A stretch of 64,000 nt of DNA from Streptomyces sp. NBC_00704 (lineage in GTDB: Bacteria > Actinomycetota > Actinomycetes > Streptomycetales > Streptomycetaceae): the NCBI RefSeq assembly GCF_036226605.1, contig NZ_CP109000.1, positions 2,538,501 through 2,602,500 of the forward strand, given 5' to 3'. Positions 1-64,000 of this stretch are shown in pieces. The position numbers and the translations under genes were made by a program. Below the pieces are notes generated by a model. The model did no database searches and was not told where the DNA came from. It worked only from the letters and a program-made list of their open reading frames with translations. Each line of letters begins with the position of its first letter. Within the stretch, counting starts at the first letter, position 1.

Positions 1-141
1 GCGCTGGAGGGCGGCGGCGGATTCTTCTCGGTCGGCTCCATCGCCTGGACCGGGTCGCTTTCCCACAACGGATACGACAACAACATCGCGAAGATCACAG
101 GCAACATACTGCGGCGCTTCCTCGATGACCAGCCGCTGTAG
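1..141 (+). CDS. N,N-dimethylformamidase-like large subunit, C-terminal end (partial)
   Basis: Only the last 46 codons are inside the window, read in frame from base 1 to a TAG stop. The visible peptide contains the string SVGSIAWTGSLSHNGYDNN followed by a helix ending in NILRRFLDD. From memory this matches the C-terminal tail of the N,N-dimethylformamidase beta-subunit-like domain, a family of large amidohydrolase-related proteins found in actinomycetes. The assignment rests on this short tail alone. A hairpin terminator follows 20 bases after the stop, so the gene ends its transcription unit here. Confidence 0.55.
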   Translation, partial: ALEGGGGFFSVGSIAWTGSLSHNGYDNNIAKITGNILRRFLDDQPL

Positions 142-587
142 GCCCCCCTGCCGTCGAAGGCGTCCCGCTCCGCTAGGCGGAGCGGGACGGGAACGCCCCG
201 GTGGTGGACGTCCGCGGTGTCTGCCGCCGACAGACCGGGGCTGCCCGTGGCCGCGTATTGGCCGACGAGCCTCGCTGTGGATCGCAGCCGATGCCGCGCA
301 CCGGCTACCGGGACAACAAACGGGTTGTAGACACCGTCGGCCTGGACACGTCTGCGCCGTCCCGGCCCCTGTACGGCCCCTGGATCTTGGCATCGGCCCT
401 CACGGCAGTCGCCCGGACGGCGAGCGACACCCTCGATCATCCACTCAGCCGCAGGTCAGAGGGGTTGGAGCTCCCCTGAGCGCCGCCCGACTCCAAACCC
501 GCGAGCAGCGGATTCAGTCCATCCAGGCGAAGTTGACGCTCCGACAGGGCAAAATGAACGTTTCCGCAGGTCAGGAGCCTGCAAAGG
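142..587. other. Intergenic stretch, no gene seen
   Basis: Apart from the hairpin at 161-189, these 446 bases hold no open frame with family features or a ribosome binding site. The two short frames present lack recognisable composition. A weak stem (566-570 with 578-582) sits just downstream of the leftward tRNA gene and might help end its transcription. Confidence 0.6.
161..189 (+). terminator. Intrinsic-type terminator hairpin after the first gene
   Basis: A perfect 13-bp stem (161-173 paired with 177-189) with a 3-base loop lies 20 bases downstream of the partial CDS. There is no T-run, which is common for GC-rich actinobacterial terminators. Confidence 0.75.
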
Positions 588-661
588 TGGGGCGGGTGGG
601 ACTCGAACCCACGGCCGACGGATTATGAGTCCGCTGCTCTAACCGGCTGAGCTACCGCCCC
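588..661 (-). tRNA. tRNA with CAT anticodon (elongator Met or Ile2)
   Basis: Read on the minus strand, the sequence folds as a 74-nt tRNA. It has a 7-bp acceptor (655-661 with 589-595), a T-arm with loop TTCGAGT, and an anticodon loop CTCATAA giving anticodon CAT. Genes with this anticodon can be elongator tRNA-Met or the lysidine-modified tRNA-Ile2. The 5' end GGGGCGG and the loop context look more like the Ile2 type, but this is from memory. The 3' CCA is not encoded. Confidence 0.9.
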
Positions 662-806
662 ATAGCGGCGTGTCGCGTACATGTGTGCGCGCCGTCTGCC
701 GCAGCATAGCCGCTCATACGATCTCACGCTCCGGCTGGCCTGCCTTGCCGCGGCCGCGAGGACAGCGCCTCTGGCCTGCACGGTTCCGCCGGCGTGACAC
801 CACATG

Positions 807-829
807 AAAAAGGACCCTCATGGGGTCCT
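807..829 (-). terminator. Rho-independent terminator after the tRNA-Asn pair
   Basis: On the minus strand the stem AGGACCC (829-823) pairs with GGGTCCT (817-811) around a 5-base loop and is followed directly by a run of T (807-810). It lies 11 bases downstream of the last tRNA-Asn, so it is the natural end of that transcript. It is one of the few terminators here with a real T-run. Confidence 0.85.
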
Positions 830-840
830 CGTTCACGATG

Positions 841-913
841 CTCCCCCGACTGGACTCGAACCAGTAACCTGCCGGTTAACAGCCGGCTGCTCTGCCAATT
901 GAGCTACAGGGGA
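841..913 (-). tRNA. tRNA-Asn (GTT), copy 2
   Basis: The minus strand reads as a 73-nt tRNA with acceptor TCCCCTG (913-907) pairing with 842-848, discriminator G, anticodon GTT in loop CTGTTAA, and a standard T-loop. CCA is not encoded. It is identical base for base to the copy at 919-991. Confidence 0.95.
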
Positions 914-918
914 CCGAG

Positions 919-991
919 CTCCCCCGACTGGACTCGAACCAGTAACCTGCCGGTTAACAGCCGGCTGCTCTGCCAATTGAGCTACAGGGGA
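919..991 (-). tRNA. tRNA-Asn (GTT), copy 1
   Basis: This is an identical 73-nt copy of the neighbouring tRNA-Asn, separated from it by only five bases (914-918). Both are on the minus strand and must be processed from one precursor that ends at the terminator at 807-829. The arrangement is a recent or gene-converted tandem duplication. Confidence 0.95.
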
Positions 992-1143
992 ATGCCTCGT
1001 TGCATCGATCGCGGCTACCTGGGTATTCGCCAGGGGGCGCGCGCTCGCTGCGACACATACATTAGCGCAAGCAGGGGGGTGCTCCGCCAATCGGTTCCCT
1101 CCGGCGCCGTGCCAGGGACCTACACGAGGGAAGGGTGGCAGTC

Positions 1144-1449
1144 ATGCGCTACAAGCTCACGTTCGTCGTCGGGCTGGCTCTGGGTTACGTGCTCGGCACG
1201 CGTGCCGGGCGCGAGCGCTACGAGAAGCTGAAGAAGTCCGCCCGGCAGGTCGCCCAGAACCCGGCCGTGCGCAACACCGCCGAGACCGCCGCCCAGCAGG
1301 GCAGGCAGTACGCGGGCAAGGCCTACCACGCGGTCAGCGACAAGGTCGGCGACCGGATGCCCGAGTCCGTGTCCAGCCGGGTCCGCTCGCTGAAGGACCG
1401 CAGCGCCCACAACGGCGGGGCCGACGACTGGGGCAGCAGCAACACCTGA
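1144..1449 (+). CDS. YtxH-like small membrane-associated protein
   Basis: This is a 101-residue protein of unknown function. The first 22 residues form one hydrophobic segment ending in the motif GYVLGTRAGRERYEKL, which is typical of YtxH/DUF-type small envelope proteins. The rest is a charged, Ala/Gln-rich amphipathic helical region with a Gly/Asp/Ser tail. The start ATG has the purine-rich sequence gagggaaggg about 7-8 bases upstream. An in-frame GTG three codons earlier is possible but overlaps that site. Function in stress or cell-envelope organisation is only inferred from the family. Confidence 0.75.
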   Translation: MRYKLTFVVGLALGYVLGTRAGRERYEKLKKSARQVAQNPAVRNTAETAAQQGRQYAGKAYHAVSDKVGDRMPESVSSRVRSLKDRSAHNGGADDWGSSNT

Positions 1450-1764
1450 GGCCCTGGCGGCGACGCCCGCGACGGCGACACCGGCAGTAGCGCCCGGCGG
1501 CGGATCCCGCAGCCGGGCCGGTGTCGTGCGTCCATGGCCGGCCTCGGCGTCCGCCCCCGGGCCGTCCACGCGACGCCCCGCCTCGCCCCGCCCCGCTCGT
1601 CCGTCCGCCGTCCCCGTCGCCGCGCAAACGCCGCGCCCTCGGCAGTCTCGGAGGGCGCGGCGAGCTGTGTCACCAGGCACGACAGGGGCGCGCCGGCCCC
1701 GCGCCCGGCGTCCCGCCCCGCCCGACGGGCGAACCCGGGCGAAGAGTGCGGCAGAATTTTCAGC

Positions 1765-3219
1765 ATGGGGATAGTCGCCGGGTTGGACAGTTCGCCCGAT
1801 TTCACTCGTATCGTCGTCTGCGACGCGGACACCGGAGCCGTGCTCCGGCAGGGATACGCGCCGCATCCGGTGGAGGGCGCCGAGGGCGGCGGGCGGCCCT
1901 CCGACGTCGATCCGCAGGCCTGGCTGCTGTCCCTGGGCGAGGCCGCGGGCGGCGGTCTGCTGGAGGGGGTGCAGGCCATCGGCGTGTCCTCGCAGCAGAA
2001 CGCCGTCGTCCCCCTGGACTCGCAGGGCAACACCGTGCGGCCCGCGATGGTCGGCGGGGACAAACGGGCGCAGGTCGCGGCGGCGGACCTGGTGGACGCT
2101 CTCGGCGGGCGCGAGGCATGGGCGCAGGCCGTGGGATGCGTGCCGCAGGCCGCCCAGCCGGTGACCAAGCTGCGCTGGCTGGCGAAGAACGAGCCCGAGG
2201 CCGCAGCCCGGACCGCGGTGCTGCTCCAGGCCCACGACTGGCTGGTGTGGCAGTTGCTCGGACGGCCCGTGAGACGGACCACCGACCGGGGCGGGGCCTC
2301 CGGGACCGGCTACTGGTCGGCCGCCACCGGCGGTTACCGGCCCGAGCTGGTGGAGCTGGCGCTCGGTCACCAGGTGATGCTGCCGGAGGTGATCGGGCCC
2401 TCCGACGCCGCCGGCACCACGCCCGAGGGGCTGCTGATCTCCGCCGGGACGGGCGAGACGATGGCCGCGGCCCTGGGACTGGGCATCGGGCGGGGCGACG
2501 CCGTGGTGTCCCTCGGCGCGTCCGGCTCCGTGATGGCCGTGCACCCCGAGGCGCTGGTCGACCAGAGCGGGATGATCACCTCCCTGGCCGACGCGACGGG
2601 GATGCATCTGCCCGTCGTCACCACGCTGAACGCGGTGCGGACCCTGCGCGGGGCGGCGGAGCTGGTGGGAGCGCCCGATCTGGAGGCGCTGTCGGACCTG
2701 GCGATGAAGTCGACGCCCGGCTCGCACGGCCTCGTCATGCTGCCCTATCTGGAGGGCGAGCGGACGCCGAACCTGCCGCACACCGCCGGGACGCTGGCCG
2801 GGCTGCGGCGCGAGTCCATGAAGCCGGAGCACTTCGCGCGGGCCGCGTTCGAGGGGATGCTGTGCGGGCTCGCGGACGCGCTGGACGTGCTGCGCGGCCG
2901 GGGTGTGGACGTCCGGCGGATCTTCCTGCTCGGGGCCGCGGCGGAGCTGCCCGCGGTGCAGGCGGCGGCGCCCGCGCTGTTCGGGGCCCAGGTGGTCGTT
3001 CCGCAGCCCGCGGACTACGCGGCGATCGGGGCGGCCCGGCAGGCCGCGTGGGCGCTCGGCGCCTCGCAGGGCACGCTCGACCCCCGGACCCCGCCGGCCT
3101 GGCAGGGTGCGGCGGCGCAGGTGCTGGACCCGGGCGAGGAACTGGCCGTGGGGCAGGCGGTGCGGCAGCAGTTCGTCTCGGTGCGGGAGCAGACGCATCC
3201 GGGGGCGTTCCGCGCGTAG
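1765..3219 (+). CDS. FGGY-family (xylulokinase-like) carbohydrate kinase with altered motifs
   Basis: The product is a 484-residue protein with the two actin-like domains of FGGY kinases, which phosphorylate sugars such as xylulose. Family landmarks are GVSSQQNAVVPLD near residue 75 and LPYLEGERTPNL near residue 330, which is close to the xylulokinase signature. Two sites deviate. The N-terminal phosphate loop reads GLDSSPDFTR instead of the usual D-x-G/S-T form. The stretch that normally reads DASGT with the catalytic aspartate is GGASGT here, placing Gly at residue 177. The start ATG follows an A/G-rich sequence; longer in-frame starts upstream are unlikely because the FGGY fold begins at residue 3. 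It stands alone, before an ABC exporter pair. Confidence 0.8.
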   Translation: MGIVAGLDSSPDFTRIVVCDADTGAVLRQGYAPHPVEGAEGGGRPSDVDPQAWLLSLGEAAGGGLLEGVQAIGVSSQQNAVVPLDSQGNTVRPAMVGGDKRAQVAAADLVDALGGREAWAQAVGCVPQAAQPVTKLRWLAKNEPEAAARTAVLLQAHDWLVWQLLGRPVRRTTDRGGASGTGYWSAATGGYRPELVELALGHQVMLPEVIGPSDAAGTTPEGLLISAGTGETMAAALGLGIGRGDAVVSLGASGSVMAVHPEALVDQSGMITSLADATGMHLPVVTTLNAVRTLRGAAELVGAPDLEALSDLAMKSTPGSHGLVMLPYLEGERTPNLPHTAGTLAGLRRESMKPEHFARAAFEGMLCGLADALDVLRGRGVDVRRIFLLGAAAELPAVQAAAPALFGAQVVVPQPADYAAIGAARQAAWALGASQGTLDPRTPPAWQGAAAQVLDPGEELAVGQAVRQQFVSVREQTHPGAFRA

Positions 3220-3561
3220 GGGCCACGCGTAGGGGTCGCCTACGGGCCGCGTGCCTCGGTGCGTGAGTGCGTGAAGGCGTGAAGGCGTGAGGGGGGCGAG
3301 CGCCCTGGCGGCGGGAGCACGTCGGCGCCGGAGCACGTGAGCGCCCCCGGCGCGGAAGCAGGTGCGCGCGTGCGCCTCCGGGGAGGGCGGGGCGCATCGG
3401 GGTGTGCGGAGCGCATCGGGGTGCAAGGGGAGCGTCGGGGTCACCAGGCGCGTCCGGGGTGTCGCCGTGCGCGGTCGGAAGGCCGTATGCACACTGCTGT
3501 CGGCTAAATCGGTTGAGGTAACGCGGGGGGAGTGTCCGACGATAGGGGCCAGGGGCAACCA
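3220..3561. other. Intergenic region with short direct repeats
   Basis: The 342 bases between the kinase and the ABC exporter contain an 8-bp unit (GCGTGAAG and variants) repeated four times at 3261-3292, and a second pair of GCGCATCGGGGTG repeats around 3391-3423. The last 100 bases are less GC-rich and presumably carry the exporter promoter; I cannot place its boxes with confidence. Confidence 0.5.
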
Positions 3562-5328
3562 ATGCCTCTCCCCGCCGACTCCGAGAGACGTAGCGTGCTC
3601 ATACGACTGCTGAGGACCTACCTCAGGCCCTACCGAAAACCCATCAGCCTGCTGGTGCTCCTGCAACTGCTGCAGACCTGCGCCACCCTGTACCTGCCCA
3701 CGCTGAACGCGGACATCATCGACGACGGCGTCGTCAAGGGGGACACCGGCTACATCGTGTCCTTCGGCGGCGTGATGATCGCCGTCTCGCTCGCGCAGGT
3801 CGTGTGCAACATCGGCGCCGTCTACTACGGCGCGAGGACGGCCTCCGCGCTCGGCCGCGACATCCGGGGGGCGGTGTTCGACAGGGTGCAGTCCTTCTCC
3901 GCCCGCGAGGTCGGCCAGTTCGGCGCGCCCTCGCTGATCACCCGGACCACCAACGACGTCCAGCAGATCCAGATGCTGGCCCTGATGACGTTCACGCTGA
4001 TGGTGTCGGCGCCCATCATGTGCGTGGGCGGGATCGTGCTGGCGCTCGGCCTCGACGTGCCGCTGTCCGGGGTGCTGGTCGCCGTGGTGCCGACCCTGGG
4101 CATCTGCGTGACGCTGATCGTGCGGCGGCTGCGTCCGCTGTTCCGGTCCATGCAGACGCGGCTGGACACCGTGAACCGGGTGCTGCGCGAGCAGATCACC
4201 GGCAACCGGGTGATCCGCGCCTTCGTCCGGGACGAGTACGAGCAGCAGCGGTTCCGCAAGGCCAACGCCGACCTCACCGACATGTCGCTGAGGACCGGCA
4301 ACCTGCTGGCCCTGATGTTCCCGGTGGTCATGACGACGGTGAACCTGTCGTCGATCGCGGTCGTCTGGTTCGGGGCGCACCGCATCGACAGCGGCGGGAT
4401 GCAGATCGGCGACCTGACGGCGTTCCTGGCCTACCTGATGCAGATCGTCATGTCCGTGATGATGGCCACCTTCATGTTCATGATGGTGCCGCGCGCGGAG
4501 GTGTGCGCGGAGCGCGTCCAGGAGGTGCTGGACACCTCGTCGTCGGTGGTGCCGCCGCTCGCGCCGGTCACCGAGCTGCGCCGGCACGGGCACCTGGAGA
4601 TCCGGGGGGCCGGGTTCCGCTACCCGGGTGCCGAGGAGCCCGTCCTCAAGGGCATCGACCTCGTGGCCCGCCCCGGTGAGACGACGGCCGTGATCGGCTC
4701 CACCGGCAGCGGCAAGTCCACGCTGCTGGGGATGGTCCCGCGGCTGTTCGACGCCACCGAGGGCGAGGTCCTCGTCGACGGCGTCCCCGTGGCGGACGTC
4801 GAGCCCACGCTGCTGGCGAGGACCGTCGGACTCGTACCGCAGAAGCCGTACCTGTTCGCGGGCACGGTCGCGACGAACCTGCGCTACGGCAATCCGGACG
4901 CCACCGACGAGGAGCTGTGGCACGCGCTGGAGGTGGCGCAGGCCAGGGACTTCGTCAGCAAGCTGGAGAACGGGCTCGACTCCCCCATCGCGCAGGGCGG
5001 CACGAACGTCTCCGGGGGCCAGCGGCAGCGGCTCGCGATCGCCCGCACGCTCGTGCAGCGGCCGGAGATCTACCTGTTCGACGACTCCTTCTCCGCCCTC
5101 GACTACGCCACCGACGCGGCGCTGCGGGCGGCGCTGGGCCGGGAGACGGCCGAGGCGACCGTGGTGATCGTCGCCCAGCGGGTGGCGACCATCCGTGACG
5201 CCGACCGGATCGTCGTCCTCGACGAGGGCCGGGTCGTCGGCGTGGGCTCGCACCGCGAGCTGATGGCGGACAACGAGACCTACCGGGAGATCGTGCTCTC
5301 CCAGCTCACGGAAGCGGAGGCAGCCTGA
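3562..5328 (+). CDS. ABC exporter half-transporter (degenerate ATPase half)
   Basis: This 588-residue fused permease-ATPase has six transmembrane helices in residues 1-320 and a nucleotide-binding domain after 330. The domain shows Walker A GSTGSGKST near 379, signature VSGGQRQR near 483, and Walker B YLFDDS near 505. The Walker B acid that should be the catalytic Glu is Asp, while the signature is canonical. The next gene has the opposite pattern, so the two form a heterodimeric exporter of the multidrug/lipid type (BmrCD/TmrAB-like). I chose the ATG preceded by aggggcaacca. An in-frame GTG at 3532 would add ten residues. The next gene overlaps its stop by one base. Confidence 0.88.
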   Translation: MPLPADSERRSVLIRLLRTYLRPYRKPISLLVLLQLLQTCATLYLPTLNADIIDDGVVKGDTGYIVSFGGVMIAVSLAQVVCNIGAVYYGARTASALGRDIRGAVFDRVQSFSAREVGQFGAPSLITRTTNDVQQIQMLALMTFTLMVSAPIMCVGGIVLALGLDVPLSGVLVAVVPTLGICVTLIVRRLRPLFRSMQTRLDTVNRVLREQITGNRVIRAFVRDEYEQQRFRKANADLTDMSLRTGNLLALMFPVVMTTVNLSSIAVVWFGAHRIDSGGMQIGDLTAFLAYLMQIVMSVMMATFMFMMVPRAEVCAERVQEVLDTSSSVVPPLAPVTELRRHGHLEIRGAGFRYPGAEEPVLKGIDLVARPGETTAVIGSTGSGKSTLLGMVPRLFDATEGEVLVDGVPVADVEPTLLARTVGLVPQKPYLFAGTVATNLRYGNPDATDEELWHALEVAQARDFVSKLENGLDSPIAQGGTNVSGGQRQRLAIARTLVQRPEIYLFDDSFSALDYATDAALRAALGRETAEATVVIVAQRVATIRDADRIVVLDEGRVVGVGSHRELMADNETYREIVLSQLTEAEAA

Positions 5329-7256
5329 TGGCCGGGCCCATGGGGCGCATGATGGCCGGCGGCGGTCCCGAGAGCCGCACGCTGGACTTCAAGGTGTCCG
5401 GCAGGCGGCTGCTCGCCCGGTTCAAGCCGGAGCGGCTGACCCTCTACGCGATGCTGTCCTGCGTCGTCCTGAGCGTCGGCCTCAACGTGGTCGGGCCGAA
5501 GATCCTCGGCCGGGCCACCGACCTGGTGTTCGCGGGCATCGTCGGACGGCAGATGCCGGCCGGGGCGAGCAAGGAGCAGGTCCTCGACTCGATGCGCGAG
5601 CGCGGCGACGGCGGTGTCGCCGACATGCTCAGCGGCACCGACTTCACCCCCGGCCAGGGCATCGACTTCGACGCGGTCGGCCGGGTCCTGCTGTTCGCGC
5701 TCGGGGTGTTCCTGATCGCCGGCCTGCTGATGGCGGTGGCGACGCGCCTGGTCAACAAGGCCGTCAACCGGACGATGTTCCGGATGCGCGAGGACGTGCA
5801 GACGAAGCTGTCGCGGCTGCCGCTGTCGTACTTCGACAAGCGCCAGCGCGGCGAGGTCCTCTCCCGCGCGACGAACGACATCGACAACATCGGGCAGACG
5901 CTCCAGCAGTCGATGGGCCAGCTGATCAACTCGCTGCTGACCGTCATCGGCGTGCTGGCGATGATGTTCTGGGTGTCGTGGATCCTGGCGCTCGTCGCGC
6001 TGGTGACGGTGCCGCTGTCGGCGGTGGTCGCCACGCGCGTGGGCAAGCGGTCGCAGCCGCACTTCGTGCAGCAGTGGCGCACCACCGGCAAGCTCAACGC
6101 CCACATCGAGGAGATGTACACCGGCCACACGCTGGTGAAGGTGTTCGGCCGCCAGGACGAGTCGGCGGCGCAGTTCGCCGAGCAGAACGACGCGCTGTAC
6201 GAGGCCGGGTTCAAGGCGCAGTTCAACAGCGGGGTCATGCAGCCGCTGATGATGTTCGTGTCGAACATCAACTACGTGCTGGTCGCGGTGGTCGGCGGGC
6301 TGCGCGTCGCGTCGGGCTCCCTGTCCATCGGCGACGTGCAGGCGTTCATCCAGTACTCGCGCCAGTTCTCCATGCCGCTGACGCAGCTCGCGTCGATGGC
6401 GAACCTGGTGCAGTCGGGCGTCGCCTCGGCCGAGCGGGTCTTCGAGCTCCTCGACGCCGACGAGCAGGAGGCCGACCCGGCGGCGGCGGAGCGGCCCGCG
6501 GAGCTGCGCGGGCGGGTGGCGCTGGAGGGCGTGTCCTTCCGCTACGACCCGCAGAAGCCGCTGATCGAGGACCTGTCGCTGACGGTGGAGCCCGGCCACA
6601 CGGTCGCCATCGTCGGGCCGACGGGCGCCGGCAAGACGACGCTGGTGAACCTGCTCATGCGGTTCTACGACGTGTCGGGCGGGCGCATCACGCTCGACGG
6701 CGTGGACATCGCGCGGATGTCCCGCGACGAACTGCGCGCCGGGATCGGCATGGTGCTCCAGGACACCTGGCTGTTCGGCGGCACCATCGCGGAGAACATC
6801 GCCTACGGCGCGTCCCGGGACGTCACGCGGGGCGAGATCGAGGAGGCGGCGCGGGCCGCGCACGCGGACCGGTTCGTGCGCACGCTGCCCGACGGCTACG
6901 ACACCGTCATCGACGACGAGGGCAGCGGGGTCAGCGCCGGTGAGAAGCAGCTGATCACCATCGCGCGGGCGTTCCTGTCCGATCCGGTGATCCTGGTGCT
7001 CGACGAGGCCACCAGCTCCGTCGACACCCGTACCGAGGTGCTGATCCAGAAGGCCATGGCCAAGCTGGCGCACGGGCGCACGTCGTTCGTCATCGCGCAC
7101 CGGCTGTCGACCATCCGGGACGCCGACACGATCCTGGTGATGGAGAACGGCTCGATCGTCGAGCAGGGCGCGCACACCGAGCTGCTCGCGGCCGACGGCG
7201 CCTACGCGCGGCTGTACCAGGCGCAGTTCGCCCAGGCGGTGGCCGAGGTGGACTAG
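5328..7256 (+). CDS. ABC exporter half-transporter (catalytic half)
   Basis: The product has 642 residues: six transmembrane segments with a long loop around residues 70-120 between the first two, then an ATPase domain. Walker A is GPTGAGKTT near 430. The signature reads VSAGEKQL near 535, where the usual form is SGGQ. Walker B is VLVLDEATSS near 556, with the catalytic Glu present. Its start codon overlaps the stop of the upstream half-transporter (TGATG), so the two are translationally coupled and made in equal amounts. The substrate is unknown; drug, peptide or lipid efflux are all possible. Confidence 0.9.
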   Translation: MAGPMGRMMAGGGPESRTLDFKVSGRRLLARFKPERLTLYAMLSCVVLSVGLNVVGPKILGRATDLVFAGIVGRQMPAGASKEQVLDSMRERGDGGVADMLSGTDFTPGQGIDFDAVGRVLLFALGVFLIAGLLMAVATRLVNKAVNRTMFRMREDVQTKLSRLPLSYFDKRQRGEVLSRATNDIDNIGQTLQQSMGQLINSLLTVIGVLAMMFWVSWILALVALVTVPLSAVVATRVGKRSQPHFVQQWRTTGKLNAHIEEMYTGHTLVKVFGRQDESAAQFAEQNDALYEAGFKAQFNSGVMQPLMMFVSNINYVLVAVVGGLRVASGSLSIGDVQAFIQYSRQFSMPLTQLASMANLVQSGVASAERVFELLDADEQEADPAAAERPAELRGRVALEGVSFRYDPQKPLIEDLSLTVEPGHTVAIVGPTGAGKTTLVNLLMRFYDVSGGRITLDGVDIARMSRDELRAGIGMVLQDTWLFGGTIAENIAYGASRDVTRGEIEEAARAAHADRFVRTLPDGYDTVIDDEGSGVSAGEKQLITIARAFLSDPVILVLDEATSSVDTRTEVLIQKAMAKLAHGRTSFVIAHRLSTIRDADTILVMENGSIVEQGAHTELLAADGAYARLYQAQFAQAVAEVD

Positions 7257-7262
7257 GCGCGC

Positions 7263-7318
7263 ACGCCGGGAGGCCGGCGTAGGGGCGGGGCCGCTCGGGT
7301 CGGGGGACGGCGAGCGGC
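7263..7318. terminator. Two stem-loops between the convergent exporter and hrdA genes
   Basis: The first hairpin has 7-bp arms (7263-7269 and 7274-7280), the second 8-bp arms (7290-7297 and 7311-7318). They fill the 79-base gap between the rightward exporter operon and leftward hrdA and could stop transcription from both sides. Confidence 0.65.
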
Positions 7319-7335
7319 TCCGCGGGTCGCCCGGT

Positions 7336-8550
7336 TCAGTCCAGGTAGCCGCGGAGCTGGTCCGCGAAGGCGTGGTCCCTCAGCTTGTTCAGCGTCTTCG
7401 ACTCGATCTGGCGGATCCGCTCGCGGGTCACGCCGAAGATGCGGCCGATCTCCTCCAGGGTGCGCGGGCGGCCGTCGGCCAGTCCGTAGCGCAGCTGGAC
7501 GACCTTGCGCTCGCGTTCGCCGAGCGTGGAGAGCACGGCGTCGAGGTGCTCGCGCAGCAGCAGGAACGCAGCCGACTCGACGGGGCTGGCCGCGTCGCCG
7601 TCCTCGATGAGGTCGCCGAGGGCGACGTCGTCCTCCTCGCCCACCGGGGCGTGCAGGGAGACCGGTTCCTGGGCCAGGCGCAGCACCTCGCCGACGCGTT
7701 CGGGCGGGAGGTCCAGCTGGCCGGCGACCTCTTCGGCGGTGGGCTCGTAGCCGCGTTCCTGGAGCATGCGGCGCTGGACGCGGACGACCCGGTTGATCAG
7801 CTCGACGACGTGGACCGGGACGCGGATGGTGCGGGCCTGGTCGGCCAGCGCGCGGGACATGGCCTGGCGGATCCACCAGGTGGCGTAGGTGGAGAACTTG
7901 TAGCCGCGGGCGTAGTCGAACTTCTCGACGGCGCGGATGAGGCCGAGGTTGCCCTCCTGCACGAGGTCGAGCATGGTGAGCCCGCGGCCGACGTAGCGCT
8001 TGGCGACGGAGACGACGAGGCGGAGGTTCGCCTCGATGAGGCGGCGTTTGGCCATCCGGCCCATGACGACCAGCCGGTCGAGGTCCAGGGCCAGTTCGCT
8101 GTCGAGGTCGGACGCGCCGGTGAGCCTCTCCTCGGCGAACAGGCCCGCCTCCACCCGTCGGGCGAGGTCGACCTCCTCGGCCGCGGTGAGCAGCGGGATC
8201 CGGCCTATCTCGCGCAGGTACTGGCGGAACAGGTCCGAGGAGGGGCCGGCGCTGTCGGTGGTGCGGGTGCGCGGCGGGGTCCGCACGGGTTCCGGTTCCG
8301 GTTCCGGGCCCTCTTCGAGGGCTTCGGCGGGCGGGTCCGGGGGCTCGGCGTCGGGCTCGGCGTCGGCGCCGGGCTCCGGTTCCGTGTCGGGGTCCGTCTC
8401 CGCCGCGGGTCCGGGACCGGTCTCGGGGTGGTGCGCGGCGCGGTGCTGCGGCGGGACCGCGGCCAGGGCGTCGGCGTCGGCGTCCGGCTCCGCGGTGTCG
8501 CTCGGGCTGTCGGCGGTGCGGTCGGTCTGGGTCAGGGTCTGGGTCTGCAC
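7336..8550 (-). CDS. hrdA: RNA polymerase sigma factor, group 2 (HrdA-type)
   Basis: A 404-residue sigma-70 protein. Residues 1-110 are an Asp/Glu/Pro-rich acidic region, followed by region 1.2 ([17 protein letters not shown]), region 2 with [13 protein letters not shown] for -10 recognition, region 3, and region 4 ending in the -35 helix [18 protein letters not shown]. The GTG start is chosen because GGAGG lies eight bases upstream; the open frame continues further but with poor composition. The principal factor HrdB has a longer Lys/Ala-rich N-terminus, and the neighbourhood (dnaG, dgt, nasA) is the hrdA locus in streptomycetes, so HrdA is the best name. HrdA-type factors are non-essential paralogues of HrdB. 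Confidence 0.88.
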
Positions 8551-8949
8551 GGGGGCGACCTCCAGGATGATCGCTGCTGAGGTGAGCGGCGGCGCTACTC
8601 CGGGGGGCCGCTCCGAGGACTCAGGCACCGGGACCAGTGTGGGGTACGACACAACCTCGCCACGAGGGGCGTGCGGTGACTTTTTGCGTTCGTCCGGTGA
8701 CCGTCGCGTCGTCGCGCCCGGAAACCCGAAGGCCCGCGCCCGGCGTGTCCTGCGACGATGCGCCGGTGTCCGCTTCCCTGGACGAAACGCATGTGACGGT
8801 GCGCCGCACCGGCCCCGACGAGCCGCGGGCGGCTGGGCCATTGGGCGGCGGCGGCCGGTCTCGGGCCGACGCACATCGTGCCGGCGCGGGGCCGGATGCG
8901 CGAACAGCCCCTGCTCACCCTCTCCGGTGGCCGGACGTTCGAAGGGCCC
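8551..8949. other. Intergenic region upstream of hrdA
   Basis: These 399 bases between dnaG and hrdA, both leftward, must hold the hrdA promoter and any dnaG terminator-region elements. I see no gene with credible composition and no clear -10/-35 pair or strong hairpin. Confidence 0.5.
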
Positions 8950-10851
8950 TCACAGGGCGGCGGCGCCGTGCTCCCGTAGCGTCTGGTCGTACTGCTGGAG
9001 CACCCACAGCTCGTTCTGCACGGCGGCCACCTGGGCGGGGTCGTCGCCGGCGCCCAGGCGGGTCAGCTGGGACTGGACGTCGCGGATGCGGCGCTCGACG
9101 GCGCGGCGGCGGACCGTGACCAGCTGGGCGCCGGCGTACATCTCGTCCACCGTCTTGCGCATGATCGCCTCGACGGCGAGTTCGGTGACCATCGCCCGTA
9201 CCGCGTCGTCGGGCGCGGCCTCCCGGACCCGGACGAGGTACTCCGGGCCGTCCTTGACGCCCCACTCGGCGCCGCCCGCGTCCATGATGGCCTGGCGCAC
9301 GGCGGCGTAGGGGGCGGCGGTGAACTCGTCGACGCCGTACGCGTCGAACGCCGGGGAGACCAGTTCGGGGCGTTGCAGGGCCAGTTTGAGCAGTTCGCGC
9401 TCGGTGGCGTAGACGGCGTTGCGGAGGTTGAGGGCGGGGCCGCCGGCGGCGGTCCGGGGGGCGGCGTCGTAGGGCTGGGGGCCGCGGCCGGCCGGCGCGG
9501 GGCCCTTGCCGCCGCGGTCGCGCGCCCAACGGGCCAGCTGGGCCACGCGTTTGACGACGAACTGGGTGTCCAGGATGCCGAGCATCCCGGCGAGCTGGAC
9601 GGCGACCTCGTGCTGGGCTCCGCTGTTCTTGATGCGGGCGACGATCGGGGCGGCCTCGTCGAGCGCCGCGGCGCGGCCCGCAGGGGTGTCGAGGTCGTAG
9701 CGCACGACGATCTGGCGGAGCGCGAACTCGAAGAGGGGGGTGCGGGGTTCGACGAGGTCGGCGACGGCCTCGTCGCCCTTGGCGAGGCGCAGGTCGCAGG
9801 GGTCCATGTTGTCCGGCGCGATCGCGATGTACGTCTCGGCGGCGAACTTCTGGTCGTCCTCGAAGGCGCGCAGGGCCGCTTTCTGGCCGGCGGCGTCGCC
9901 GTCGAAGGTGAAGATGACGCGGGCGCTGCCGTTGTCCATCAGCAGCCGGCGGAGGATCTTGATGTGGTCGCCGCCGAAGGCCGTGCCGCAGGTCGCGATG
10001 GCGGTGGTGACGCCCGCGAGGTGGCAGGCCATGACGTCCGTATAGCCCTCGACGACGACCGCGCGCGACGACTTGGCGATGTCCTTCTTCGCCAGGTCGA
10101 TGCCGTAGAGGACCTGGGACTTCCGGTAGATCGCGGTGTCGGGCGTGTTGAGGTACTTGGGCCCGTTGTCCGTCTCGTACAGCTTGCGCGCGCCGAAGCC
10201 GACGACCTCGCCGCCGATGTCGCGGATGGGCCACATCAGACGGCCCCGGAAGCGGTCGATCGGCCCCCGGCGGCCCTCCTGGGCGAGCCCCGACAGCAGG
10301 ATCTCCTTGTCGGAGAAGCCCTTGCCGCGCAGGAAGCGGGTGAGGTGGTCCCAGCCCTGGGGGCTGTAGCCGACGCCGAAGTGGACGGCGGCGGCCTGGT
10401 CGAAACCGCGCTCGGCGAGGAAGATCCGGCCGGTCTCGGCCTCGGGGCTCAGCGCGAGCTGTTCGGCGTACCAGTCGGCGGCGACCTTGTGGGCCTCGAC
10501 CAGGCGGATGCGTTCGCCGCGCTGGTGGGAGGGGTTGTAGCCGCCCTCCTCGTAGCGCAGGGTGATGCCGGCCTGGGCGGCGAGGCGCTCGACGGCCTCG
10601 GAGAAGGTGAGGTGGTCGACCTTCATCACGAACGTGATGGTGTCGCCGCCCTCCTGGCAGCCGAAGCAGTGGAAGAGGCCCTTGGCGGGGCTCACCTGGA
10701 AGGACGGCGACTTCTCGTCGTGGAAGGGGCACAGGCCCTTGAGGTTGCCGCCGCCCGCGTTGCGCAGCTGGAGGTACTCGGACACCACGGCGTCGATCGG
10801 GACCGCGTCCCGAACAGCCTTCACGTCCTCGTCGTTGATCCGTCCTGCCAC
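8950..10851 (-). CDS. dnaG: DNA primase
   Basis: A 633-residue primase that makes RNA primers for replication together with the DnaB helicase. The N-terminal CHC2 zinc ribbon is visible as CPFHDEKSPSF followed by FHCFGC (about residues 41-65). The central TOPRIM domain shows EGYTDVMACH and the metal motif DGDAAG. The C-terminal part is the helicase-interaction region. The length is normal for actinobacterial DnaG. The start is a GTG directly before AGRINDEDV, which fits the usual N-terminus. It lies between hrdA and an oxidoreductase, all leftward. Confidence 0.96.
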   Translation of the reverse strand: MAGRINDEDVKAVRDAVPIDAVVSEYLQLRNAGGGNLKGLCPFHDEKSPSFQVSPAKGLFHCFGCQEGGDTITFVMKVDHLTFSEAVERLAAQAGITLRYEEGGYNPSHQRGERIRLVEAHKVAADWYAEQLALSPEAETGRIFLAERGFDQAAAVHFGVGYSPQGWDHLTRFLRGKGFSDKEILLSGLAQEGRRGPIDRFRGRLMWPIRDIGGEVVGFGARKLYETDNGPKYLNTPDTAIYRKSQVLYGIDLAKKDIAKSSRAVVVEGYTDVMACHLAGVTTAIATCGTAFGGDHIKILRRLLMDNGSARVIFTFDGDAAGQKAALRAFEDDQKFAAETYIAIAPDNMDPCDLRLAKGDEAVADLVEPRTPLFEFALRQIVVRYDLDTPAGRAAALDEAAPIVARIKNSGAQHEVAVQLAGMLGILDTQFVVKRVAQLARWARDRGGKGPAPAGRGPQPYDAAPRTAAGGPALNLRNAVYATERELLKLALQRPELVSPAFDAYGVDEFTAAPYAAVRQAIMDAGGAEWGVKDGPEYLVRVREAAPDDAVRAMVTELAVEAIMRKTVDEMYAGAQLVTVRRRAVERRIRDVQSQLTRLGAGDDPAQVAAVQNELWVLQQYDQTLREHGAAAL

Positions 10852-10923
10852 GTGGCGATTCTACGGGGGCGCGCCGACATCCCCGGCGGACGGCGGACGG
10901 CGGCCGGGGGCGCAGGCGGGAGC

Positions 10924-10950
10924 GGGGGTGGGGGCGGGGGTGGGGGCGGG
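10924..10950 (+). repeat. G-quadruplex-forming tract upstream of dnaG
   Basis: Four runs of five G plus a run of three, separated by single T or C, lie 73 bases upstream of the dnaG start on the strand that is template for dnaG. This is a textbook potential G-quadruplex with one-base loops. The surrounding 10,880-11,000 is also strongly G-biased. Confidence 0.7.
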
Positions 10951-11013
10951 CACGGCACGGGGTCGGGGGGCGGGCATCCGGGGCGGGCGCGGGACCCCGC
11001 CCCCGCCCCGGTC

Positions 11014-12279
11014 CTAGCCCGCGAGGGTCTCCAGCGGCACGTGGGGGTCGGCCAGGGCCTCGGTGTCCACGGCCGTCCCCGAGGCGATCAGTTTCTGGAT
11101 CGGCTCTGTGACGTCCCACACGTTCACGTTCATTCCGGCGAGGACGCGTCCCTCCTTGACCCAGAACGCGATGAACTCGCGCTTTCCCGCGTCGCCCCGG
11201 ATGACGACCTCGTCGTACGTGCCGGGCGGGGCCCAGCCGCTGTACTCCATGCCCAGGTCGTACTGGTCGGAGAAGAAGTAGGGCACGCGGTCGTAGGAGA
11301 CGGTCCTGCCCAGCATCGCGCGGGCGGCCGCCGGTCCGCCGTTGAGGGCGTTGGCCCAGTGCTCCACCCGCAGCCGGGTGTCGAAGAGGCCGTGCGGGAA
11401 CGACGCGACGTCGCCGGCCGCGTACACGTGCGGGTCGGAGGTGCGCAGCGAGGCGTCGACGGCCACGCCGCCGCCGTGGGCGCGGTCGGCGATCTCCAGT
11501 CCGGCCGCCTCCGCGAGCGCGGTGCGCGGGGCCGCGCCGATCGCCGCGAGGACGTCGTGGGCGGGGTGCTCCTCGCCGTCGTCGGTGCGGGCGGCCAGGA
11601 CCATGCCGTCCTGGCCGACGATCTCCGTGAGGCGGGCGCCGAAGTGGAAGCGGACGCCGTGCTCGCGGTGCAGGTCGGCGAAGAGCGCGCCCAGCTCCGG
11701 TCCGAGCACGCCGTGCAGCGGGGTGGGCTCCGGTTCGACGACGGTGACCTCGGCGCCGTACTCGCGGGCCGCGGCCGCGACCTCCAGACCGATCCAGCCG
11801 CCGCCGGCGATCACCAGATGCCCGTTGTCGCGGCCGAGGGCGGCCAGGACGCCCTTGAGGCGCTCGGCGTGCGCGAGCCGGCGCAGATGGTGCACGCCCG
11901 CCAGGTCGGTGCCGGGGACGTCCAGCCGGCGCGGTTCGGCGCCGGTGGCGAGGAGCAGTCTGTCGTAGTGGGCGAGCGTGCCGTCGTCCCCGAAGCGGAC
12001 CGTCCTGGCGACGCGGTCGATCGCGTCGACGGTCTGCCCGAGGTGCAGCTCGACGTCGTTTCGCGCGTACCAGGCGGGCTCGTGCACGAAGACGCTCTCG
12101 CGCGCGTCCTTGCCGAGCAGGTACCCCTTGGACAGCGGTGGCCGCTCGTAGGGGTGCTCGCGTTCGTCGCCGATCAGTATCACGCGGCCGGTGAAGCCCT
12201 CCGCCCGCAGCGTCTCGGCCGCCTTGGCGCCGGTCAGGCCTCCTCCGACGATGACGAATGTCTGATCCGCGTCGACCAC
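11014..12279 (-). CDS. Ferredoxin/rubredoxin reductase-like FAD-dependent oxidoreductase
   Basis: The 421-residue flavoprotein has an FAD-binding loop VGGGLTGAKAA near residue 11, an NAD(P)-binding loop AGGGWIGLEVA near 158, the second FAD motif YAAGDVASFPH near 293, and a C-terminal reductase domain with SDQYDLGMEYSG. This layout is that of the BphA4-type reductases that pass electrons from NAD(P)H to a ferredoxin or rubredoxin. No ferredoxin gene is adjacent, so the partner is elsewhere. The GTG start has GGAGG six bases upstream. Paralogous flavoproteins occur in the nitrite reductase operon at 23.9-27.8 kb. Confidence 0.88.
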   Translation of the reverse strand: MVDADQTFVIVGGGLTGAKAAETLRAEGFTGRVILIGDEREHPYERPPLSKGYLLGKDARESVFVHEPAWYARNDVELHLGQTVDAIDRVARTVRFGDDGTLAHYDRLLLATGAEPRRLDVPGTDLAGVHHLRRLAHAERLKGVLAALGRDNGHLVIAGGGWIGLEVAAAAREYGAEVTVVEPEPTPLHGVLGPELGALFADLHREHGVRFHFGARLTEIVGQDGMVLAARTDDGEEHPAHDVLAAIGAAPRTALAEAAGLEIADRAHGGGVAVDASLRTSDPHVYAAGDVASFPHGLFDTRLRVEHWANALNGGPAAARAMLGRTVSYDRVPYFFSDQYDLGMEYSGWAPPGTYDEVVIRGDAGKREFIAFWVKEGRVLAGMNVNVWDVTEPIQKLIASGTAVDTEALADPHVPLETLAG

Positions 12280-12300
12280 GTGATGCCTCCTACCCGGGGA

Positions 12301-12320
12301 TCCGGGGGGTGTCCCCCGGA
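12301..12320 (-). terminator. Hairpin between dgt and the oxidoreductase
   Basis: A perfect 8-bp stem (12301-12308 with 12313-12320) and GTGT tetraloop lies 174 bases downstream of dgt and just upstream of the oxidoreductase ribosome binding site. It may be a dgt terminator or part of the oxidoreductase leader. Confidence 0.5.
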
Positions 12321-12493
12321 TGACACTGTGCTTGTCGCCTCATGCGAGCGTCCCGCACGGAGCGGGGCGGGGGAAGGGGGACGTGCCCGATCACGGCGCG
12401 CGGGCGCTCGTTCGGGCCCGTTCGGGCGTACCGCGCGCGCCCTCGGCCGCGGCCCCGGCCGCGTCCCGCCCGCGGTCCCGGCGACGCCCCCGG

Positions 12494-13753
12494 TCACGGT
12501 CCGGTGCGCCCGGTGAGGCGGGCGTGCAGCGAGCGCGCCGAGGCGTCGGTGAGGGACGCGATCTGGTCCACGACGACGCGCTTGCGGGCGCGGTCGTCGG
12601 GGGCCTGGTCGAACAGGGCGCGGAACTGGGGGTCGAGGCCGTCGGGGGCGCGCACGGTGAGGGCGTCGGCCAGCTCGCTGATGACGACGCGCTGGTCGGC
12701 GCGCAGCAGCGCCTGTTCGGCGCGCTGCATGACGTACAGGTCGGCGACCGCCTTGAGGACCGCGCACTCCAGCCGCGTCTCGTACGGGACGACGAGTTCC
12801 GCGTCGTAGCGGGTCAGGGGGCCCGTGCCGTGCCGCGCGCGGGTGGCGCCCTCGGCGGCGAGGCAGAAGCGGCCGATGAGCTGACTGGTGGCGTCCTTCA
12901 GGCGGGCCTGGGCGGCCGCCGTGCCGTCGTAGCCGTGCGGCCACCACGGCTGGTCCTGGAGCCGGTCGAGGGCGGCCGCGAGTTCGGCCGGATCGGTGCC
13001 GGCGGGCACGTAGCGGCCGACGGCGACCCGGAAGACCTCCTGCCGCTCGGGCTCGGCGCGCAGGCAGCCGGGATCGACGTGCCCCGCGTGCAGGCCGTCC
13101 TCCACGTCGTGCACCGAGTACGCGACGTCGTCCGCCCAGTCCATGACCTGCGCCTCGAAGCAGGTGCGGGCGCCGGGGGCCTCCTTGCGGACCCAGTCGA
13201 AGACGGGCCGGTCGTCCTCGTAGACGCCGAACTTCGGCGAGGCGGGGTCGGCGGGGTGCGCGCCGCGGGCCCAGGGGTACTTGGTCGCGGCGTCGAGGGC
13301 GGCCCGGGTGAGGTTGAGGCCCACCGACCCCTCGGGCGTGAAGCGCTTCGGCTCGATGCGGGTGAGGAGCCTGAGCGACTGCGCGTTGCCCTCGAAGCCG
13401 CCGCAGTCGCGCGCGAAGTCGTTGAGCGCCTGTTCGCCGTTGTGGCCGAACGGGGGGTGACCGAGGTCGTGGGAGAGACAGGCCGCCTCGACCAGATCGG
13501 GGTCGCAGCCCAGCGCCGCGCCGAGTTCCCGCCCGACCTGGGCGCACTCCAGGGAGTGGGTGAGGCGGGTGCGCGGGGTGGCGTCCCAGGCGTCCGTGCG
13601 GGTGCCGGGCGTCACCACCTGGGTCTTGCCGGCGAGTCTCCTGAGCGCCGAGGAGTGCAGGATGCGGGCGCGGTCGCGCTGGAAGGCGGTGCGGCCGGGC
13701 CGCTTGTCGGGCTCCGCCGCCCAGCGTTCCGTTGACGGCAAGTCGTAGGGCAT
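12494..13753 (-). CDS. dgt: Deoxyguanosinetriphosphate triphosphohydrolase-like protein
   Basis: This 419-residue HD-domain enzyme of the dGTPase family hydrolyses dNTPs to the nucleoside and triphosphate. Metal-binding residues are visible as RLTHSLE near residue 62, then [16 protein letters not shown] near 95, and the later Asp in [13 protein letters not shown]. The length and motif spacing are normal for the bacterial family-2 dGTPases. In many actinomycetes this gene sits next to dnaG, as here with one gene between. The start ATG has a short GAGG immediately upstream. Confidence 0.92.
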
Positions 13754-14057
13754 GCCTCGACAGTAAGCGGCCGCGGTGACAATCGGGCGTCGCTCGGCCG
13801 CCGGGGGCGGTGCCGGTGGTACGCCGGCCGGATTCCGGGGGCGTACCGGTTCGGGCGGCGGGCGGCGTACTCGTCGGATGCCCTGTGCAGGGGGTGAGTC
13901 GTGTGCGGTGGCTGCGGTCGCTCGTCCGGGCGCGGTGGAGCCGCTGGACGGGGGCGACGTGGCGCCCCGTCAGGAGCCCGGGGCACAACAGGGCACAGGG
14001 CGCGGGGCACGGGGTGCGGGGGCGGCGCCGGCGGGGGTCGTCCGGTCCGGCGTCCTG
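13754..14057. other. Intergenic region between dgt and the chelatase gene
   Basis: 304 bases, G-rich on the plus strand, between two leftward genes. It must hold the dgt promoter, but I see no gene, strong hairpin or clear promoter boxes. Confidence 0.5.
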
Positions 14058-14837
14058 TCAGGCCGCGCTGCTCTCGGCCCCGGCCGCGAGCGCCCGGTCG
14101 TAGCGGTGGAGCAGCAGGTCGGCCATCGCGGGGTGGGTGCCCAGGGGTGACGACGCGATCCAGGGCGCCTGCTGCGCGCACTCCGTCGCGAAGCGCCCCG
14201 GAGCGGTGAAGCAGGAGGCGACCGCCACCCTGTCGCGGCCCCTCGCCGCCAGGGCGCGCAGCGCCGTCGTGACCGTCGGGGCCGCCGTCGACGCGTAGGC
14301 GGGGACGACCGGGACGCCGAGCCGTCCGGCCAGGAGCCGGGCCGTGCGGCGGGTGTCGAGGGCCGAGTCGGGGTCGCGCGAGCCCGCGGCGGCGAGGACG
14401 ACCGCGCTCGCGGCGCGCTCCGCCGGTGTCATGTCGGTGCGCCAGCCCGCCTCGACGAGCCGGGCGAGCAGGGCGTCGGCGAGTAGGGGGTGCGGGCCCA
14501 GCGGCGCGGCCACGCGCGTGCGTACCCGGACCGCGGCGGCCGCCTCGGGGATGTCCCGCTTGACGTGGTGGCCGCGGGCCAGGAGCAGGGGCGCCAGGAC
14601 GGCGTCCGCGGTGCCGCGGGCGTCGAGGTCGGCGAGGGTGTCCGTCAGCAGCGGCTCGTTCAGCTCGATGTGGCCCAGGCGCACCGGCAGGCCGGGGCGG
14701 CGGGCGCGCACTTCGTCCAGCAGGGCGCGGACGGTGCTCAGCGCGCGCGGGTCGCGGCTGCCGTGGGCGACGACGACCAGCGTGGGCGGGCAGGCGTTCC
14801 GGCGGGCGTCGAGCTGCACGAGGCTTGACTGGCTCAT
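14058..14837 (-). CDS. Sirohydrochlorin chelatase / CbiX-type protein
   Basis: The 259-residue protein contains two CbiX-like halves. The first begins with PTLVVVAHGSRDPRA (His in the metal-site motif AHGSRD) and has LARGHHVKRDIP. The second half begins VVLAAAGSRDPDS, where the His is replaced by Ala. CbiX/SirB proteins insert cobalt or iron into sirohydrochlorin. Iron insertion would give siroheme, the cofactor of the nitrite reductase NirB encoded nine kb away. The proximity to nasA/nirB supports a siroheme role, but cobalt chelation for B12 cannot be excluded from sequence. Confidence 0.82.
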   Translation of the reverse strand: MSQSSLVQLDARRNACPPTLVVVAHGSRDPRALSTVRALLDEVRARRPGLPVRLGHIELNEPLLTDTLADLDARGTADAVLAPLLLARGHHVKRDIPEAAAAVRVRTRVAAPLGPHPLLADALLARLVEAGWRTDMTPAERAASAVVLAAAGSRDPDSALDTRRTARLLAGRLGVPVVPAYASTAAPTVTTALRALAARGRDRVAVASCFTAPGRFATECAQQAPWIASSPLGTHPAMADLLLHRYDRALAAGAESSAA

Positions 14838-15031
14838 GCCTCGATCCTGGCGGCACGAGGTTGCACCCCCGTTGCCTGACCGTCACGACTGTTTTCCGGC
14901 GGTTCACGGCGGCCCCGGCCCCGGTGTGAGACGGCGGCGCGCGAGGAGTGCGAGAGGCGGCCCACCGGGCACGGGTGCGAATCGAGGGCGCGCGGGTGCG
15001 CGGTGCGGCGCGGGGCGTGATGGGGGCGGGC

Positions 15032-15144
15032 GTGACGTGCGGCGCAGGATGTGACTGCGGCGCGGGGTGTGACATGCGGCGCAGGGTGTGACATGCGGCG
15101 CGCGGTGTGACGTGCGGCGCGCGGTGTGACGTGCGGCGCGGGCG
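15032..15144. repeat. 19-bp tandem repeat array (about six copies)
   Basis: The unit is GTGACGTGCGGCGCGCGGT and variants. Copies occupy 15032-15050, 15051-15068 (one base shorter), 15069-15087, 15088-15106, 15107-15125 and a diverging sixth at 15126-15144. It lies in the divergent region between the chelatase gene and the SanA-like gene; the whole 389-base gap (14838-15226) contains no gene. Each unit carries a GTGAC that may be incidental. Confidence 0.85.
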
Positions 15145-15226
15145 CGAACCGGAGCATCGCCGGACGCGTCTTCCCGGACCGAAGGGCCGTTCGGCCTGCC
15201 GGAGCGCCACACCTGGGGGACACCGT

Positions 15227-15904
15227 ATGAACATCCGTCGGCTGCGGTTGCCGCGCACGCGCGCGGGCCGGCGTCGCTCGGTGCAGGCCGTGATGGCCGG
15301 GTGCGTGCTGGCGCTGCTGCCGGCGACCTGGCTGTACGTGTCCACGGCCGGACGGCTGGGCACCACCGCGGACGCGCCGCGCACCGAGGTGGCCGTGGTC
15401 TTCGGCGCCGGGCTGTGGGACGGCGAGCCGTCGCCCTACCTCGCCCACCGGCTGGACGCGGCGGCGAAGCTGTACCGCGCGGGACGCATCGAGGTCGTTC
15501 TCGTCACCGGCGACAACAGCCGCGAGGACTACGACGAGCCCGACGCGATGCGCGTCTACCTCACCCGGCACGGCGTGCCCGACGAGCGGATCGTCAGCGA
15601 CTACGCCGGGTTCGACACCTGGGACTCCTGTGTGCGTGCCAAGAAGATCTTCGGCGTGGACCGGGCCGTGCTGATCAGCCAGGGCTTCCACATCCGGCGC
15701 GCCGTCGCCCTGTGCGAGGCGGCGGGGGTGGCGTCGTACGGCGTCGGGGTCGAGGCGAAACACGACGTGACCTGGTACTACGGGGGCGCCCGCGAGATCC
15801 TCGCGGCCGGCAAGGCGGCGCTGGACGCGGTGTTCGAGCCGGACCCCCGCTTCCTCGGTCTGAAGGAGAAGGGCGTGGCCCGGGCCCTCGACTCCGCCGG
15901 GTGA
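15227..15904 (+). CDS. SanA/YdcF-like DUF218 membrane protein
   Basis: The product is a 225-residue protein with an Arg-rich N-terminus, one transmembrane segment (about residues 20-40), and an extracytoplasmic DUF218 domain. Conserved family features are VVFGAGLWDGEPSPYLAHRL, VTGDNSREDYDEPDAM, and the DSCVRAKKIFG helix. SanA of enterobacteria affects vancomycin entry at high temperature, so a cell-envelope role is likely but unproven. The ATG start has a CTGGGGGA ribosome site six bases upstream. The upstream region consists largely of the 19-bp tandem repeats. Confidence 0.83.
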   Translation: MNIRRLRLPRTRAGRRRSVQAVMAGCVLALLPATWLYVSTAGRLGTTADAPRTEVAVVFGAGLWDGEPSPYLAHRLDAAAKLYRAGRIEVVLVTGDNSREDYDEPDAMRVYLTRHGVPDERIVSDYAGFDTWDSCVRAKKIFGVDRAVLISQGFHIRRAVALCEAAGVASYGVGVEAKHDVTWYYGGAREILAAGKAALDAVFEPDPRFLGLKEKGVARALDSAG

Positions 15905-15992
15905 CCCCCGGCCCGGCGCAGGGGACAGAGACGGCGACGGCGACCACCTCACGAGGGCCGGGAGGCGGCGGGGAGGGCACCACCACACCGCC

Positions 15993-16030
15993 GTAACAGC
16001 AGACGGCACAGGGCGTAACACGGCCGACGC
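15993..16030 (+). promoter_or_regulatory. Putative GlnR box upstream of nasA
   Basis: Two GTAAC a-sites are spaced 22 bases apart (15993-15997 and 16015-16019), with b-site positions CGGCA and GACGC. This gives the a1-n6-b1-n6-a2-n6-b2 spacing of the nitrogen regulator GlnR, with perfect a-sites and poor b-sites. The box ends 12 bases before the nasA ATG, which has no good ribosome site. If the mRNA is leaderless, the box would sit at about -13 to -50, suited to activation. Confidence 0.6.
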
Positions 16031-16042
16031 ACGCTGAAGCGC

Positions 16043-18151
16043 ATGCGGACCGCCTCGACGCCCACCCACTGCCCGTACTGCGCCCTGCAGTGCGGGATGG
16101 CCCTGTCGCCTCTGCCCACGGGGGGCGTCGAGGTGGTCGAGCGGCCCGACTTCCCGGTGAACCGCGGCGCGCTGTGCGGCAAGGGCCGCACAGCGCCCGC
16201 GGTGCTCTCCTCCGCGGTGCGCCTGACCTCGCCCCTGGTGCGCGACGCCGGCTCGCTGAGGCCGGCCTCCTGGGAGGAGGCCCTGGACCGGATCGCCTCG
16301 CGGCTGGGCCGGATCCGGGACGAGCACGGGGCCGACGCGCTCGGCGTGTTCGGCGGGGGCGGGCTCACCAACGAGAAGGCGTACACCCTCGGCAAGTTCG
16401 CGCGGGTCGTCCTCGGCACCTCGCAGATCGACTACAACGGCCGCTTCTGCATGTCGTCCGCCGCGGCGGCCGGCGTCAGGGCGTTCGGGCTGGACCGGGG
16501 CCTGCCCTTCCCGCTGGAGGACATCCCGAGGACGGGGTGCGTGATCCTCGTCGGCTCCAACCTCGCCGAGACCATGCCGCCCGCTCTGCGGTTCTTCGGC
16601 GAACTGCGCGACAACGGCGGCACGTTGATCGTGATCGACCCGCGCCGCACCAGGACCGCCGAACAGGCGGACCTGCATCTCGCGCCCCGGCCGGGCACCG
16701 ATCTCGCGCTGGCGCTCGGCCTGCTGCACCTGATCGTCGCCGAGGGGCGGGTCGACGAGGAGTACGTGCGCGAGCGGACCGTGGGCTGGGAGGAGGCCCG
16801 CGCGGCCGCCATGGCCCACTGGCCGGAGTACGTGGAGCGGATCACGGGGGTGTCCGTTCCGCAACTGCGGGAGACGGTACGGATGTTCTGCGAGCCCGAG
16901 GCCGCGATGGTGCTCACCGCGCGCGGGCCCGAGCAGCAGTCCAAGGGCACCGACACGGTCGGCGCGTGGATCAACCTGTGCCTGGCGACGGGCCGGGCGG
17001 GGCGGCCGCTCAGCGGCTACGGCTGCCTGACCGGCCAGGGCAACGGACAGGGCGGACGCGAGCACGGCCAGAAGGCCGACCAGCTCCCCGGCTACCGCAG
17101 ACTGGACGACCCGGCGGCGCGGGCGCACGTGGCCGGGGTGTGGGGCGTGGACCCCGACTCGCTGCCCGGCCCCGGGCGCAGCGCCTACGAGATGCTGGAC
17201 GCGCTGGGCACGGACATCCGCGCGCTGCTGCTCATGGGGTCGAACCCGGTGGTGTCCGCGCCGCACGCCTCGCACGTCGAGGAACGCCTCGGCTCGCTGG
17301 ACTTCCTCGCCGTCTGCGACGTCGTCCTGTCGGAGACGGCGGCCCTCGCGGACGTCGTCCTGCCGGTCACCCAGTGGGCGGAGGAGACGGGGACCACCAC
17401 CAGCCTGGAGGGCAGGGTCCTGCTGCGCCGGCAGGCGGTCGACGCCCCGGACGGCGTGCGCAGCGACCTGGAGGTGCTGCACGAACTGGCGGCCCGGCTG
17501 GGCGTGGATAAGGGCTTCCCGGTCGAGCCCGAGGAGGTCTTCGAGGAACTGCGGCGGGCCAGCGCGGGCGGCGCCGCCGACTACTCCGGGATCAGCTACC
17601 GCCGGCTCGCCGAGGAGAACGGCGTGTTCTGGCCCTGCCCGGCCCGGGGCGGCGAGCCCGGCGACGACGAACCGCGCGACGACGAGCCCGCGCCCGGCAC
17701 ACCCCGGCTCTTCCTCGACCGGTTCGCCACACCGGACGGCCGCGCCCGCTTCGTCCCGGTCGTCCACCGCCCGAACGCCGAGGAGCCGGACGACGACTAC
17801 CCCGTGCTGCTCACCACCGGCCGGGTCGTGGCGCAGTACCAGTCCGGCGCGCAGACCCGGCGCGTGGACGAGCTGAACGCCGCCGCCCCCGGCCCGTTCG
17901 TGGAGCTGCACCCCCGGCTGGCCGCGCGGCTCGGGGCAGCCGAGGGCGACCGGCTGGCGGTCGTCTCCCGGCGCGGGCGCGCCGTCGCCCCGGCGCGGAT
18001 CACCGCGGGCATCCGCCCGGACACCGTCTTCATGCCGTTCCACTGGCCGGGCGAGGGCCGCGCCAACACCCTGACCAACCCCGCCCTGGACCCCACCTCC
18101 CGCATGCCGGAGTTCAAGTCCTGCGCGGTACGCGTCGAACTGGCCGACTAG
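16043..18151 (+). CDS. nasA: Assimilatory nitrate reductase, catalytic molybdopterin subunit
   Basis: This 702-residue bis-MGD molybdoenzyme reduces nitrate to nitrite in the cytoplasm. It has the N-terminal 4Fe-4S ligands Cys10, Cys13, Cys17 and Cys45 (CPYCALQC ... LCGKG), the probable Mo-ligand Cys136 in YNGRFCMSS, the cofactor-binding string LTGQGNGQGGREHGQKADQL, and a C-terminal molydopterin dinucleotide domain ending around MPFHWPGEGRANTL. Length fits the Nas type without the extra C-terminal 2Fe-2S domain. A GlnR-like box precedes the start. Nitrite made here is the substrate of NirBD at 25-28 kb. The gene is followed by a decayed protease. Confidence 0.93.
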   Translation: MRTASTPTHCPYCALQCGMALSPLPTGGVEVVERPDFPVNRGALCGKGRTAPAVLSSAVRLTSPLVRDAGSLRPASWEEALDRIASRLGRIRDEHGADALGVFGGGGLTNEKAYTLGKFARVVLGTSQIDYNGRFCMSSAAAAGVRAFGLDRGLPFPLEDIPRTGCVILVGSNLAETMPPALRFFGELRDNGGTLIVIDPRRTRTAEQADLHLAPRPGTDLALALGLLHLIVAEGRVDEEYVRERTVGWEEARAAAMAHWPEYVERITGVSVPQLRETVRMFCEPEAAMVLTARGPEQQSKGTDTVGAWINLCLATGRAGRPLSGYGCLTGQGNGQGGREHGQKADQLPGYRRLDDPAARAHVAGVWGVDPDSLPGPGRSAYEMLDALGTDIRALLLMGSNPVVSAPHASHVEERLGSLDFLAVCDVVLSETAALADVVLPVTQWAEETGTTTSLEGRVLLRRQAVDAPDGVRSDLEVLHELAARLGVDKGFPVEPEEVFEELRRASAGGAADYSGISYRRLAEENGVFWPCPARGGEPGDDEPRDDEPAPGTPRLFLDRFATPDGRARFVPVVHRPNAEEPDDDYPVLLTTGRVVAQYQSGAQTRRVDELNAAAPGPFVELHPRLAARLGAAEGDRLAVVSRRGRAVAPARITAGIRPDTVFMPFHWPGEGRANTLTNPALDPTSRMPEFKSCAVRVELAD

Positions 18152-18161
18152 ACACGGCTGT

Positions 18162-18758
18162 TGGGGCTCGCTCACCACCTGGTACTACTTCGTCGCGCCG
18201 ACCCCCTCGCCGACCCCCGTCGAGATGGCCGTCAACCTGCTGTACGCGGGGCCGCGCCTGCTGCTGCGCGGAGTGCTGTTCCTGCTCGACCGACTGATGC
18301 TCCAGGCGAGTCAGCGGGCCGAGTACCTGGCCGACCGCACGGCCGCGCACGCCGGGTCCACGGCGGCGGCCGTCGAACTCATGGACCGGCTTCTGGTGAC
18401 GGACTCGGTCGGGCTTCTCCTGCGCCGTGAGGCCAACCGGGCGGCGATGGCCGGCGGAAGAGGCGTCCGCGAGGCCCAGGCGGGCGCGGACGGGATATGG
18501 GAGCGGCTCACCGCCTACATGGCGTCCGTTCCCGAGAGCGAGTACGAGCGGCAGCGCCGGGTCGGCGTCCTTCGCGGGCACAGCGTCGACTCGACCCATC
18601 CGCCCACCCACCTCAGGCGCACGTCCCTGACGGCCGGCCCGTCGGTGACGGCCGCGGTGGTGATGGACGCCGAACGGGAACGGCTCGTCGCCGCCGAACT
18701 GGCCGCCGCCCGCACCGCGGTGGCCCGCCGCATCGTCCGGGACGGCTTCGGCGGCTGA
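18162..18758 (+). pseudogene. M48-family metalloprotease remnant (N-terminal catalytic part missing)
   Basis: The open frame from about 18162 encodes a hydrophobic segment (TTWYYFVAPTP ... NLLYAGPRLLLRGVLFLLDRL) followed by RAEYLADRTAA, which matches the region of M48 peptidases carrying the third zinc ligand Glu. The His-Glu-x-x-His motif that should precede it is absent, because the nasA stop lies only ten bases upstream. The frame is open back into nasA in another phase but has no homologous content there. The first ATG, at 18225, has no good ribosome site. This looks like a deletion that fused the nasA 3' end to the C-terminal part of a protease gene. Confidence 0.65.
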
Positions 18759-18763
18759 CGCGG

Positions 18764-18848
18764 GCCGCCCGTCAGGGACAGCCACACGTCACGGACAGCC
18801 GCCCGTCAGGGGCAGACGCCCGTGAGGGGCAGACGGCCGTCACCCGGC
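18764..18848. repeat. 17-bp tandem repeat array (four copies plus a partial)
   Basis: The unit is GCCGCCCGTCAGGGACA and variants, at 18764-18780, 18781-18797, 18798-18814, 18815-18831 and partly 18832-18848. It fills the gap between the protease remnant and the convergent DUF6215-like gene. Confidence 0.8.
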
Positions 18849-18857
18849 GCTCGTGCG

Positions 18858-19559
18858 TCAGCCGCCCGTCGCCCAGCCCGGGATGGTGGGGAGGACCTGT
18901 TGCGCGATGCGCAGCAGTGCCGTGTCGTCCGGGCGCATGCGGTCCTGGCGCCAGATGGTCAGCTCGTAGGAGCCGCCGCGGTCCTTGGCGTCGGGGGCGA
19001 TGACGAGGGCCCGGGCGATGCCGCCGGGGCCGGACTCGGACTTGCCGCCGCCGAGGTTGAAGCGGATGGCGATGGTCTGGGTCGAGTAGAGCACCGCGGG
19101 GTGGCCCGCGATCGTCTTCGGCTGCGCCTCGCTCAGCAGGTCCGCCATCCCGCCGATCGGCAGGCGGTCGTAGGACCGGGTCAACTGGACGGTGTAGGTG
19201 TCGAGTTGGACGGTCGCCTCGGGCGTCGGTATCTGCTTGCCGCCCGTGCCGACCGAGCCGTCGCTGCCGTAGGCCGTCTTCGCGTGCTCGCCCGGCGTGC
19301 CGAGGAGCGTCGGCAGGTTCGCCCGGTTCAGGGCGTCGCACAGCTGCGTCCCGGAGACGCGGTGCGCCGCCTTGGCGACCGCGTCGGCCTTCTTGTCCGC
19401 GTCGGAGGCCGAGCAGACCGCCGGTTCGTCCGCCGCCTTGGCGTCGTTCTTCTGGAGCACGAACAGCGCGCCCCCCAGCGCGCCGACCACCACCAGCGCC
19501 GCTATCGCCTGAGCCCACGGGTTCGGGCCCTTTTCGGGCGCGGCAACTTCTTCGCTCAT
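18858..19559 (-). CDS. Membrane-anchored protein of unknown function (DUF6215-like)
   Basis: A 233-residue protein with a short cytoplasmic N-terminus, one transmembrane segment (about residues 17-36, ALVVVGALGGALFVLQ), and an extracytoplasmic domain with two cysteines (PAVCSAS and GTQLCDAL). The domain includes the string RSYDRLPIGGMADLL and resembles, from memory, the streptomycete DUF6215 family. The start at 19559 (MSEEVAAPEKGPNPW) is preferred on composition; an in-frame ATG six codons upstream is possible. It reads toward the decayed protease. No function can be assigned. Confidence 0.72.
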   Translation of the reverse strand: MSEEVAAPEKGPNPWAQAIAALVVVGALGGALFVLQKNDAKAADEPAVCSASDADKKADAVAKAAHRVSGTQLCDALNRANLPTLLGTPGEHAKTAYGSDGSVGTGGKQIPTPEATVQLDTYTVQLTRSYDRLPIGGMADLLSEAQPKTIAGHPAVLYSTQTIAIRFNLGGGKSESGPGGIARALVIAPDAKDRGGSYELTIWRQDRMRPDDTALLRIAQQVLPTIPGWATGG

Positions 19560-19774
19560 GTCCCCCACTGTCCCCATTGCCCCGGTGCTCCCGGCATCCC
19601 GGGACCCCTGCTCGCGCCGGATGCGCGCGGAGGGAGCGTAACGGGTGCCCAGGCCGCGGGGAAGCGGGATTCCGCACCCCCGCCGGGCGGCGCCGGGAGC
19701 GGAGCCCGAGGGCCGGGCGGGAGCGGCCCGCCCCCGAGCGGGGACCGCCCCTTTCGGCGGGGTCCGGGCCCGCT

Positions 19775-19820
19775 CCGGCCTCCGGCTGCCGGGGACGCTC
19801 CCCCGGACGCCGGAGGCCGG
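19775..19820 (-). terminator. Nested hairpin after the M4 protease gene
   Basis: A perfect 12-bp outer stem (19775-19786 with 19809-19820) encloses an inner C/G stem. It lies 25 bases downstream of the leftward M4 protease stop. Confidence 0.7.
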
Positions 19821-19844
19821 CTCGGCTCGGCTCGCGTCAGCGGG

Positions 19845-21491
19845 TCAGTTCACGTTGACGGCACTCCAGGCCGCCGCCACCGTGTTGTACTCCGTGCTGC
19901 CCGCGCCGTAGAGGTCCTTGGCCGCGTTCAGGGTGGCCGCCCTGGCCCCGGCGTAGTTCGTCGAGGACGTCATGTAGACGGTCAGGGCCCGGTACCAGAT
20001 CGCGCCGAGCTTGTCGCGGCCGATGCCGGTGACCGTGGAGCCGTTCGCCGTCGGGGAGTTGTAGGAGACGCCGTTGACGGTCTTGGCCCCGCTGCCCTCG
20101 GCGAGGAGGTAGGCGAAGTGGTTGGCGACGCCGGAGGAGTAGTGGACGTCGAGGTTGCCGACCGAACTGCTCCAGTTGTCCGCCGACTTGCCGTCCCTGC
20201 TCGGCTTGTCCATGTAGCGCAGGGCGTCCTTGCCGAAGCCGGAGCGGACGATCTCCTCGCCGATGAGGTAGTCACCGACGTCCTGGCTGTTGGCCGCGTG
20301 GAACTCGACCAGCGAGCCGAAGATGTCGGACGTCGCCTCGTTGAGGCCGCCCGACTCGCCCGAGTAGGTCAGCTTGGCGGTCTTCGAGGTCACGCCGTGG
20401 GACATCTCGTGTCCGGCCACGTCCAGGGCGACCAACGGGCCCATCTGGGTGCCGTCGCCGTCACCGTAGGTCATGCAGAAGCAACTGTCGTCCCAGAAGG
20501 CGTTGTTGTAGCTGTTGCCGTAGTGGACGCGGTTGTAGGAGCCCTTGCCGTCGTTGCCGATGCCGTTGCGGCCGTGCACGTTCTTGTAGTAGTCCCAGGT
20601 CGCGTCGGTGCCGTACTGGGCGTCGACGGCTGCGGTGGAGCGGTCGGCGGCCGCACCGGTGCCCCAGTGGTTGTCGGCGTCGGTGAACAGGGTCGCGGGG
20701 GCGCGGCTGAAGCAGATGCCGAAGATGCACAGGTCGGTCTTGTTGGCCGCGTCGCCGGTGTAGGTGTTGCCGCGTGTGGGGTCCTTGAGCTGGTACGTCG
20801 ATCCCGAGGCGGTCGTCTCCAGCGGTACCGTGCCGCTGTACAGGGACTTGCCGTCGCCGGTGGCCGTCTCGATCGTGTCCCAGGCGTCGATCTGGGCGCC
20901 GGTGCGGGCGTCGGTGAGCACCGCGCGGGCGACCGGGTTGCCCAGCGAGTCCAGGCCGACGGCGTTCGTGCGCCAGGCCAGTCTCGGGGCGCCGTGCAGG
21001 GCGTCGACGACCAGTTCCGGCTTGGCCTTCACCTGCTTCAGCGATGTGCCCAGGTTGGCCGCGCGCAGGGCGTTGACGGCGACGTCGGCGGCCTTGGGCG
21101 CGGACACCTTCGGGGTGATGCTCGCCAGCGAGATCGCCGCCCTCGTCGCCCGGTCGGCGCTGCGGAACGCGCCGTCGCGGCCGAGGTGGACGACGAAGTC
21201 GCCGCCGAGGACCGGCAGTTGACGGTAGGTGCGGTCGTAGCGCACGTGCTGGGCGCCGTCCTTGTCGACGATCACGTCCCGCACGGACGTGCCCTGCACG
21301 GCGCTGAGGTCCAGCGTCGCCGCGTGGTCGGCGAGGGCCGTCGCCGCGTTGTCGAGCGCGGTCGCCCTGGTCGGTCTGTCGGTCGCGTCGGCGGCCGGGG
21401 AGAGTACGGCGGCCAGGAGCGTGGCCGTGGTGGCGGCGATGCCGGCGGTGGCGAGACGGGAACCTCGGACGTGCAGCCGTATCCGACTCAT
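19845..21491 (-). CDS. Secreted M4-family (thermolysin-like) neutral metalloprotease
   Basis: The 548-residue preproenzyme has a signal peptide (residues 1-35), an FTP/PepSY-type propeptide with GGDFVVHLGRDG, and the zinc protease domain. Zinc ligands are His361 and His365, with catalytic Glu362 in GHEMSHG, and Glu385 in GGLNEATSD. The C-terminal helical domain includes VHYSSGVANHFAYLLAEG with the catalytic His region. It is an extracellular protein-degrading enzyme, typical of saprophytic streptomycetes. The ATG start (MSRIRLHVRG) is chosen because the signal peptide begins there. Two perfect palindromes lie in its promoter region. Confidence 0.94.
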   Translation of the reverse strand: MSRIRLHVRGSRLATAGIAATTATLLAAVLSPAADATDRPTRATALDNAATALADHAATLDLSAVQGTSVRDVIVDKDGAQHVRYDRTYRQLPVLGGDFVVHLGRDGAFRSADRATRAAISLASITPKVSAPKAADVAVNALRAANLGTSLKQVKAKPELVVDALHGAPRLAWRTNAVGLDSLGNPVARAVLTDARTGAQIDAWDTIETATGDGKSLYSGTVPLETTASGSTYQLKDPTRGNTYTGDAANKTDLCIFGICFSRAPATLFTDADNHWGTGAAADRSTAAVDAQYGTDATWDYYKNVHGRNGIGNDGKGSYNRVHYGNSYNNAFWDDSCFCMTYGDGDGTQMGPLVALDVAGHEMSHGVTSKTAKLTYSGESGGLNEATSDIFGSLVEFHAANSQDVGDYLIGEEIVRSGFGKDALRYMDKPSRDGKSADNWSSSVGNLDVHYSSGVANHFAYLLAEGSGAKTVNGVSYNSPTANGSTVTGIGRDKLGAIWYRALTVYMTSSTNYAGARAATLNAAKDLYGAGSTEYNTVAAAWSAVNVN

Positions 21492-21597
21492 CAGTGTCTC
21501 GGTCTCCTCGGGAAGGCGCCGTGGGGGGCGCGTGTGGGGCCGGCCCGTGACCGGGCCGGTGGAGGTGGCGCTGATGTCGTCCTGGCATTTAAGAGGG

Positions 21598-21627
21598 CAT
21601 GACATGTCATGTCCATAGCGCATGCGC
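21598..21627. promoter_or_regulatory. Two perfect palindromes in the M4 protease / GGCT divergent promoter
   Basis: CATGACATGTCATG at 21598-21611 is a 14-bp perfect palindrome. GCGCATGCGC at 21618-21627 is a 10-bp one. They lie 107 bases upstream of the M4 protease start and 43 bases upstream of the divergent GGCT-like gene. They are good candidates for the operator of an unknown regulator. Confidence 0.5.
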
Positions 21628-21669
21628 AACGGACCGGTGAGGAGCCCGTGAGGGGAGAGAATCGTTTCC

Positions 21670-22101
21670 GTGATCGCCCCCGAACTCCCCTTCTTCGTCT
21701 ACGGCACGCTCCGCCCCGGCGAGGCCAACCACGACCTCCTCCTGCGCGGCCGCACCCTCCGCGAGGAACCGGCCCGGCTCACGGGCGCGCTGCTGTACGA
21801 CGGACCCGGCTACCCCTACGCGGTCGAGGCGCCGGGCGCGGCGGGCGCGGCGGTCTCCGGCGAACTCGTGACGGCCCGCCCCGAGGAGTACGCCCGGCTG
21901 CTCGCCGACCTGGACCGGCTGGAGGAGTACAGGCCGGGCGACCCGCGCAACCTCTACGAACGCGTCGCGCGCGAGGTGGTCCGCGTGGACGGCTCCGCGC
22001 CCGCGCGCGCCTGGGTGTACGTCGCCGCACCCGCCGTCGCCGCCGCCCTGCGGGCCCGCGGCAAGCCCATCGAGGGCGGGGACTGGCTGACCCGGCGGTG
22101 A
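21670..22101 (+). CDS. Gamma-glutamylcyclotransferase-like (AIG2/GGCT) protein
   Basis: The 143-residue protein starts with the family motif FFVYGTLRPGEANHDLL, the substrate-binding YGTLR loop of the GGCT-like fold. It also has LEEYRPGDPRNLYER, containing the region of the catalytic Glu, and ends in a conserved basic tail. Such enzymes cleave gamma-glutamyl amino compounds to 5-oxoproline, but the exact substrate is not known. The GTG start has a GGGGAGAG sequence upstream with rather long spacing. It is divergent from the M4 protease. Confidence 0.85.
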   Translation: MIAPELPFFVYGTLRPGEANHDLLLRGRTLREEPARLTGALLYDGPGYPYAVEAPGAAGAAVSGELVTARPEEYARLLADLDRLEEYRPGDPRNLYERVAREVVRVDGSAPARAWVYVAAPAVAAALRARGKPIEGGDWLTRR

Positions 22102-22367
22102 GCGCGGGCGGGGACCGGCCGACCCGACGGTGAGCGCGGGCGGGCGGCCGGCAGTCGCCTCACCCGTTCACCCGCCCCGCGGAAACTTTTCCGCGCTCGG
22201 CCGTCGCCATGCCTCTGACCTGCCGAAACAGCGGCGCGGGAGGTCCGGGCTCCGATGGATCTGACACCCATTCATCCCATTCCTGACACACCCTCAGCAA
22301 GCGCGCTCGCCGCGCGGCGACTTACCTCGGAAGGGCAGGGATTCCCGAACAGCTCGGAGGAGCACCG

Positions 22368-22994
22368 ATGCGACGCCGTACCGTCCGGCACACCCCCCGC
22401 CGTACCGCCCGTCGTCCGCTCCCCCGCACCGCCCGCCGCTCCGCCCGCCCGGCCGGCGTCCGCACCGCCCGCGTACTGGCCGGCGCCGCGCTCGCCGTCG
22501 TCGCGGCGGCCGGCTTCGCCGCGCCCGCACAGGCCTCCGGCGTCCGCGCCGCCTCCCCCGGCGGGCAGCTGGAGGTCTACCCCGCCACCGCCGTGCCCGG
22601 CGGACAGGTCTCGGTGAACACCGCGGCCTGCGGGGACGGCGGTTCGGCGGCGGGCGACGCCGGGGCGGTGGGCGCCGGCCGCTTCACGCTCGCGCCCGCC
22701 ACCCACGAGGGCGAGGCCGTCGGACGGTTCCTGGTGCCGCCGAGCGCGCAGCCGGGCACCTACGAGCTCGTCGCGCAGTGCGCCGGGGACGGACGGCGGA
22801 TCACCGGGGACCTGGTGGTCGTGCTGGCCTCGGACCGGCAGCCGGTCGCCCCGCGCGGAAGTGTCAAGACGGGGGTCGGCGGCGCTCTGGGCCCCGACCC
22901 CGTTCAGACCGCGGCCGGAGTGGCGGCTCTCGCCGTCGCCGCCGCGGGCGGTACCTGGCTCCTGCATCGCCGGGCGAGAGGCGACGGGATCTGA
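22368..22994 (+). CDS. Secreted, C-terminally membrane-anchored protein next to sortase
   Basis: A 208-residue envelope protein. It has a long Arg-rich n-region (residues 1-33), a signal-peptide hydrophobic core ending in APAQASG, an Ig-like extracellular domain with two Cys (NTAACGDG and VAQCAGD), and a C-terminal transmembrane helix followed by HRRARGDGI. There is no LPXTG-type motif, so it is probably an integral protein and not a sortase substrate. GGAGGAGCACCG precedes the ATG. It lies 202 bases ahead of a class F sortase, a pairing seen often in streptomycetes. Function unknown. Confidence 0.78.
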   Translation: MRRRTVRHTPRRTARRPLPRTARRSARPAGVRTARVLAGAALAVVAAAGFAAPAQASGVRAASPGGQLEVYPATAVPGGQVSVNTAACGDGGSAAGDAGAVGAGRFTLAPATHEGEAVGRFLVPPSAQPGTYELVAQCAGDGRRITGDLVVVLASDRQPVAPRGSVKTGVGGALGPDPVQTAAGVAALAVAAAGGTWLLHRRARGDGI

Positions 22995-23196
22995 CGGACA
23001 CCCTCCGCCGTCCGTCAGCCGGTACCGCATGTCCCCTCCCCCTCCGGGCCCGACGCCCCTCGCGGCCCGGAGGGGGCACGGGCCCCGTCCGACCCGGCCA
23101 CCGGACTTCGAGAGCGGAGGCCGCGCAGCCCCGGGCCGGGAGCCATGCGGACGTGGAGATCCACGCAGACCTCGAGACCACGGAGACGGGAGCGGC

Positions 23197-23820
23197 ATGC
23201 GCACGGTCGGCAACACCGCCATAACGGCCGTCACCGCGGTCTCCCTGTGCTGCGGCGCATGGCTGCTGCACAGCGGCGCCGAGACGCACGCCCCGCCGCA
23301 GCCCTCCGCGGCCCAGGCCCGCTCCGACGGCCCGCGGTCGTCCGGCCGGTCCGCGCCGGCGCTGCCGCCCTCCGCGCCCGACCGCGTCCGCGTCCCCGCC
23401 ATCCACGTGGACGCCCCCCTGACGGGCCTCGCCCTCACCGCCTCCGGCAGCCTCGACGTCCCGCCCGCCGAGAAGGAGAACCTCGCCGGCTGGTACGAGG
23501 CCGGCACCACCCCCGGCGAGACGGGCACCGCGATCATCGCCGGCCACGTCGACAACGCCGACGGCCCCGCCGTCTTCTACGACCTGGGCGCCCTGCGCAA
23601 GGGCAGCACCGTGGAGGTGGACCGGCGCGACGGAACGACCGCGGTGTTCACCGTGGACGCCGTCGAGGTCTACCGGACCCGCGACTTCCCCGACGCCAAG
23701 GTGTACGGGGCCGCGGACCGGCCCGAGTTGCGGGTGATCACCTGCGGCGGGGGCTACGCGAAGGCGACCGGCTACCAGGGCAACGTGGTCGTGTTCGCCC
23801 ACCTCACCGGCAGCCGCTGA
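23197..23820 (+). CDS. Class F sortase
   Basis: The 207-residue protein has an N-terminal membrane anchor (residues 5-22) and a sortase domain. The domain shows VPAIHVDAPLTGLAL at its start, the catalytic His in TAIIAGHVDN, and the catalytic Cys in LRVITCGGGY. Sortases join surface proteins to the cell wall by transpeptidation; class F members of actinobacteria have few known substrates. The ATG is chosen because the anchor starts there and GGGAG precedes it; the open frame runs upstream without homology. It follows the membrane protein at 22368-22994. Confidence 0.88.
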   Translation: MRTVGNTAITAVTAVSLCCGAWLLHSGAETHAPPQPSAAQARSDGPRSSGRSAPALPPSAPDRVRVPAIHVDAPLTGLALTASGSLDVPPAEKENLAGWYEAGTTPGETGTAIIAGHVDNADGPAVFYDLGALRKGSTVEVDRRDGTTAVFTVDAVEVYRTRDFPDAKVYGAADRPELRVITCGGGYAKATGYQGNVVVFAHLTGSR

Positions 23821-23878
23821 GGACCGCGCCGAGCCGCCGGAACCCTCACACCTGCGCCGGGGCCCTGCTGAGGGCAGC

Positions 23879-23916
23879 GTTCCTCACGGGAAACAACGGT
23901 GATGCGGCCGGGTAAC
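23879..23916 (+). promoter_or_regulatory. Putative GlnR box upstream of the nitrite reductase operon
   Basis: The blocks GTTCC (23879), GAAAC (23890), GATGC (23901) and GTAAC (23912) have six-base gaps, the exact a1-b1-a2-b2 layout of a GlnR site. The b1 block is perfect, and b2 and a1 each have one mismatch. The box ends 23 bases before the first operon ATG, which lacks a ribosome binding site, so a leaderless transcript with the box near -24 to -61 is plausible. Confidence 0.6.
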
Positions 23917-23939
23917 CTCCGCACCGCACGCTCCTGGAC

Positions 23940-25178
23940 ATGACCTCGAATTCGCGTGTGGTGGTGCTCGGCGCCGGCCTCGCGGGCGTACGCCTCGCCC
24001 GCCGGCTCGGCGAACTGGGCGTGCCCGCGCTGCTCGTCGGCGACGAGGAGCACCGGCCCTACAACCGGGTCCTGCTCGCCGAGGTGCTGGCCGGCCGCTA
24101 CTCCCCCGACGTCATCGCGCTGCCCGCGCCCGCCGGAGCGGTCCGCGCCAAGGTCACCGGCATCGACCGCGACCGGCGGGTCCTCGCCTGCGCGGACGGC
24201 TCGGAGATCGCCTACGGCACGCTCGTCCTCGCGACCGGCTCCAACCCGGTCCTGCCGCCCCTGCGCGGCCTGTTCACCCCCGACCACGTCCTGCCGGAGG
24301 GCGTCCACGCCTTCCGCACCATGGACGACTGCCTCGGACTGTCGAAGGCGGTGCGGCCGGGCGTACGGGCCGTCGTCATCGGCGGCGGGCTCCTCGGCGT
24401 CTCCGCGGCCCGCGCGCTCGCGGTCCGCGGCGCCCAGGTCGTCCTCGCCCAGCAGGCCGAACGCCTCATGGAACGCCAGCTCGACCCCGGCGCCTCCCGG
24501 CTGGTGCGGCGGCATCTCACGGACCTCGGCGTCGAGGTGCACACCGAGTGCCGGGTGCGCGACGTGCGCTGCCTCGGCGGCGCCGTCCGGTCGGTCGAGA
24601 TGGCCGACGGCTACGCCCTCGACGCCGACCTGGTGGTGCTGACCTGCGGGGTCTCCCCGCGCGCCGGACTCGCCAGGGACGCCGGGATCGCCGTCCACAA
24701 GGGCGTCCTCGTCGACGACGAACTGCGCACGTCCGACCCGCACGTCCGGGCGGTCGGCGACTGCGCGCAGCACGACGGGACCGTGTACGGTCTCGCCGCC
24801 CCCGCGCTGGAACAGGCCGACGTGCTCGCCGCGTCCCTGGCCGGCGACCCGGACGCCCGCTACACCGGCACCCGCGCCCTCACCCGGCTCACCCTGACCG
24901 GGGACGGCGCCCCGGGCCCCGCCGGGAACAGCGCCTTCGACCTCGCCGCGTTCGGCGAGACCGAGCCCCGCCCCGGCGACGACGTCGTGCAGCTCGCCGA
25001 CGCCACCCGCGGCACCTACCGCAAGGTCGTCGTCCGCGACGACCGCCTGGTCGGCGGGGTCCTCGTCGGCGAACTCGGCACCGTCGGCGCGCTGGCGCGC
25101 GCCTGGGAGGGAGCAGAGCCGCTCCCCTCCGACGGCGGCCCCCTGCTCCACCTGCTCACCAACGACGGAGGCACCTGA
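23940..25178 (+). CDS. FAD/NAD(P)-dependent oxidoreductase of the nitrite reductase operon
   Basis: This 412-residue flavoprotein resembles the N-terminal diaphorase part of NirB. FAD binding is at VLGAGLAGVRLA (residues 9-20), NAD binding at VIGGGLLGVSAARAL (about 144), and the second FAD motif at RAVGDCAQHDG. It has no Fe-S or siroheme domain. The next gene, a complete nirB, starts within its stop codon (CTGATG), so it is a subunit or electron-transfer partner made together with NirB and NirD. Streptomycete nirB operons carry such an extra flavoprotein. The start ATG has no ribosome site and may be leaderless. Confidence 0.88.
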   Translation: MTSNSRVVVLGAGLAGVRLARRLGELGVPALLVGDEEHRPYNRVLLAEVLAGRYSPDVIALPAPAGAVRAKVTGIDRDRRVLACADGSEIAYGTLVLATGSNPVLPPLRGLFTPDHVLPEGVHAFRTMDDCLGLSKAVRPGVRAVVIGGGLLGVSAARALAVRGAQVVLAQQAERLMERQLDPGASRLVRRHLTDLGVEVHTECRVRDVRCLGGAVRSVEMADGYALDADLVVLTCGVSPRAGLARDAGIAVHKGVLVDDELRTSDPHVRAVGDCAQHDGTVYGLAAPALEQADVLAASLAGDPDARYTGTRALTRLTLTGDGAPGPAGNSAFDLAAFGETEPRPGDDVVQLADATRGTYRKVVVRDDRLVGGVLVGELGTVGALARAWEGAEPLPSDGGPLLHLLTNDGGT

Positions 25179-27781
25179 TGACCGCCACTGAGGGGGCCAC
25201 CCCCACGATCGTGCTCGTCGGCCACGGCATGGTCGGCCAGCGCTTCCTCGAAGCGATCGCCGAGCGCGGCCTGACCGCCACCCACCGCGTGGTCGTGCTG
25301 TGCGAGGAACCACGGCCGGCATACGACCGCGTGGCGCTGACCTCGTACTTCTCGGGCAGGACGGCCGAAGATCTGTCGATGACCGACATGGCGTTCATCG
25401 AGACGCACGGCATCGAGCTGTACGTCGGCGACCCGGCCGAGACCGTCGACCGCGAGGCGCGCAAGGTCGTCGCCCGCTCCGGGCGGGTCTTCGCGTACGA
25501 CACGCTCGTCCTCGCCACCGGCTCGTTCCCCTTCGTCCCGCCCGTCCCGAACAAGGACGCCGAGGGCTGCTTCGTCTACCGCACCATCGACGACCTGCTG
25601 GCCATCGAGAAGTACGCCGAGACCGCGACGACCGGCGCCGTGGTAGGCGGCGGACTGCTCGGCCTGGAGGCCGCGGGCGCCCTCAAGGGCCTCGGACTCA
25701 CCTCCCACATCGTGGAGTTCGCGCCCCGCCTCATGCCCGTCCAGGTCGACGCGGGCGGCGGCGCGGCCCTGCTGCGCACCATCGAGGACATGGGCCTCAC
25801 CGTCCACACGGGCGTGGGCACCCAGGAGATCGTGGTCGACGACTCCGGCGCGGTCACCGGCATGCGGCTCTCCGACGGCTCCGAACTCGCCACCGACCTC
25901 GTCGTGTTCAGCGCCGGCGTCCGCCCCCGCGACCAGCTCGCCCGCGACTGCGGCCTGACCGTGGGCGAACGCGGCGGCATCACCGTCGACGAGCAGTGCC
26001 GCACCGTCACCGACCCGCACGTCTTCGCCATCGGCGAGTGCGCCCTGGCCGCCGACGGCCGCGTCTACGGCCTCGTCGCCCCCGGCTACGAGCAGGCCGA
26101 GACGGCCGCCGCGGCCATCGCCGACGACGAGTCGGAGCAGCTGTCCTTCACCGGCGCCGACCTCTCCACCAAGCTCAAGCTGCTCGGCGTGGACGTCGCC
26201 TCCTTCGGCGACGCGCACGGCACCGCCGAGGAGTGCCTGGACGTCGTCTACTCCGACTCCCGCGCCGGCCTGTACAAGAAGCTGGTCATCGGCCGCGACG
26301 GCACCCTGCTCGGCGGCATCCTGGTCGGCGACGCCGACGCCTACGGCACACTGCGCGCCTTCACCGGATCCGTGCCGCCCGTCGCCCCCGAATCGCTCGT
26401 CCTGCCGGCCGGCGCGGGAGACTCCGTGCAGCTCGGCCCGTCCGCGCTGCCCGACGAGGCGATCGTCTGCTCCTGCCACAACGTGTCCAAGGGCACGATC
26501 CGCGGCGCCGTCACCGAGCACTCCTGCACGACCGTGCCCGAGGTGAAGAAGTGCACCAAGGCCGGTACCGGCTGCGGCAGTTGCGTCAAGGTCCTCGGCC
26601 AGCTGGTGACCGCCGAGCTGGAGGCGAGCGGCGTCCAGGTCGACAAGGGCCTGTGCGGCTGCTTCTCGCAGACCCGCGAGGAGCTGTACGAGATCGTCCT
26701 CGCCCTGCGCATCAACACCTACCAGGACCTGCTGGACCGCTACGGCCGCGACGGCGCCCGCGGCGGCGACGGCTGCGACGTCTGCAAGCCCGCGATCGGC
26801 TCGATCATCGCGTCCCTCGCCCCGAGCATCGGCGCGAGCGGCTACGTCCTGGACGGCGAGCAGGCCGCGTTGCAGGAGACCAACGACCACTTCCTCGCCA
26901 ACCTCCAGAGGAACGGCTCCTACTCGGTCGTCCCGCGCATCCCCGGCGGCGAGATCACCCCCGAGGGACTGATCGTGATCGGCGAGATCGCCCGCGACTT
27001 CGGTCTCTACACGAAGATCACCGGCGGCCAGCGCATCGACATGTTCGGCGCACGCGTCGAGCAACTCCCCTTGATCTGGACCCGCTTGGTGGACGCCGGC
27101 TTCGAGTCCGGCCACGCCTACGGCAAGTCGCTGCGCACGGTGAAGTCCTGCGTCGGCCAGACCTGGTGCCGCTACGGCGTCCAGGACTCCGTCCGCATGG
27201 CCATCGACCTGGAGCTGCGCTACCGCGGCCTGCGCTCCCCGCACAAGCTCAAGTCCGCCGTCTCCGGCTGCGCCCGCGAGTGCGCCGAGGCCCAGTCGAA
27301 GGACTTCGGCGTCATCGCCACCTCCAACGGCTGGAACCTCTACGTCGGCGGCAACGGCGGCGCCACCCCGCGCCACGCCGACCTCCTCGCCCAGGACCTG
27401 TCCGACGCCGAACTCGTCCGCCTCATCGACCGGTTCCTCATGTTCTACATCCGCACCGCCGACCGGCTGGAGCGCACCTCGACCTGGCTGGAGCGCATCC
27501 CCGGCGGCCTCGACCACGTGCGGGACGTCGTGGTGGAGGACTCCCTCGGCATCTGCGAGGAGCTGGAGTCCCTGATGACCGCGCACGTCGCGCACTACGC
27601 CGACGAATGGGCGACCACCATCAACGACCCCGAGAAGCTGGCCCGGTTCGTGTCCTTCGTCAACGCCCCGGACACCCCCGACCCCGTCGTCGGCTTCGTC
27701 CCCGAACGCGAGCAGATCAAGCCCGACCTGCCGCTGCTGACCATCGGCCACCGTCCCCTGGAAGGGAGCGCCCAGCGATGA
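25178..27781 (+). CDS. nirB: Assimilatory nitrite reductase [NAD(P)H], large subunit
   Basis: The 867-residue enzyme reduces nitrite to ammonium. In order it has an FAD domain (VLVGHGMVGQRF near 13), an NAD domain (VVGGGLLGLEAAGAL near 151), a BFD-like 2Fe-2S segment with CSCHNVSKGTI and GTGCGSCV (about 430-470), a second Cys cluster (GCDVCKPAI near 527), and the siroheme/4Fe-4S domain. The siroheme ligands are CVGQTWC near 658 and GCARECAEAQ near 697. The start overlaps the stop of the upstream flavoprotein gene; its own stop overlaps nirD (ATGA), so all three genes are coupled. A GlnR-like box precedes the operon. Confidence 0.95.
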   Translation: MTATEGATPTIVLVGHGMVGQRFLEAIAERGLTATHRVVVLCEEPRPAYDRVALTSYFSGRTAEDLSMTDMAFIETHGIELYVGDPAETVDREARKVVARSGRVFAYDTLVLATGSFPFVPPVPNKDAEGCFVYRTIDDLLAIEKYAETATTGAVVGGGLLGLEAAGALKGLGLTSHIVEFAPRLMPVQVDAGGGAALLRTIEDMGLTVHTGVGTQEIVVDDSGAVTGMRLSDGSELATDLVVFSAGVRPRDQLARDCGLTVGERGGITVDEQCRTVTDPHVFAIGECALAADGRVYGLVAPGYEQAETAAAAIADDESEQLSFTGADLSTKLKLLGVDVASFGDAHGTAEECLDVVYSDSRAGLYKKLVIGRDGTLLGGILVGDADAYGTLRAFTGSVPPVAPESLVLPAGAGDSVQLGPSALPDEAIVCSCHNVSKGTIRGAVTEHSCTTVPEVKKCTKAGTGCGSCVKVLGQLVTAELEASGVQVDKGLCGCFSQTREELYEIVLALRINTYQDLLDRYGRDGARGGDGCDVCKPAIGSIIASLAPSIGASGYVLDGEQAALQETNDHFLANLQRNGSYSVVPRIPGGEITPEGLIVIGEIARDFGLYTKITGGQRIDMFGARVEQLPLIWTRLVDAGFESGHAYGKSLRTVKSCVGQTWCRYGVQDSVRMAIDLELRYRGLRSPHKLKSAVSGCARECAEAQSKDFGVIATSNGWNLYVGGNGGATPRHADLLAQDLSDAELVRLIDRFLMFYIRTADRLERTSTWLERIPGGLDHVRDVVVEDSLGICEELESLMTAHVAHYADEWATTINDPEKLARFVSFVNAPDTPDPVVGFVPEREQIKPDLPLLTIGHRPLEGSAQR

Positions 27782-28161
27782 CCCTGGCACCCGAGACCAC
27801 CGACCTGAAGGTCCAGCTCCGGCTGGAGGAGGGCGGACCGGACTGGTTCACGGTCTGCGACCTGAGCCGGCTCGTCCCCGGCCGCGGCGTGGCCGCCCTG
27901 CTGCCCGACGGCCGCCAGGTCGCCCTCTTCCGCGACCGCTCCGGCACCCTGTACGCCGTCGACAACCGCGACCCGTTCACCGGCGCGGCGGTCCTCTCCC
28001 GAGGCCTGACCGGCGCCCACCAGGGCCGCCCGTTCGTCGCCTCGCCGCTCCTCAAGCAGCGGTTCGACCTGGTGAGCGGGGAGTGCCTGGACGACGACAC
28101 GGTGCGCGTCGCCGTCTACGAGGTGCGCACCGCGGCCCGCACCCCCGCCCTCAGCGCGTGA
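27778..28161 (+). CDS. nirD: Nitrite reductase small subunit (Rieske-like NirD)
   Basis: This 127-residue protein has the NirD Rieske-type fold: WFTVCDLSRLVPGRGVAALL, then QVALFRDRSGTLYAVDNRDPFTG, and a C-terminal SPLLKQRFDL strand. Like other NirD proteins it lacks the Cys-His pairs of true Rieske centres at the usual sites, so it is a structural partner of NirB. It starts four bases inside the nirB stop. Its last 11 bases overlap the 3' end of the convergent SDR gene. Confidence 0.93.
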   Translation: MTLAPETTDLKVQLRLEEGGPDWFTVCDLSRLVPGRGVAALLPDGRQVALFRDRSGTLYAVDNRDPFTGAAVLSRGLTGAHQGRPFVASPLLKQRFDLVSGECLDDDTVRVAVYEVRTAARTPALSA

Positions 28162-29089
28162 GGGCGTCGTAGGACACGCCGGTCAGCCGCTCGGAGGCGG
28201 TCCACAGCCGCCGCCCGGCCCGGTCGTCGAGGGTCCAGGGCGCCCGCCACGACGGTGCGGGCGCCCCGCGCCACATCGCTACCGACGGCCCGGTGAACGA
28301 GTCCGGGCGGACACCGGGCGCGGTCGCCGCGTAGAGCGTGGGCAGCGCCCCGGCCTCGGCGGGCTGGGCGACGACCCGGTTGACGAGCGTCATCAGCCGC
28401 TCGGCGCCCCGACGCCCCTCCGCGAGCGGCCCGGCCGTCTGGAGGTTCGTCGCCGCGTACCCCGGGTGCGCGGCGGCCGCGACGACCCCCGCCCCGGCCG
28501 CCTCGAGCCTGCGCGCCAGTTCGTGCGTGAAGAGCAGGTTGGCCGTCTTGGAGCGGCCGTAGGCCACCCAACGCCGGTATCCCCGCTTGGAGTTGAGATC
28601 GCCCGGATCGATGTTGCCGAGCAGGTGGGCCATGCTGGAGACGGTCACCACACGCGCCCCCGCCGGGCCCTTCGCGGCTTCGAGCAGCGCCGGCAGCAGC
28701 AGTCCGGTGAGGGCGAAGTGCCCGAGGTGGTTCACCCCGAACTGCGTCTCGAACCCGTCGGCGGTGGAACCGTACGGCATGGCCATCACCCCGGCGTTGT
28801 TGACGAGGAGGTCGAGCCGCTCGCACGGCAGCGCGCTCGCGAACTCCCGCACCGAGGAGAGATCCCCGAGGTCCAGCCGCCCGAACTCCACCTCCGCGCC
28901 GGGCACGTCCTCCCGCAACCGCGCCACGGCCTCCGACCCCCGGGCCTCACTGCGACAGGCAAGCACGACCCGCGCCCCCCTACGGGCCAACTCCCGCGAA
29001 GTGACGTACCCGAGCCCGCTGTTGGCCCCGGTGACGACGGCGACACGCCCGCCCAGCCCAGGAATGTCCCGCACACTCCACCCAGCCAT
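28151..29089 (-). CDS. Short-chain dehydrogenase/reductase
   Basis: A 312-residue SDR of the WW-domain-oxidoreductase/retinol-dehydrogenase-like type. The NAD(P) loop is TGANSGLG (residues 19-26), the NNAG motif is LVNNAGVMAMP, the catalytic Ser is in VTVSSMAHLL, and the active-site pair is YGRSK. A C-terminal extension carries the substrate pocket. The substrate cannot be predicted. The ATG at 29089 has GGAGGGGG seven bases upstream, so the longer frame starting at 29155 is not used. It converges on nirD with an 11-base overlap. Confidence 0.9.
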   Translation of the reverse strand: MAGWSVRDIPGLGGRVAVVTGANSGLGYVTSRELARRGARVVLACRSEARGSEAVARLREDVPGAEVEFGRLDLGDLSSVREFASALPCERLDLLVNNAGVMAMPYGSTADGFETQFGVNHLGHFALTGLLLPALLEAAKGPAGARVVTVSSMAHLLGNIDPGDLNSKRGYRRWVAYGRSKTANLLFTHELARRLEAAGAGVVAAAAHPGYAATNLQTAGPLAEGRRGAERLMTLVNRVVAQPAEAGALPTLYAATAPGVRPDSFTGPSVAMWRGAPAPSWRAPWTLDDRAGRRLWTASERLTGVSYDALTR

Positions 29090-29146
29090 GGCCGTACCCC
29101 CTCCGCAGTCTGCGGTGCAGCCTACGACCCCCTCCCCCACACCGAA

Positions 29147-29177
29147 GGGCGGCACCCCGCCCCCCGGGATGCCGCCC
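29147..29177 (-). terminator. Hairpin after the FtsX-type permease gene
   Basis: A perfect 8-bp stem GGGCGGCA/TGCCGCCC (29147-29154 and 29170-29177) lies 24 bases downstream of the permease stop. Confidence 0.6.
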
Positions 29178-29200
29178 CTGCCCCGCCCCGCCGGACCCGC

Positions 29201-31498
29201 TCAGTCCCGACGGATCAACTCGGGATCGATCCGCCGCCCGACCAACGGCAGAGACCCCAGAGCAGCCACGACGACCACCCCAAAAGCACTCCCCAACAAC
29301 AGGGGCACACCATCCCCGTCCCAAAAGACCGCTCCGCCTCCGGTTACGAGGTAGCTGGACTCGGCCATCTTCCCTGTCACCACGGCGAGTACAAGGCCCA
29401 TGGCCAACGGCAACACCACTTGGGCGACTTGCACGGTCCGCAGCGTCCGCGACCTGGCCCCCAGCAAGGAGAGGGCCGTGACCTGCGGACGCCGTTCCAC
29501 CGCACGGTCGGTCGCAGCAACGAGGTAGGCGGCCAAGCCGATGATCAGCCCGAGGATCATGCCCACGACGAGGAGGGTCTTGATGACGGTGATCTGCTGG
29601 AGCGCTGTGGCGTCCAGACTGTCCGTCTCGACCTCGATCGTGGGATCGACTCCCGCGATGCCTTCCAGCACGGCGCGCACGGCATCGGGAGCCGAGCTGC
29701 CGACAAGGGCGAGAGTGGCCCTTCCCTCCGGGCGGAACCCGGCCGGGAAGACGGAGGGCGGAAGCAGCACCGTTCCACTGCGGGGAATCTGCGCCGGCGT
29801 GTCGTCGCGATACTGGATGGTGGCAGCCGGCACCCGGACATCGACGAACCGGCTCTTTCCTTCCGGATTCCGCAGACGAAATGGGTAGCTCTTCCCCGGT
29901 TCGCTGAATTCGTCATAGGTGAAACCCGAGATCATCAGCCGCGCGGGACGTCCATCCACGCAGTTCTTCACCGTCGACGCCATCCGGCGCAACTGCTCGC
30001 AGGTCGCGATCACTGCGTTGATGCTCTTCGGCACCTCTTCACGCTCCGGATCGGTCCACGAATCTGCGAGAACGGCATGCCCTTGGACTCCGGGAACCTT
30101 CGTGACGGCTTCTTCCGTCTCGCGAGTCATGCCATCGAGGGCCATCGAGTACAGCTGAACGGGCGCGGTGTTCTTCGACACCTGGTCCAACTCGATGAGC
30201 ACGCCCTGCGTGAGCGAGGCAGCGTAGACCAGCAGAACCAGCCCGGTCGCGACGCGAAGAGCCCCACCGGGTTCGACCTCGTTGCGGCGCATTGCCAGGC
30301 CCAAGGACAGCGAACTCGCGGCTCGCGCAACCCTGCGGGCCAGTAGGCGCGAGAGGATCGGCAGGGAAAGCACCAGGCCTGCGCCCACCAGCACGACAGC
30401 GAGCGGCATCAGAATCGCCGAGAACGAGGTGTCCGTGGGAACGTGCCCGGTCGCCCCAGCGACGCAGTACCCGAAGACGATGCCCACCCCTGGGAGAAGG
30501 GGCAGCAGACCCCAGAGGCGGGGCGGCTTCTCCACCGCGCTGCGCCGCACCGCCAGAGGGTTGGCGGCCGCCTTCCTTGCGCTGGCCCTGCCCACGAACC
30601 AAGCGAGCGCCGGACAACCGACCAGGCAGATGAGGAAGGTCCTGAAGGAGAGCGAACCGTCTTCCGGGTACCACTTGAATCCCGGCAACCCTGTCCGTGA
30701 AACCAGCTGGTTGACGACCCAGTAGCCACCGAGTCCAAGAACCGCGCCCAGTAAGGCGGCAGCAACTGTCTCAGCAGCGTTGACCCGCTGTACGCCTTTG
30801 CGACTCAAACCGAGCAGGCGCAGTGCGGCCAGTCGCCTCATCCGCGAAGCGGCGGACAGCCGAGCGCAAACGGAGAGAAACACGGCCAAGGGAAGCAAGA
30901 CGACACCTGCGAGCGTGAAGCGGAGGATGTCGAGGGTTGACGGTTCCACTGTGGGGAAGCGGGTTTCCTTTTTTCCAAACTCTGACAGATGGCCACCTCC
31001 CTTGAGCACTTCTCGACTGGCACCCACGTACGCATACAGCTCATCGGGATGAGCTAGCCCCTCGGGGCCGATCACACCTGCCTCGTGGCCCGGGAGGAGA
31101 TGGGCCAGGCCTGAATCCGCACGGAGGAGGTCGTGCAGCCTGGGGGAAACAATCATTTCGCCAGCGCCAGGAAGCGCACGCAGGCCCGGCGGTGCGGAAA
31201 TCGGCGTGACTCCTGTCGCCACGAAGATTCGAGTGAGAGGTTCCAGCCCATATGGATCCACCCTTGTCAGGGCCAGACCGCTCCCAGACTGTGACGCACA
31301 GATACCCAACCCATTTGAACAGTCCGGTTCACGAGCCGCTTTACGAGCGTCTTGCGCGGCCAAAATGCCGGGAATCGCAAGGATCACCGCGAGGCAACAC
31401 ACTCCGATGGCACTGCCCGTTGCCATGAGGAGAAATCGTGCACGATTTCCTCGACCGCTGCCGAGCAGGAGCCTTAGCCCCAGGAGGAGTTCGTTCAC
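29201..31498 (-). CDS. FtsX-like ABC transporter permease
   Basis: The 765-residue protein has an N-terminal transmembrane helix (about 22-45), a large extracytoplasmic loop, and two FtsX-type three-helix modules (about 210-390 and 645-760), with further central helices and a second external domain in between. This is the MacB/LolE-like architecture of mechanotransmission transporters. Its GTG start overlaps the stop of the ATPase gene by four bases, so the two form one transporter. The small secreted protein upstream could be cargo or a partner. Codon third positions are visibly less G/C-biased than in neighbouring core genes. No substrate can be assigned. Confidence 0.85.
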   Translation of the reverse strand: MNELLLGLRLLLGSGRGNRARFLLMATGSAIGVCCLAVILAIPGILAAQDARKAAREPDCSNGLGICASQSGSGLALTRVDPYGLEPLTRIFVATGVTPISAPPGLRALPGAGEMIVSPRLHDLLRADSGLAHLLPGHEAGVIGPEGLAHPDELYAYVGASREVLKGGGHLSEFGKKETRFPTVEPSTLDILRFTLAGVVLLPLAVFLSVCARLSAASRMRRLAALRLLGLSRKGVQRVNAAETVAAALLGAVLGLGGYWVVNQLVSRTGLPGFKWYPEDGSLSFRTFLICLVGCPALAWFVGRASARKAAANPLAVRRSAVEKPPRLWGLLPLLPGVGIVFGYCVAGATGHVPTDTSFSAILMPLAVVLVGAGLVLSLPILSRLLARRVARAASSLSLGLAMRRNEVEPGGALRVATGLVLLVYAASLTQGVLIELDQVSKNTAPVQLYSMALDGMTRETEEAVTKVPGVQGHAVLADSWTDPEREEVPKSINAVIATCEQLRRMASTVKNCVDGRPARLMISGFTYDEFSEPGKSYPFRLRNPEGKSRFVDVRVPAATIQYRDDTPAQIPRSGTVLLPPSVFPAGFRPEGRATLALVGSSAPDAVRAVLEGIAGVDPTIEVETDSLDATALQQITVIKTLLVVGMILGLIIGLAAYLVAATDRAVERRPQVTALSLLGARSRTLRTVQVAQVVLPLAMGLVLAVVTGKMAESSYLVTGGGAVFWDGDGVPLLLGSAFGVVVVAALGSLPLVGRRIDPELIRRD

Positions 31499-32193
31499 GA
31501 TGCTTCACGCACCTGTTCCGTGAGCTCACCATCGCGCATGACATATCGATTGTCAGCACGGGCTGCAACCTGAGAATCGTGAGTCACGAGCACGACGGCC
31601 GTTCCTTGTGAGCGCGCCAAGCCGAGGAACTCATCCAGTACCGCTGAAGCATTGGCACTGTCTAGGGATCCAGTTGGCTCATCGGCAAACACGACGGCAG
31701 GTTTGTGCACCAACGCCCGCGCAACAGCAACGCGTTGACACTGACCGCCTGAAACCTGCGAGGGGCGCCGTTGTCGGAATTTTGCGAGGCCAAGCCTGTC
31801 CAGCACCTCGCCGGCGGCGGTGAAGGCTTGAGCTTTCCGCTGCCCAGCCAGTCGCAGCGGCAACGCCGCATTCTCCTCGATGGTCAGTTCAGGCAACAAC
31901 TCCCCATACTGAAATACGAAGCCAAACCGCTCTCGACGGAGCGCACTGAGTTCCTCATCGTCGAGACCACCGAGAGACCGGCCCTCAAACGAAACCTCAC
32001 CGCGAGCAACGGGAAGAACACCCGCGAGGCAGTACAACAGGGACGACTTCCCGGAACCACTTTGTCCGGTGATCGCCACAACTTCACCCCGACCGAGGGA
32101 GATCTCGGCGTTACGGACGGCCATTGTCTGACCGTACAAGAGATCCACCCCCCTGGCTGACAGAACCTCTGACGTATTGATTTCGTTCCCCAA
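31495..32193 (-). CDS. ABC transporter ATP-binding protein (MacB/LolD type), TTG start
   Basis: The 232-residue ATPase shows Walker A GQSGSGKSS (about 43), the Q-loop in FVFQYGELL, the signature VSGGQCQRVAVARAL, Walker B VVFADEPTGSLD, and the H-loop VLVTHD. The only start that keeps the first beta strand is TTG at 32193. An in-frame stop lies eight codons upstream and no ATG or GTG fits between. It pairs with the overlapping permease gene. The signature has Cys where Gln is usual (GGQCQR), otherwise all motifs are intact. Confidence 0.88.
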   Translation of the reverse strand: MGNEINTSEVLSARGVDLLYGQTMAVRNAEISLGRGEVVAITGQSGSGKSSLLYCLAGVLPVARGEVSFEGRSLGGLDDEELSALRRERFGFVFQYGELLPELTIEENAALPLRLAGQRKAQAFTAAGEVLDRLGLAKFRQRRPSQVSGGQCQRVAVARALVHKPAVVFADEPTGSLDSANASAVLDEFLGLARSQGTAVVLVTHDSQVAARADNRYVMRDGELTEQVREAS

Positions 32194-32243
32194 TCCTGGA
32201 GCCCGAGCCCAGTGCTACCTGGGCTCGGGATGTCAGACGGTCC

Positions 32244-32672
32244 TTAGCCGCGATCCCAGTTGTAGTTGAGCAACTTCGATTGCAGACAGTTGTCCGGCCG
32301 CAAGGTGCCACGGTCACGACATGCCCGCAACCGAGCCTCACCGGTATACCGCTGGGCGCCATTCCAGTTGGAGTGGTGCAGCTTTACGACACTCCGCTGC
32401 TTTCCGTAGTAGCGCAGCCAGTCGTGCCCCTGAGCCTTCACTTCGACATAGACGTTGTGCCGGTCGGTGCCGATCGTGTCCCGCAGCCACCCCGACCACT
32501 CAAATGCGCCGTGATTGACTGTTGGCCTGTTGAACACGTACTTCCCTCCGGTGAACGCCACCCCCGTAGTCTCAAGCTGCGGAATGGCGCCCTCCACCGG
32601 CGAGGCAAACGCCGCCACCGCCCCGCTGAACACCAGACCGAGCGCCGCCAGGCTGAGCACTGCCCTCTTCAC
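32244..32672 (-). CDS. Small secreted protein of unknown function
   Basis: A 142-residue protein with a clear signal peptide (KRAVLSLAALGLVFSGAVAAFASP). The mature part of about 115 residues is rich in Trp, Tyr and His, with strings such as AFEWSGWLRDT, HDWLRYYGKQ and KLHHSNWNGAQ. It has only two Cys (LRACRDRG and PDNCLQSK), which could form one disulfide. The GTG at 32672 is preferred because GGAGG lies five bases upstream; an ATG at 32711 would add 13 residues and has no ribosome site. It is just upstream of the ABC genes on the same strand. I do not recognise the family; lactococcin-972-type bacteriocin was considered but the pattern does not fit. Confidence 0.7.
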   Translation of the reverse strand: MKRAVLSLAALGLVFSGAVAAFASPVEGAIPQLETTGVAFTGGKYVFNRPTVNHGAFEWSGWLRDTIGTDRHNVYVEVKAQGHDWLRYYGKQRSVVKLHHSNWNGAQRYTGEARLRACRDRGTLRPDNCLQSKLLNYNWDRG

Positions 32673-32831
32673 ACGCACCTCCGTAACCGATGGCGACGTC
32701 GTAATCGCCATGAGTAACGGACTGTAGCGGCGCGAAAGTTGACAGAAACGATCTAGCAGCCCATATCCACCACATCAGGTGATCGACTTCCGGCCAGTCA
32801 CCCACCGGCCAACCCCAGCCCCCACAACGAG

Positions 32832-32866
32832 AAGACGGCACCCCCCGCACAGGGGTGCCGTCTTTT
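32832..32866. terminator. Strong bidirectional terminator downstream of ppdK
   Basis: A perfect 13-bp stem AAGACGGCACCCC/GGGGTGCCGTCTT (32832-32844 and 32852-32864) is followed by TT on the plus strand. It lies 90 bases past the ppdK stop, and no rightward gene ends here, so ppdK is its likely client. Confidence 0.85.
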
Positions 32867-32953
32867 CGTGGGCCGGGGCCGTTGCCGATCGGTGAGGGTC
32901 GGGGACCGGTAACGGCTCCGGGGTTCAGGTGTCGCCGGAGGCGGGGGCGGGGC

Positions 32954-35701
<2,748 letters not shown>

Positions 35702-36159
35702 GGGTCTCGACTCCTCGAGGACGCGGTGGCTGCCCTGACGGCCAGGAACATACCCAGATCGAAGGCTCCTGGGTACGTCCACTTGCGCGTCATGCGCACG
35801 TAACCCACCGTCCGCCAGCGGATCGAAAGTCAAGGCTTGGCAAGCGTGGGGCCGCCGATGTTTTCACTTGTTGAACGCAAGGACGCTCTCAGGACGCCGC
35901 CTGTGCTCGTATGAGCGTGACGTGGCACGGTTGATTTCGATCGATGAACGATCAAGCCGTGGCACTGAGTGCCACCCTTTGGAGAAGTGCAGTCGTCCTT
36001 GATTCGCTCATCTGAGCACTGCGCCCCTCAGGGGTGGCGAGAATCACGCTCCCACACACGGTCCGAGTTCACCATGCGGACGCACTCGCGGACGCGCCCG
36101 CGCGACGGAAACCCGCCTGTCACACGCGTGCGCACGGGCGTCCTCCACCCGAGCGTCCC
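35702..36159. promoter_or_regulatory. ppdK upstream region with nested inverted repeats
   Basis: 458 bases without a gene separate ppdK from the ROK regulator gene, both leftward. The region holds a perfect palindrome GTGGCACT-G-AGTGCCAC (35959-35975), preceded by an imperfect inverted repeat CACGGTTGAT/ATCAAGCCGTG around 35923-35961 with a CGATCGAT core. These could be the ROK terminator or a regulator site. Promoter boxes for ppdK are not clear. Confidence 0.45.
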
Positions 36160-37413
36160 TCACACCCCGAGCGCCAGCAACCGCTCCTCGGCCCGCTCCG
36201 GCGCGTACAGGTGCTCCACGACCAGCGCACCCGCCCCCACCAGCCCCGCCCGCTCCCCCAGCCGAGAGGTCACGACGTCGAGACGGGCGGTGGAGCGGGG
36301 CAGCGCGCGCTGGTAGAGCAGTTCGCGCACGCCGGTGAGGAAGGCGGTTCCGGCCAGATCCCCGGCGATCATCAGGACGCCGGGGTTGAGCAGCGTGACG
36401 ACCGTCGCCAGGACGTCGCCGACGCTGCGCCCCGCCTCGCGGGCCAGCGCGGCCGCCCCGGGGTGGCCGGCGGCGAGCAGGTCGCGCACGTCCGAGCCGG
36501 AGGAGGCCGGGACGCCCGACTCCGCCAGTCTGCGCGCCACGGCCCCGCCGCTGGCGACGGCCGCCAGGCAGCCGCGCGAGCCGCAGCGGCACGGCGCGTC
36601 CGCGCCCACCCTGATGTGCCCGATGTCGCCGGCGCCGCCGTCCACGCCCCGGAAGAGCGAGCCGTCGACCACCACTCCCGCACCGATGCCCGTGGACACC
36701 TTGACCAGCACGAACGCGGAGCAGTCGGGGTAGCCGGCGCGCTGTTCGCCGTACGCCATCAGGTTGGCGTCGTTGTCCACCAGGACGGGGATCTCCGCCG
36801 GGCGCGCCCCCGCCCCGGCCCCCGTACCCGTTCCGGTTCCCGTACCCGTACCCGTGTCGGTGCGTTCTCTGAAGGCCCGCGCGAGGCGTCCTCGTATGTC
36901 GTAGCCGTCCCAGCCGGGCATGATCGGCGGCTGGACGACCCGGCCCGTCTCGCTGTCCACCGGTCCGGGGACGGCGAGTCCGATGCCGCAGACCTCGTCC
37001 GGCCGGCGGCCCGCCTTGGCCAGCAGTTCGGCGAACCAACCGCCCAGTTCACCCAGGACGGCGTCCGGGCCGTCCTCCACGACCAGCGTGCCGCCGTGCT
37101 CGGCCAGGATCTCGCCGGTCAGGGTCAGCACGGCCGCGCGCGCGTGGCGTGTGTCCAGGTCCGCCGCGAGGACGACGGCGTGGGCGTCGTCGAACTCCAG
37201 GGTGATCGAGGGACGTCCGCCCAGCGGCGAGTCGACCGGTCCGCCCGCGCCCTCGCGCAGCCAGCCCGCCCGGAAGAGACGGTCCAGGCGTTGGCCCACG
37301 GTCGCCCGGGAGAGGCCCGTGGCCTGCTGGAGGGCGCCGCGTGTCGTCGCGCGGCCCTTGCGCACCAGTTCGAGCAGATCACCGGCGCCGGCAGCCTGAC
37401 CTCGCCCGGTCAT
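36160..37413 (-). CDS. ROK-family transcriptional repressor
   Basis: The 417-residue protein has an N-terminal winged helix (TRGALQQATGLSRATVGQRLDRL) and a ROK sugar-kinase-like domain with VLVDNDANLMAYGE, STGIGAGVVVDGSLFRG and the zinc motif GHIRVG...CRCGSRGC. A (Gly-Thr) run of eleven residues at about 190-200 interrupts the domain and is encoded by a CCCGTA-type repeat. The ATG at 37413 has AAGGGGG five bases upstream. It is divergent from the glycosidase pair at 37.5-40.9 kb and probably represses it, with a sugar as inducer. Confidence 0.9.
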   Translation of the reverse strand: MTGRGQAAGAGDLLELVRKGRATTRGALQQATGLSRATVGQRLDRLFRAGWLREGAGGPVDSPLGGRPSITLEFDDAHAVVLAADLDTRHARAAVLTLTGEILAEHGGTLVVEDGPDAVLGELGGWFAELLAKAGRRPDEVCGIGLAVPGPVDSETGRVVQPPIMPGWDGYDIRGRLARAFRERTDTGTGTGTGTGTGAGAGARPAEIPVLVDNDANLMAYGEQRAGYPDCSAFVLVKVSTGIGAGVVVDGSLFRGVDGGAGDIGHIRVGADAPCRCGSRGCLAAVASGGAVARRLAESGVPASSGSDVRDLLAAGHPGAAALAREAGRSVGDVLATVVTLLNPGVLMIAGDLAGTAFLTGVRELLYQRALPRSTARLDVVTSRLGERAGLVGAGALVVEHLYAPERAEERLLALGV

Positions 37414-37434
37414 GCGCACCCCCTTGTGTTTCCC

Positions 37435-37479
37435 AACCCTGCATTACATAGTGGGTTTTGCGTGTTAAATAGACGTAAC
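37435..37479. promoter_or_regulatory. A/T-rich inverted repeats between ROK gene and glycosidases
   Basis: The 120-base divergent region has its only A/T-rich core here. It carries AACCC/GGGTT (37435-37439 and 37453-37457) and GTTA/TAAC (37464-37467 and 37476-37479) inverted repeats. It is a plausible promoter-operator for the ROK regulator, but the arms are short. Confidence 0.4.
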
Positions 37480-37533
37480 TCTACGGTAGTCGCCGCCCGC
37501 CCAGGCGGCCCCGTCGTTTTCGGGGAGCCCCGA

Positions 37534-38955
37534 GTGGACCGGACCGCCCAGCTCAGCGGCCGTACGGCAGACGTCGCCGTCGCCGAGGCCGCCGCACGCG
37601 CCCCGCACGCCCCGCATGCCCCGCATGCCGAGACGCTGCGCCGCCGGGCGGTCGCCGTGCTGGACGCCAACTGGACGGGGACGTCCACGGTCCCCTCGCG
37701 CGAGCTGTATCCGCACCAGTGGTCGTGGGACTCGGCGTTCATCGCCGTCGGCCTGCGGCACGTCGCGCCGCACCGGGCGCAGACGGAGCTGGAGACGCTG
37801 CTGGCCGCCCAGTGGGGCGACGGGCGGGTGCCGCACATCGTGTTCAACCCCTCCGTGCCGCTCGACGCGTACTTCCCGAGCCCCGACTTCTGGCGCTCCT
37901 CGACCGCGGGGCGCACCGCGGGCGCCCCGCGCACCGTACAGACCTCCGGCATCGTGCAGCCACCGGTGCACGCGCTCGCGGCCTGGCTCGTGCACCGCGC
38001 CGACCCGGTGCTGTCCCGCGCGCGTGGCTTCCTGGCCCGCGTGTATCCGCGGCTGGCCGCCTGGCACCGCTATCTGCTGCACCGGCGGGACCTGGGCGGC
38101 GGCGGGCTGGTGTCCGTCGTCCACCCGTGGGAGCAGGGCATGGACAACGCCCCCAGCTGGGACGTCCCCCTCGCCCGGATCGCCCCCGCCCCGGCCCGTT
38201 CCTTCCGCCGCGCCGACCTCGACCACGGGTCGGCCGAGGACCGGCCGACGGACCTGGACTACGGGCGGTACGTGCGGCTGGCGACGCGGTACCGGGACGG
38301 CGGATACGCCGACGGGCGCGGGGAGTTCGCCGTCGAGGACCCCTCGTTCAACGCGCTGCTCATCGCCTCCGAGCACGCGCTCGCGCACATCGCGCACGAG
38401 CTGGGCGCGTCGGGCGCGGCCCGTCACGCCCGTGCGGAACGGCTCACCGCCGCGCTCGTGGAGCGCCTGTGGGACCCGGCCGGGGGCATGTTCTTCTGCC
38501 GGGACGTGCGCGGCGGGGGCCTGGTGCCCGAGCGGGGGGTGTCCGGTCTGGTGCCGCTGCTGCTGCCCGGCCTGCCGGGCGCGACGGTGGACGCCCTCGT
38601 GCGGACGCTGCGCGGCCCGCACTTCGGCCTGGGCGGCGTGACCCGGCTGGCGCCCAGCTACGACCTGCTCGGCGAGGCCTTCGACCCGCACCGCTACTGG
38701 CGCGGCCCGGCCTGGTTCAACACGAGCTGGCTGCTCCAGCGCGGTCTGCGGCTGCACGGCCGCCGGGCCGAGGCGGGGGCGCTGCGCCGGGCCGTCCTGG
38801 ACCTCGCGGGCCGCTCGGACTTCGCGGAGTACGTCGATCCGTACACCGGAGCGGCGTGCGGGGCGACCGGGTTCGGCTGGACGGCGGCGCTCACGCTCGA
38901 CCTCGTCCATCAGGGCGTGTCAGGCAGCGGTACCGAGGGAGGGGACCTGGGATGA
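37534..38955 (+). CDS. Glycoside hydrolase, MGH1/GH63-like (alpha,alpha)6 barrel
   Basis: The 473-residue enzyme shows the motifs of glucosylglycerate/mannosylglycerate hydrolases and GH63 glucosidases: YPHQWSWDSAFIAVGL, HPWEQGMDNAPSWD with the catalytic-acid region, and WRGPAWFNTSWLLQRGL. The N-terminus carries an Ala-Pro-His triplet repeat. The GTG start follows GGGGAG by six bases; the frame continues upstream into the ROK gene region without homology. Its stop overlaps the start of the next glycosidase (ATGA). No signal peptide is seen, so it acts inside the cell, probably on a compatible-solute glycoside or imported oligosaccharide. Confidence 0.85.
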   Translation: MDRTAQLSGRTADVAVAEAAARAPHAPHAPHAETLRRRAVAVLDANWTGTSTVPSRELYPHQWSWDSAFIAVGLRHVAPHRAQTELETLLAAQWGDGRVPHIVFNPSVPLDAYFPSPDFWRSSTAGRTAGAPRTVQTSGIVQPPVHALAAWLVHRADPVLSRARGFLARVYPRLAAWHRYLLHRRDLGGGGLVSVVHPWEQGMDNAPSWDVPLARIAPAPARSFRRADLDHGSAEDRPTDLDYGRYVRLATRYRDGGYADGRGEFAVEDPSFNALLIASEHALAHIAHELGASGAARHARAERLTAALVERLWDPAGGMFFCRDVRGGGLVPERGVSGLVPLLLPGLPGATVDALVRTLRGPHFGLGGVTRLAPSYDLLGEAFDPHRYWRGPAWFNTSWLLQRGLRLHGRRAEAGALRRAVLDLAGRSDFAEYVDPYTGAACGATGFGWTAALTLDLVHQGVSGSGTEGGDLG

Positions 38956-40901
38956 CGGACCGGCATCATCTGCTCGTGTTCGGCGGGACGTTCGCCGCCG
39001 TGGGCGACAACGGGGACATCAGCGGCGTGCGGGGGCCGGGGCCGGCCTCCGGGTCGCCCGAGGGGCTGTTCGTGCGCGACGCCCGCCACCTCAGCCGCTG
39101 GCAGCTGACCGTCGACGGCGCGGTCCCGGAGGCGCTCTCGCCGGTCGAGGACGGGGACACCACGTGCTGCGTGCTCGTCCCGCGCGGCGGCCGCGACGAG
39201 CCGCCGTCCTGCACGCTCTTCCGTGAACAGGCGGTCGGCGACAGCTCGTTCGTGGAGTCGCTGCGGATCGTGTGCAACCGGCCGGTGCCGACCACGGTGC
39301 GCCTCGCGCTCACCGCCGACGCCGACTTCACCGACCAGTTCGAACTGCGCTCCGACCACCGCACCTACGCCAAGACCGGGGTCGTCCGCCGCCGCGAGAT
39401 CCTCGACGACGGCGTGGAGTTCGCCTACCGGCGCGGCGAGTGGACGTCCCGTACGACGGTGACGGCCGAGCCCGCGCCGGACGCCGTCGAGGAGACCGGC
39501 ACCGGCGCCCGCCGTCTGGTGTGGCGGCTGGAGCTGGAGCCGCACGGGTCGGCCGAGCTGACCCTGCGGGTGACGGCCCGGCCGCACGGCGAGCGGCGGA
39601 CGCTGCGGGTGCCCCGCTCCCCGGCCTCGGTCGTCGGGCGGCTGCGGGAGCGGGAGGCCGAGTTCGCGGAGGGGGTCGCGTTGCCCGCCGGGTGGCCGGA
39701 GCTGACGGCCGCCTGTGCGCGCGGTCTGTCGGACCTGGCCGCGTTGCAGGTCCCGGCGACCGGCCCGGACGGCGAGGATCTGCGCGTGCCGGCGGCGGGC
39801 GCTCCCTGGTTCCTGACCCTGCTGGGGCGCGACGCGCTCCTCGCCTCGCTGTTCGCGCTGCCCTACCGTCCCCGTCCGGCCGCCGCGACGCTCCTCGCGC
39901 TGGCCGCGGCCCAGGCCACCGGGGCGGACCCGAGGACGGTGGCCCAGCCCGGCAAGATCGTGCACGAGGTGCGGCACGGCGAACTCGCGCACTTCGGGCA
40001 GGTCCCGTACGGCCGCTACTACGGTTCGGTGGACGCGACGCCGCTGTTCCTCGTCGTCCTCGGCGCGTACGTCGAGCAGACCGGCGACGCGGCGCTGGCC
40101 CGCCGTCTCGAGCCGCACGCGAGGGCCGCCGTCGGCTGGATGCTGGACCACGGCGGGCTCGCCTCGCGCGGCTACCTGGTCTACCGGGCCGACCGGGGCG
40201 GCCTGGCCAACCAGAACTGGAAGGACTCCCCCGGCGCCGTCTGCTCCGCGGACGGCGTCCGCCCGACCGGGGCCGTGATGGCGGCGGGCGCCCAGGGGTA
40301 CGCGTACGACGCGTTGCGCCGCACGGCGTGGACGGCGCGCACGGTGTGGGAGGACGAGAAGTACGCGGCGCTGCTCGAACAGGCCGCCGCCGACCTGCGC
40401 GACCGCTTCCAGCGGGACTTCTGGATGCCTGACCGCGCCTTCCCGGCGCTCGCGCTGGACGGCGAGGGCCGGCAGGTCGACGCGCTCGCCTCGGACGCCG
40501 GTCATCTGCTGTGGTCCGGGCTGCTGGACAAGGAGTACGGGGAGACCGTCGGCCGGCGTCTGCTGGAGGCGGACTTCTTCTCCGGGTGGGGCGTGCGCAC
40601 GCTGGCGGCCGGGCAGCCCGCGTACCATCCGCTCTCCCGTCACCGGGGTTCGGTGTGGCCGCACGACAACGCGCTGATCGCGCTGGGCCTCGCGCGCTAC
40701 GGGCTGCACGACGAGGCCCGCACGGTGGCCCGCGCGCTCGTCGACGCGGCGGCCGCGACCGGCCACCGTCTCCCCGAGGTCCTCGCGGGCTACGGCCGCG
40801 ACACCCACGCACGGCCGGTGCCGTACCCGCACGCTTGCGTACGGGAATCGCGCTCGGCGGCGGCTCCGTTGGCGCTGCTCACGGCGGTCGGGGGCGCGTG
40901 A
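38952..40901 (+). CDS. Glycogen-debranching-like amylo-alpha-1,6-glucosidase
   Basis: The 649-residue protein begins with the glycogen-debranching N-terminal domain (GLFVRDARHLSRWQLTVDG) and continues into an (alpha/alpha)6 catalytic domain. The latter has PWFLTLLGRDALLASL, QPGKIVHEVRHGE, YYGSVDATPLFLVVLG and NWKDSPGAV. It is a cytoplasmic alpha-glucosidase-type enzyme. It overlaps the upstream hydrolase by four bases, so the two are translationally coupled and likely act on the same substrate under the divergent ROK repressor. The substrate is not evident; the pairing is often seen in actinomycetes. Confidence 0.87.
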   Translation: MTDRHHLLVFGGTFAAVGDNGDISGVRGPGPASGSPEGLFVRDARHLSRWQLTVDGAVPEALSPVEDGDTTCCVLVPRGGRDEPPSCTLFREQAVGDSSFVESLRIVCNRPVPTTVRLALTADADFTDQFELRSDHRTYAKTGVVRRREILDDGVEFAYRRGEWTSRTTVTAEPAPDAVEETGTGARRLVWRLELEPHGSAELTLRVTARPHGERRTLRVPRSPASVVGRLREREAEFAEGVALPAGWPELTAACARGLSDLAALQVPATGPDGEDLRVPAAGAPWFLTLLGRDALLASLFALPYRPRPAAATLLALAAAQATGADPRTVAQPGKIVHEVRHGELAHFGQVPYGRYYGSVDATPLFLVVLGAYVEQTGDAALARRLEPHARAAVGWMLDHGGLASRGYLVYRADRGGLANQNWKDSPGAVCSADGVRPTGAVMAAGAQGYAYDALRRTAWTARTVWEDEKYAALLEQAAADLRDRFQRDFWMPDRAFPALALDGEGRQVDALASDAGHLLWSGLLDKEYGETVGRRLLEADFFSGWGVRTLAAGQPAYHPLSRHRGSVWPHDNALIALGLARYGLHDEARTVARALVDAAAATGHRLPEVLAGYGRDTHARPVPYPHACVRESRSAAAPLALLTAVGGA

Positions 40902-41074
40902 CCGCTGCGTCCGCCCGGCCGGCGGGGCGGTTTGGCGTGACGTTTGCGCGGTGTTTGCCGAGCACTGGCCCGGGGGGCTGAACGCGGGCCGGGAGCAGGC
41001 CGTACGAAACTGTGGCGGATCCGGCCCGCATCGGATCCGCCGAACCGCCGGGCTTCGTACGGAAGGACCCTCGG

Positions 41075-43372
41075 GTGCCAGTCACCACGCGCTCATCCCA
41101 GCAGGCTGAATCGAAGGACCCCGAGGACGACACCGCGAACCCCGCGGACCCCGCGCGGACGCCGGCCACGGCGGACGGCGCGGACACGACGGCGACCACC
41201 GGCACCGAGGGAACCACGGGGACCGAGACCGAGGGAACCACCGGGACCACCGAATCCGCCGGGACCGCCGGGACCACTGGGACCACCGAACCCGCCGGGA
41301 CCGCCGGGACCGCCGGGACCACCGAACCCGCTGGAACCGCTGGAACCACCGGGACCACCGAACCCGCCGGGACCGCCGGGACCACTGGGACCACCGAACC
41401 CGCCGGGACCGCCGGGACCGCCGGGACCACCGAACCCGCTGGAACCGCTGGAACCACCGGGACCACCGAACCCGCTGAGGCCGCTGGAGCCGCCGGGACC
41501 ACCGAACCCGCCGGACCCGCTGAGGCCGCCGCGACCCCCATACCCCAGGCCGACGGCGAGGCGTCCGCAGCCGACCCCGAGGCCGAGGCGGAAACCCCCG
41601 AAGCCCCCGGAACCCCCGGAACCCCTGAAACCCCCGAAGCCGCTCCCGGGCCCGCCCCGGAGTCGGAGAGTGGTCCCTCGCCCCAGGGCCTGCGGGCTCG
41701 TGGCGCTTATCTGCGGGCCTGGCGGGGGAGGCATCCGCGGGCCGCGCGGGTGGTGTGGTGGACGGCGACGGTGCTGTCACTGGTCCTCGTGCTCGGGGCG
41801 CTGCTGCTGCCGAACCGGCTCAGCGGGCTGGAGGTCAACCGGTTCACGCGGCTGCCCGTCGAGGCGATCCTGGGCGCGTCCCTGCTGCTGGCGCTGCCCC
41901 GGCGGCCGCGGATCGTCGCCGCGGCGCTGGGCGGGATGCTCCTCGGCGCGCTGACCGTGATCGACCTGCTCGACATGGGGTTCGTGGAGTATCTGGGACG
42001 GGACTTCAACCTCGTCCTGGACTGGGGGCTGCTGGACGACGCGCAGTCCTTCGTCGCGGACTCGTTCGGGCGGGCGACGGCCGTCGGGGCCGCGATCGGC
42101 CTCGTCGTGCTGATCGTCGTCCTGTTCGCGGTGATGGCCCTGGCGACGGTCCGGGTGAGCAACCTGCTGGTGCTGGACAGCCGGAAGGCGAGCCACGTCA
42201 CGCTGCTCGCGGCGACCGTGTGGGTGACGTGCTCGGTGGTGGGCCTCCAGAACGCCGGGGTGCCCGTCGCGTCCTACCGGGCCGGGGACGCCCTGCTCAA
42301 CAAGGGCCGGCAGGTGCGCCAGACGCTCGCGGACGAGGCCGCGTTCGGCAAGGAGGCCCGTTACGACACGTTCGGGGCCACGCCGCCCGCCCAGCTGGTG
42401 CCGGACCTGCGGGGCAAGGACATGATCTTCACGTTCATCGAGAGCTACGGCCGCAGCGCCGTGGAGGACCCGATCATGGCGCCGGGCGTCGACGCGACCC
42501 TCGCCGCCCGGACGCAGGCCCTGGCGAAGGCGGGCTTCCACGCCAGGAGCGGCTGGCTGACGTCGGCGACCTACGGCGGCAGCAGCTGGCTCGGCCACTC
42601 CACCACCCTGTCGGGCCTGTGGGTGGACAACCAGCAGCGGTACAGCACGGTGATGGCCAGCGACCACCTGTCCCTGACCAAGGCGTTCCGCAAGACCGGC
42701 GCGTGGGACACCGTCGGCGTCATGCCGGGCGTGCAGAAGGCCTGGCCGGAGTCGGGGTTCTACGGCCTCGACAAGGTCTACAACGCCTTCCAGATGGGCT
42801 ACCAGGGGCCGAAGTTCAGCTGGTCGACGATGCCCGACCAGTACGCCCTCGAGGCGTTCCAGCGGCTGGAGCACGGCCGCACGGGACGCGACAAGCCGCT
42901 GATGTCGGAGATCATCCTCACCTCCAGCCACCAGCCGTGGGCGCCGATCCCGAAGATGGTCGGCTGGGACGACCTCGGCGACGGCTCGGTCTTCAAGGGC
43001 GTCGAGGCGGCGGGCAGGAAGGCGTCCGACGTCGTCGCCGACGGCACCGCGTCCAAGGAGGAGTACGGCAAGTCCATCGCGTACTCGGTGACCGCGCTCA
43101 CCGAGTGGCTGGAGCGCTACGGCACCGACGACACGGTCCTGGTCTTCCTGGGCGACCACCAGCCCATCGCCCGGGTCAGCGGCGACAACGCGAGCCGGGA
43201 CGTGCCGGTCTCGATCGTCGCCAAGGACCCGAAGGTGCTCGACAGGATCTCCTCGTGGAAGTGGACCGACGGTCTGAAGCCCGCGCACGACGCGCCGGTG
43301 TGGAAGATGAGTTCGTTCCGCGACAGGTTCCTCACCGCGTACGGCTCGACCCCGCACCCGTCGAAGGGCTGA
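41075..43372 (+). CDS. LTA-synthase-like membrane sulfatase/phosphotransferase
   Basis: A 765-residue protein. Residues 1-205 are a low-complexity Thr/Gly/Ala/Glu/Pro tract, then come four to five transmembrane helices (about 225-400), then an extracytoplasmic alkaline-phosphatase-superfamily domain. Family strings are DMIFTFIESYGRSA, a nucleophile region with GGSSWLGHSTTLSG, and VLVFLGDHQP near the end. Relatives transfer glycerol-phosphate or phosphoethanolamine to envelope polymers. The GTG at 41075 has GGAAGGA seven bases upstream; an in-frame GTG at 41012 lacks one. The N-terminal tract is encoded by 36-bp tandem repeats, described separately. Confidence 0.85.
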   Translation: MPVTTRSSQQAESKDPEDDTANPADPARTPATADGADTTATTGTEGTTGTETEGTTGTTESAGTAGTTGTTEPAGTAGTAGTTEPAGTAGTTGTTEPAGTAGTTGTTEPAGTAGTAGTTEPAGTAGTTGTTEPAEAAGAAGTTEPAGPAEAAATPIPQADGEASAADPEAEAETPEAPGTPGTPETPEAAPGPAPESESGPSPQGLRARGAYLRAWRGRHPRAARVVWWTATVLSLVLVLGALLLPNRLSGLEVNRFTRLPVEAILGASLLLALPRRPRIVAAALGGMLLGALTVIDLLDMGFVEYLGRDFNLVLDWGLLDDAQSFVADSFGRATAVGAAIGLVVLIVVLFAVMALATVRVSNLLVLDSRKASHVTLLAATVWVTCSVVGLQNAGVPVASYRAGDALLNKGRQVRQTLADEAAFGKEARYDTFGATPPAQLVPDLRGKDMIFTFIESYGRSAVEDPIMAPGVDATLAARTQALAKAGFHARSGWLTSATYGGSSWLGHSTTLSGLWVDNQQRYSTVMASDHLSLTKAFRKTGAWDTVGVMPGVQKAWPESGFYGLDKVYNAFQMGYQGPKFSWSTMPDQYALEAFQRLEHGRTGRDKPLMSEIILTSSHQPWAPIPKMVGWDDLGDGSVFKGVEAAGRKASDVVADGTASKEEYGKSIAYSVTALTEWLERYGTDDTVLVFLGDHQPIARVSGDNASRDVPVSIVAKDPKVLDRISSWKWTDGLKPAHDAPVWKMSSFRDRFLTAYGSTPHPSKG
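41249..41536 (+). repeat. 36-bp coding tandem repeat (eight copies) with 108-bp higher-order duplication
   Basis: Eight in-frame 36-bp units starting ACCGAACCC encode the 12-residue repeat TEPAGTAGTTGT and variants. Units 1-3 (41249-41356) are repeated almost exactly as units 4-6 (41357-41464); units 7 and 8 have diverged. The phase stays in frame, so copy-number change alters protein length without a frameshift. Confidence 0.9.
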
Positions 43373-43390
43373 CGCCCCGCGCCCGCACAA

Positions 43391-43418
43391 CCCCCCGCCC
43401 GCGAGCGCCGGCGGGGGG
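43391..43418. terminator. Hairpin between convergent LTA-synthase-like gene and dusB
   Basis: A perfect 9-bp stem CCCCCCGCC/GGCGGGGGG (43391-43399 and 43410-43418) is centred in the 74-base gap between the two convergent genes. Confidence 0.75.
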
Positions 43419-43446
43419 CCGTCGGGTGTGCCGGCGGGCGTGCCGC

Positions 43447-44634
43447 TCAGCCGCCGGAGGTGTCCTGTTCGGCTTCCTCGTCGACGCCCGCGCAGTCGTA
43501 GGGGTCCTTCAGCCAGCCGTCGGGCAGGACGACCCGGTTGTTGCCGGAGGTGCGGCCGCGGGGGCCGTCGGCTCCGGCGGGCCAGGGCTGGTCGAGGTCC
43601 AGCTCGTCGAGGCCGGCGCGGAGTTCGGCGAGCGATGAGGTGATCGCGAGGCGCTTGCGCATCTCGCTGCCGACGGCGAAGCCCTTGAGGTACCAGGCCA
43701 CGTGCTTGCGGAAGTCGACGACGCCCTTGGACTCGTCGCCGATCCACTCGCCGAGCAGGGTGGCGTGGCGGACCATGACGTCGGCGACCTCGCGCAGGGA
43801 CGGCTGTGCGACGTCGTCGGGGCGGCCCTCGAAGGCGGCGACGAGATCGGCGAACAGCCACGGCCGGCCGAGGCAGCCGCGGCCGACGACGACGCCGTCG
43901 CAGCCGGTCTCGCGCACCATCCGCAGCGCGTCCCGGGCCGACCAGATGTCGCCGTTGCCGAGGACCGGGATCTCCGGGACGTGTTCCTTGAGGCGGGCGA
44001 TGGCCTCCCAGTCGGCCGTGCCGCCGTAGTGCTGGGCGGCGGTGCGGCCGTGCAGGGCGATGGACGTCACGCCCTCCTCGACGGCGATGCGGCCGGCGTC
44101 GAGGTAGGTGAGGTGGTCGTCGTCGATGCCCTTGCGCATCTTCATCGTCACCGGGAGGTCGCCGGCGCCGCTCACCGCCTCGCGCAGGATGGCGCGCAGC
44201 AGGTTGCGCTTGTAGGGCAGGGCGGAGCCGCCGCCCTTGCGCGTCACCTTGGGGACCGGGCAGCCGAAGTTGAGGTCGATGTGGTCGGCGAGGCCCTCCT
44301 CCGCGATCATGCGGACGGCCTTGCCGACGGTGGCCGGGTCGACGCCGTACAGCTGGATCGAGCGGGGGGTCTCGCTCGCGTCGAAGCGGATCAGCTGCAT
44401 GGTCTTGTCGTTGCGCTCGACCAGCGCCCGCGTCGTGATCATCTCGCTGACGAACAGGCCCTTGCCGCCGCTGGCTCCGTCCTTCGCTTCGCCTCCGCCG
44501 AAGGCCCCGCCTCCGGCGAAGTGCCTGCACAGGGTGCGGAAGGGCGCGTTCGTGATCCCGGCCATCGGGGCCAGGACGACGGGCGGCCGGACGGTGTGGG
44601 GACCGATCTGCAAGGGGGGCACGGGCGTGGGCAT
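43447..44634 (-). CDS. dusB: tRNA-dihydrouridine synthase
   Basis: The 395-residue FMN enzyme reduces uridine to dihydrouridine in the tRNA D-loop. Family motifs are APMAGITNAPFR near residue 22, HIDLNFGCPVPKVTRKGGGSAL with the catalytic Cys, ALHGRTAAQHYGG, and PVLGNGDIWSA. A Gly-rich insert (about 40-58) is encoded by short repeats of the CGAAGG type. Length and order are normal for the actinobacterial DusB class. The ATG start lies in a 106-base divergent gap shared with the MFS gene. Confidence 0.93.
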   Translation of the reverse strand: MPTPVPPLQIGPHTVRPPVVLAPMAGITNAPFRTLCRHFAGGGAFGGGEAKDGASGGKGLFVSEMITTRALVERNDKTMQLIRFDASETPRSIQLYGVDPATVGKAVRMIAEEGLADHIDLNFGCPVPKVTRKGGGSALPYKRNLLRAILREAVSGAGDLPVTMKMRKGIDDDHLTYLDAGRIAVEEGVTSIALHGRTAAQHYGGTADWEAIARLKEHVPEIPVLGNGDIWSARDALRMVRETGCDGVVVGRGCLGRPWLFADLVAAFEGRPDDVAQPSLREVADVMVRHATLLGEWIGDESKGVVDFRKHVAWYLKGFAVGSEMRKRLAITSSLAELRAGLDELDLDQPWPAGADGPRGRTSGNNRVVLPDGWLKDPYDCAGVDEEAEQDTSGG

Positions 44635-44709
44635 TGCTCCATTGTCACGTATGCGCGGGGGTACCCGGCCGCCTGCCCGTCACTCCCCGGCGGATCATGC
44701 ATCACTCAT

Positions 44710-44724
44710 TAGTTAGACGCACTA
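44710..44724. promoter_or_regulatory. Short inverted repeat in the dusB/MFS divergent promoter
   Basis: TAGT-TAGACGC-ACTA (44710-44724) sits in the A/T-rich part of the gap, 16 bases before the MFS ATG. It is weak, but this is where an operator for a drug-efflux gene would be expected. Confidence 0.35.
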
Positions 44725-44740
44725 TTGATGTCGGCGTACG

Positions 44741-46195
44741 ATGAAACCCATGCCCGAGCTCAGCCCCCGCCGACGCCTTCTCGTCCTCGCGATCTGCTGC
44801 ATGAGCCTGCTGATCGTGAGCCTGGACGTCACGGTCCTCAATGTCGCGCTGCCGTCGATGCAGAGCGACCTGCACGCGTCGACCTCCGGCCTCCAGTGGA
44901 CGATCGACGCCTACACGCTGGTCCTGGCCTCGCTGCTGATGCTCGCGGGCTCGACCGCCGACCGGATCGGCCGCAAGAAGGTCTTCCTGTCCGGCCTGGT
45001 CGTGTTCGCGGCCGGTTCCCTGCTCTGTTCCCTCGCCCCGAGCCTGAACCTGCTGATCGCGGCCCGCATGATCCAGGCCGTGGGCGGCTCGATGCTGAAC
45101 CCGGTCGCCATGTCGATCATCACCAACACCTTCACCGACCCGCGTGAGCGGGCCCGGGCGATCGGGGTGTGGGGCGCGGTGGTGGGCATATCGATGGCCG
45201 CCGGCCCGCTGCTGGGCGGACTGCTCGTGGAGTCCGTGGGCTGGCGCTCGATCTTCTGGCTCAACCTGCCCGTCGGCCTGGTGGCCCTGCTGGCGACCCT
45301 GCGCTTCGTCCCCGAGTCCCGCGCGCCGAAGGCGCGGCGCCCCGACCCGGTCGGCCAGCTGCTCGTCATCGCGCTGTTCGGCTCGCTGACCTACGCCATC
45401 ATCGAGGCGCCGGAGGCGGGCGCGGCGATCAGCGTTCCCTTCGCCGCCGTCGCGCTCGCGGCCCTGCTGGGCCTGCTGTGGTACGAGCCGCGCCGCGACG
45501 AACCCCTCATCGACCTGCGGTTCTTCCGCTCGGTGCCGTTCAGCGGCGCGACGGTGGTGGCGATCAGCGCGTTCGCCGCGCTGGGCGGCTTCCTCTTCCT
45601 GTCGACCCTGTACCTGCAGAACGTGCGCGGCCTGGACGCCCTGCACGCCGGGCTGTGGATGCTGCCGATGGCCGTGCCGACGTTCCTGTGCGCGCCGGTG
45701 TCCGGACGGCTCGTGGGCAGCCGGGGCCCGCGGCTGCCGCTGCTGATCGCCGGACTCGCCATCACCACGAGCGGGGTGCTGTTCGCCGCGTTCGACGCCG
45801 AGTCGTCCGACGCGACGCTGTTCCTCGGGTACGCGCTGTTCGGGGTGGGCTTCGGATTCGTGAACGCGCCGATCACCAACACGGCCGTGTCGGGCATGCC
45901 GCGCAGCCAGGCGGGGGTGGCGGCGGCGGTCGCCTCCACGAGCCGGCAGCTGGGCCAGACGCTGGGCGTCGCGGTGATCGGCGCGGTCCTGGCGGCGGGC
46001 GTGAACGCGTCGTCGTACCGCGAGACCTTCGCCTCCGCGGCCGTGCCCGGCTGGTGGATCCTGACCGGCTGCGGCGCGGTCGTCCTCGTCCTCGGCGCGC
46101 TGACGACGGGCCCGTGGGCCCGGCGGACGGCGGAGCGGACCGCACAGCGCCTGGAGGCGCCGGACGTGCGCGAGGCCGCGGGCGTCAGCGCCTGA
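44741..46195 (+). CDS. MFS drug-efflux transporter (DHA2, 14-TM type)
   Basis: The 484-residue membrane protein begins with the family motif SLDVTVLNVALPSMQSDL in helix 1 and has the motif ADRIGRKKVFL in the helix 2-3 loop. Motif C of drug:H+ antiporters appears as VVGISMAAGPLLGGLLVE in helix 5. Hydrophobic segments fit 14 helices. It likely exports drugs or secondary metabolites. No ribosome site precedes the ATG, so the mRNA may be leaderless; a second ATG three codons on is possible. It converges on the XRE regulator gene with a 16-base gap. Confidence 0.88.
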   Translation: MKPMPELSPRRRLLVLAICCMSLLIVSLDVTVLNVALPSMQSDLHASTSGLQWTIDAYTLVLASLLMLAGSTADRIGRKKVFLSGLVVFAAGSLLCSLAPSLNLLIAARMIQAVGGSMLNPVAMSIITNTFTDPRERARAIGVWGAVVGISMAAGPLLGGLLVESVGWRSIFWLNLPVGLVALLATLRFVPESRAPKARRPDPVGQLLVIALFGSLTYAIIEAPEAGAAISVPFAAVALAALLGLLWYEPRRDEPLIDLRFFRSVPFSGATVVAISAFAALGGFLFLSTLYLQNVRGLDALHAGLWMLPMAVPTFLCAPVSGRLVGSRGPRLPLLIAGLAITTSGVLFAAFDAESSDATLFLGYALFGVGFGFVNAPITNTAVSGMPRSQAGVAAAVASTSRQLGQTLGVAVIGAVLAAGVNASSYRETFASAAVPGWWILTGCGAVVLVLGALTTGPWARRTAERTAQRLEAPDVREAAGVSA

Positions 46196-46211
46196 CCCGG
46201 AGGGGTCGCAG

Positions 46212-47198
46212 TCAGCCGGCGGAGGGCCGGGCGGCGGTGGCGGTGGCGGTGGCGCTCAGGGCGTGCGCGTACAGCTTCTCCAGGCGCTCGCGGCTCTCCG
46301 CGTCCTCCGGTGCGTAGGTCACCATGCGCGCCCCGTGCTCCGGGCTCAGCCACAGGTCGGTGTGGGTGAGCGTGAGGAGGCCGACGTGCGGGTTGCGGAA
46401 CTCCTTGACCTTGCTGCGGCCCACCACGACCTCGTAGCGCTCCCAGTTCTCACGGAACTCCGGTGACTCGGTCTGGAGCCGCTTGACCAGCATCTTCCAG
46501 GCGGGCTCGGTGAGGTGCCCGGCCATGGAGGCGCGGAGCTTGGCCGCCATCAGGCGCATCGACGCGTCGAGGTGGACGACCGACTCGCGCCACTGCGGAT
46601 GGGTGTGGATGAGCACCATGCAGTTGCGGTCCTCGGGCGGGATCGCGTCGAGGTCGCACAGCAGGTGGGCGTAGGTGCGGTTGTAGGCCAGGATGTCGTA
46701 GCGGCTGTTCTGGACGCACGCGGGCAGCGGGTCGAGCTGGTCCAGCAGCTCGCGTACGGCGTCGGTGACGCCGGTGCAGGACGAGGCGGGGGTCGGGTCG
46801 GTCGCGCCGGCCAGCTGGAAGAGGTGGGCCCGCTCGCTGGGGTCGAGCAGCAGGGTGCGGGCCAGGGCGTCCAGGACCTGCACCGAGACGTGGATGTCCC
46901 GTGACTGTTCGAGCCAGGTGTACCAGGTGACGCCGACCGCGGAGAGATGGGCGACCTCCTCGCGGCGCAGCCCCGGCGTGCGGCGGCGCGCTCCGCGCGG
47001 GAGCCCCACCTGCTCGGGCGTGATGCGCTCGCGGCGGCTGCGCAGGAAGGCGGCCAGTTCATGCCGCCTGATCTCGGAGCCGCCAGGCGTCCCGGTCGTC
47101 CCGGCCGCCGAGGTCGTCCCGGCCGCCGCGGTCGTCGCCTTCGTGGCGCTCGTCGCGCTCGTCGCGGCGGGCGGCGTCTGCCGGACCATCGTCGTCAT
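46212..47198 (-). CDS. XRE-family regulator with MmyB-like ligand-binding domain
   Basis: The 328-residue protein has a Thr/Ala/Ser/Gly-rich N-terminal tail (1-40), then a helix-turn-helix domain (RRERITPEQVGLPRGARRR ... GLRREEVAHLSAVGVTWY), and a C-terminal PAS-like MmyB domain with DILAYNRTYAHLLCDL and NCMVLIHTHPQWRE. Such regulators usually control an adjacent transporter or oxidoreductase. It is divergent from the MFS gene at 47300, with a 101-base gap that carries a clear inverted repeat. That gene is the likely target. A C-terminal ATATATA-type alanine/threonine tail is also unusual. Confidence 0.9.
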   Translation of the reverse strand: MTTMVRQTPPAATSATSATKATTAAAGTTSAAGTTGTPGGSEIRRHELAAFLRSRRERITPEQVGLPRGARRRTPGLRREEVAHLSAVGVTWYTWLEQSRDIHVSVQVLDALARTLLLDPSERAHLFQLAGATDPTPASSCTGVTDAVRELLDQLDPLPACVQNSRYDILAYNRTYAHLLCDLDAIPPEDRNCMVLIHTHPQWRESVVHLDASMRLMAAKLRASMAGHLTEPAWKMLVKRLQTESPEFRENWERYEVVVGRSKVKEFRNPHVGLLTLTHTDLWLSPEHGARMVTYAPEDAESRERLEKLYAHALSATATATAARPSAG

Positions 47199-47237
47199 GC
47201 CTCCAGCCTGCCGCCTCGCGGATCCTGTTGCCAGGTA

Positions 47238-47268
47238 CTCCTTCTACCAGGATAAGGAGACTCTGGTA
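47238..47268. promoter_or_regulatory. Interleaved inverted repeats between the MmyB-type regulator and the MFS gene
   Basis: CTCCTT/AAGGAG (47238-47243 and 47254-47259) overlaps TACCAG/CTGGTA (47245-47250 and 47263-47268). The two nested dyads make a 31-base symmetric region centred between the divergent genes, a good candidate operator. Confidence 0.5.
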
Positions 47269-47299
47269 CCCGTCTGACGGGCGGCGCAGGCTCGGTGGC

Positions 47300-48787
47300 G
47301 TGACCCAGACACCCACGACCACCACCACGACCACCACCACGGCGACGGCCGCAACCACAGCTGCCCCGGGCTCGGTCCCGCCGGGCGCCGGGACCGCGGA
47401 GCCGTCCCACTCCCTCGGCCCGCTGGGCCTGTTCACGGTGCTGCTCGGCGCGGCACTGCCCCTCATCGACTTCTTCATCGTCAACGTCGCCCTGCCCACC
47501 ATGGGCCGCGATCTCGCCGCGAGCGAGACCGTCCTCGAACTCGTCGTGGCCGGCTACGGGCTCGCCTACGCCGTGCTCCTCGTCCTCGGCGGCCGACTCG
47601 GCGACCTGTTCGGCCGGCGGCGGCTCTTCCTGGGCGGGATGGCGGCCTTCGGCCTGACCTCGCTGGCCTGCGGACTCGCACCCGACGCCTGGACGCTGGT
47701 GGCGGCCCGCGTCGCGCAGGGCGCGTCGGCCGCCGCGATGGTCCCGCAGGTGCTGGCCACCATCCAGTCCGCCACCGCGGGCACGCGCCGCGCCAAGGCG
47801 ATGAGCCTGTACGGAGCGACCGCCGGACTGTCCATGGTGGCGGGCCAGATCCTGGGCGGCGTGCTCGTCGCCGCCGACATCGCCGGCAGCGGCTGGCGGT
47901 CCGTCTTCCTGGTCAACGTCCCGTTCGTGATCGTCGGCCTGCTGCTGGCCGTGCGCACCGTCCCGGAGACCCGCTCGCAGCGTCCGGAGCCGGTGGACGG
48001 ACCCGGCACCGTGCTCCTGGCCGCCGCGCTGCTGGCCCTGCTCGCGCCGCTGACCGAGGGCCGGGCCGCGGGCTGGCCGCTGTGGACATGGCTGTCGCTG
48101 GCCGCGTTCCCGCTGCTCACGGGCGCGTTCTACGCGGTGGAGCGGCGGGCCGACCGACAGGGCCGTACGCCGCTGGTGCCGCCGAGCCTGTTCGCGCTCA
48201 CCACGCTGCGGCGCGGGCTGACGATCATGGGCCCGCTCGCGGTCGGCTTCAGCGGGTTCATGTTCGTCATCGCCGTGGCCCTGCAGAGCGGGGCGGGACT
48301 GGGTCCGGTGCAGGCCGGTCTCGCCCTCGCGCCGATGGCCCTGACGTTCTTCCTCGCCTCGCTCGCCGGGCCCCGGCTGGTGACCCGCTTCGGGGCGCGC
48401 GTGGTGACCTCCGGCGCGGTCCTCCAGGGCGTGGGCGTCGTGCTCATCCTGCTGGCGGTGCGCGCCGACTGGCCGGACGTCGGCTTCGTCGAGCTGCTGC
48501 CGGGCACGGCGGTCGCCGGTGCGGGTCAGGCGCTCCAGCTGCCCGTCGTCATGCGGATCGTGATGTCCGAGGTGCCGCCGGCCCGCGCGGGCGTCGGCAG
48601 CGGTGTCATGGTGACCACCCAGCAGGCCTCGCTGGCCCTGGGCGTGGCCACGCTCGGCACCCTGTTCCTCTCCCTGGTCCCGGGTTCGGGCATGCGGGAC
48701 GCCCTCGTCGTCACGCTGGTCGTGCAGCTGGCCGGGGTGGTCCTGACGGGCCTGCTCAGCCTCCGGCTGCCCCGCAAGGTGGGGTGA
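47300..48787 (+). CDS. MFS transporter (DHA2 family)
   Basis: The 495-residue membrane protein starts with a poly-Thr/Ala tail (residues 1-40, including a run of nine Thr) and then follows the MFS pattern. Motifs are DFFIVNVALPTMGRDL in helix 1, LGDLFGRRRLFLGG in the 2-3 loop, and LSMVAGQILGGVLVA in helix 5. Fourteen helices are expected. The GTG at 47300 is the best start because the region upstream is the operator; no strong ribosome site is seen. It is divergent from the MmyB-type regulator and probably exports a drug or metabolite. Confidence 0.85.
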   Translation: MTQTPTTTTTTTTTATAATTAAPGSVPPGAGTAEPSHSLGPLGLFTVLLGAALPLIDFFIVNVALPTMGRDLAASETVLELVVAGYGLAYAVLLVLGGRLGDLFGRRRLFLGGMAAFGLTSLACGLAPDAWTLVAARVAQGASAAAMVPQVLATIQSATAGTRRAKAMSLYGATAGLSMVAGQILGGVLVAADIAGSGWRSVFLVNVPFVIVGLLLAVRTVPETRSQRPEPVDGPGTVLLAAALLALLAPLTEGRAAGWPLWTWLSLAAFPLLTGAFYAVERRADRQGRTPLVPPSLFALTTLRRGLTIMGPLAVGFSGFMFVIAVALQSGAGLGPVQAGLALAPMALTFFLASLAGPRLVTRFGARVVTSGAVLQGVGVVLILLAVRADWPDVGFVELLPGTAVAGAGQALQLPVVMRIVMSEVPPARAGVGSGVMVTTQQASLALGVATLGTLFLSLVPGSGMRDALVVTLVVQLAGVVLTGLLSLRLPRKVG

Positions 48788-48947
48788 GCGCGGGGGGCGC
48801 GACGAGAGGGCGGCGGCCGCGTGCCACGTGCCGCCTACCGGTTGCCGCGATCACCGGTTACCGCGATGACTTTCCGGCGTCCGGGCGGTCGTACCGGTGA
48901 GCGGTGTCCGTGAACCGAGAAGCAGCAGTCCCACCGGAAGGCCGGCC

Positions 48948-50090
48948 ATGAGCGCACTGAGTGAGACCCTCCAGCGATACGTCGACGACGGCACCGTGCC
49001 CGGAGCGGTGGGCCTGGTGGCCCGCGGCGACGAGGTGGAGGCGGTGAGCGTCGGCTCGCGGGACGCCGACGGCACGGCCCCGATGACCCGCGACTCCCTG
49101 TTCCGGATCGCCTCGATCACCAAGCCGGTCACGGCGGCCGCGCTGCTGACGCTGGTCGAGGAGGGCACGGTCGGCCTCGACGCGCCGGTCGCCGAGTGGC
49201 TGCCCGAGCTGGCGGAGCCGATGGCGGTCCGCACGCCGTCCGGACCCGTCGACGACCTGGTCCCGGCGGCGCGCCCGATCACCGTCGAGGACCTGCTCAG
49301 CTCGCGCCCCGGCTGGGGCTTTCCGCCGGACTTCTCCCTCCCCGCCGTGCAGGCTCTCTTCGAGGTGCAGAAGGACGGCCGCGCCCCGCAGGCGTATCCC
49401 GAGCCTGACGTCTGGCTGGCCGACCTGGCCCGCGTCCCTCTGCTGCACCAGCCGGGCGAGGCCTGGCTGTACGGCACGGCGTCCGATCTGCAGGGCGTGC
49501 TGATCGCGCGGGCCTCGGGCCGCACCCTCCCCGCGTTCCTGGCGGAGCGGATCCTCGAGCCGCTGGGCATGCGGGACACGGCGTTCGAGGTCCCGAAGGA
49601 GAAGCGGGACCGTTTCACCACCGCCTACCGCCCCGACGGCGCGGGCGGGCTGGAGCTCGCGGACGCCCCCGACGGCGAGTGGAGCGGCGTGCCGAGGTTC
49701 CCGTCGGGCGGCGGCGGCCTGGTGTCCACGGCCGACGACTGGCTGGCGTTCGCCCGCATGCTGCTGCACGGGGGCGAGGCCGGCGGTCACCGCGTCCTGT
49801 CGCCCGCGTCGGTGAGCCGGATGACCGCGAACCACCTGACGCCGGCCCAGCGCGAGAACGGCGCGCTGTTCCTGGAGGGCCAGGGCTGGGGCTACGGCGG
49901 CAGCGTCGACGTCGAACCGCTCGACCCGTGGAACGTTCCCGGCCGCTACGGCTGGGTCGGCGGCACGGGCACGACGGCGCACGTCGTCCCGCGGACGGGC
50001 ACGGTCACGATCCTCCTCACCCAGACGGCGATGACGAACCCGACGCCGCCCCCGCTGATGCGGGACTTCTGGCGGTGCACGGCGGGATAG
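48948..50090 (+). CDS. Serine hydrolase of the beta-lactamase (class C-like) family
   Basis: The 380-residue protein has the SxxK motif in FRIASITKPVTAAALL (Ser near 56), a Tyr motif WLYGTASD in place of the usual YxN, and GWVGGTGTT near the C-terminus in place of KTG. These are esterase/D-aminopeptidase-type variations of the beta-lactamase fold, so the enzyme is probably an esterase and not a lactamase. No signal peptide is visible, which suggests a cytoplasmic location. The ATG has GGAAGG seven bases upstream. It follows the MFS gene but appears to be a separate unit. Confidence 0.86.
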   Translation: MSALSETLQRYVDDGTVPGAVGLVARGDEVEAVSVGSRDADGTAPMTRDSLFRIASITKPVTAAALLTLVEEGTVGLDAPVAEWLPELAEPMAVRTPSGPVDDLVPAARPITVEDLLSSRPGWGFPPDFSLPAVQALFEVQKDGRAPQAYPEPDVWLADLARVPLLHQPGEAWLYGTASDLQGVLIARASGRTLPAFLAERILEPLGMRDTAFEVPKEKRDRFTTAYRPDGAGGLELADAPDGEWSGVPRFPSGGGGLVSTADDWLAFARMLLHGGEAGGHRVLSPASVSRMTANHLTPAQRENGALFLEGQGWGYGGSVDVEPLDPWNVPGRYGWVGGTGTTAHVVPRTGTVTILLTQTAMTNPTPPPLMRDFWRCTAG

Positions 50091-50159
50091 CGGGGGCAGG
50101 CCGGGGTAAGTGGAGTAATCCGGGAGGAAAGCGGTCATACACGGCCTTACGCTCCGAAT

Positions 50160-51008
50160 ATGCGATCTTCACGTGCCCGGCTCGGCATCATGGCCTCGCT
50201 CCTCGGCCTGGTGGCGGTCCTCGGGGCGGTGTGGCTGGTCCGCTCGGCCACGACGGACAGCGGAGACACGGCAGCGAGCGACGCGACGAGCGGCTCGGCC
50301 GACGTCCGGTCGAACGGCTCGGCCGACGCGGACGGCGGCGGAGACGTGACGGCCGACGGCGGAAGATCCCGCGCCGGGGAGGCGTCGAACGGCGGTAGCC
50401 AGTCGCCGGGCGGGAGCGGAAAACACAGGGACGGGCCGAAGGTCCCCAACGGCGTGAACATCAACGGTTCCGGGAACGACGGTTGCGCGATCGTCCTGAA
50501 CATGGAGGAGACCCCCGCGACCGTCACAAGCGTCTCCTTCAAGGTGACCGAAGGACCCGGGAAGCAGAAGCCGAAGCTCCGGTCGGACAATGGCGCACGC
50601 TGCCACAGGAAGCTGTACCAGCAGGCCAACCCCTGCGATGGCTTCCACTTGAAGGCCCTCGAGGGGGGTTGCGTCGCGGGGGTGGCCGCCTTGTCGAACG
50701 TCGAAGGCGGCCACTACGAGGTGCGAGGGACGCTCACGGCCACCTTCCTGTGCGACAACGTCGACAAGAACCCGTGCAGACGAGTTCAGGACTGGCACGG
50801 ACCGAAGCCCACGCCACAGCACCCAGTACTCGTCACGGGTGAGTCCGGCTCCCTCGAAACGTCGATCGAGGTCCCGCGCTCCCAGAGCAGTTCGCCCGAC
50901 GACTCCTCCTCCAAGAGCCCCTCCCCGCCCGGCGGGGTCTCGCCGCCGCCCGTCTCTCCTTCCCCCCGGCCCGAGCCCGACAGCCCGTCCGCCTCGGAGG
51001 AGGGATGA
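50160..51008 (+). CDS. Membrane-anchored envelope protein of unknown function
   Basis: A 282-residue protein with one N-terminal transmembrane segment (about residues 9-27, LGIMASLLGLVAVLGAVWLV). A Ser/Gly/Asp-rich linker (30-95) follows, then a compact domain with six Cys (DGCAIVL, ARCHRK, NPCDGF, GGCVAG, FLCDN, NPCRR), and a Ser/Pro-rich tail typical of wall-spanning regions. The domain begins GVNINGSGNDGCAIVL. I do not recognise it. Its stop overlaps the ATG of the next membrane protein (ATGA), so the two are coupled and likely form a complex. Confidence 0.75.
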   Translation: MRSSRARLGIMASLLGLVAVLGAVWLVRSATTDSGDTAASDATSGSADVRSNGSADADGGGDVTADGGRSRAGEASNGGSQSPGGSGKHRDGPKVPNGVNINGSGNDGCAIVLNMEETPATVTSVSFKVTEGPGKQKPKLRSDNGARCHRKLYQQANPCDGFHLKALEGGCVAGVAALSNVEGGHYEVRGTLTATFLCDNVDKNPCRRVQDWHGPKPTPQHPVLVTGESGSLETSIEVPRSQSSSPDDSSSKSPSPPGGVSPPPVSPSPRPEPDSPSASEEG

Positions 51009-51967
51009 CGGGCGGGCCGTCGCCGGAACGCGAGCCCCCCGCGCCCCCCGCGCCCCCCGCGCCTCCCGCGCCTCCCGCCGACGACGGGTCGGCCGTCCCC
51101 GCGCGGTTGCGGCGGCTCGCCGAGGCACTCGGGCCCGCGACCCTCGCGACCGCGCTGCTGCTGTACTTCGGCTACATCGCCACCCGCGCGCGCTACGCCT
51201 ACTTCGGCGTCCCCGTGGAGATGACCGGCCGCTCCAACCAGGATCTGATGCTGGACGGCATGGAGGTCGTCTTCGTGCCGGCGGCGATGATCTTCCTGGG
51301 GGTCATGCTGCTCGTCGCGATCCACGCCCTCACCCTGTGGGTCCTCTCCCGCGACGCCACCGCCGGGGACGAGACCTCGGCGGCCGCCTTCCTCGCGTAC
51401 GGCTTCGTCCTCGTCGGCGTCCTGCTGATCGGCAGGGCGCTGATCGGCATCTTCGTCCAGGGCTCGGACGTCAGCGTGGTGTTCGGCACCACCCCGCTGT
51501 CACTGGCCTTCGGGCCGGCGGCGGTGGCGTACGGCGTCTGGATCTACGGCCGTCAGCGAGGACGCCCCCTGCTCTCCTCGCGCCTGGCCCGCAACGGCGT
51601 CATGTGCGCGGTCGCTCTGGGCGTCTTCGGGCTGTTCTGGGGGTCGACGCAGCTGGCGTGGGCCTACGGGAAGGGGCGGGGCGAGGGCGACGTGGAGGGG
51701 CTCGGCAAGCGTCCCGAGGTCGTCGTCGACACCAAGGAGCCGCTCGACGCCCTGCCCACCGGCGTGCGCGAGAGCCGCCTCGGAGGCGACGGGCGGGGCG
51801 GCCGGACGTACCTCTACCGCTACCGGGGCTTCCGGCTGCTCATGGCGTCGGGCGGGCGGCTGTTCCTGGTCACGCCGCAGTGGCGGGCAGGCCGGGACCA
51901 GACCGTCGTGCTGCCCTACGGAGACGACATCCGGGTGCAGCTCGTCGCTCAGCAGGACGCGGACTGA
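51005..51967 (+). CDS. Polytopic membrane protein of unknown function, coupled to the upstream gene
   Basis: The 320-residue protein begins with a Pro/Ala tract (APPAPPAPPAPPA type), followed by four or five transmembrane helices between residues 38 and 220. It ends in a hydrophilic domain of about 90 residues with LYRYRGFRLLMASGGRLFLVTPQW. There is no known catalytic motif. Start and stop signals couple it to the Cys-containing anchored protein upstream. Its last 19 bases overlap the 3' end of the convergent TetR gene. Confidence 0.75.
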   Translation: MTGGPSPEREPPAPPAPPAPPAPPADDGSAVPARLRRLAEALGPATLATALLLYFGYIATRARYAYFGVPVEMTGRSNQDLMLDGMEVVFVPAAMIFLGVMLLVAIHALTLWVLSRDATAGDETSAAAFLAYGFVLVGVLLIGRALIGIFVQGSDVSVVFGTTPLSLAFGPAAVAYGVWIYGRQRGRPLLSSRLARNGVMCAVALGVFGLFWGSTQLAWAYGKGRGEGDVEGLGKRPEVVVDTKEPLDALPTGVRESRLGGDGRGGRTYLYRYRGFRLLMASGGRLFLVTPQWRAGRDQTVVLPYGDDIRVQLVAQQDAD

Positions 51968-52557
51968 GCGCGCAGCCCCCGCAGCAGCAGGTCCACGACC
52001 GCCGTGAAGTCGTCGTCGACGTCCGGCCGCTCCCAGACCTCGAAGTAGCCGGGGTCGTGGAAGCGGCCGGTGGCGTGGAAGACGGCACGGGCGGACGCCG
52101 CCGGGTCGGCCGTCGTGAAGGCCCCGGACGCCACGCCCGCCTCGATGATGGAGGTCAGCTGGCCGGTGAGGTCGGCGAGGTGGTCGCCGACCGCCGTGCC
52201 GCTCTCCGCGGTCAGCACCATGTACGTGGCGAACAGTTCGGGGTCGTCGCCCGCCTTGCGCCGCTTGGCCTCGAAGAGCGCCGCGAGCCAGGCCCGCAGC
52301 CGGGCCTCCGGGGGGCGGCCCTCGTCGGCGGTGATGCCGGACAGGGTCCGCGAGGTGAAGTCCAGCCAGCGCTTGGTGACCGCCTCTCGCAGCGCCGCCT
52401 TGGTGCGGAAGTGACGGTAGACGCTGCCGTGGCTGACGCCGAGCGCGCGGGCCACGTCGACCACCGTCGCCTTGGCCGGGCCGTGCCGCCGCAGGACCTC
52501 CTCGGTCGCCTCGAGGATGCGTTCGGCGGTCAGGGTCTCGGAGGTCTGCGGTGCCAT
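51949..52557 (-). CDS. TetR-family transcriptional regulator
   Basis: The 202-residue protein has a TetR N-terminal domain: ERILEATEEVLRRHG, then the recognition helix region VVDVARALGVSHGSVYRHF and the family end TKAALREAV. The C-terminal ligand domain is of the YcdC-like type. It lies 25 bases downstream of an aldo/keto reductase gene on the same strand, so both form an operon. A perfect TetR-type palindrome before that operon (53617-53638) is its likely operator, which implies autoregulation. Confidence 0.92.
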   Translation of the reverse strand: MAPQTSETLTAERILEATEEVLRRHGPAKATVVDVARALGVSHGSVYRHFRTKAALREAVTKRWLDFTSRTLSGITADEGRPPEARLRAWLAALFEAKRRKAGDDPELFATYMVLTAESGTAVGDHLADLTGQLTSIIEAGVASGAFTTADPAASARAVFHATGRFHDPGYFEVWERPDVDDDFTAVVDLLLRGLRAQSASC

Positions 52558-52582
52558 GGGGAGACGGTACCCGGCGGGCCGG

Positions 52583-53593
52583 TCAGCGCTCGCTGTCGAG
52601 GTGCTCCATGGCCGCGGCCGGGTAGCGCTCGCCGGCCGCCGCGTCGGCGGGCACGGCCGCCTCGATCGCCGCGAGGTCGTCGGCGTCGAGGACGACGTCC
52701 AGCGCGCCCAGCGACTCCGCGAGCCGCTCGCGGGTACGGGCGCCGACCAGCGGGACGATGTCCTCGCCCCGGCCCAGCACCCAGGCGATCGCGAGCTGCG
52801 CCACGGTGACGCCCTTGTCCTCGGCGATCTTCCGCAGCGCGTCCACGAGGGTCAGGTTGTGCCGGAGGTTGTCGCCCTGGAAGCGGGGCGAGTGGGCCCG
52901 GAAGTCGTTCGCGGCGAGTTCGCGGTCGGCGGTGAAGTGCCCGGAGATCAGGCCGCGCGAGAGGACCCCGTACGCGGTGATCGAGATGCCCAGCTCGCGG
53001 GTGGTCGGCAGGATGGACCGCTCGATACCGCGGCTGATCAGGCCGTACTCGATCTGGAGGTCGGAGATCGGCGCGGTGGCGGCGGCCCTGCGGATCGTCT
53101 GCGCTCCGACCTCGCTGAGGCCGATGTGCCGGACGTATCCCTGCTCGACCAGTTCGGCGATCGCGCCGACCGTCTCCTCGATCGGGACGTCCGGGTCGAC
53201 GCGGGCGATCCGGTAGACGTCGATGTGGTCGACGCCGAGGCGCTGGAGCGAGTAGGAGACGAAGTTCCGCACGGCGGCGGGCCGGCCGTCGTACCCGGCC
53301 CAGGAGCCGTCGGGCCCGCGCAGCGCGCCGAACTTCACGCTGGTCAGCGCCTGTTCGCGCCGCGCGGGCGGTGCGGTGCGCAGGGCCTCGCCGATCAGCA
53401 GCTCGTTGTGGCCCATGCCGTAGAAGTCGCCGGTGTCGAGCAGGGTGACGCCGGCCTCCAGCGCCGCGTGGATGGTCGCGATGGCCTCATCGCGGTCCGC
53501 TTCTCCGTAGAGGGCGCTCATGCCCATGCAGCCGAGGCCGAGGGCGGAGACCTGGGGTCCGGTGCGGCCGAGGGTACGCGTGGTGGTCGTCAT
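52583..53593 (-). CDS. Aldo/keto reductase
   Basis: The 336-residue NADPH-dependent TIM-barrel enzyme has the AKR catalytic tetrad region (LLDTGDFYGMGHNELLIGEAL, with Asp, Tyr; Lys in SVKFGALRG). VDHIDVYRIARVDPDVPIEETVGA is the usual AKR signature, and QLAIAWVLGRG near the C-terminus binds the cofactor. It is close to the YakC/AKR13-type family. The ATG at 53593 starts the fold, though the GGAGG is very close to it; a TTG twelve codons upstream is an alternative. It is the first gene of an operon with the TetR regulator. Confidence 0.92.
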   Translation of the reverse strand: MTTTTRTLGRTGPQVSALGLGCMGMSALYGEADRDEAIATIHAALEAGVTLLDTGDFYGMGHNELLIGEALRTAPPARREQALTSVKFGALRGPDGSWAGYDGRPAAVRNFVSYSLQRLGVDHIDVYRIARVDPDVPIEETVGAIAELVEQGYVRHIGLSEVGAQTIRRAAATAPISDLQIEYGLISRGIERSILPTTRELGISITAYGVLSRGLISGHFTADRELAANDFRAHSPRFQGDNLRHNLTLVDALRKIAEDKGVTVAQLAIAWVLGRGEDIVPLVGARTRERLAESLGALDVVLDADDLAAIEAAVPADAAAGERYPAAAMEHLDSER

Positions 53594-53616
53594 GCCCTCC
53601 AGCTTGGCATGACGAA

Positions 53617-53638
53617 TGACAGATTTCAATATCTGTCA
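53617..53638. promoter_or_regulatory. Perfect TetR-type operator palindrome before the AKR-TetR operon
   Basis: TGACAGAT-TTCAAT-ATCTGTCA: two perfect 8-bp arms (53617-53624 and 53631-53638) with a 6-base spacer. The palindrome starts 24 bases upstream of the AKR ATG. Its right arm includes the stop codon of the upstream DUF397 gene. Confidence 0.75.
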
Positions 53639-53911
53639 GCTGTCACCCTTCACCGCACCGACGAAGGCCGCCCAGACGGAGGCCGGAAAGAGGAGCGGCG
53701 CGAGATCGGGAGCCTTGCTGTCCCGCACGGGAACGAGGGAGGGGACGCCGTCGGCGACCTCGAGGCATGCGCCGCCTTCGGAATTGCTGTAGCTGCTCTT
53801 GCGCCAGGCAGCGCCGAGAAGGTCTTCGGAGACCTCCAAGCATTGCCCGCCGTCCGAGTTGCTGTAGCAGCTCTTGCGCCACGTCAGTCTGCTCAGGTCG
53901 ATGGCTCGCAT
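53636..53911 (-). CDS. DUF397 protein with duplicated motif
   Basis: A 91-residue protein containing the DUF397 core twice: TWRKSCYSNSDGGQCLEVSEDL then AWRKSSYSNSEGGACLEV followed by the normal C-terminal VPVRDSKAPDLAPLLF. Only the second copy is complete. DUF397 proteins are small partners of XRE regulators in streptomycetes, as with the BldB/WhiJ-type systems. Here the start overlaps the 3' end of the XRE gene by 19 bases. Its stop codon lies in the AKR operator palindrome. Confidence 0.9.
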   Translation of the reverse strand: MRAIDLSRLTWRKSCYSNSDGGQCLEVSEDLLGAAWRKSSYSNSEGGACLEVADGVPSLVPVRDSKAPDLAPLLFPASVWAAFVGAVKGDS

Positions 53912-54735
53912 GGCACTTCCTCCAACATCCGCAAGATGAACGTCCGCGACTCGGCAGGGCTCATCGCCAGGTCACGAATCACATCGTATCGGCGCTGCAA
54001 TCCCTCAACCTTGCTTACGTCTTCGACCAGTTCACCCCGGACCACGTTCTCGGTGTGCGCCACCGTTCGGCCGTCCAACAGTCGCAGAAAGGTCACGGGA
54101 GTATCCATCAGGCCGTGCAGTCCAGCGCCGTAGGGGAGCACATAGACAGTGATGTTCGGCTGCTTCGAGGCAGCCAGCACGTACTCCAGCTGCCCGCGCC
54201 ACTCCGGAAGGCTGCGCAGCGAATTCCGCAGCACCGCCTCGGACAGAATGACGCGAAAGGGCGGAGCTTCGCCCCCCTCCAGCACCTTGCGCCGCCCCAC
54301 CCGCGCCTCTACCTGCTGCTCCAGTTCTTCGCCCTTCAGTCCGCCCTCTGCGAGCAACTCACGAGCATATTCAGGCGTTTGAAGCAGTCCGTGAAGGGTG
54401 GCACCCCCGTAGTGCCACAAACTGATCGCCTCCGCCTCAAGCAGCATGTACCGCCGATACTGCTCCTTGAACTGCGAAGGGTCGGCGACCGCCAGTTCCC
54501 ACAGCGTGAGCAGCATGGAGCCGGTGCCGTAGTGCTGGTCGAGGGCTTCCACGACCTCCGGGCTTCCCAGGCTCTGGCCGCCCTCCATCTTGCCGAAGGT
54601 GGACGCGGTCCAGCCCAGCACCTCCTCCAGTTGCCGCAGGCTGTCCCCCTTGGCCGCCCGCAGCAGGCGCAGCTCCTCCGCGAACCGCCGCCTGGGTTCC
54701 TGGCTCCGCCCTGTGACCACCCGCCTCGCCGGCAT
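53893..54735 (-). CDS. XRE-family regulator with DUF5753 domain (WhiJ-like)
   Basis: The 280-residue protein has an N-terminal helix-turn-helix (ELRLLRAAKGDSLRQLEEVLGWTASTFGKMEGG) and a C-terminal DUF5753 domain with LLLEAEAISLWHYGG, LQTPEYARELL and ITVYVLPYGAGLHGLMDTP. It pairs with the overlapping DUF397 gene downstream, the typical WhiJ-like regulator/partner arrangement that acts on development or antibiotic production. I take the ATG at 54735 with GGGCGGGACGGG upstream; an ATG at 54756 would add seven residues. It is divergent from an unknown small gene. Confidence 0.88.
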   Translation of the reverse strand: MPARRVVTGRSQEPRRRFAEELRLLRAAKGDSLRQLEEVLGWTASTFGKMEGGQSLGSPEVVEALDQHYGTGSMLLTLWELAVADPSQFKEQYRRYMLLEAEAISLWHYGGATLHGLLQTPEYARELLAEGGLKGEELEQQVEARVGRRKVLEGGEAPPFRVILSEAVLRNSLRSLPEWRGQLEYVLAASKQPNITVYVLPYGAGLHGLMDTPVTFLRLLDGRTVAHTENVVRGELVEDVSKVEGLQRRYDVIRDLAMSPAESRTFILRMLEEVPCEPST

Positions 54736-54906
54736 CCCGTCCCGCCCTTTCCGCATTTGTGGAATTTGCGCCGCCGAACGACCACGAACCCCTCGTCGAC
54801 GGCGTGTCCGTCCTGCCCGGAAGGCATCCTGACGTCAACCCCCCACCACCCAGAGTATCCCAACCTTCACATTCAGTAAGGAAGTTGGGTAAAAGGAGCG
54901 GACGAC

Positions 54907-55287
54907 ATGGAGCACGAACCCGGCACTGTCCTCTACGACCCGGCCACGGACAGGGTCGGCGAGTACCAGGACCGCTCCGGCCCCTACGCGATGCTGCGGC
55001 CGGTCGGCGGCGGCCGGGAGTGGCAGGCCGATCCAGCCGGGCTGCGGCCGGCGACGGAGCGGGAGCGGCTGCGCGCCGGGGTGCGGGCGGCGAACGCGCG
55101 GGCGCGCACCGACGGGCCGTTCATGCTGGGCCTGCGCCGTCCGCCCCGGCCGGTCGAGGACTGTCCGGAGTGCGACGGGCTCGCGTCGCGTCGGGCGAAG
55201 GCGCGCGCGGCGCACGACTACAGCGCGGAGACCGACGCCGACGTCCTGCTCAGGGCCCATCTGCGGGAGCGGCATCCCGAGGCATAG
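54907..55287 (+). CDS. Small protein of unknown function next to the XRE/DUF397 pair
   Basis: A 126-residue hydrophilic protein starting MEHEPGTVLYDPATDRVGEY. It has AMLRPVGGGREWQADPAGLRP, an Arg/Ala helix, and a C-terminal CPECDGL followed by LRAHLRERHPEA. Only one C-x2-C is present with one later His pair, so a small zinc site is possible. An AAAAGGAG site precedes the ATG by eight bases. It is divergent from the XRE regulator and could be part of the same regulatory locus. The family is common in streptomycetes but I know no function. Confidence 0.7.
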   Translation: MEHEPGTVLYDPATDRVGEYQDRSGPYAMLRPVGGGREWQADPAGLRPATERERLRAGVRAANARARTDGPFMLGLRRPPRPVEDCPECDGLASRRAKARAAHDYSAETDADVLLRAHLRERHPEA

Positions 55288-55289
55288 CG

Positions 55290-55329
55290 CGAGGCCGGCC
55301 CCGACGGAAGTCCGTCGGGGCCGGCCTCG
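55290..55329. terminator. Long perfect hairpin between convergent gene and glyS
   Basis: A 19-bp perfect stem (55290-55308 with 55311-55329) begins three bases after the small gene's stop and ends 25 bases before the glyS stop. It should terminate both convergent transcripts. Confidence 0.9.
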
Positions 55330-55354
55330 GTCTGTCGCCGGACGCGGTGGGCGG

Positions 55355-56737
55355 TTACGCGCCGACGAGGCGGGCGGCCAGGTAGCCCTCGATCTGGTCG
55401 AGGGAGACGCGCTCCTGCTTCATCGAGTCGCGCTCGCGGACGGTGACCGCGTTGTCGTCGAGGGTGTCGAAGTCGACCGTGACGCAGAACGGCGTGCCGA
55501 TCTCGTCCTGGCGGCGATAGCGGCGGCCGATCGCGCCGGCGTCGTCGAACTCGATGTTCCAGTTCTGGCGCAGCGCGGCGGCGAGGCCCTTGGCCTTCGG
55601 CGACAGCTCGGGGTTGCGGGAGAGCGGCAGGACCGCGACCTTCACCGGGGCGAGGCGGTGGTCGAGGCGCAGCACCGTGCGCTTCTCCAGCTTGCCCTTG
55701 GCGTTGGGGGCCTCGTCCTCGATGTAGGCGTCGAGGAGGAACGCCAGCATCGCGCGGCCGACACCGGCCGCGGGCTCGATGACGTACGGCGTCCAGCGCT
55801 CGCCGGCCTCCTGGTCGAAGTAGGAGAGGTCCTGGCCGGAGGCCTTGGCGTGGGCGGAGAGGTCGTAGTCGGTGCGGTTGGCGACGCCCTCCAGCTCACC
55901 CCACTCGTTGCCGCCGAACTGGAAGCGGTACTCGATGTCGGCGGTGCGCTTGGAGTAGTGGGAGAGCTTCTCCTTGGGGTGGTCGTACCACCGCATGTTC
56001 TCCTCGCGCATGCCCAGGCCGGTGTACCAGTTCCAGCGCTGCTCCATCCAGTACTCCTGCCACTTCTCGTCCTCGCCCGGCTTGACGAAGAACTCCATCT
56101 CCATCTGCTCGAACTCGCGGGTGCGGAAGATGAAGTTGCCGGGCGTGATCTCGTTGCGGAAGGACTTGCCCATCTGGGCGATGCCGAACGGGGGCTTGCG
56201 GCGCGAAGTGGTCTGCACCTGGGCGAAGTTGGTGAAGATGCCCTGGGCGGTCTCGGGGCGCAGGTAGGCGATGGAGCCGGTGTCCTGCGTGGGGCCGAGG
56301 TGGGTGGAGAGCAGGCCCGAGAACTGCTTGGGCTCGGTGAACTGGCCCTTGTTGCCGCAGTTGGGGCAGTTCACGTCCGCCAGGCCGTTGGCCGGCGGGC
56401 GGTTGTGCTTGGCCTCGTACGCCTCTTCCAGGTGGTCCGCGCGGAACCGCTTGTGGCAGGAGGTGCACTCGGTCAGCGGGTCGGAGAAGGTGGCGACGTG
56501 ACCGGAGGCCACCCAGACCTCGGGGGCCAGGATGACGGACGAGTCGATGCCGACCACGTCCTCGCGCGACGTCACCATGTAGCGCCACCACTGGCGCTTC
56601 AGGTTCTCCTTGAGCTCGACACCGAGCGGTCCGTAGTCCCAGGCGGCCTTCTGGCCGCCGTAGATCTCACTGCACGGGAATACGAAGCCACGGCGCTTGC
56701 TCAGGCTGACGATGGTGTCGATCTTGTCGGCGGCCAC
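55355..56737 (-). CDS. glyS: Glycyl-tRNA synthetase (alpha2 type)
   Basis: The 460-residue class II synthetase charges tRNA-Gly. It shows [22 protein letters not shown] near the start (motif 1 region), a zinc-like insert with CTSCHKRF and CPNCGNKG, motif 2 in [26 protein letters not shown], motif 3 in [18 protein letters not shown], and a C-terminal anticodon-binding domain. This is the single-chain type of actinobacteria. The start is GTG before AADKIDTIV. It is divergent from the zinc uptake operon. Confidence 0.95.
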
Positions 56738-57004
56738 GGTGCTCTCTTCATAACGACGACGGGCGACGAAGCGAGGTGCTTCCAGCGAAGACTTCAGGGT
56801 ACCGGCGGGGACTCCCCCTCGACCAAATCGGGCCCCCGCTCACCGGGGCCATACCGCAGCCCTTCGGGCTTACCGGGCCGTTACCCCTTCCCTGGCGCTC
56901 CCTCGGCGGCCCCTTGCCACCCCCTGGCCGCTCCCCTGCCGCCCCTTACCGCCCCCTTGCCGCTCCCTTGTCGGCCAGCTTGTTGACAACGGTTTCCATA
57001 TTTG

Positions 57005-57022
57005 TTGAAAATGAGTGTCATG
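57005..57022. promoter_or_regulatory. Zur-like box overlapping the znuA start codon
   Basis: TTGAAAATGAGTGTCATG contains the half-site TGAAAATGA and a partial inverted half TGTCAT, close to the actinobacterial Zur/Fur motif TGAAAATGATTTTCA. A TTGACA at 56983-56988 is placed 18 bases from GAAAAT (57007-57012), so the box would cover the -10 region and the start of transcription. The A/T-rich block 56980-57022 is the only such stretch in the 282-base glyS-znuA gap; the rest is C/T-rich near-repeats. Confidence 0.65.
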
Positions 57023-57976
57023 AACGTACGGCGACTCATATCCGGCACGGCCGTCGCGGCGGCCACCGCCCTCGGTCTCGGCTCCCTCTCCGCCTGCTCC
57101 TCCGACAGCGCGGCCGCGGCCGGCACGGACAAGTTCGACGTCGTCGCGTCGTTCTACCCGATGGCCTTCCTCGCCGAGCGCATAGGCGGCGACCACGTCC
57201 ACGTCACCAGCCTCACCGAGCCCGGCCAGGAACCGCACGACCTGGAGATCAGCGCCAAGCAGACCGCCGCGCTCCAGGAGTCCGACGCGGTCCTCTACCT
57301 CAAGAACCTCCAGCCCTCCGTCGACGACGCCGTGGCCCAGTCCGGGCCCAGGACCAGGATCGACGCCGCTTCCCTCACCACGCTGGAGAAGCACGGCAAC
57401 GAGGTCGGCGGCCACGCGGCCGAGCACGACGACCACGAGAACGAGGAGCTGTCCGGCCTCGACCCGCACATCTGGCTCGACCCCGTGCGGTACTCCCAGG
57501 TCGCCGAGGGCGTCGGCAAGGCCTTCGAGAAGGCCGACCCCGGCCACGCGGCCGACTACAAGGCCAACACCGCGGCCCTGGTCAAGCAACTCGGCGACCT
57601 GAACACCGAGTTCGAGAAGGGCCTCGCGAACACGCGGACCAAGGTCTTCGTCACCACCCACGCCGCCTTCGGCTACCTCGCCGAGCGCTACGGCCTGACC
57701 GAGGAGGCCATCAACGGCCTCGACCCCGAGTCGGAGCCCAGCGCCGCCCGCGTCAGGGAGCTTGAGAAGATGACCAGGGCCGACGGCGTCACCACCGTGT
57801 TCTACGAGACGCTCGTCAGCGACAAGACCGCGAAGACCATCGCCGGCGACGCCGGACTGAAGACGGACGTCCTCGACCCGATCGAGGGCATCACGGACAA
57901 GTCCCGCGGCAAGGACTACTTCTCGGTCCAGCGGGCGAACCTCAAGGCTCTGCAGACGGCCCTGGGAACCAAATGA
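57020..57976 (+). CDS. znuA: Zinc ABC transporter substrate-binding lipoprotein
   Basis: A 318-residue cluster A-I (ZnuA) protein with a lipoprotein signal (LGSLSAC lipobox). Zinc ligands are expected in QEPHDLEIS, in DPHIWLDP and in TTHAAFGYLAERYGL. A His/Asp/Glu loop GHAAEHDDHENEE (about residue 130) is typical of zinc-specific family members. The ATG at 57020 follows the signal-peptide logic; ATG at 57011 and TTG at 57002 are in frame. No ribosome site is present, which fits a leaderless mRNA. Its last codons overlap or adjoin the ATPase gene, and Zur control is indicated by the box at its start. Confidence 0.92.
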   Translation: MNVRRLISGTAVAAATALGLGSLSACSSDSAAAAGTDKFDVVASFYPMAFLAERIGGDHVHVTSLTEPGQEPHDLEISAKQTAALQESDAVLYLKNLQPSVDDAVAQSGPRTRIDAASLTTLEKHGNEVGGHAAEHDDHENEELSGLDPHIWLDPVRYSQVAEGVGKAFEKADPGHAADYKANTAALVKQLGDLNTEFEKGLANTRTKVFVTTHAAFGYLAERYGLTEEAINGLDPESEPSAARVRELEKMTRADGVTTVFYETLVSDKTAKTIAGDAGLKTDVLDPIEGITDKSRGKDYFSVQRANLKALQTALGTK

Positions 57977-57993
57977 CCACCACGGAGGGCGTC

Positions 57994-58770
57994 ATGGACG
58001 CGAAGGCCGAGCCCGTCATCTCCCTGCGCGGGGTCCGCGCCGAGCTGGGCTCGCGCCCCGTCCTGCGGGGAGTCGACCTCACCGTGCGGCGCGGCGAGGT
58101 CGTCGCCCTGCTCGGCGCGAACGGCTCCGGCAAGTCGACCGCCGTGCGCAGCGTCATCGGGCAGGTGGCGATCGGCGCGGGCGAGATCGAGCTGTTCGGC
58201 GTCCCGCACCGCCGGTTCCGGCACTGGGCGCGGATCGGATACGTCCCGCAGCGCACCACGGCCGCGGGCGGCGTCCCCGCCACGGTCACCGAGGTCGTCT
58301 CCTCGGGCCGGCTGTCGCGCACCCGCTTCGGCGTCTTCCGCAAGGCCGACCGCGCGGCCGTCCGGCACGCCCTGGAACTGGTCGGCATGGCCGACCGGGC
58401 CGGGGACGGCGTCGACTCCCTCTCCGGCGGCCAGCACCAGCGCGTGCTGATCGCCCGCGCGCTCGCCGCCGAACCCGAACTGCTGATCATGGACGAGCCG
58501 ATGGCCGGCGTCGACCTGGCCAGCCAGGAGGTCCTGGCGCACACCCTGCGCGAACAGGTCGCGGCGGGCACGACCGTCCTGCTGGTCCTGCACGAACTGG
58601 GCCCCCTGGAGCCCCTCATCGACCGGGCCGTCGTCCTGCGCGACGGCTGCGTGCTGCACGACGGGCCGCCCCCGCGCGCCGTCGGACAGCATGCCCTCCC
58701 CGGCCACGACCATGTGCACCCGCACGCACCCGCGGGGGCCGAACCGATCCGCACGGGACTGCTGAGCTGA
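57994..58770 (+). CDS. znuC: Zinc ABC transporter ATP-binding protein
   Basis: The 258-residue ATPase has Walker A GANGSGKST, signature LSGGQHQRVLIARAL, Walker B LLIMDEPMAGVD, and the H-loop VLVLHE with His followed by Glu. The ATG at 57994 has a good GGAGGG site four bases upstream; an ATG at 57973 overlapping the znuA stop (ATGA) would add seven residues. A C-terminal tail rich in His (GQHALPGHDHVHPHAPAG) might bind zinc. It couples to znuB by a one-base overlap. Confidence 0.93.
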   Translation: MDAKAEPVISLRGVRAELGSRPVLRGVDLTVRRGEVVALLGANGSGKSTAVRSVIGQVAIGAGEIELFGVPHRRFRHWARIGYVPQRTTAAGGVPATVTEVVSSGRLSRTRFGVFRKADRAAVRHALELVGMADRAGDGVDSLSGGQHQRVLIARALAAEPELLIMDEPMAGVDLASQEVLAHTLREQVAAGTTVLLVLHELGPLEPLIDRAVVLRDGCVLHDGPPPRAVGQHALPGHDHVHPHAPAGAEPIRTGLLS

Positions 58771-59672
58771 TGGACTTCCTGAACTACGCCTTCATGCAGC
58801 GGGCGCTGCTCGCCGCGGTCCTCGTCGGCATCACCGCCCCCGCCGTCGGCATCTACCTCGTCCAGCGCCGTCAGGCCCTCATGGGCGACGGCATCGGCCA
58901 CGTCGCCATGACCGGCGTCGGCCTCGGCTTCCTGCTCTCCTGGTCCCCGGTCTGGATGGCCACGGCCGTCTCCGTCCTGGGCGCGGTGATCATGGAACTC
59001 ATCCGCTGGTACGGCAGGACCCGCGGCGACATCGCCCTCGCCATGCTCTTCTACGGCGGAATGGCCGGCGGCGTGATGTTCATCAACCTCGCGCCGGGCG
59101 GCTCCAACGCCAACCTGACCTCGTACCTCTTCGGCTCGCTGTCCACGGTGTCGGAGTCGGACGTGACGGCGATCTGCCTGCTCGCGGCCTTCGTCGTCCT
59201 CGTCACCCTCGGCCTGCGCCGCCAGCTGTTCGCCGTCAGCCAGGACGAGGAGTTCGCCCGCGTGACCGGCCTGCCCGTGCGCGCCCTGAACCTGCTGACC
59301 GCGGTCACCGCGGCGGTGACCGTCACCGTGGCGATGCGCGTGGTGGGCCTGCTGCTGGTGTCGGCCCTGATGGTCGTCCCGGTGGCCGCCGCCCAGCAGC
59401 TCAGCCGCAGCTTCGCCGCGACCTTCGCGGTCGCGGTCGCCATCGGCGTGACGGTCACCATCGGCGGCACGGTCACCTCGTACTACCAGGACGTCCCGCC
59501 CGGCGCGACGATCGTGCTGCTGACCATCGCCGCGTTCGTCGCGCTGAGCGTGCTGGCCGCCCCGCTGGCCCGCCGCCGCGCCCGCGCCCTGGCCGCGGCG
59601 CAGCCCGCGGGCGACCCCGCCGAGTGCGCGATTCCGGCCACCCGCGCCCCCGGCGACGAAGTCGGCGTCTGA
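58770..59672 (+). CDS. znuB: Zinc ABC transporter permease
   Basis: The 300-residue integral membrane protein has about eight to nine helices. Family features are MQRALLAAVLVGITAPAVGIYLVQRRQALMGDGIGHVAMTG-like strings at the N-terminus and VVGLLLVSALMVVPVAAAQQL in the ABC-3 domain. It forms the zinc channel with two copies of ZnuC. Start and stop overlap by one base with znuC. The zur gene follows after 59 bases, with its own ribosome site. Confidence 0.93.
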   Translation: MDFLNYAFMQRALLAAVLVGITAPAVGIYLVQRRQALMGDGIGHVAMTGVGLGFLLSWSPVWMATAVSVLGAVIMELIRWYGRTRGDIALAMLFYGGMAGGVMFINLAPGGSNANLTSYLFGSLSTVSESDVTAICLLAAFVVLVTLGLRRQLFAVSQDEEFARVTGLPVRALNLLTAVTAAVTVTVAMRVVGLLLVSALMVVPVAAAQQLSRSFAATFAVAVAIGVTVTIGGTVTSYYQDVPPGATIVLLTIAAFVALSVLAAPLARRRARALAAAQPAGDPAECAIPATRAPGDEVGV

Positions 59673-59731
59673 CCGCGCACAGGCCGGGCTGGCACAATGG
59701 CCCGGCAAGCCGCAGACGTGAGGAGACAACG

Positions 59732-60151
59732 GTGACGACCGCTGGACCGCCCGTGAAGGGCCGCGCCACCCGGCAGCGCGCCGCCGTGGCGGCGGCGCTC
59801 GACGAGGTGGACGAGTTCCGCAGCGCGCAGGATCTGCACGACATGCTCAAGCACAAGGGCGACTCGGTCGGCCTGACCACCGTCTACCGCACCCTCCAGT
59901 CCCTCGCCGACGCGGGCGAGGTCGACGTCCTGCGCACCTCGGACGGCGAGTCCGTGTACCGGCGCTGCTCCACCGGCGAACACCACCACCACCTCGTCTG
60001 CCGGGTCTGCGGCAAGGCCGTGGAGGTGGAGGGCCCGGCGGTCGAGAAGTGGGCCGAGGCCATCGCCGCCGAGCACGGCTACGTGAACGTGGCCCACACC
60101 GTCGAGATCTTCGGCACCTGCGCGGACTGCGCGGCCACCCCCACGGCCTGA
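59732..60151 (+). CDS. zur: Zinc uptake regulator (Fur family)
   Basis: The 139-residue protein has a winged helix (FRSAQDLHDMLKHKGDSVGLTTVYRTLQSLADAGEVDVL) and a dimerisation domain. The metal sites are visible as EHHHHLVCRVCGKAVEVEG, with the CRVC structural zinc pair, and TCADC near the end as the second pair. With zinc bound it represses genes such as znuACB. The GTG start has GAGGAG upstream (six bases after the GGAG). It is the last gene of the znu operon and sets up feedback. A 13-bp minisatellite begins five bases after its stop. Confidence 0.95.
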   Translation: MTTAGPPVKGRATRQRAAVAAALDEVDEFRSAQDLHDMLKHKGDSVGLTTVYRTLQSLADAGEVDVLRTSDGESVYRRCSTGEHHHHLVCRVCGKAVEVEGPAVEKWAEAIAAEHGYVNVAHTVEIFGTCADCAATPTA

Positions 60152-60156
60152 CTACC

Positions 60157-60299
60157 GGGTCGGCCGGTCGGTTCGGCCGGTCGGTTCGGCCGGTCGGTTC
60201 GGCCGGTCGGTTCGGCCGGTCGGTTCGGCCGGTCAGGTCGGCCGGTCAGGTCGGCCGGTCGGTTCGGCCGGTCAGGTCGGCCGGTCGGGTCGGTCCGGT
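60157..60299. repeat. 13-bp tandem repeat array (ten copies plus one degenerate)
   Basis: The unit is GGTTCGGCCGGTC and variants such as AGGTCGGCCGGTC. Ten 13-bp copies fill 60157-60286, with an eleventh degenerate copy to 60299. The array occupies the whole gap between zur and the convergent YcxB-like gene. Each unit contains the self-complementary core GGCC with flanks CCGGCC, so single strands can fold. Confidence 0.9.
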
Positions 60300-60301
60300 G
60301 G

Positions 60302-60844
60302 TCAGACGCGGCGCAGCCGGCTGTCCAGCAGGGCGCGCAGGCGGTCGACGTCCTCCGGTGTGCGGGCGCCCCCCTTCACCAGGACGATCGCGCAGTGGCC
60401 GGCCTTGTCGGGGCTGCGCAGGGCGAAGACCCGCGCCGACTCCGCGTAGCTGCCGTAGTTGGCCCAGCCCATGCGCAGGTCGGCGTGGGCGCTCAGCGTG
60501 CGGACGCCCTCCGGGCCGACGGTGACCTGGACCCGGCCGTGGTGCCGGTTCGCCTTCAGCAGCTGCCCGGCCGACAGACGCGGCGCGAAGTACATCAGCA
60601 CCGGCCACAGCGTGAACATCACGCCGAACGACACCCCGCCCGCGTCGTCGCCGCGCACGCCCAGGACGAGGACCGCGATTCCGGCCAGCGCGACGCACGC
60701 CAGGAAGACCGGCCGGTGGATCAGACCCACCCGGCCGTTCTTGCGGGACACCAGCCGGACGGCGTCCTCCATGTCCGCGAGACCGTGCTCGTACTCCAGC
60801 ACCACCGTCTCCTCGCGCACTCCGACGCCCTGCTCCTCGCCCAT
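60302..60844 (-). CDS. YcxB-like membrane protein
   Basis: The 180-residue protein has an N-terminal soluble strand region (TVVLEYEHGLADMEDAVRL), two transmembrane helices (about 50-68 and 74-92) and a C-terminal PH-like YcxB domain with VTVGPEGVRTLSAHADLRMGW. These proteins are common in streptomycetes with unknown function. The ATG at 60844 has GGGGAGGGG upstream. The stop is immediately next to the 13-bp array. It converges on zur. Confidence 0.8.
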   Translation of the reverse strand: MGEEQGVGVREETVVLEYEHGLADMEDAVRLVSRKNGRVGLIHRPVFLACVALAGIAVLVLGVRGDDAGGVSFGVMFTLWPVLMYFAPRLSAGQLLKANRHHGRVQVTVGPEGVRTLSAHADLRMGWANYGSYAESARVFALRSPDKAGHCAIVLVKGGARTPEDVDRLRALLDSRLRRV

Positions 60845-60991
60845 GGCCCCTCCCCGGTCCCTGCGATGACGAGCCGTGATCGTAACGGCCGGGCGCAGGG
60901 CCCCCACGCGCGGGGCGGACCCCCGCCGCCCCGCCGCGTGACCTGCCACATCGCCTGCGGCGCGACCTGCGGCGTGGCCCGCCGCGGGGCT

Positions 60992-61846
60992 TCAGGAACC
61001 GGCGGCGCCCCGCTCCGAGGAGTTCCCCTCCAGGGACAGCAGCACCTCGTTGGGGGTGGCGCCGCCGAAACGGCGGTCCCGGGAGGCGAACTCCACGCAC
61101 GCGCGCCACAGATCGCGGCGGTCGAAGTCCGGCCACAGGACGTCCTGGAAGACCATCTCCGCGTACGCGCTCTGCCAGATCAGGTAGTTGGAGATGCGCT
61201 GCTCGCCGCTCGGCCGCAGGAACAGGTCGACGTCCGGCATGTCCGGGTAGTACAGGTACTTCGCGAGGGTCTTCTCGGTGACCTTGGACGGGTCGAGCCG
61301 GCCCGCCTTCACGTCCTCCGCGAGCGCCTGCGCGGCGTCCGCGATCTCCGCCCGCCCGCCGTAGTTCATGCAGAAGTACAGAGTGAGGCGGTCGTTGTCC
61401 TTGGTCTGCTCCTGGGCGACCTGGAGCTCCTTGGCGACCGACTTCCACAGCTTGGGCATCCGGCCCACCCAGCGCACCCGGATGCCCAGCTCGTCGAGGG
61501 TGTCGCGGGTCTTGCGGATGAAGTCGCGGTTGAAGTTCATCAGGAAGCGGACCTCGTCGGGCGAGCGCTTCCAGTTCTCGGTGGAGAAGGCGTACAGCGA
61601 GATGTTGCGCACCCCCATCTCCACCGCGCCCTGGAGCACGTCGAGGACCTGCTCGGCGCCGACCTTGTGGCCCTCGGTGCGCGGCAGCCCGCGCTCCTTG
61701 GCCCAGCGGCCGTTGCCGTCCATGACGATCGCCACGTGCTCGGGAACCAGCTCGCCGGGAAGCCTGGGCGGGCGAGCACCCGACGGGTGCGGCTCCGGAG
61801 TCCTGTACTCCCGACGCTGCCGCCCCAGGAACCCGCGTACCACCAT
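60992..61846 (-). CDS. uppS: Isoprenyl transferase (undecaprenyl/decaprenyl diphosphate synthase)
   Basis: A 284-residue cis-prenyltransferase that makes the polyprenyl carrier for peptidoglycan. Motifs are HVAIVMDGNGRWAKERGLPR with the catalytic Asp, GVRNISLYAFSTENWKRSPDEV, and DLFLRPSGEQRISNYLIWQ. The C-terminal helix carries the family's RRDLW sequence. The start is ATG before VVRGFLGRQRR. recO lies 31 bases upstream on the same strand, so they are probably one transcript, as in many streptomycetes. Confidence 0.95.
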   Translation of the reverse strand: MVVRGFLGRQRREYRTPEPHPSGARPPRLPGELVPEHVAIVMDGNGRWAKERGLPRTEGHKVGAEQVLDVLQGAVEMGVRNISLYAFSTENWKRSPDEVRFLMNFNRDFIRKTRDTLDELGIRVRWVGRMPKLWKSVAKELQVAQEQTKDNDRLTLYFCMNYGGRAEIADAAQALAEDVKAGRLDPSKVTEKTLAKYLYYPDMPDVDLFLRPSGEQRISNYLIWQSAYAEMVFQDVLWPDFDRRDLWRACVEFASRDRRFGGATPNEVLLSLEGNSSERGAAGS

Positions 61847-61877
61847 GTGCCTCTCGTCTCCTTCGACTTCCGCTTGC

Positions 61878-62627
61878 TTATTTCTCGACGTACCGAAGGG
61901 AGCGCAGCCCGCGCTCCAGATGCCAGTGCAGATACGCGGACACCAGTCCGCTGCCCTCCCGGACGTGGCGCGGCTCGCACGCGTCCGCCGTCTCCCAGTC
62001 TCCCGTGAGCAGCGCGCCCAGGAGGACCAGGGTCTGCGGCGAGGGCACGACGCTGCCGGCCACCCGGCAGTCGGCGCAGACGGAGCCGCCGGCGGCGACG
62101 GAGAAGAACCGGTTCGGGCCGGGCATCCCGCACCTGGCGCAGTCGCCGAAGCTGGGCGCGTACCCGTTGACGGCCAGCGACCGCAGCAGGAACGCGTCCA
62201 GGACGAGGTGGGGGGCGTGCTCGCCGCGGGCGAGGGTCCGCAGGGCGCCCACGAGCAGCAGGTACTGCTGCACGGCCGGCTCGCCCTCGTGGTCGGTGAA
62301 CCGCTCGGCGGTCTCCAGCATGGCCGTGCCCGCCGTGTAGCGGGCGTAGTCGGTCACGATGCCGCCGCCGTAGGGGGCGATGATCTCGCTCTGCGTGCAC
62401 AGCGGCAGCCCGCGGCCGACCAGCTCGCTGCTGCCCCGTGCGAAGAACTGCACGTCGACGTGGGAGAACGGTTCGAGACGGGCCCCGAACTTCGACTTCG
62501 TGCGCCGCACCCCCCGCGCCACGGCCCGCACGCGCCCGTGCCCGCGCGTCAGCAGCGTGATGATGCGGTCGGCCTCGCCCAGCTTCTGGGTGCGCAGGAC
62601 GATGCCGTCGTCCCGGAAGAGACTCAT
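61878..62627 (-). CDS. recO: DNA repair protein RecO
   Basis: The 249-residue recombination mediator has an N-terminal OB fold (MSLFRDDGIVLRTQKLGEADRI type) and a C-terminal zinc finger seen as DCARCGMPG and CADCRV (two C-x2-C pairs). It helps load RecA on SSB-coated DNA in gap repair. The ATG at 62627 overlaps the stop of a short upstream frame that repeats the recO start (see the entry at 62624-62749). It is followed by uppS. Confidence 0.94.
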   Translation of the reverse strand: MSLFRDDGIVLRTQKLGEADRIITLLTRGHGRVRAVARGVRRTKSKFGARLEPFSHVDVQFFARGSSELVGRGLPLCTQSEIIAPYGGGIVTDYARYTAGTAMLETAERFTDHEGEPAVQQYLLLVGALRTLARGEHAPHLVLDAFLLRSLAVNGYAPSFGDCARCGMPGPNRFFSVAAGGSVCADCRVAGSVVPSPQTLVLLGALLTGDWETADACEPRHVREGSGLVSAYLHWHLERGLRSLRYVEK

Positions 62628-62749
62628 CGCACACCCCCGCCGGGGGCCCGCCGGGGCCGCCGGCCGCCGCCCGGGCGCGGCAGGGCGCGCCCCGCCTCCC
62701 CCGGGTGCCGGGGGCGCGGCACGGCGCCGTCGTCGCGGAACAGGCTCAT
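62624..62749 (-). pseudogene. Truncated duplicate of the recO 5' end
   Basis: A 41-codon frame starts MSLFRDDGAVPRPRHPGEAGRA and ends in a Pro/Gly/Arg-rich stretch. Its first 22 residues align with the first 22 of RecO (MSLFRDDGIVLRTQKLGEADRI), with a DNA-level match over the same span. It then diverges and stops at a TGA that overlaps the recO ATG (ATGA). It looks like a partial tandem duplication of the recO start that drifted. It could also be translated as a leader peptide of 41 residues coupled to recO. Confidence 0.65.
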
Positions 62750-62900
62750 GGCCCCATTCTCGCCTACGCCGGGAGGGTGGTGTGCCCGCCCGTGGCGATC
62801 CCGCGACGATCCCGCGGCGGGCGCGCGCAACCGCGCGTGCGGGCCGGGGCGTCCGTGTACAGGGAAACGACTTCTGTGTTCCCGACGGACGGAGAGAACG

Positions 62901-63794
62901 ATCTCAGCCTCGACCACCCGCCGCACCCTGCTCACCGCCGGCGCGGGCGCCGGCGCCGCCCTGCTGGCCGCCGCCCCCGCACGGGCCGCCGCCGGCCCCG
63001 GCCACCGGGCCGACCCCGTCGTCGCCCGCCTGCGCGACCTGGAGTCCCGGCACGGCGCCCGGCTCGGCGTCTTCGCCTACAACGTCCGCACCCGCCGCCA
63101 GGTCCGCCACCGCGCCGACGAGCTCTTCCCCGTCTGCTCCCTGTTCAAGACGCTGGCGGTGGCGGCCGTCCTGCGGGACCTGCCCGCGTCGGCGCCGGAC
63201 CGGCGCGTCCACTACACGGCCGACGACGTCGTGGAGAACTCGGAGATCACCAAGAACCACGTGGCCGACGGCATGACGATCGCGGAACTGTCCGCCGCGG
63301 CGATCCAGCACAGCGACAACACGGCGGGCAACCTGCTGCTGCGCGAGCTGGGCGGCCCCGCCGCGGTCACCCGCTTCGCGCGCTCGGTCGGCGACCGCGT
63401 CACCCGCCTCGACCGCTGGGAGCCCGACCTCAACTCGGCCGAGCCCGGCCGCATCACGGACACCACGAGCCCGTACGCGATCGCGCGCACCTACGCCCGG
63501 CTGGTCCTCGGCGACGCCCTGTCCGCCCCCGACCGGCGCCGTCTGACCGACTGGATGCTCGGCACGGTCACCAGCGCCAACCGCTTCCGCGCCGGCCTCC
63601 CCCCGACCTGGACGATCGCCGACAAGACCGGCGGCGGCTCCTACGGCGCGAACAACGACGCCGGCATCGCCTGGACCCCGGACGGCACCCCGATCGTCCT
63701 CGCCGTCCAACTCACCAAGCCCACCCCCGACGCCCCCTACGACCACACCCTGATCGTGGAGACGGCGGGGGTGGTGGCGGGGGCGCTGGGCTGA
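62901..63794 (+). CDS. Class A beta-lactamase, Tat-type signal, start codon unclear
   Basis: About 297 residues. A twin-arginine signal (TTRRTLLTAGAGAGAALLAAAPARAAA) is followed by a complete class A domain: active-site Ser in VCSLFKTLAV (SLFK), SDN motif in IQHSDNTAGNLLLRELGG, the E166 loop as WEPDLNSAEPG, and KTG in IADKTGGGSYG. It probably hydrolyses penicillins outside the cell. No ATG, GTG or TTG precedes the signal in frame. The nearest candidate is ATC at 62901, six bases after GGAG. The only in-frame ATG is at 62748, which would give a 51-residue extension of poor composition. recO is divergent. Confidence 0.8.
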   Translation: MSASTTRRTLLTAGAGAGAALLAAAPARAAAGPGHRADPVVARLRDLESRHGARLGVFAYNVRTRRQVRHRADELFPVCSLFKTLAVAAVLRDLPASAPDRRVHYTADDVVENSEITKNHVADGMTIAELSAAAIQHSDNTAGNLLLRELGGPAAVTRFARSVGDRVTRLDRWEPDLNSAEPGRITDTTSPYAIARTYARLVLGDALSAPDRRRLTDWMLGTVTSANRFRAGLPPTWTIADKTGGGSYGANNDAGIAWTPDGTPIVLAVQLTKPTPDAPYDHTLIVETAGVVAGALG

Positions 63795-63942
63795 GGGTCA
63801 GCGCGGGCGGGTGAACCGTTCCGGTCACGGCGCCGGCGACCGTCGGTAGGATCGAATCGGCTTGGGGAGCAGGGCCGTCGAAGGCGCACGGGGGGCTGTC
63901 GCCCGCCTGCGTCGCCGGACGCAGCGAGGGGGCGCGGGCGGA

Positions 63943-64000
63943 GTGGCCGCATTATCGACCCGGAAGGCGCACGCAGGCGATCTGCCGGGAGTCGCAGGGC
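63943..64000 (+). CDS. Possible start of a gene running off the window
   Basis: A GTG at 63943 preceded by GGGGGCGCGGGCGGA opens a frame (VAALSTRKAHAGDL...) that stays open to the end of the window. A possible -10 box TAGGAT (63847-63852) lies 91 bases upstream. Only 19 codons are visible, so neither family nor reality of the gene can be confirmed. Confidence 0.35.
   Translation, partial: MAALSTRKAHAGDLPGVAG

Follow-up and report, generated by a model that had tools for sequence, protein, structure and literature searches.

A possible accessory envelope complex of Streptomyces encoded by overlapping genes for a six-cysteine surface protein and a polytopic membrane protein

The overlapping genes and their products

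The DNA analysed was a stretch of 64,000 nucleotides (the window) from Streptomyces sp. NBC_00704, whose genome assembly is 8.2 Mb. It carried two genes, named A and B here, between the gene of a beta-lactamase-type hydrolase and a TetR gene. The genes and their parts were located as follows.

50160..51008, + strand: gene A, surface protein of 282 aa (open reading frame and translation)
50181..50246, + strand: hydrophobic signal-anchor or signal peptide, A residues 8-29 (from sequence; similar in locus L002 of S. hilarionis)
50250..50444, + strand: Gly/Ser/Asp-rich low-complexity linker, A residues 31-95, about 65 aa (from sequence)
50445..50876, + strand: six-Cys ectodomain, A residues 96-239 (all six Cys present in both species compared; low-confidence all-beta prediction)
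50877..51005, + strand: Ser/Pro-rich tail, A residues 240-282 (the fastest-changing part of A; 65% identity to S. hilarionis)
51005..51008, + strand: ATGA, shared by the B start codon and the A stop codon
51005..51967, + strand: gene B, polytopic membrane protein of 320 aa (open reading frame; tblastn and profile homologues)
51125..51670, + strand: five predicted membrane segments, B residues 41-222 (hydropathy and charge over 54 family sequences; helices in a low-confidence model)
51671..51964, + strand: C-terminal domain, B residues 223-320, about 98 aa, predicted to be extracytoplasmic and strand-rich (alignment; strands in a low-confidence model)

A and B are real genes. The four-base overlap given in the initial annotation was confirmed, with both open reading frames present on the + strand and the ATGA common to both. 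In S. hilarionis (L002), orthologues of A and B recurred in the same order, with a 4-nt overlap reading GTGA, a GTG start codon for B and, as in the window, hydrolase, TetR and aldo-keto reductase genes on the flanks, whereas the lengths of the A tail and of a proline repeat in B were not equal to those of the window. The identity between the two species was 84% for A and 89% for B. The dN/dS of A was 0.35 overall (ectodomain 0.21, linker 0.41, tail 0.53) and that of B was 0.11 in the membrane region and 0.38 in the C-terminal part, which indicated that both are genes under constraint; in this two-species comparison, the A ectodomain and the B membrane region were constrained, and the A tail and the B C-terminal part were looser. 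The sequence TTACGCTCCGAATATG (window 50147-50162), with the A start codon at its end, was identical in S. hilarionis. A TANNNT-like element was located 6 nt 5' of the A ATG and would fit a leaderless transcript; a promoter and terminator scan found none.

Protein A was composed of a hydrophobic N-terminus, the linker of about 65 residues, the Cys domain and the Ser/Pro tail, in this order. The six-Cys external domain that had been claimed for it was borne out by its cysteines (C109, C148, C159, C171, C198, and C206), 6/6 of which were kept in S. hilarionis. A lipobox with Cys at +1 was missing from A, the first Cys being residue 109 as in S. hilarionis, and A was ruled out as a lipoprotein on this ground. 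The protein is probably held by an uncleaved signal-anchor, and the word “anchored” depends on this predicted segment; the composition of the tail would allow it to be “wall-spanning”. The AlphaFold2 model of the ectodomain, calculated from a two-row alignment, was all beta and poor (mean pLDDT 51.7), and Foldseek found no match at E <= 0.001 with this weak model. With regard to an Ig-type fold, the ectodomain had this all-beta model of low pLDDT, and no similarity was found using hhalign.

The initial annotation had described B as having four to five helices and a hydrophilic end. The family alignment favored five segments, with extents by reading of about 41-58, 88-112, 127-150, 164-181, and 198-222, and placed the hydrophilic end outside by prediction. 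Over the 54 sequences, the mean number of Lys/Arg was 4.8 in loops 2-3 and 4.0 in loops 4-5, compared with 2.0 in loops 1-2 and 0.9 in loops 3-4. Since the Lys/Arg-rich loops were 2-3 and 4-5, the topology of B is predicted to be N-terminus in and C-terminus out, and the two loops predicted to be inside averaged 27.2 and 26.9 residues. The N-terminus, which was trimmed from the alignment, was low-complexity and proline-rich over about 40 residues in the window's B and longer in some family members. A proline-rich repeat, PPAPPAPPAPPAPP, was found in it at window 51035-51076, and nine residues of this repeat were absent in S. hilarionis.

The residues conserved in at least 70% of the 54 B sequences were Gly, Pro, Ala, aromatic, aliphatic, Ser, and Arg, and no D, E, H, K, N, Q or C was among them. 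No conserved charged residue was found within the helices, and all of the conserved Arg residues were located in the C-terminal domain, which also contained the family motif Y-R-Y-x-G-L-R-L-L. The window's B departed from the conserved residues at some sites, with Gly 85 for Ser and Thr 290 for Pro. This set of conserved residues argues against a common-type enzyme, a proton-coupled carrier or an inward signal output, and on the predicted topology B had no cytoplasmic signalling domain of the kind expected of a transmembrane sensor or an anti-sigma type regulator. The AlphaFold2 model of B, also from a two-row alignment, consisted of helices and then strands and was poor (mean pLDDT 42.9); no fold of A or B is taken as established from these weak models.

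The B family and its adjoining exported partners

Searching with B by tblastn gave matches of 27-30% identity on plasmids of Embleya and Rhodococcus (81% of B covered, E 7e-10, for Embleya), and the onward search from these found relatives on further plasmids of Rhodococcus, Nocardia, Streptomyces, and Nonomuraea. A profile built from 12 sequences, which over the five-helix and C-terminal region also recognised the window's B as a family member, gave 39 matches (E < 1e-25) in 35/246 Streptomyces genomes, the window's genome counted in, and 8 matches (E < 1e-40) in 7 genomes besides the window's in a phylum-wide draw of 396 genomes. These counts may be lower bounds, as 9 (Streptomyces) and 5 (phylum draw) first-look candidates were scored per genome; weak matches of E 3e-5 to 1e-3 in the Streptomyces set were left uncounted, and G124, one of the 35 genomes, had only a remnant (L090). 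One match (L007) was rejected as a false positive, being a DMT-type transporter by sequence reading. Two near-identical copies of the pair were observed on pRHL1 of Rhodococcus jostii RHA1 (L010, L016), each preceded by two genes that read as subtilase-like and alpha/beta-hydrolase-like.

Judged by sequence, B is a member of a wider orphan family in Actinomycetota that is partly plasmid-borne, and the sequence family of A has no such spread. The A ectodomain had no more matches among the 246 Streptomyces genomes outside the window's own (1/246), and in the named genome collection its only relative was that of S. hilarionis, in a scan that finds close relatives. Plasmid tblastn with A gave no match, and no relative was confirmed in the viral-contig scans. 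No homologue of A was detected beside any B except that of S. hilarionis in a comparison covering all partners but those of L091 and L092. In the tree of 54 B cores, the window's B and that of S. hilarionis grouped at 100/100 and then joined an Ig-like partner group, Rhodococcus L010 and L092 at 95/93; the branch of the window's B was long (1.56).

An exported Ser/Pro/Thr/Gly-rich protein was encoded next to B in 51/51 distinct, intact loci with readable flanks; in the window this is A, directly upstream with the ATGA overlap. The partner was upstream and co-directional in 40 loci (in one, L041, the contig ended within the gene and left only its tail to be seen), downstream and convergent in 10, with its stop edge lying between -13 and +42 nt relative to the stop of B, and downstream and co-directional in one (L091, with a possible 4-nt overlap). 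A possible start codon giving exactly a 4-nt overlap was found in 16/38 upstream-partner loci, including the window and S. hilarionis (38 of the 40 were counted, without L041 and L097). The coupling is thus supported more strongly than by a single overlap. The condition that the initial annotation had set for refuting it, frequent occurrence of either gene without the other, had two outcomes. By architecture, every readable intact B had an A-like neighbour in one of the three gene arrangements, and the decayed B piece L089 had none; by sequence family, A was seen with B only in the window and S. hilarionis, and B occurred in 35/246 genomes.

The 51 loci comprised 34/39 matches of the Streptomyces set (three others lay at contig edges and two were remnants), 7/8 of the phylum draw (the eighth lay at a contig edge), 9 plasmid records, and the S. 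hilarionis locus. L005 was dropped as a near-copy of L004, L014 as encoding the same protein as L063, L016 as the repeat of the pair on pRHL1, and L036 because it covers the place of L078; L045, L049, and L087 were dropped for lying at contig edges, and L089 and L090 as remnants of B. G190:C214, which starts at a contig edge, the plasmid hits H10-H12 (= H30-H32), H15 (= H23), and H24, and fragment hits in G545 and G430:C298 were kept outside the locus set.

Partners were first recognised by eye, and a fixed automatic rule (lipobox after a hydrophobic stretch, composition thresholds, and distance limits) was written after they had been seen. The rule fired at 38/46 B loci versus 3/262 other ORFs of the window and the fetched loci, with distances counted from the beginning of the profile match at B loci and from the first start codon of each control ORF; one of the three positive controls (L099) was a partner gene itself. 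The 46 loci exclude the window, L002, L041, L050, and L059. At the eight loci where the rule failed (L008, L078, L082, L083, L091, L093, L096, and L097) the partners were called by eye, and the controls were not read by eye. In a clustering of the neighbours (ORFs >= 90 aa with codon bias, blastp E 1e-8), B itself recurred in 47 loci and the largest other cluster in 6. These other clusters were made up of transposases, MFS transporters, the convergent partner, some generic families, antisense ORFs judged spurious, and context common to the near relatives of the window; in these short flanks, read at the cluster level, no phage, transfer or defence family stood out.

The upstream partners were assigned by eye to types whose names are a reading of the sequence. 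Two (in the window and S. hilarionis) were six-Cys proteins with a signal-anchor, 4 were Ig-like with two Cys, 5 were beta-like with four, 8 were helical and TPR-like, mostly with four Cys, and 21 had no globular domain. The types were clade-bound on the B tree, with the no-globular-domain type in two places. Across 51 rows and seven states, two of them being the convergent and downstream partners recognised after the tree was made, partner type changed 6 times, which is the minimum, compared with at least 23 changes (mean 27.4) in 200 shuffles. Comparison of profiles of four ectodomain types found no similarity. The nearest B rows with an ectodomain-bearing partner were the Ig-like group (Embleya L003; L067, L069, and L070), in which the upstream partner resembles A in having a linker, a small ectodomain, and a low-complexity tail but is a lipoprotein with two non-lipid Cys, and the hhalign probability to the A ectodomain was 0.3%.

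In a clade of ten loci (L011, L071, L078-L082, L084, L085, and L088), the partner lipoprotein also abuts a B-family gene, but on the opposite strand, unlike in the window. B had initially been taken for a “solo” gene here, with no A-like upstream gene in the ten loci or in L091; the convergent or downstream lipoprotein was then found, and the tree label “none” was replaced by the two corresponding partner states. At L078, an unrelated long lipoprotein gene ends upstream of B. In L078 and L080-L082, a similar sequence was seen just 5' of the B start and may be a shared promoter or leader. Three of the four convergent partners scanned showed ASH or HYDIN Ig-like similarity below the Pfam cut-offs, and that of L011 showed none. 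The partner of L091, whose B is distant, contained a DUF11 domain above the cut-off (E 1.6e-8).

The number of non-lipid Cys was even in 46/46 lipoprotein partners counted, being 0 in three and 2, 4 or 6 in the others (two or more in 43), which is consistent with extracellular disulfide pairing. Rows that are related do not count as independent cases, and some signal peptides offer two candidates for the lipid Cys. The 46 were drawn from the 51 partners without A of the window and of S. hilarionis (no lipobox), L041 (N-terminus cut), L097, and L091. All 46 contained the lipobox that is absent from the window's A.

Chromosomal setting and relation to known families

The TetR gene next to the pair had matches in 58/101 Streptomyces genomes at E <= 1e-60. 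When 30 TetR loci were fetched with 1.5 kb flanks, the window included, B sequence was found nearby in three (the window, L111, and L129). At L116, about 40 nt separate the hydrolase gene from the TetR gene, making this an empty site, and the slot was filled by a gene for a small secreted protein in L110 and by an oxidoreductase-like gene in L114 (names from sequence reading). In genome G025, A was gone and a frame-broken piece of B was kept. These empty, otherwise filled, and decayed slots in other Streptomyces genomes indicated that the A-B pair is accessory.

The decayed pair of G025 lies at about 2259-2740 of L111 (= L089, G025:C861) in the neighbourhood of the window, with the C-terminal piece of B beside the first MFS gene. 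A second remnant, L090 (G124:C1:8111000-8121000), consisted of a lipoprotein N-terminus followed in another frame by the last helix and the C-terminal domain of B. In L074/L129 (G089:C2), a pair of the type without a globular ectodomain was observed close to the TetR and aldo-keto reductase genes that also accompany the window's pair, here arranged in another order. The TetR/aldo-keto reductase region may be an insertion hot spot.

A and B had no convincing match in Pfam, NCBIfam or PADLOC, and the other B members and partners that were scanned had none either, except for the DUF11 domain at L091; both look to be envelope proteins outside known families, as the initial annotation had supposed. 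The best sub-threshold Pfam matches were taken as chance (DUF2339 in the B family, E 7.9e-4, 1/12 members) or as chance or low complexity (Trypan_PARP in the L015 partner, E 6.5e-4). Matches to PDB sequences, at best E 0.01 to opsins with the B profile and E 0.026 in another search, were also taken as chance. In PADLOC, 0/6 proteins were matched at E up to 1, and no model match marked A or B as a known anti-phage defence protein. No description of such a gene pair was among the literature matches listed, as judged from titles, term counts, and abstract openings. The glycoproteins of S. coelicolor include exported lipoproteins (PMC6593405), and by analogy Ser/Thr-rich tails could be glycosylated, but the relevant passages of that work contain no such gene pair.

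Possible functions of the pair

We propose that A and B form an accessory two-protein complex on the outer face of the envelope, in which a constant membrane base is combined with an exchangeable surface part; to us the case for this functional reading is evenly balanced. B would be the constant part, a base of five helices whose N-terminus is inside and whose small, strand-rich domain faces outward. A would be the exchangeable exported part, which is usually lipid-anchored and here probably held by an uncleaved signal-anchor. Its flexible Gly/Ser/Pro-rich stretches could reach into or through the wall, and in many lineages it would carry a small, probably disulfide-bonded ectodomain. A would dock on the outer loop and C-terminal domain of B, and the complex would display the ectodomain or tail of A to bind or block something outside instead of passing a signal or solute inward. 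Physical contact between A and B is suggested because the genes are adjacent and the partner type follows the B lineage. On the other side, the partner class is defined by architecture and not by homology, the window's A is without the lipobox of the other partners, the window's B is on a long branch, and the models of both proteins are poor. A ligand-binding role is weakened by the largest partner group (21/51), which by reading has no globular ectodomain.

A recognition or exclusion role fits with the patchy, partly plasmid-borne, and lineage-specific pattern of the pairs. It is conceivable, if rather unlikely, that they are a kind of recognition module not described before in actinobacteria, a stalked head that can be swapped on an unchanging membrane base, which recognises or excludes phages, plasmid donors or competitors at the outer face; the head would have been replaced, and gene order and strand altered, without separating the two. 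A narrower proposal is surface or superinfection exclusion, in which the pair acts as an outer-face barrier to phage DNA entry, conjugation or a competitor toxin and the exposed part changes with the attacker. The TraS/TraT-type exclusion pairs of conjugative plasmids consist of a lipoprotein and an inner-membrane protein, and set side by side from description the partner-B pairs have the same composition, but no transfer gene stands out in the short flanks of the A-B pairs. Distribution in 35/246 Streptomyces genomes, plasmid carriage, a variable chromosomal slot with an empty site, decay to remnants, and lineage-specific partners would be expected of such a system. We nevertheless consider it unlikely, given that the six proteins had no PADLOC match, that no phage, transfer or defence family was prominent among the recurring neighbours (not annotated one by one), and that the ectodomain was constrained and not diversifying between the two species (dN/dS 0.21).

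Alternatively, B could exist solely to anchor, assemble or protect A, and A alone would be the effector, such as a coat, an adhesin or a secreted antagonist. Adjacency, the possible translational coupling (4-nt overlap in 16/38), and the lack of candidate catalytic residues in B agree with a helper role, but lipid-anchored partners should not need a further anchor and no sign of A release was seen here, and we regard this explanation too as improbable. The “sensor or channel” of the initial annotation fared worse. A has an external domain and B spans the membrane, as signalling across the membrane or a channel would require, but the predicted inner loops of B are short, its N-terminus is low-complexity, its helices are without a widely conserved charged residue, and no signalling gene recurs widely nearby, which makes this reading very unlikely. 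That B merely tends to adjoin Ser/Pro-rich lipoprotein genes, which are common in actinobacteria, would account for partners without detectable homology across lineages, but this coincidence is highly improbable and already disfavored, since the rule fired at 38/46 B loci versus 3/262 control ORFs and adjacency was kept in three arrangements.

It is unusual for a functional unit to be indicated by a membrane protein whose linked class of partners changes in sequence, ectodomain, and even strand; to homology searches, the two are orphan genes. The partners of orphan membrane proteins can be found through architecture instead of sequence. If the exclusion reading were true, the pair would be a new type of surface defence for a phylum of drug producers. 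The A-B pair is a testable unit in an uncharted part of the actinobacterial envelope proteome.
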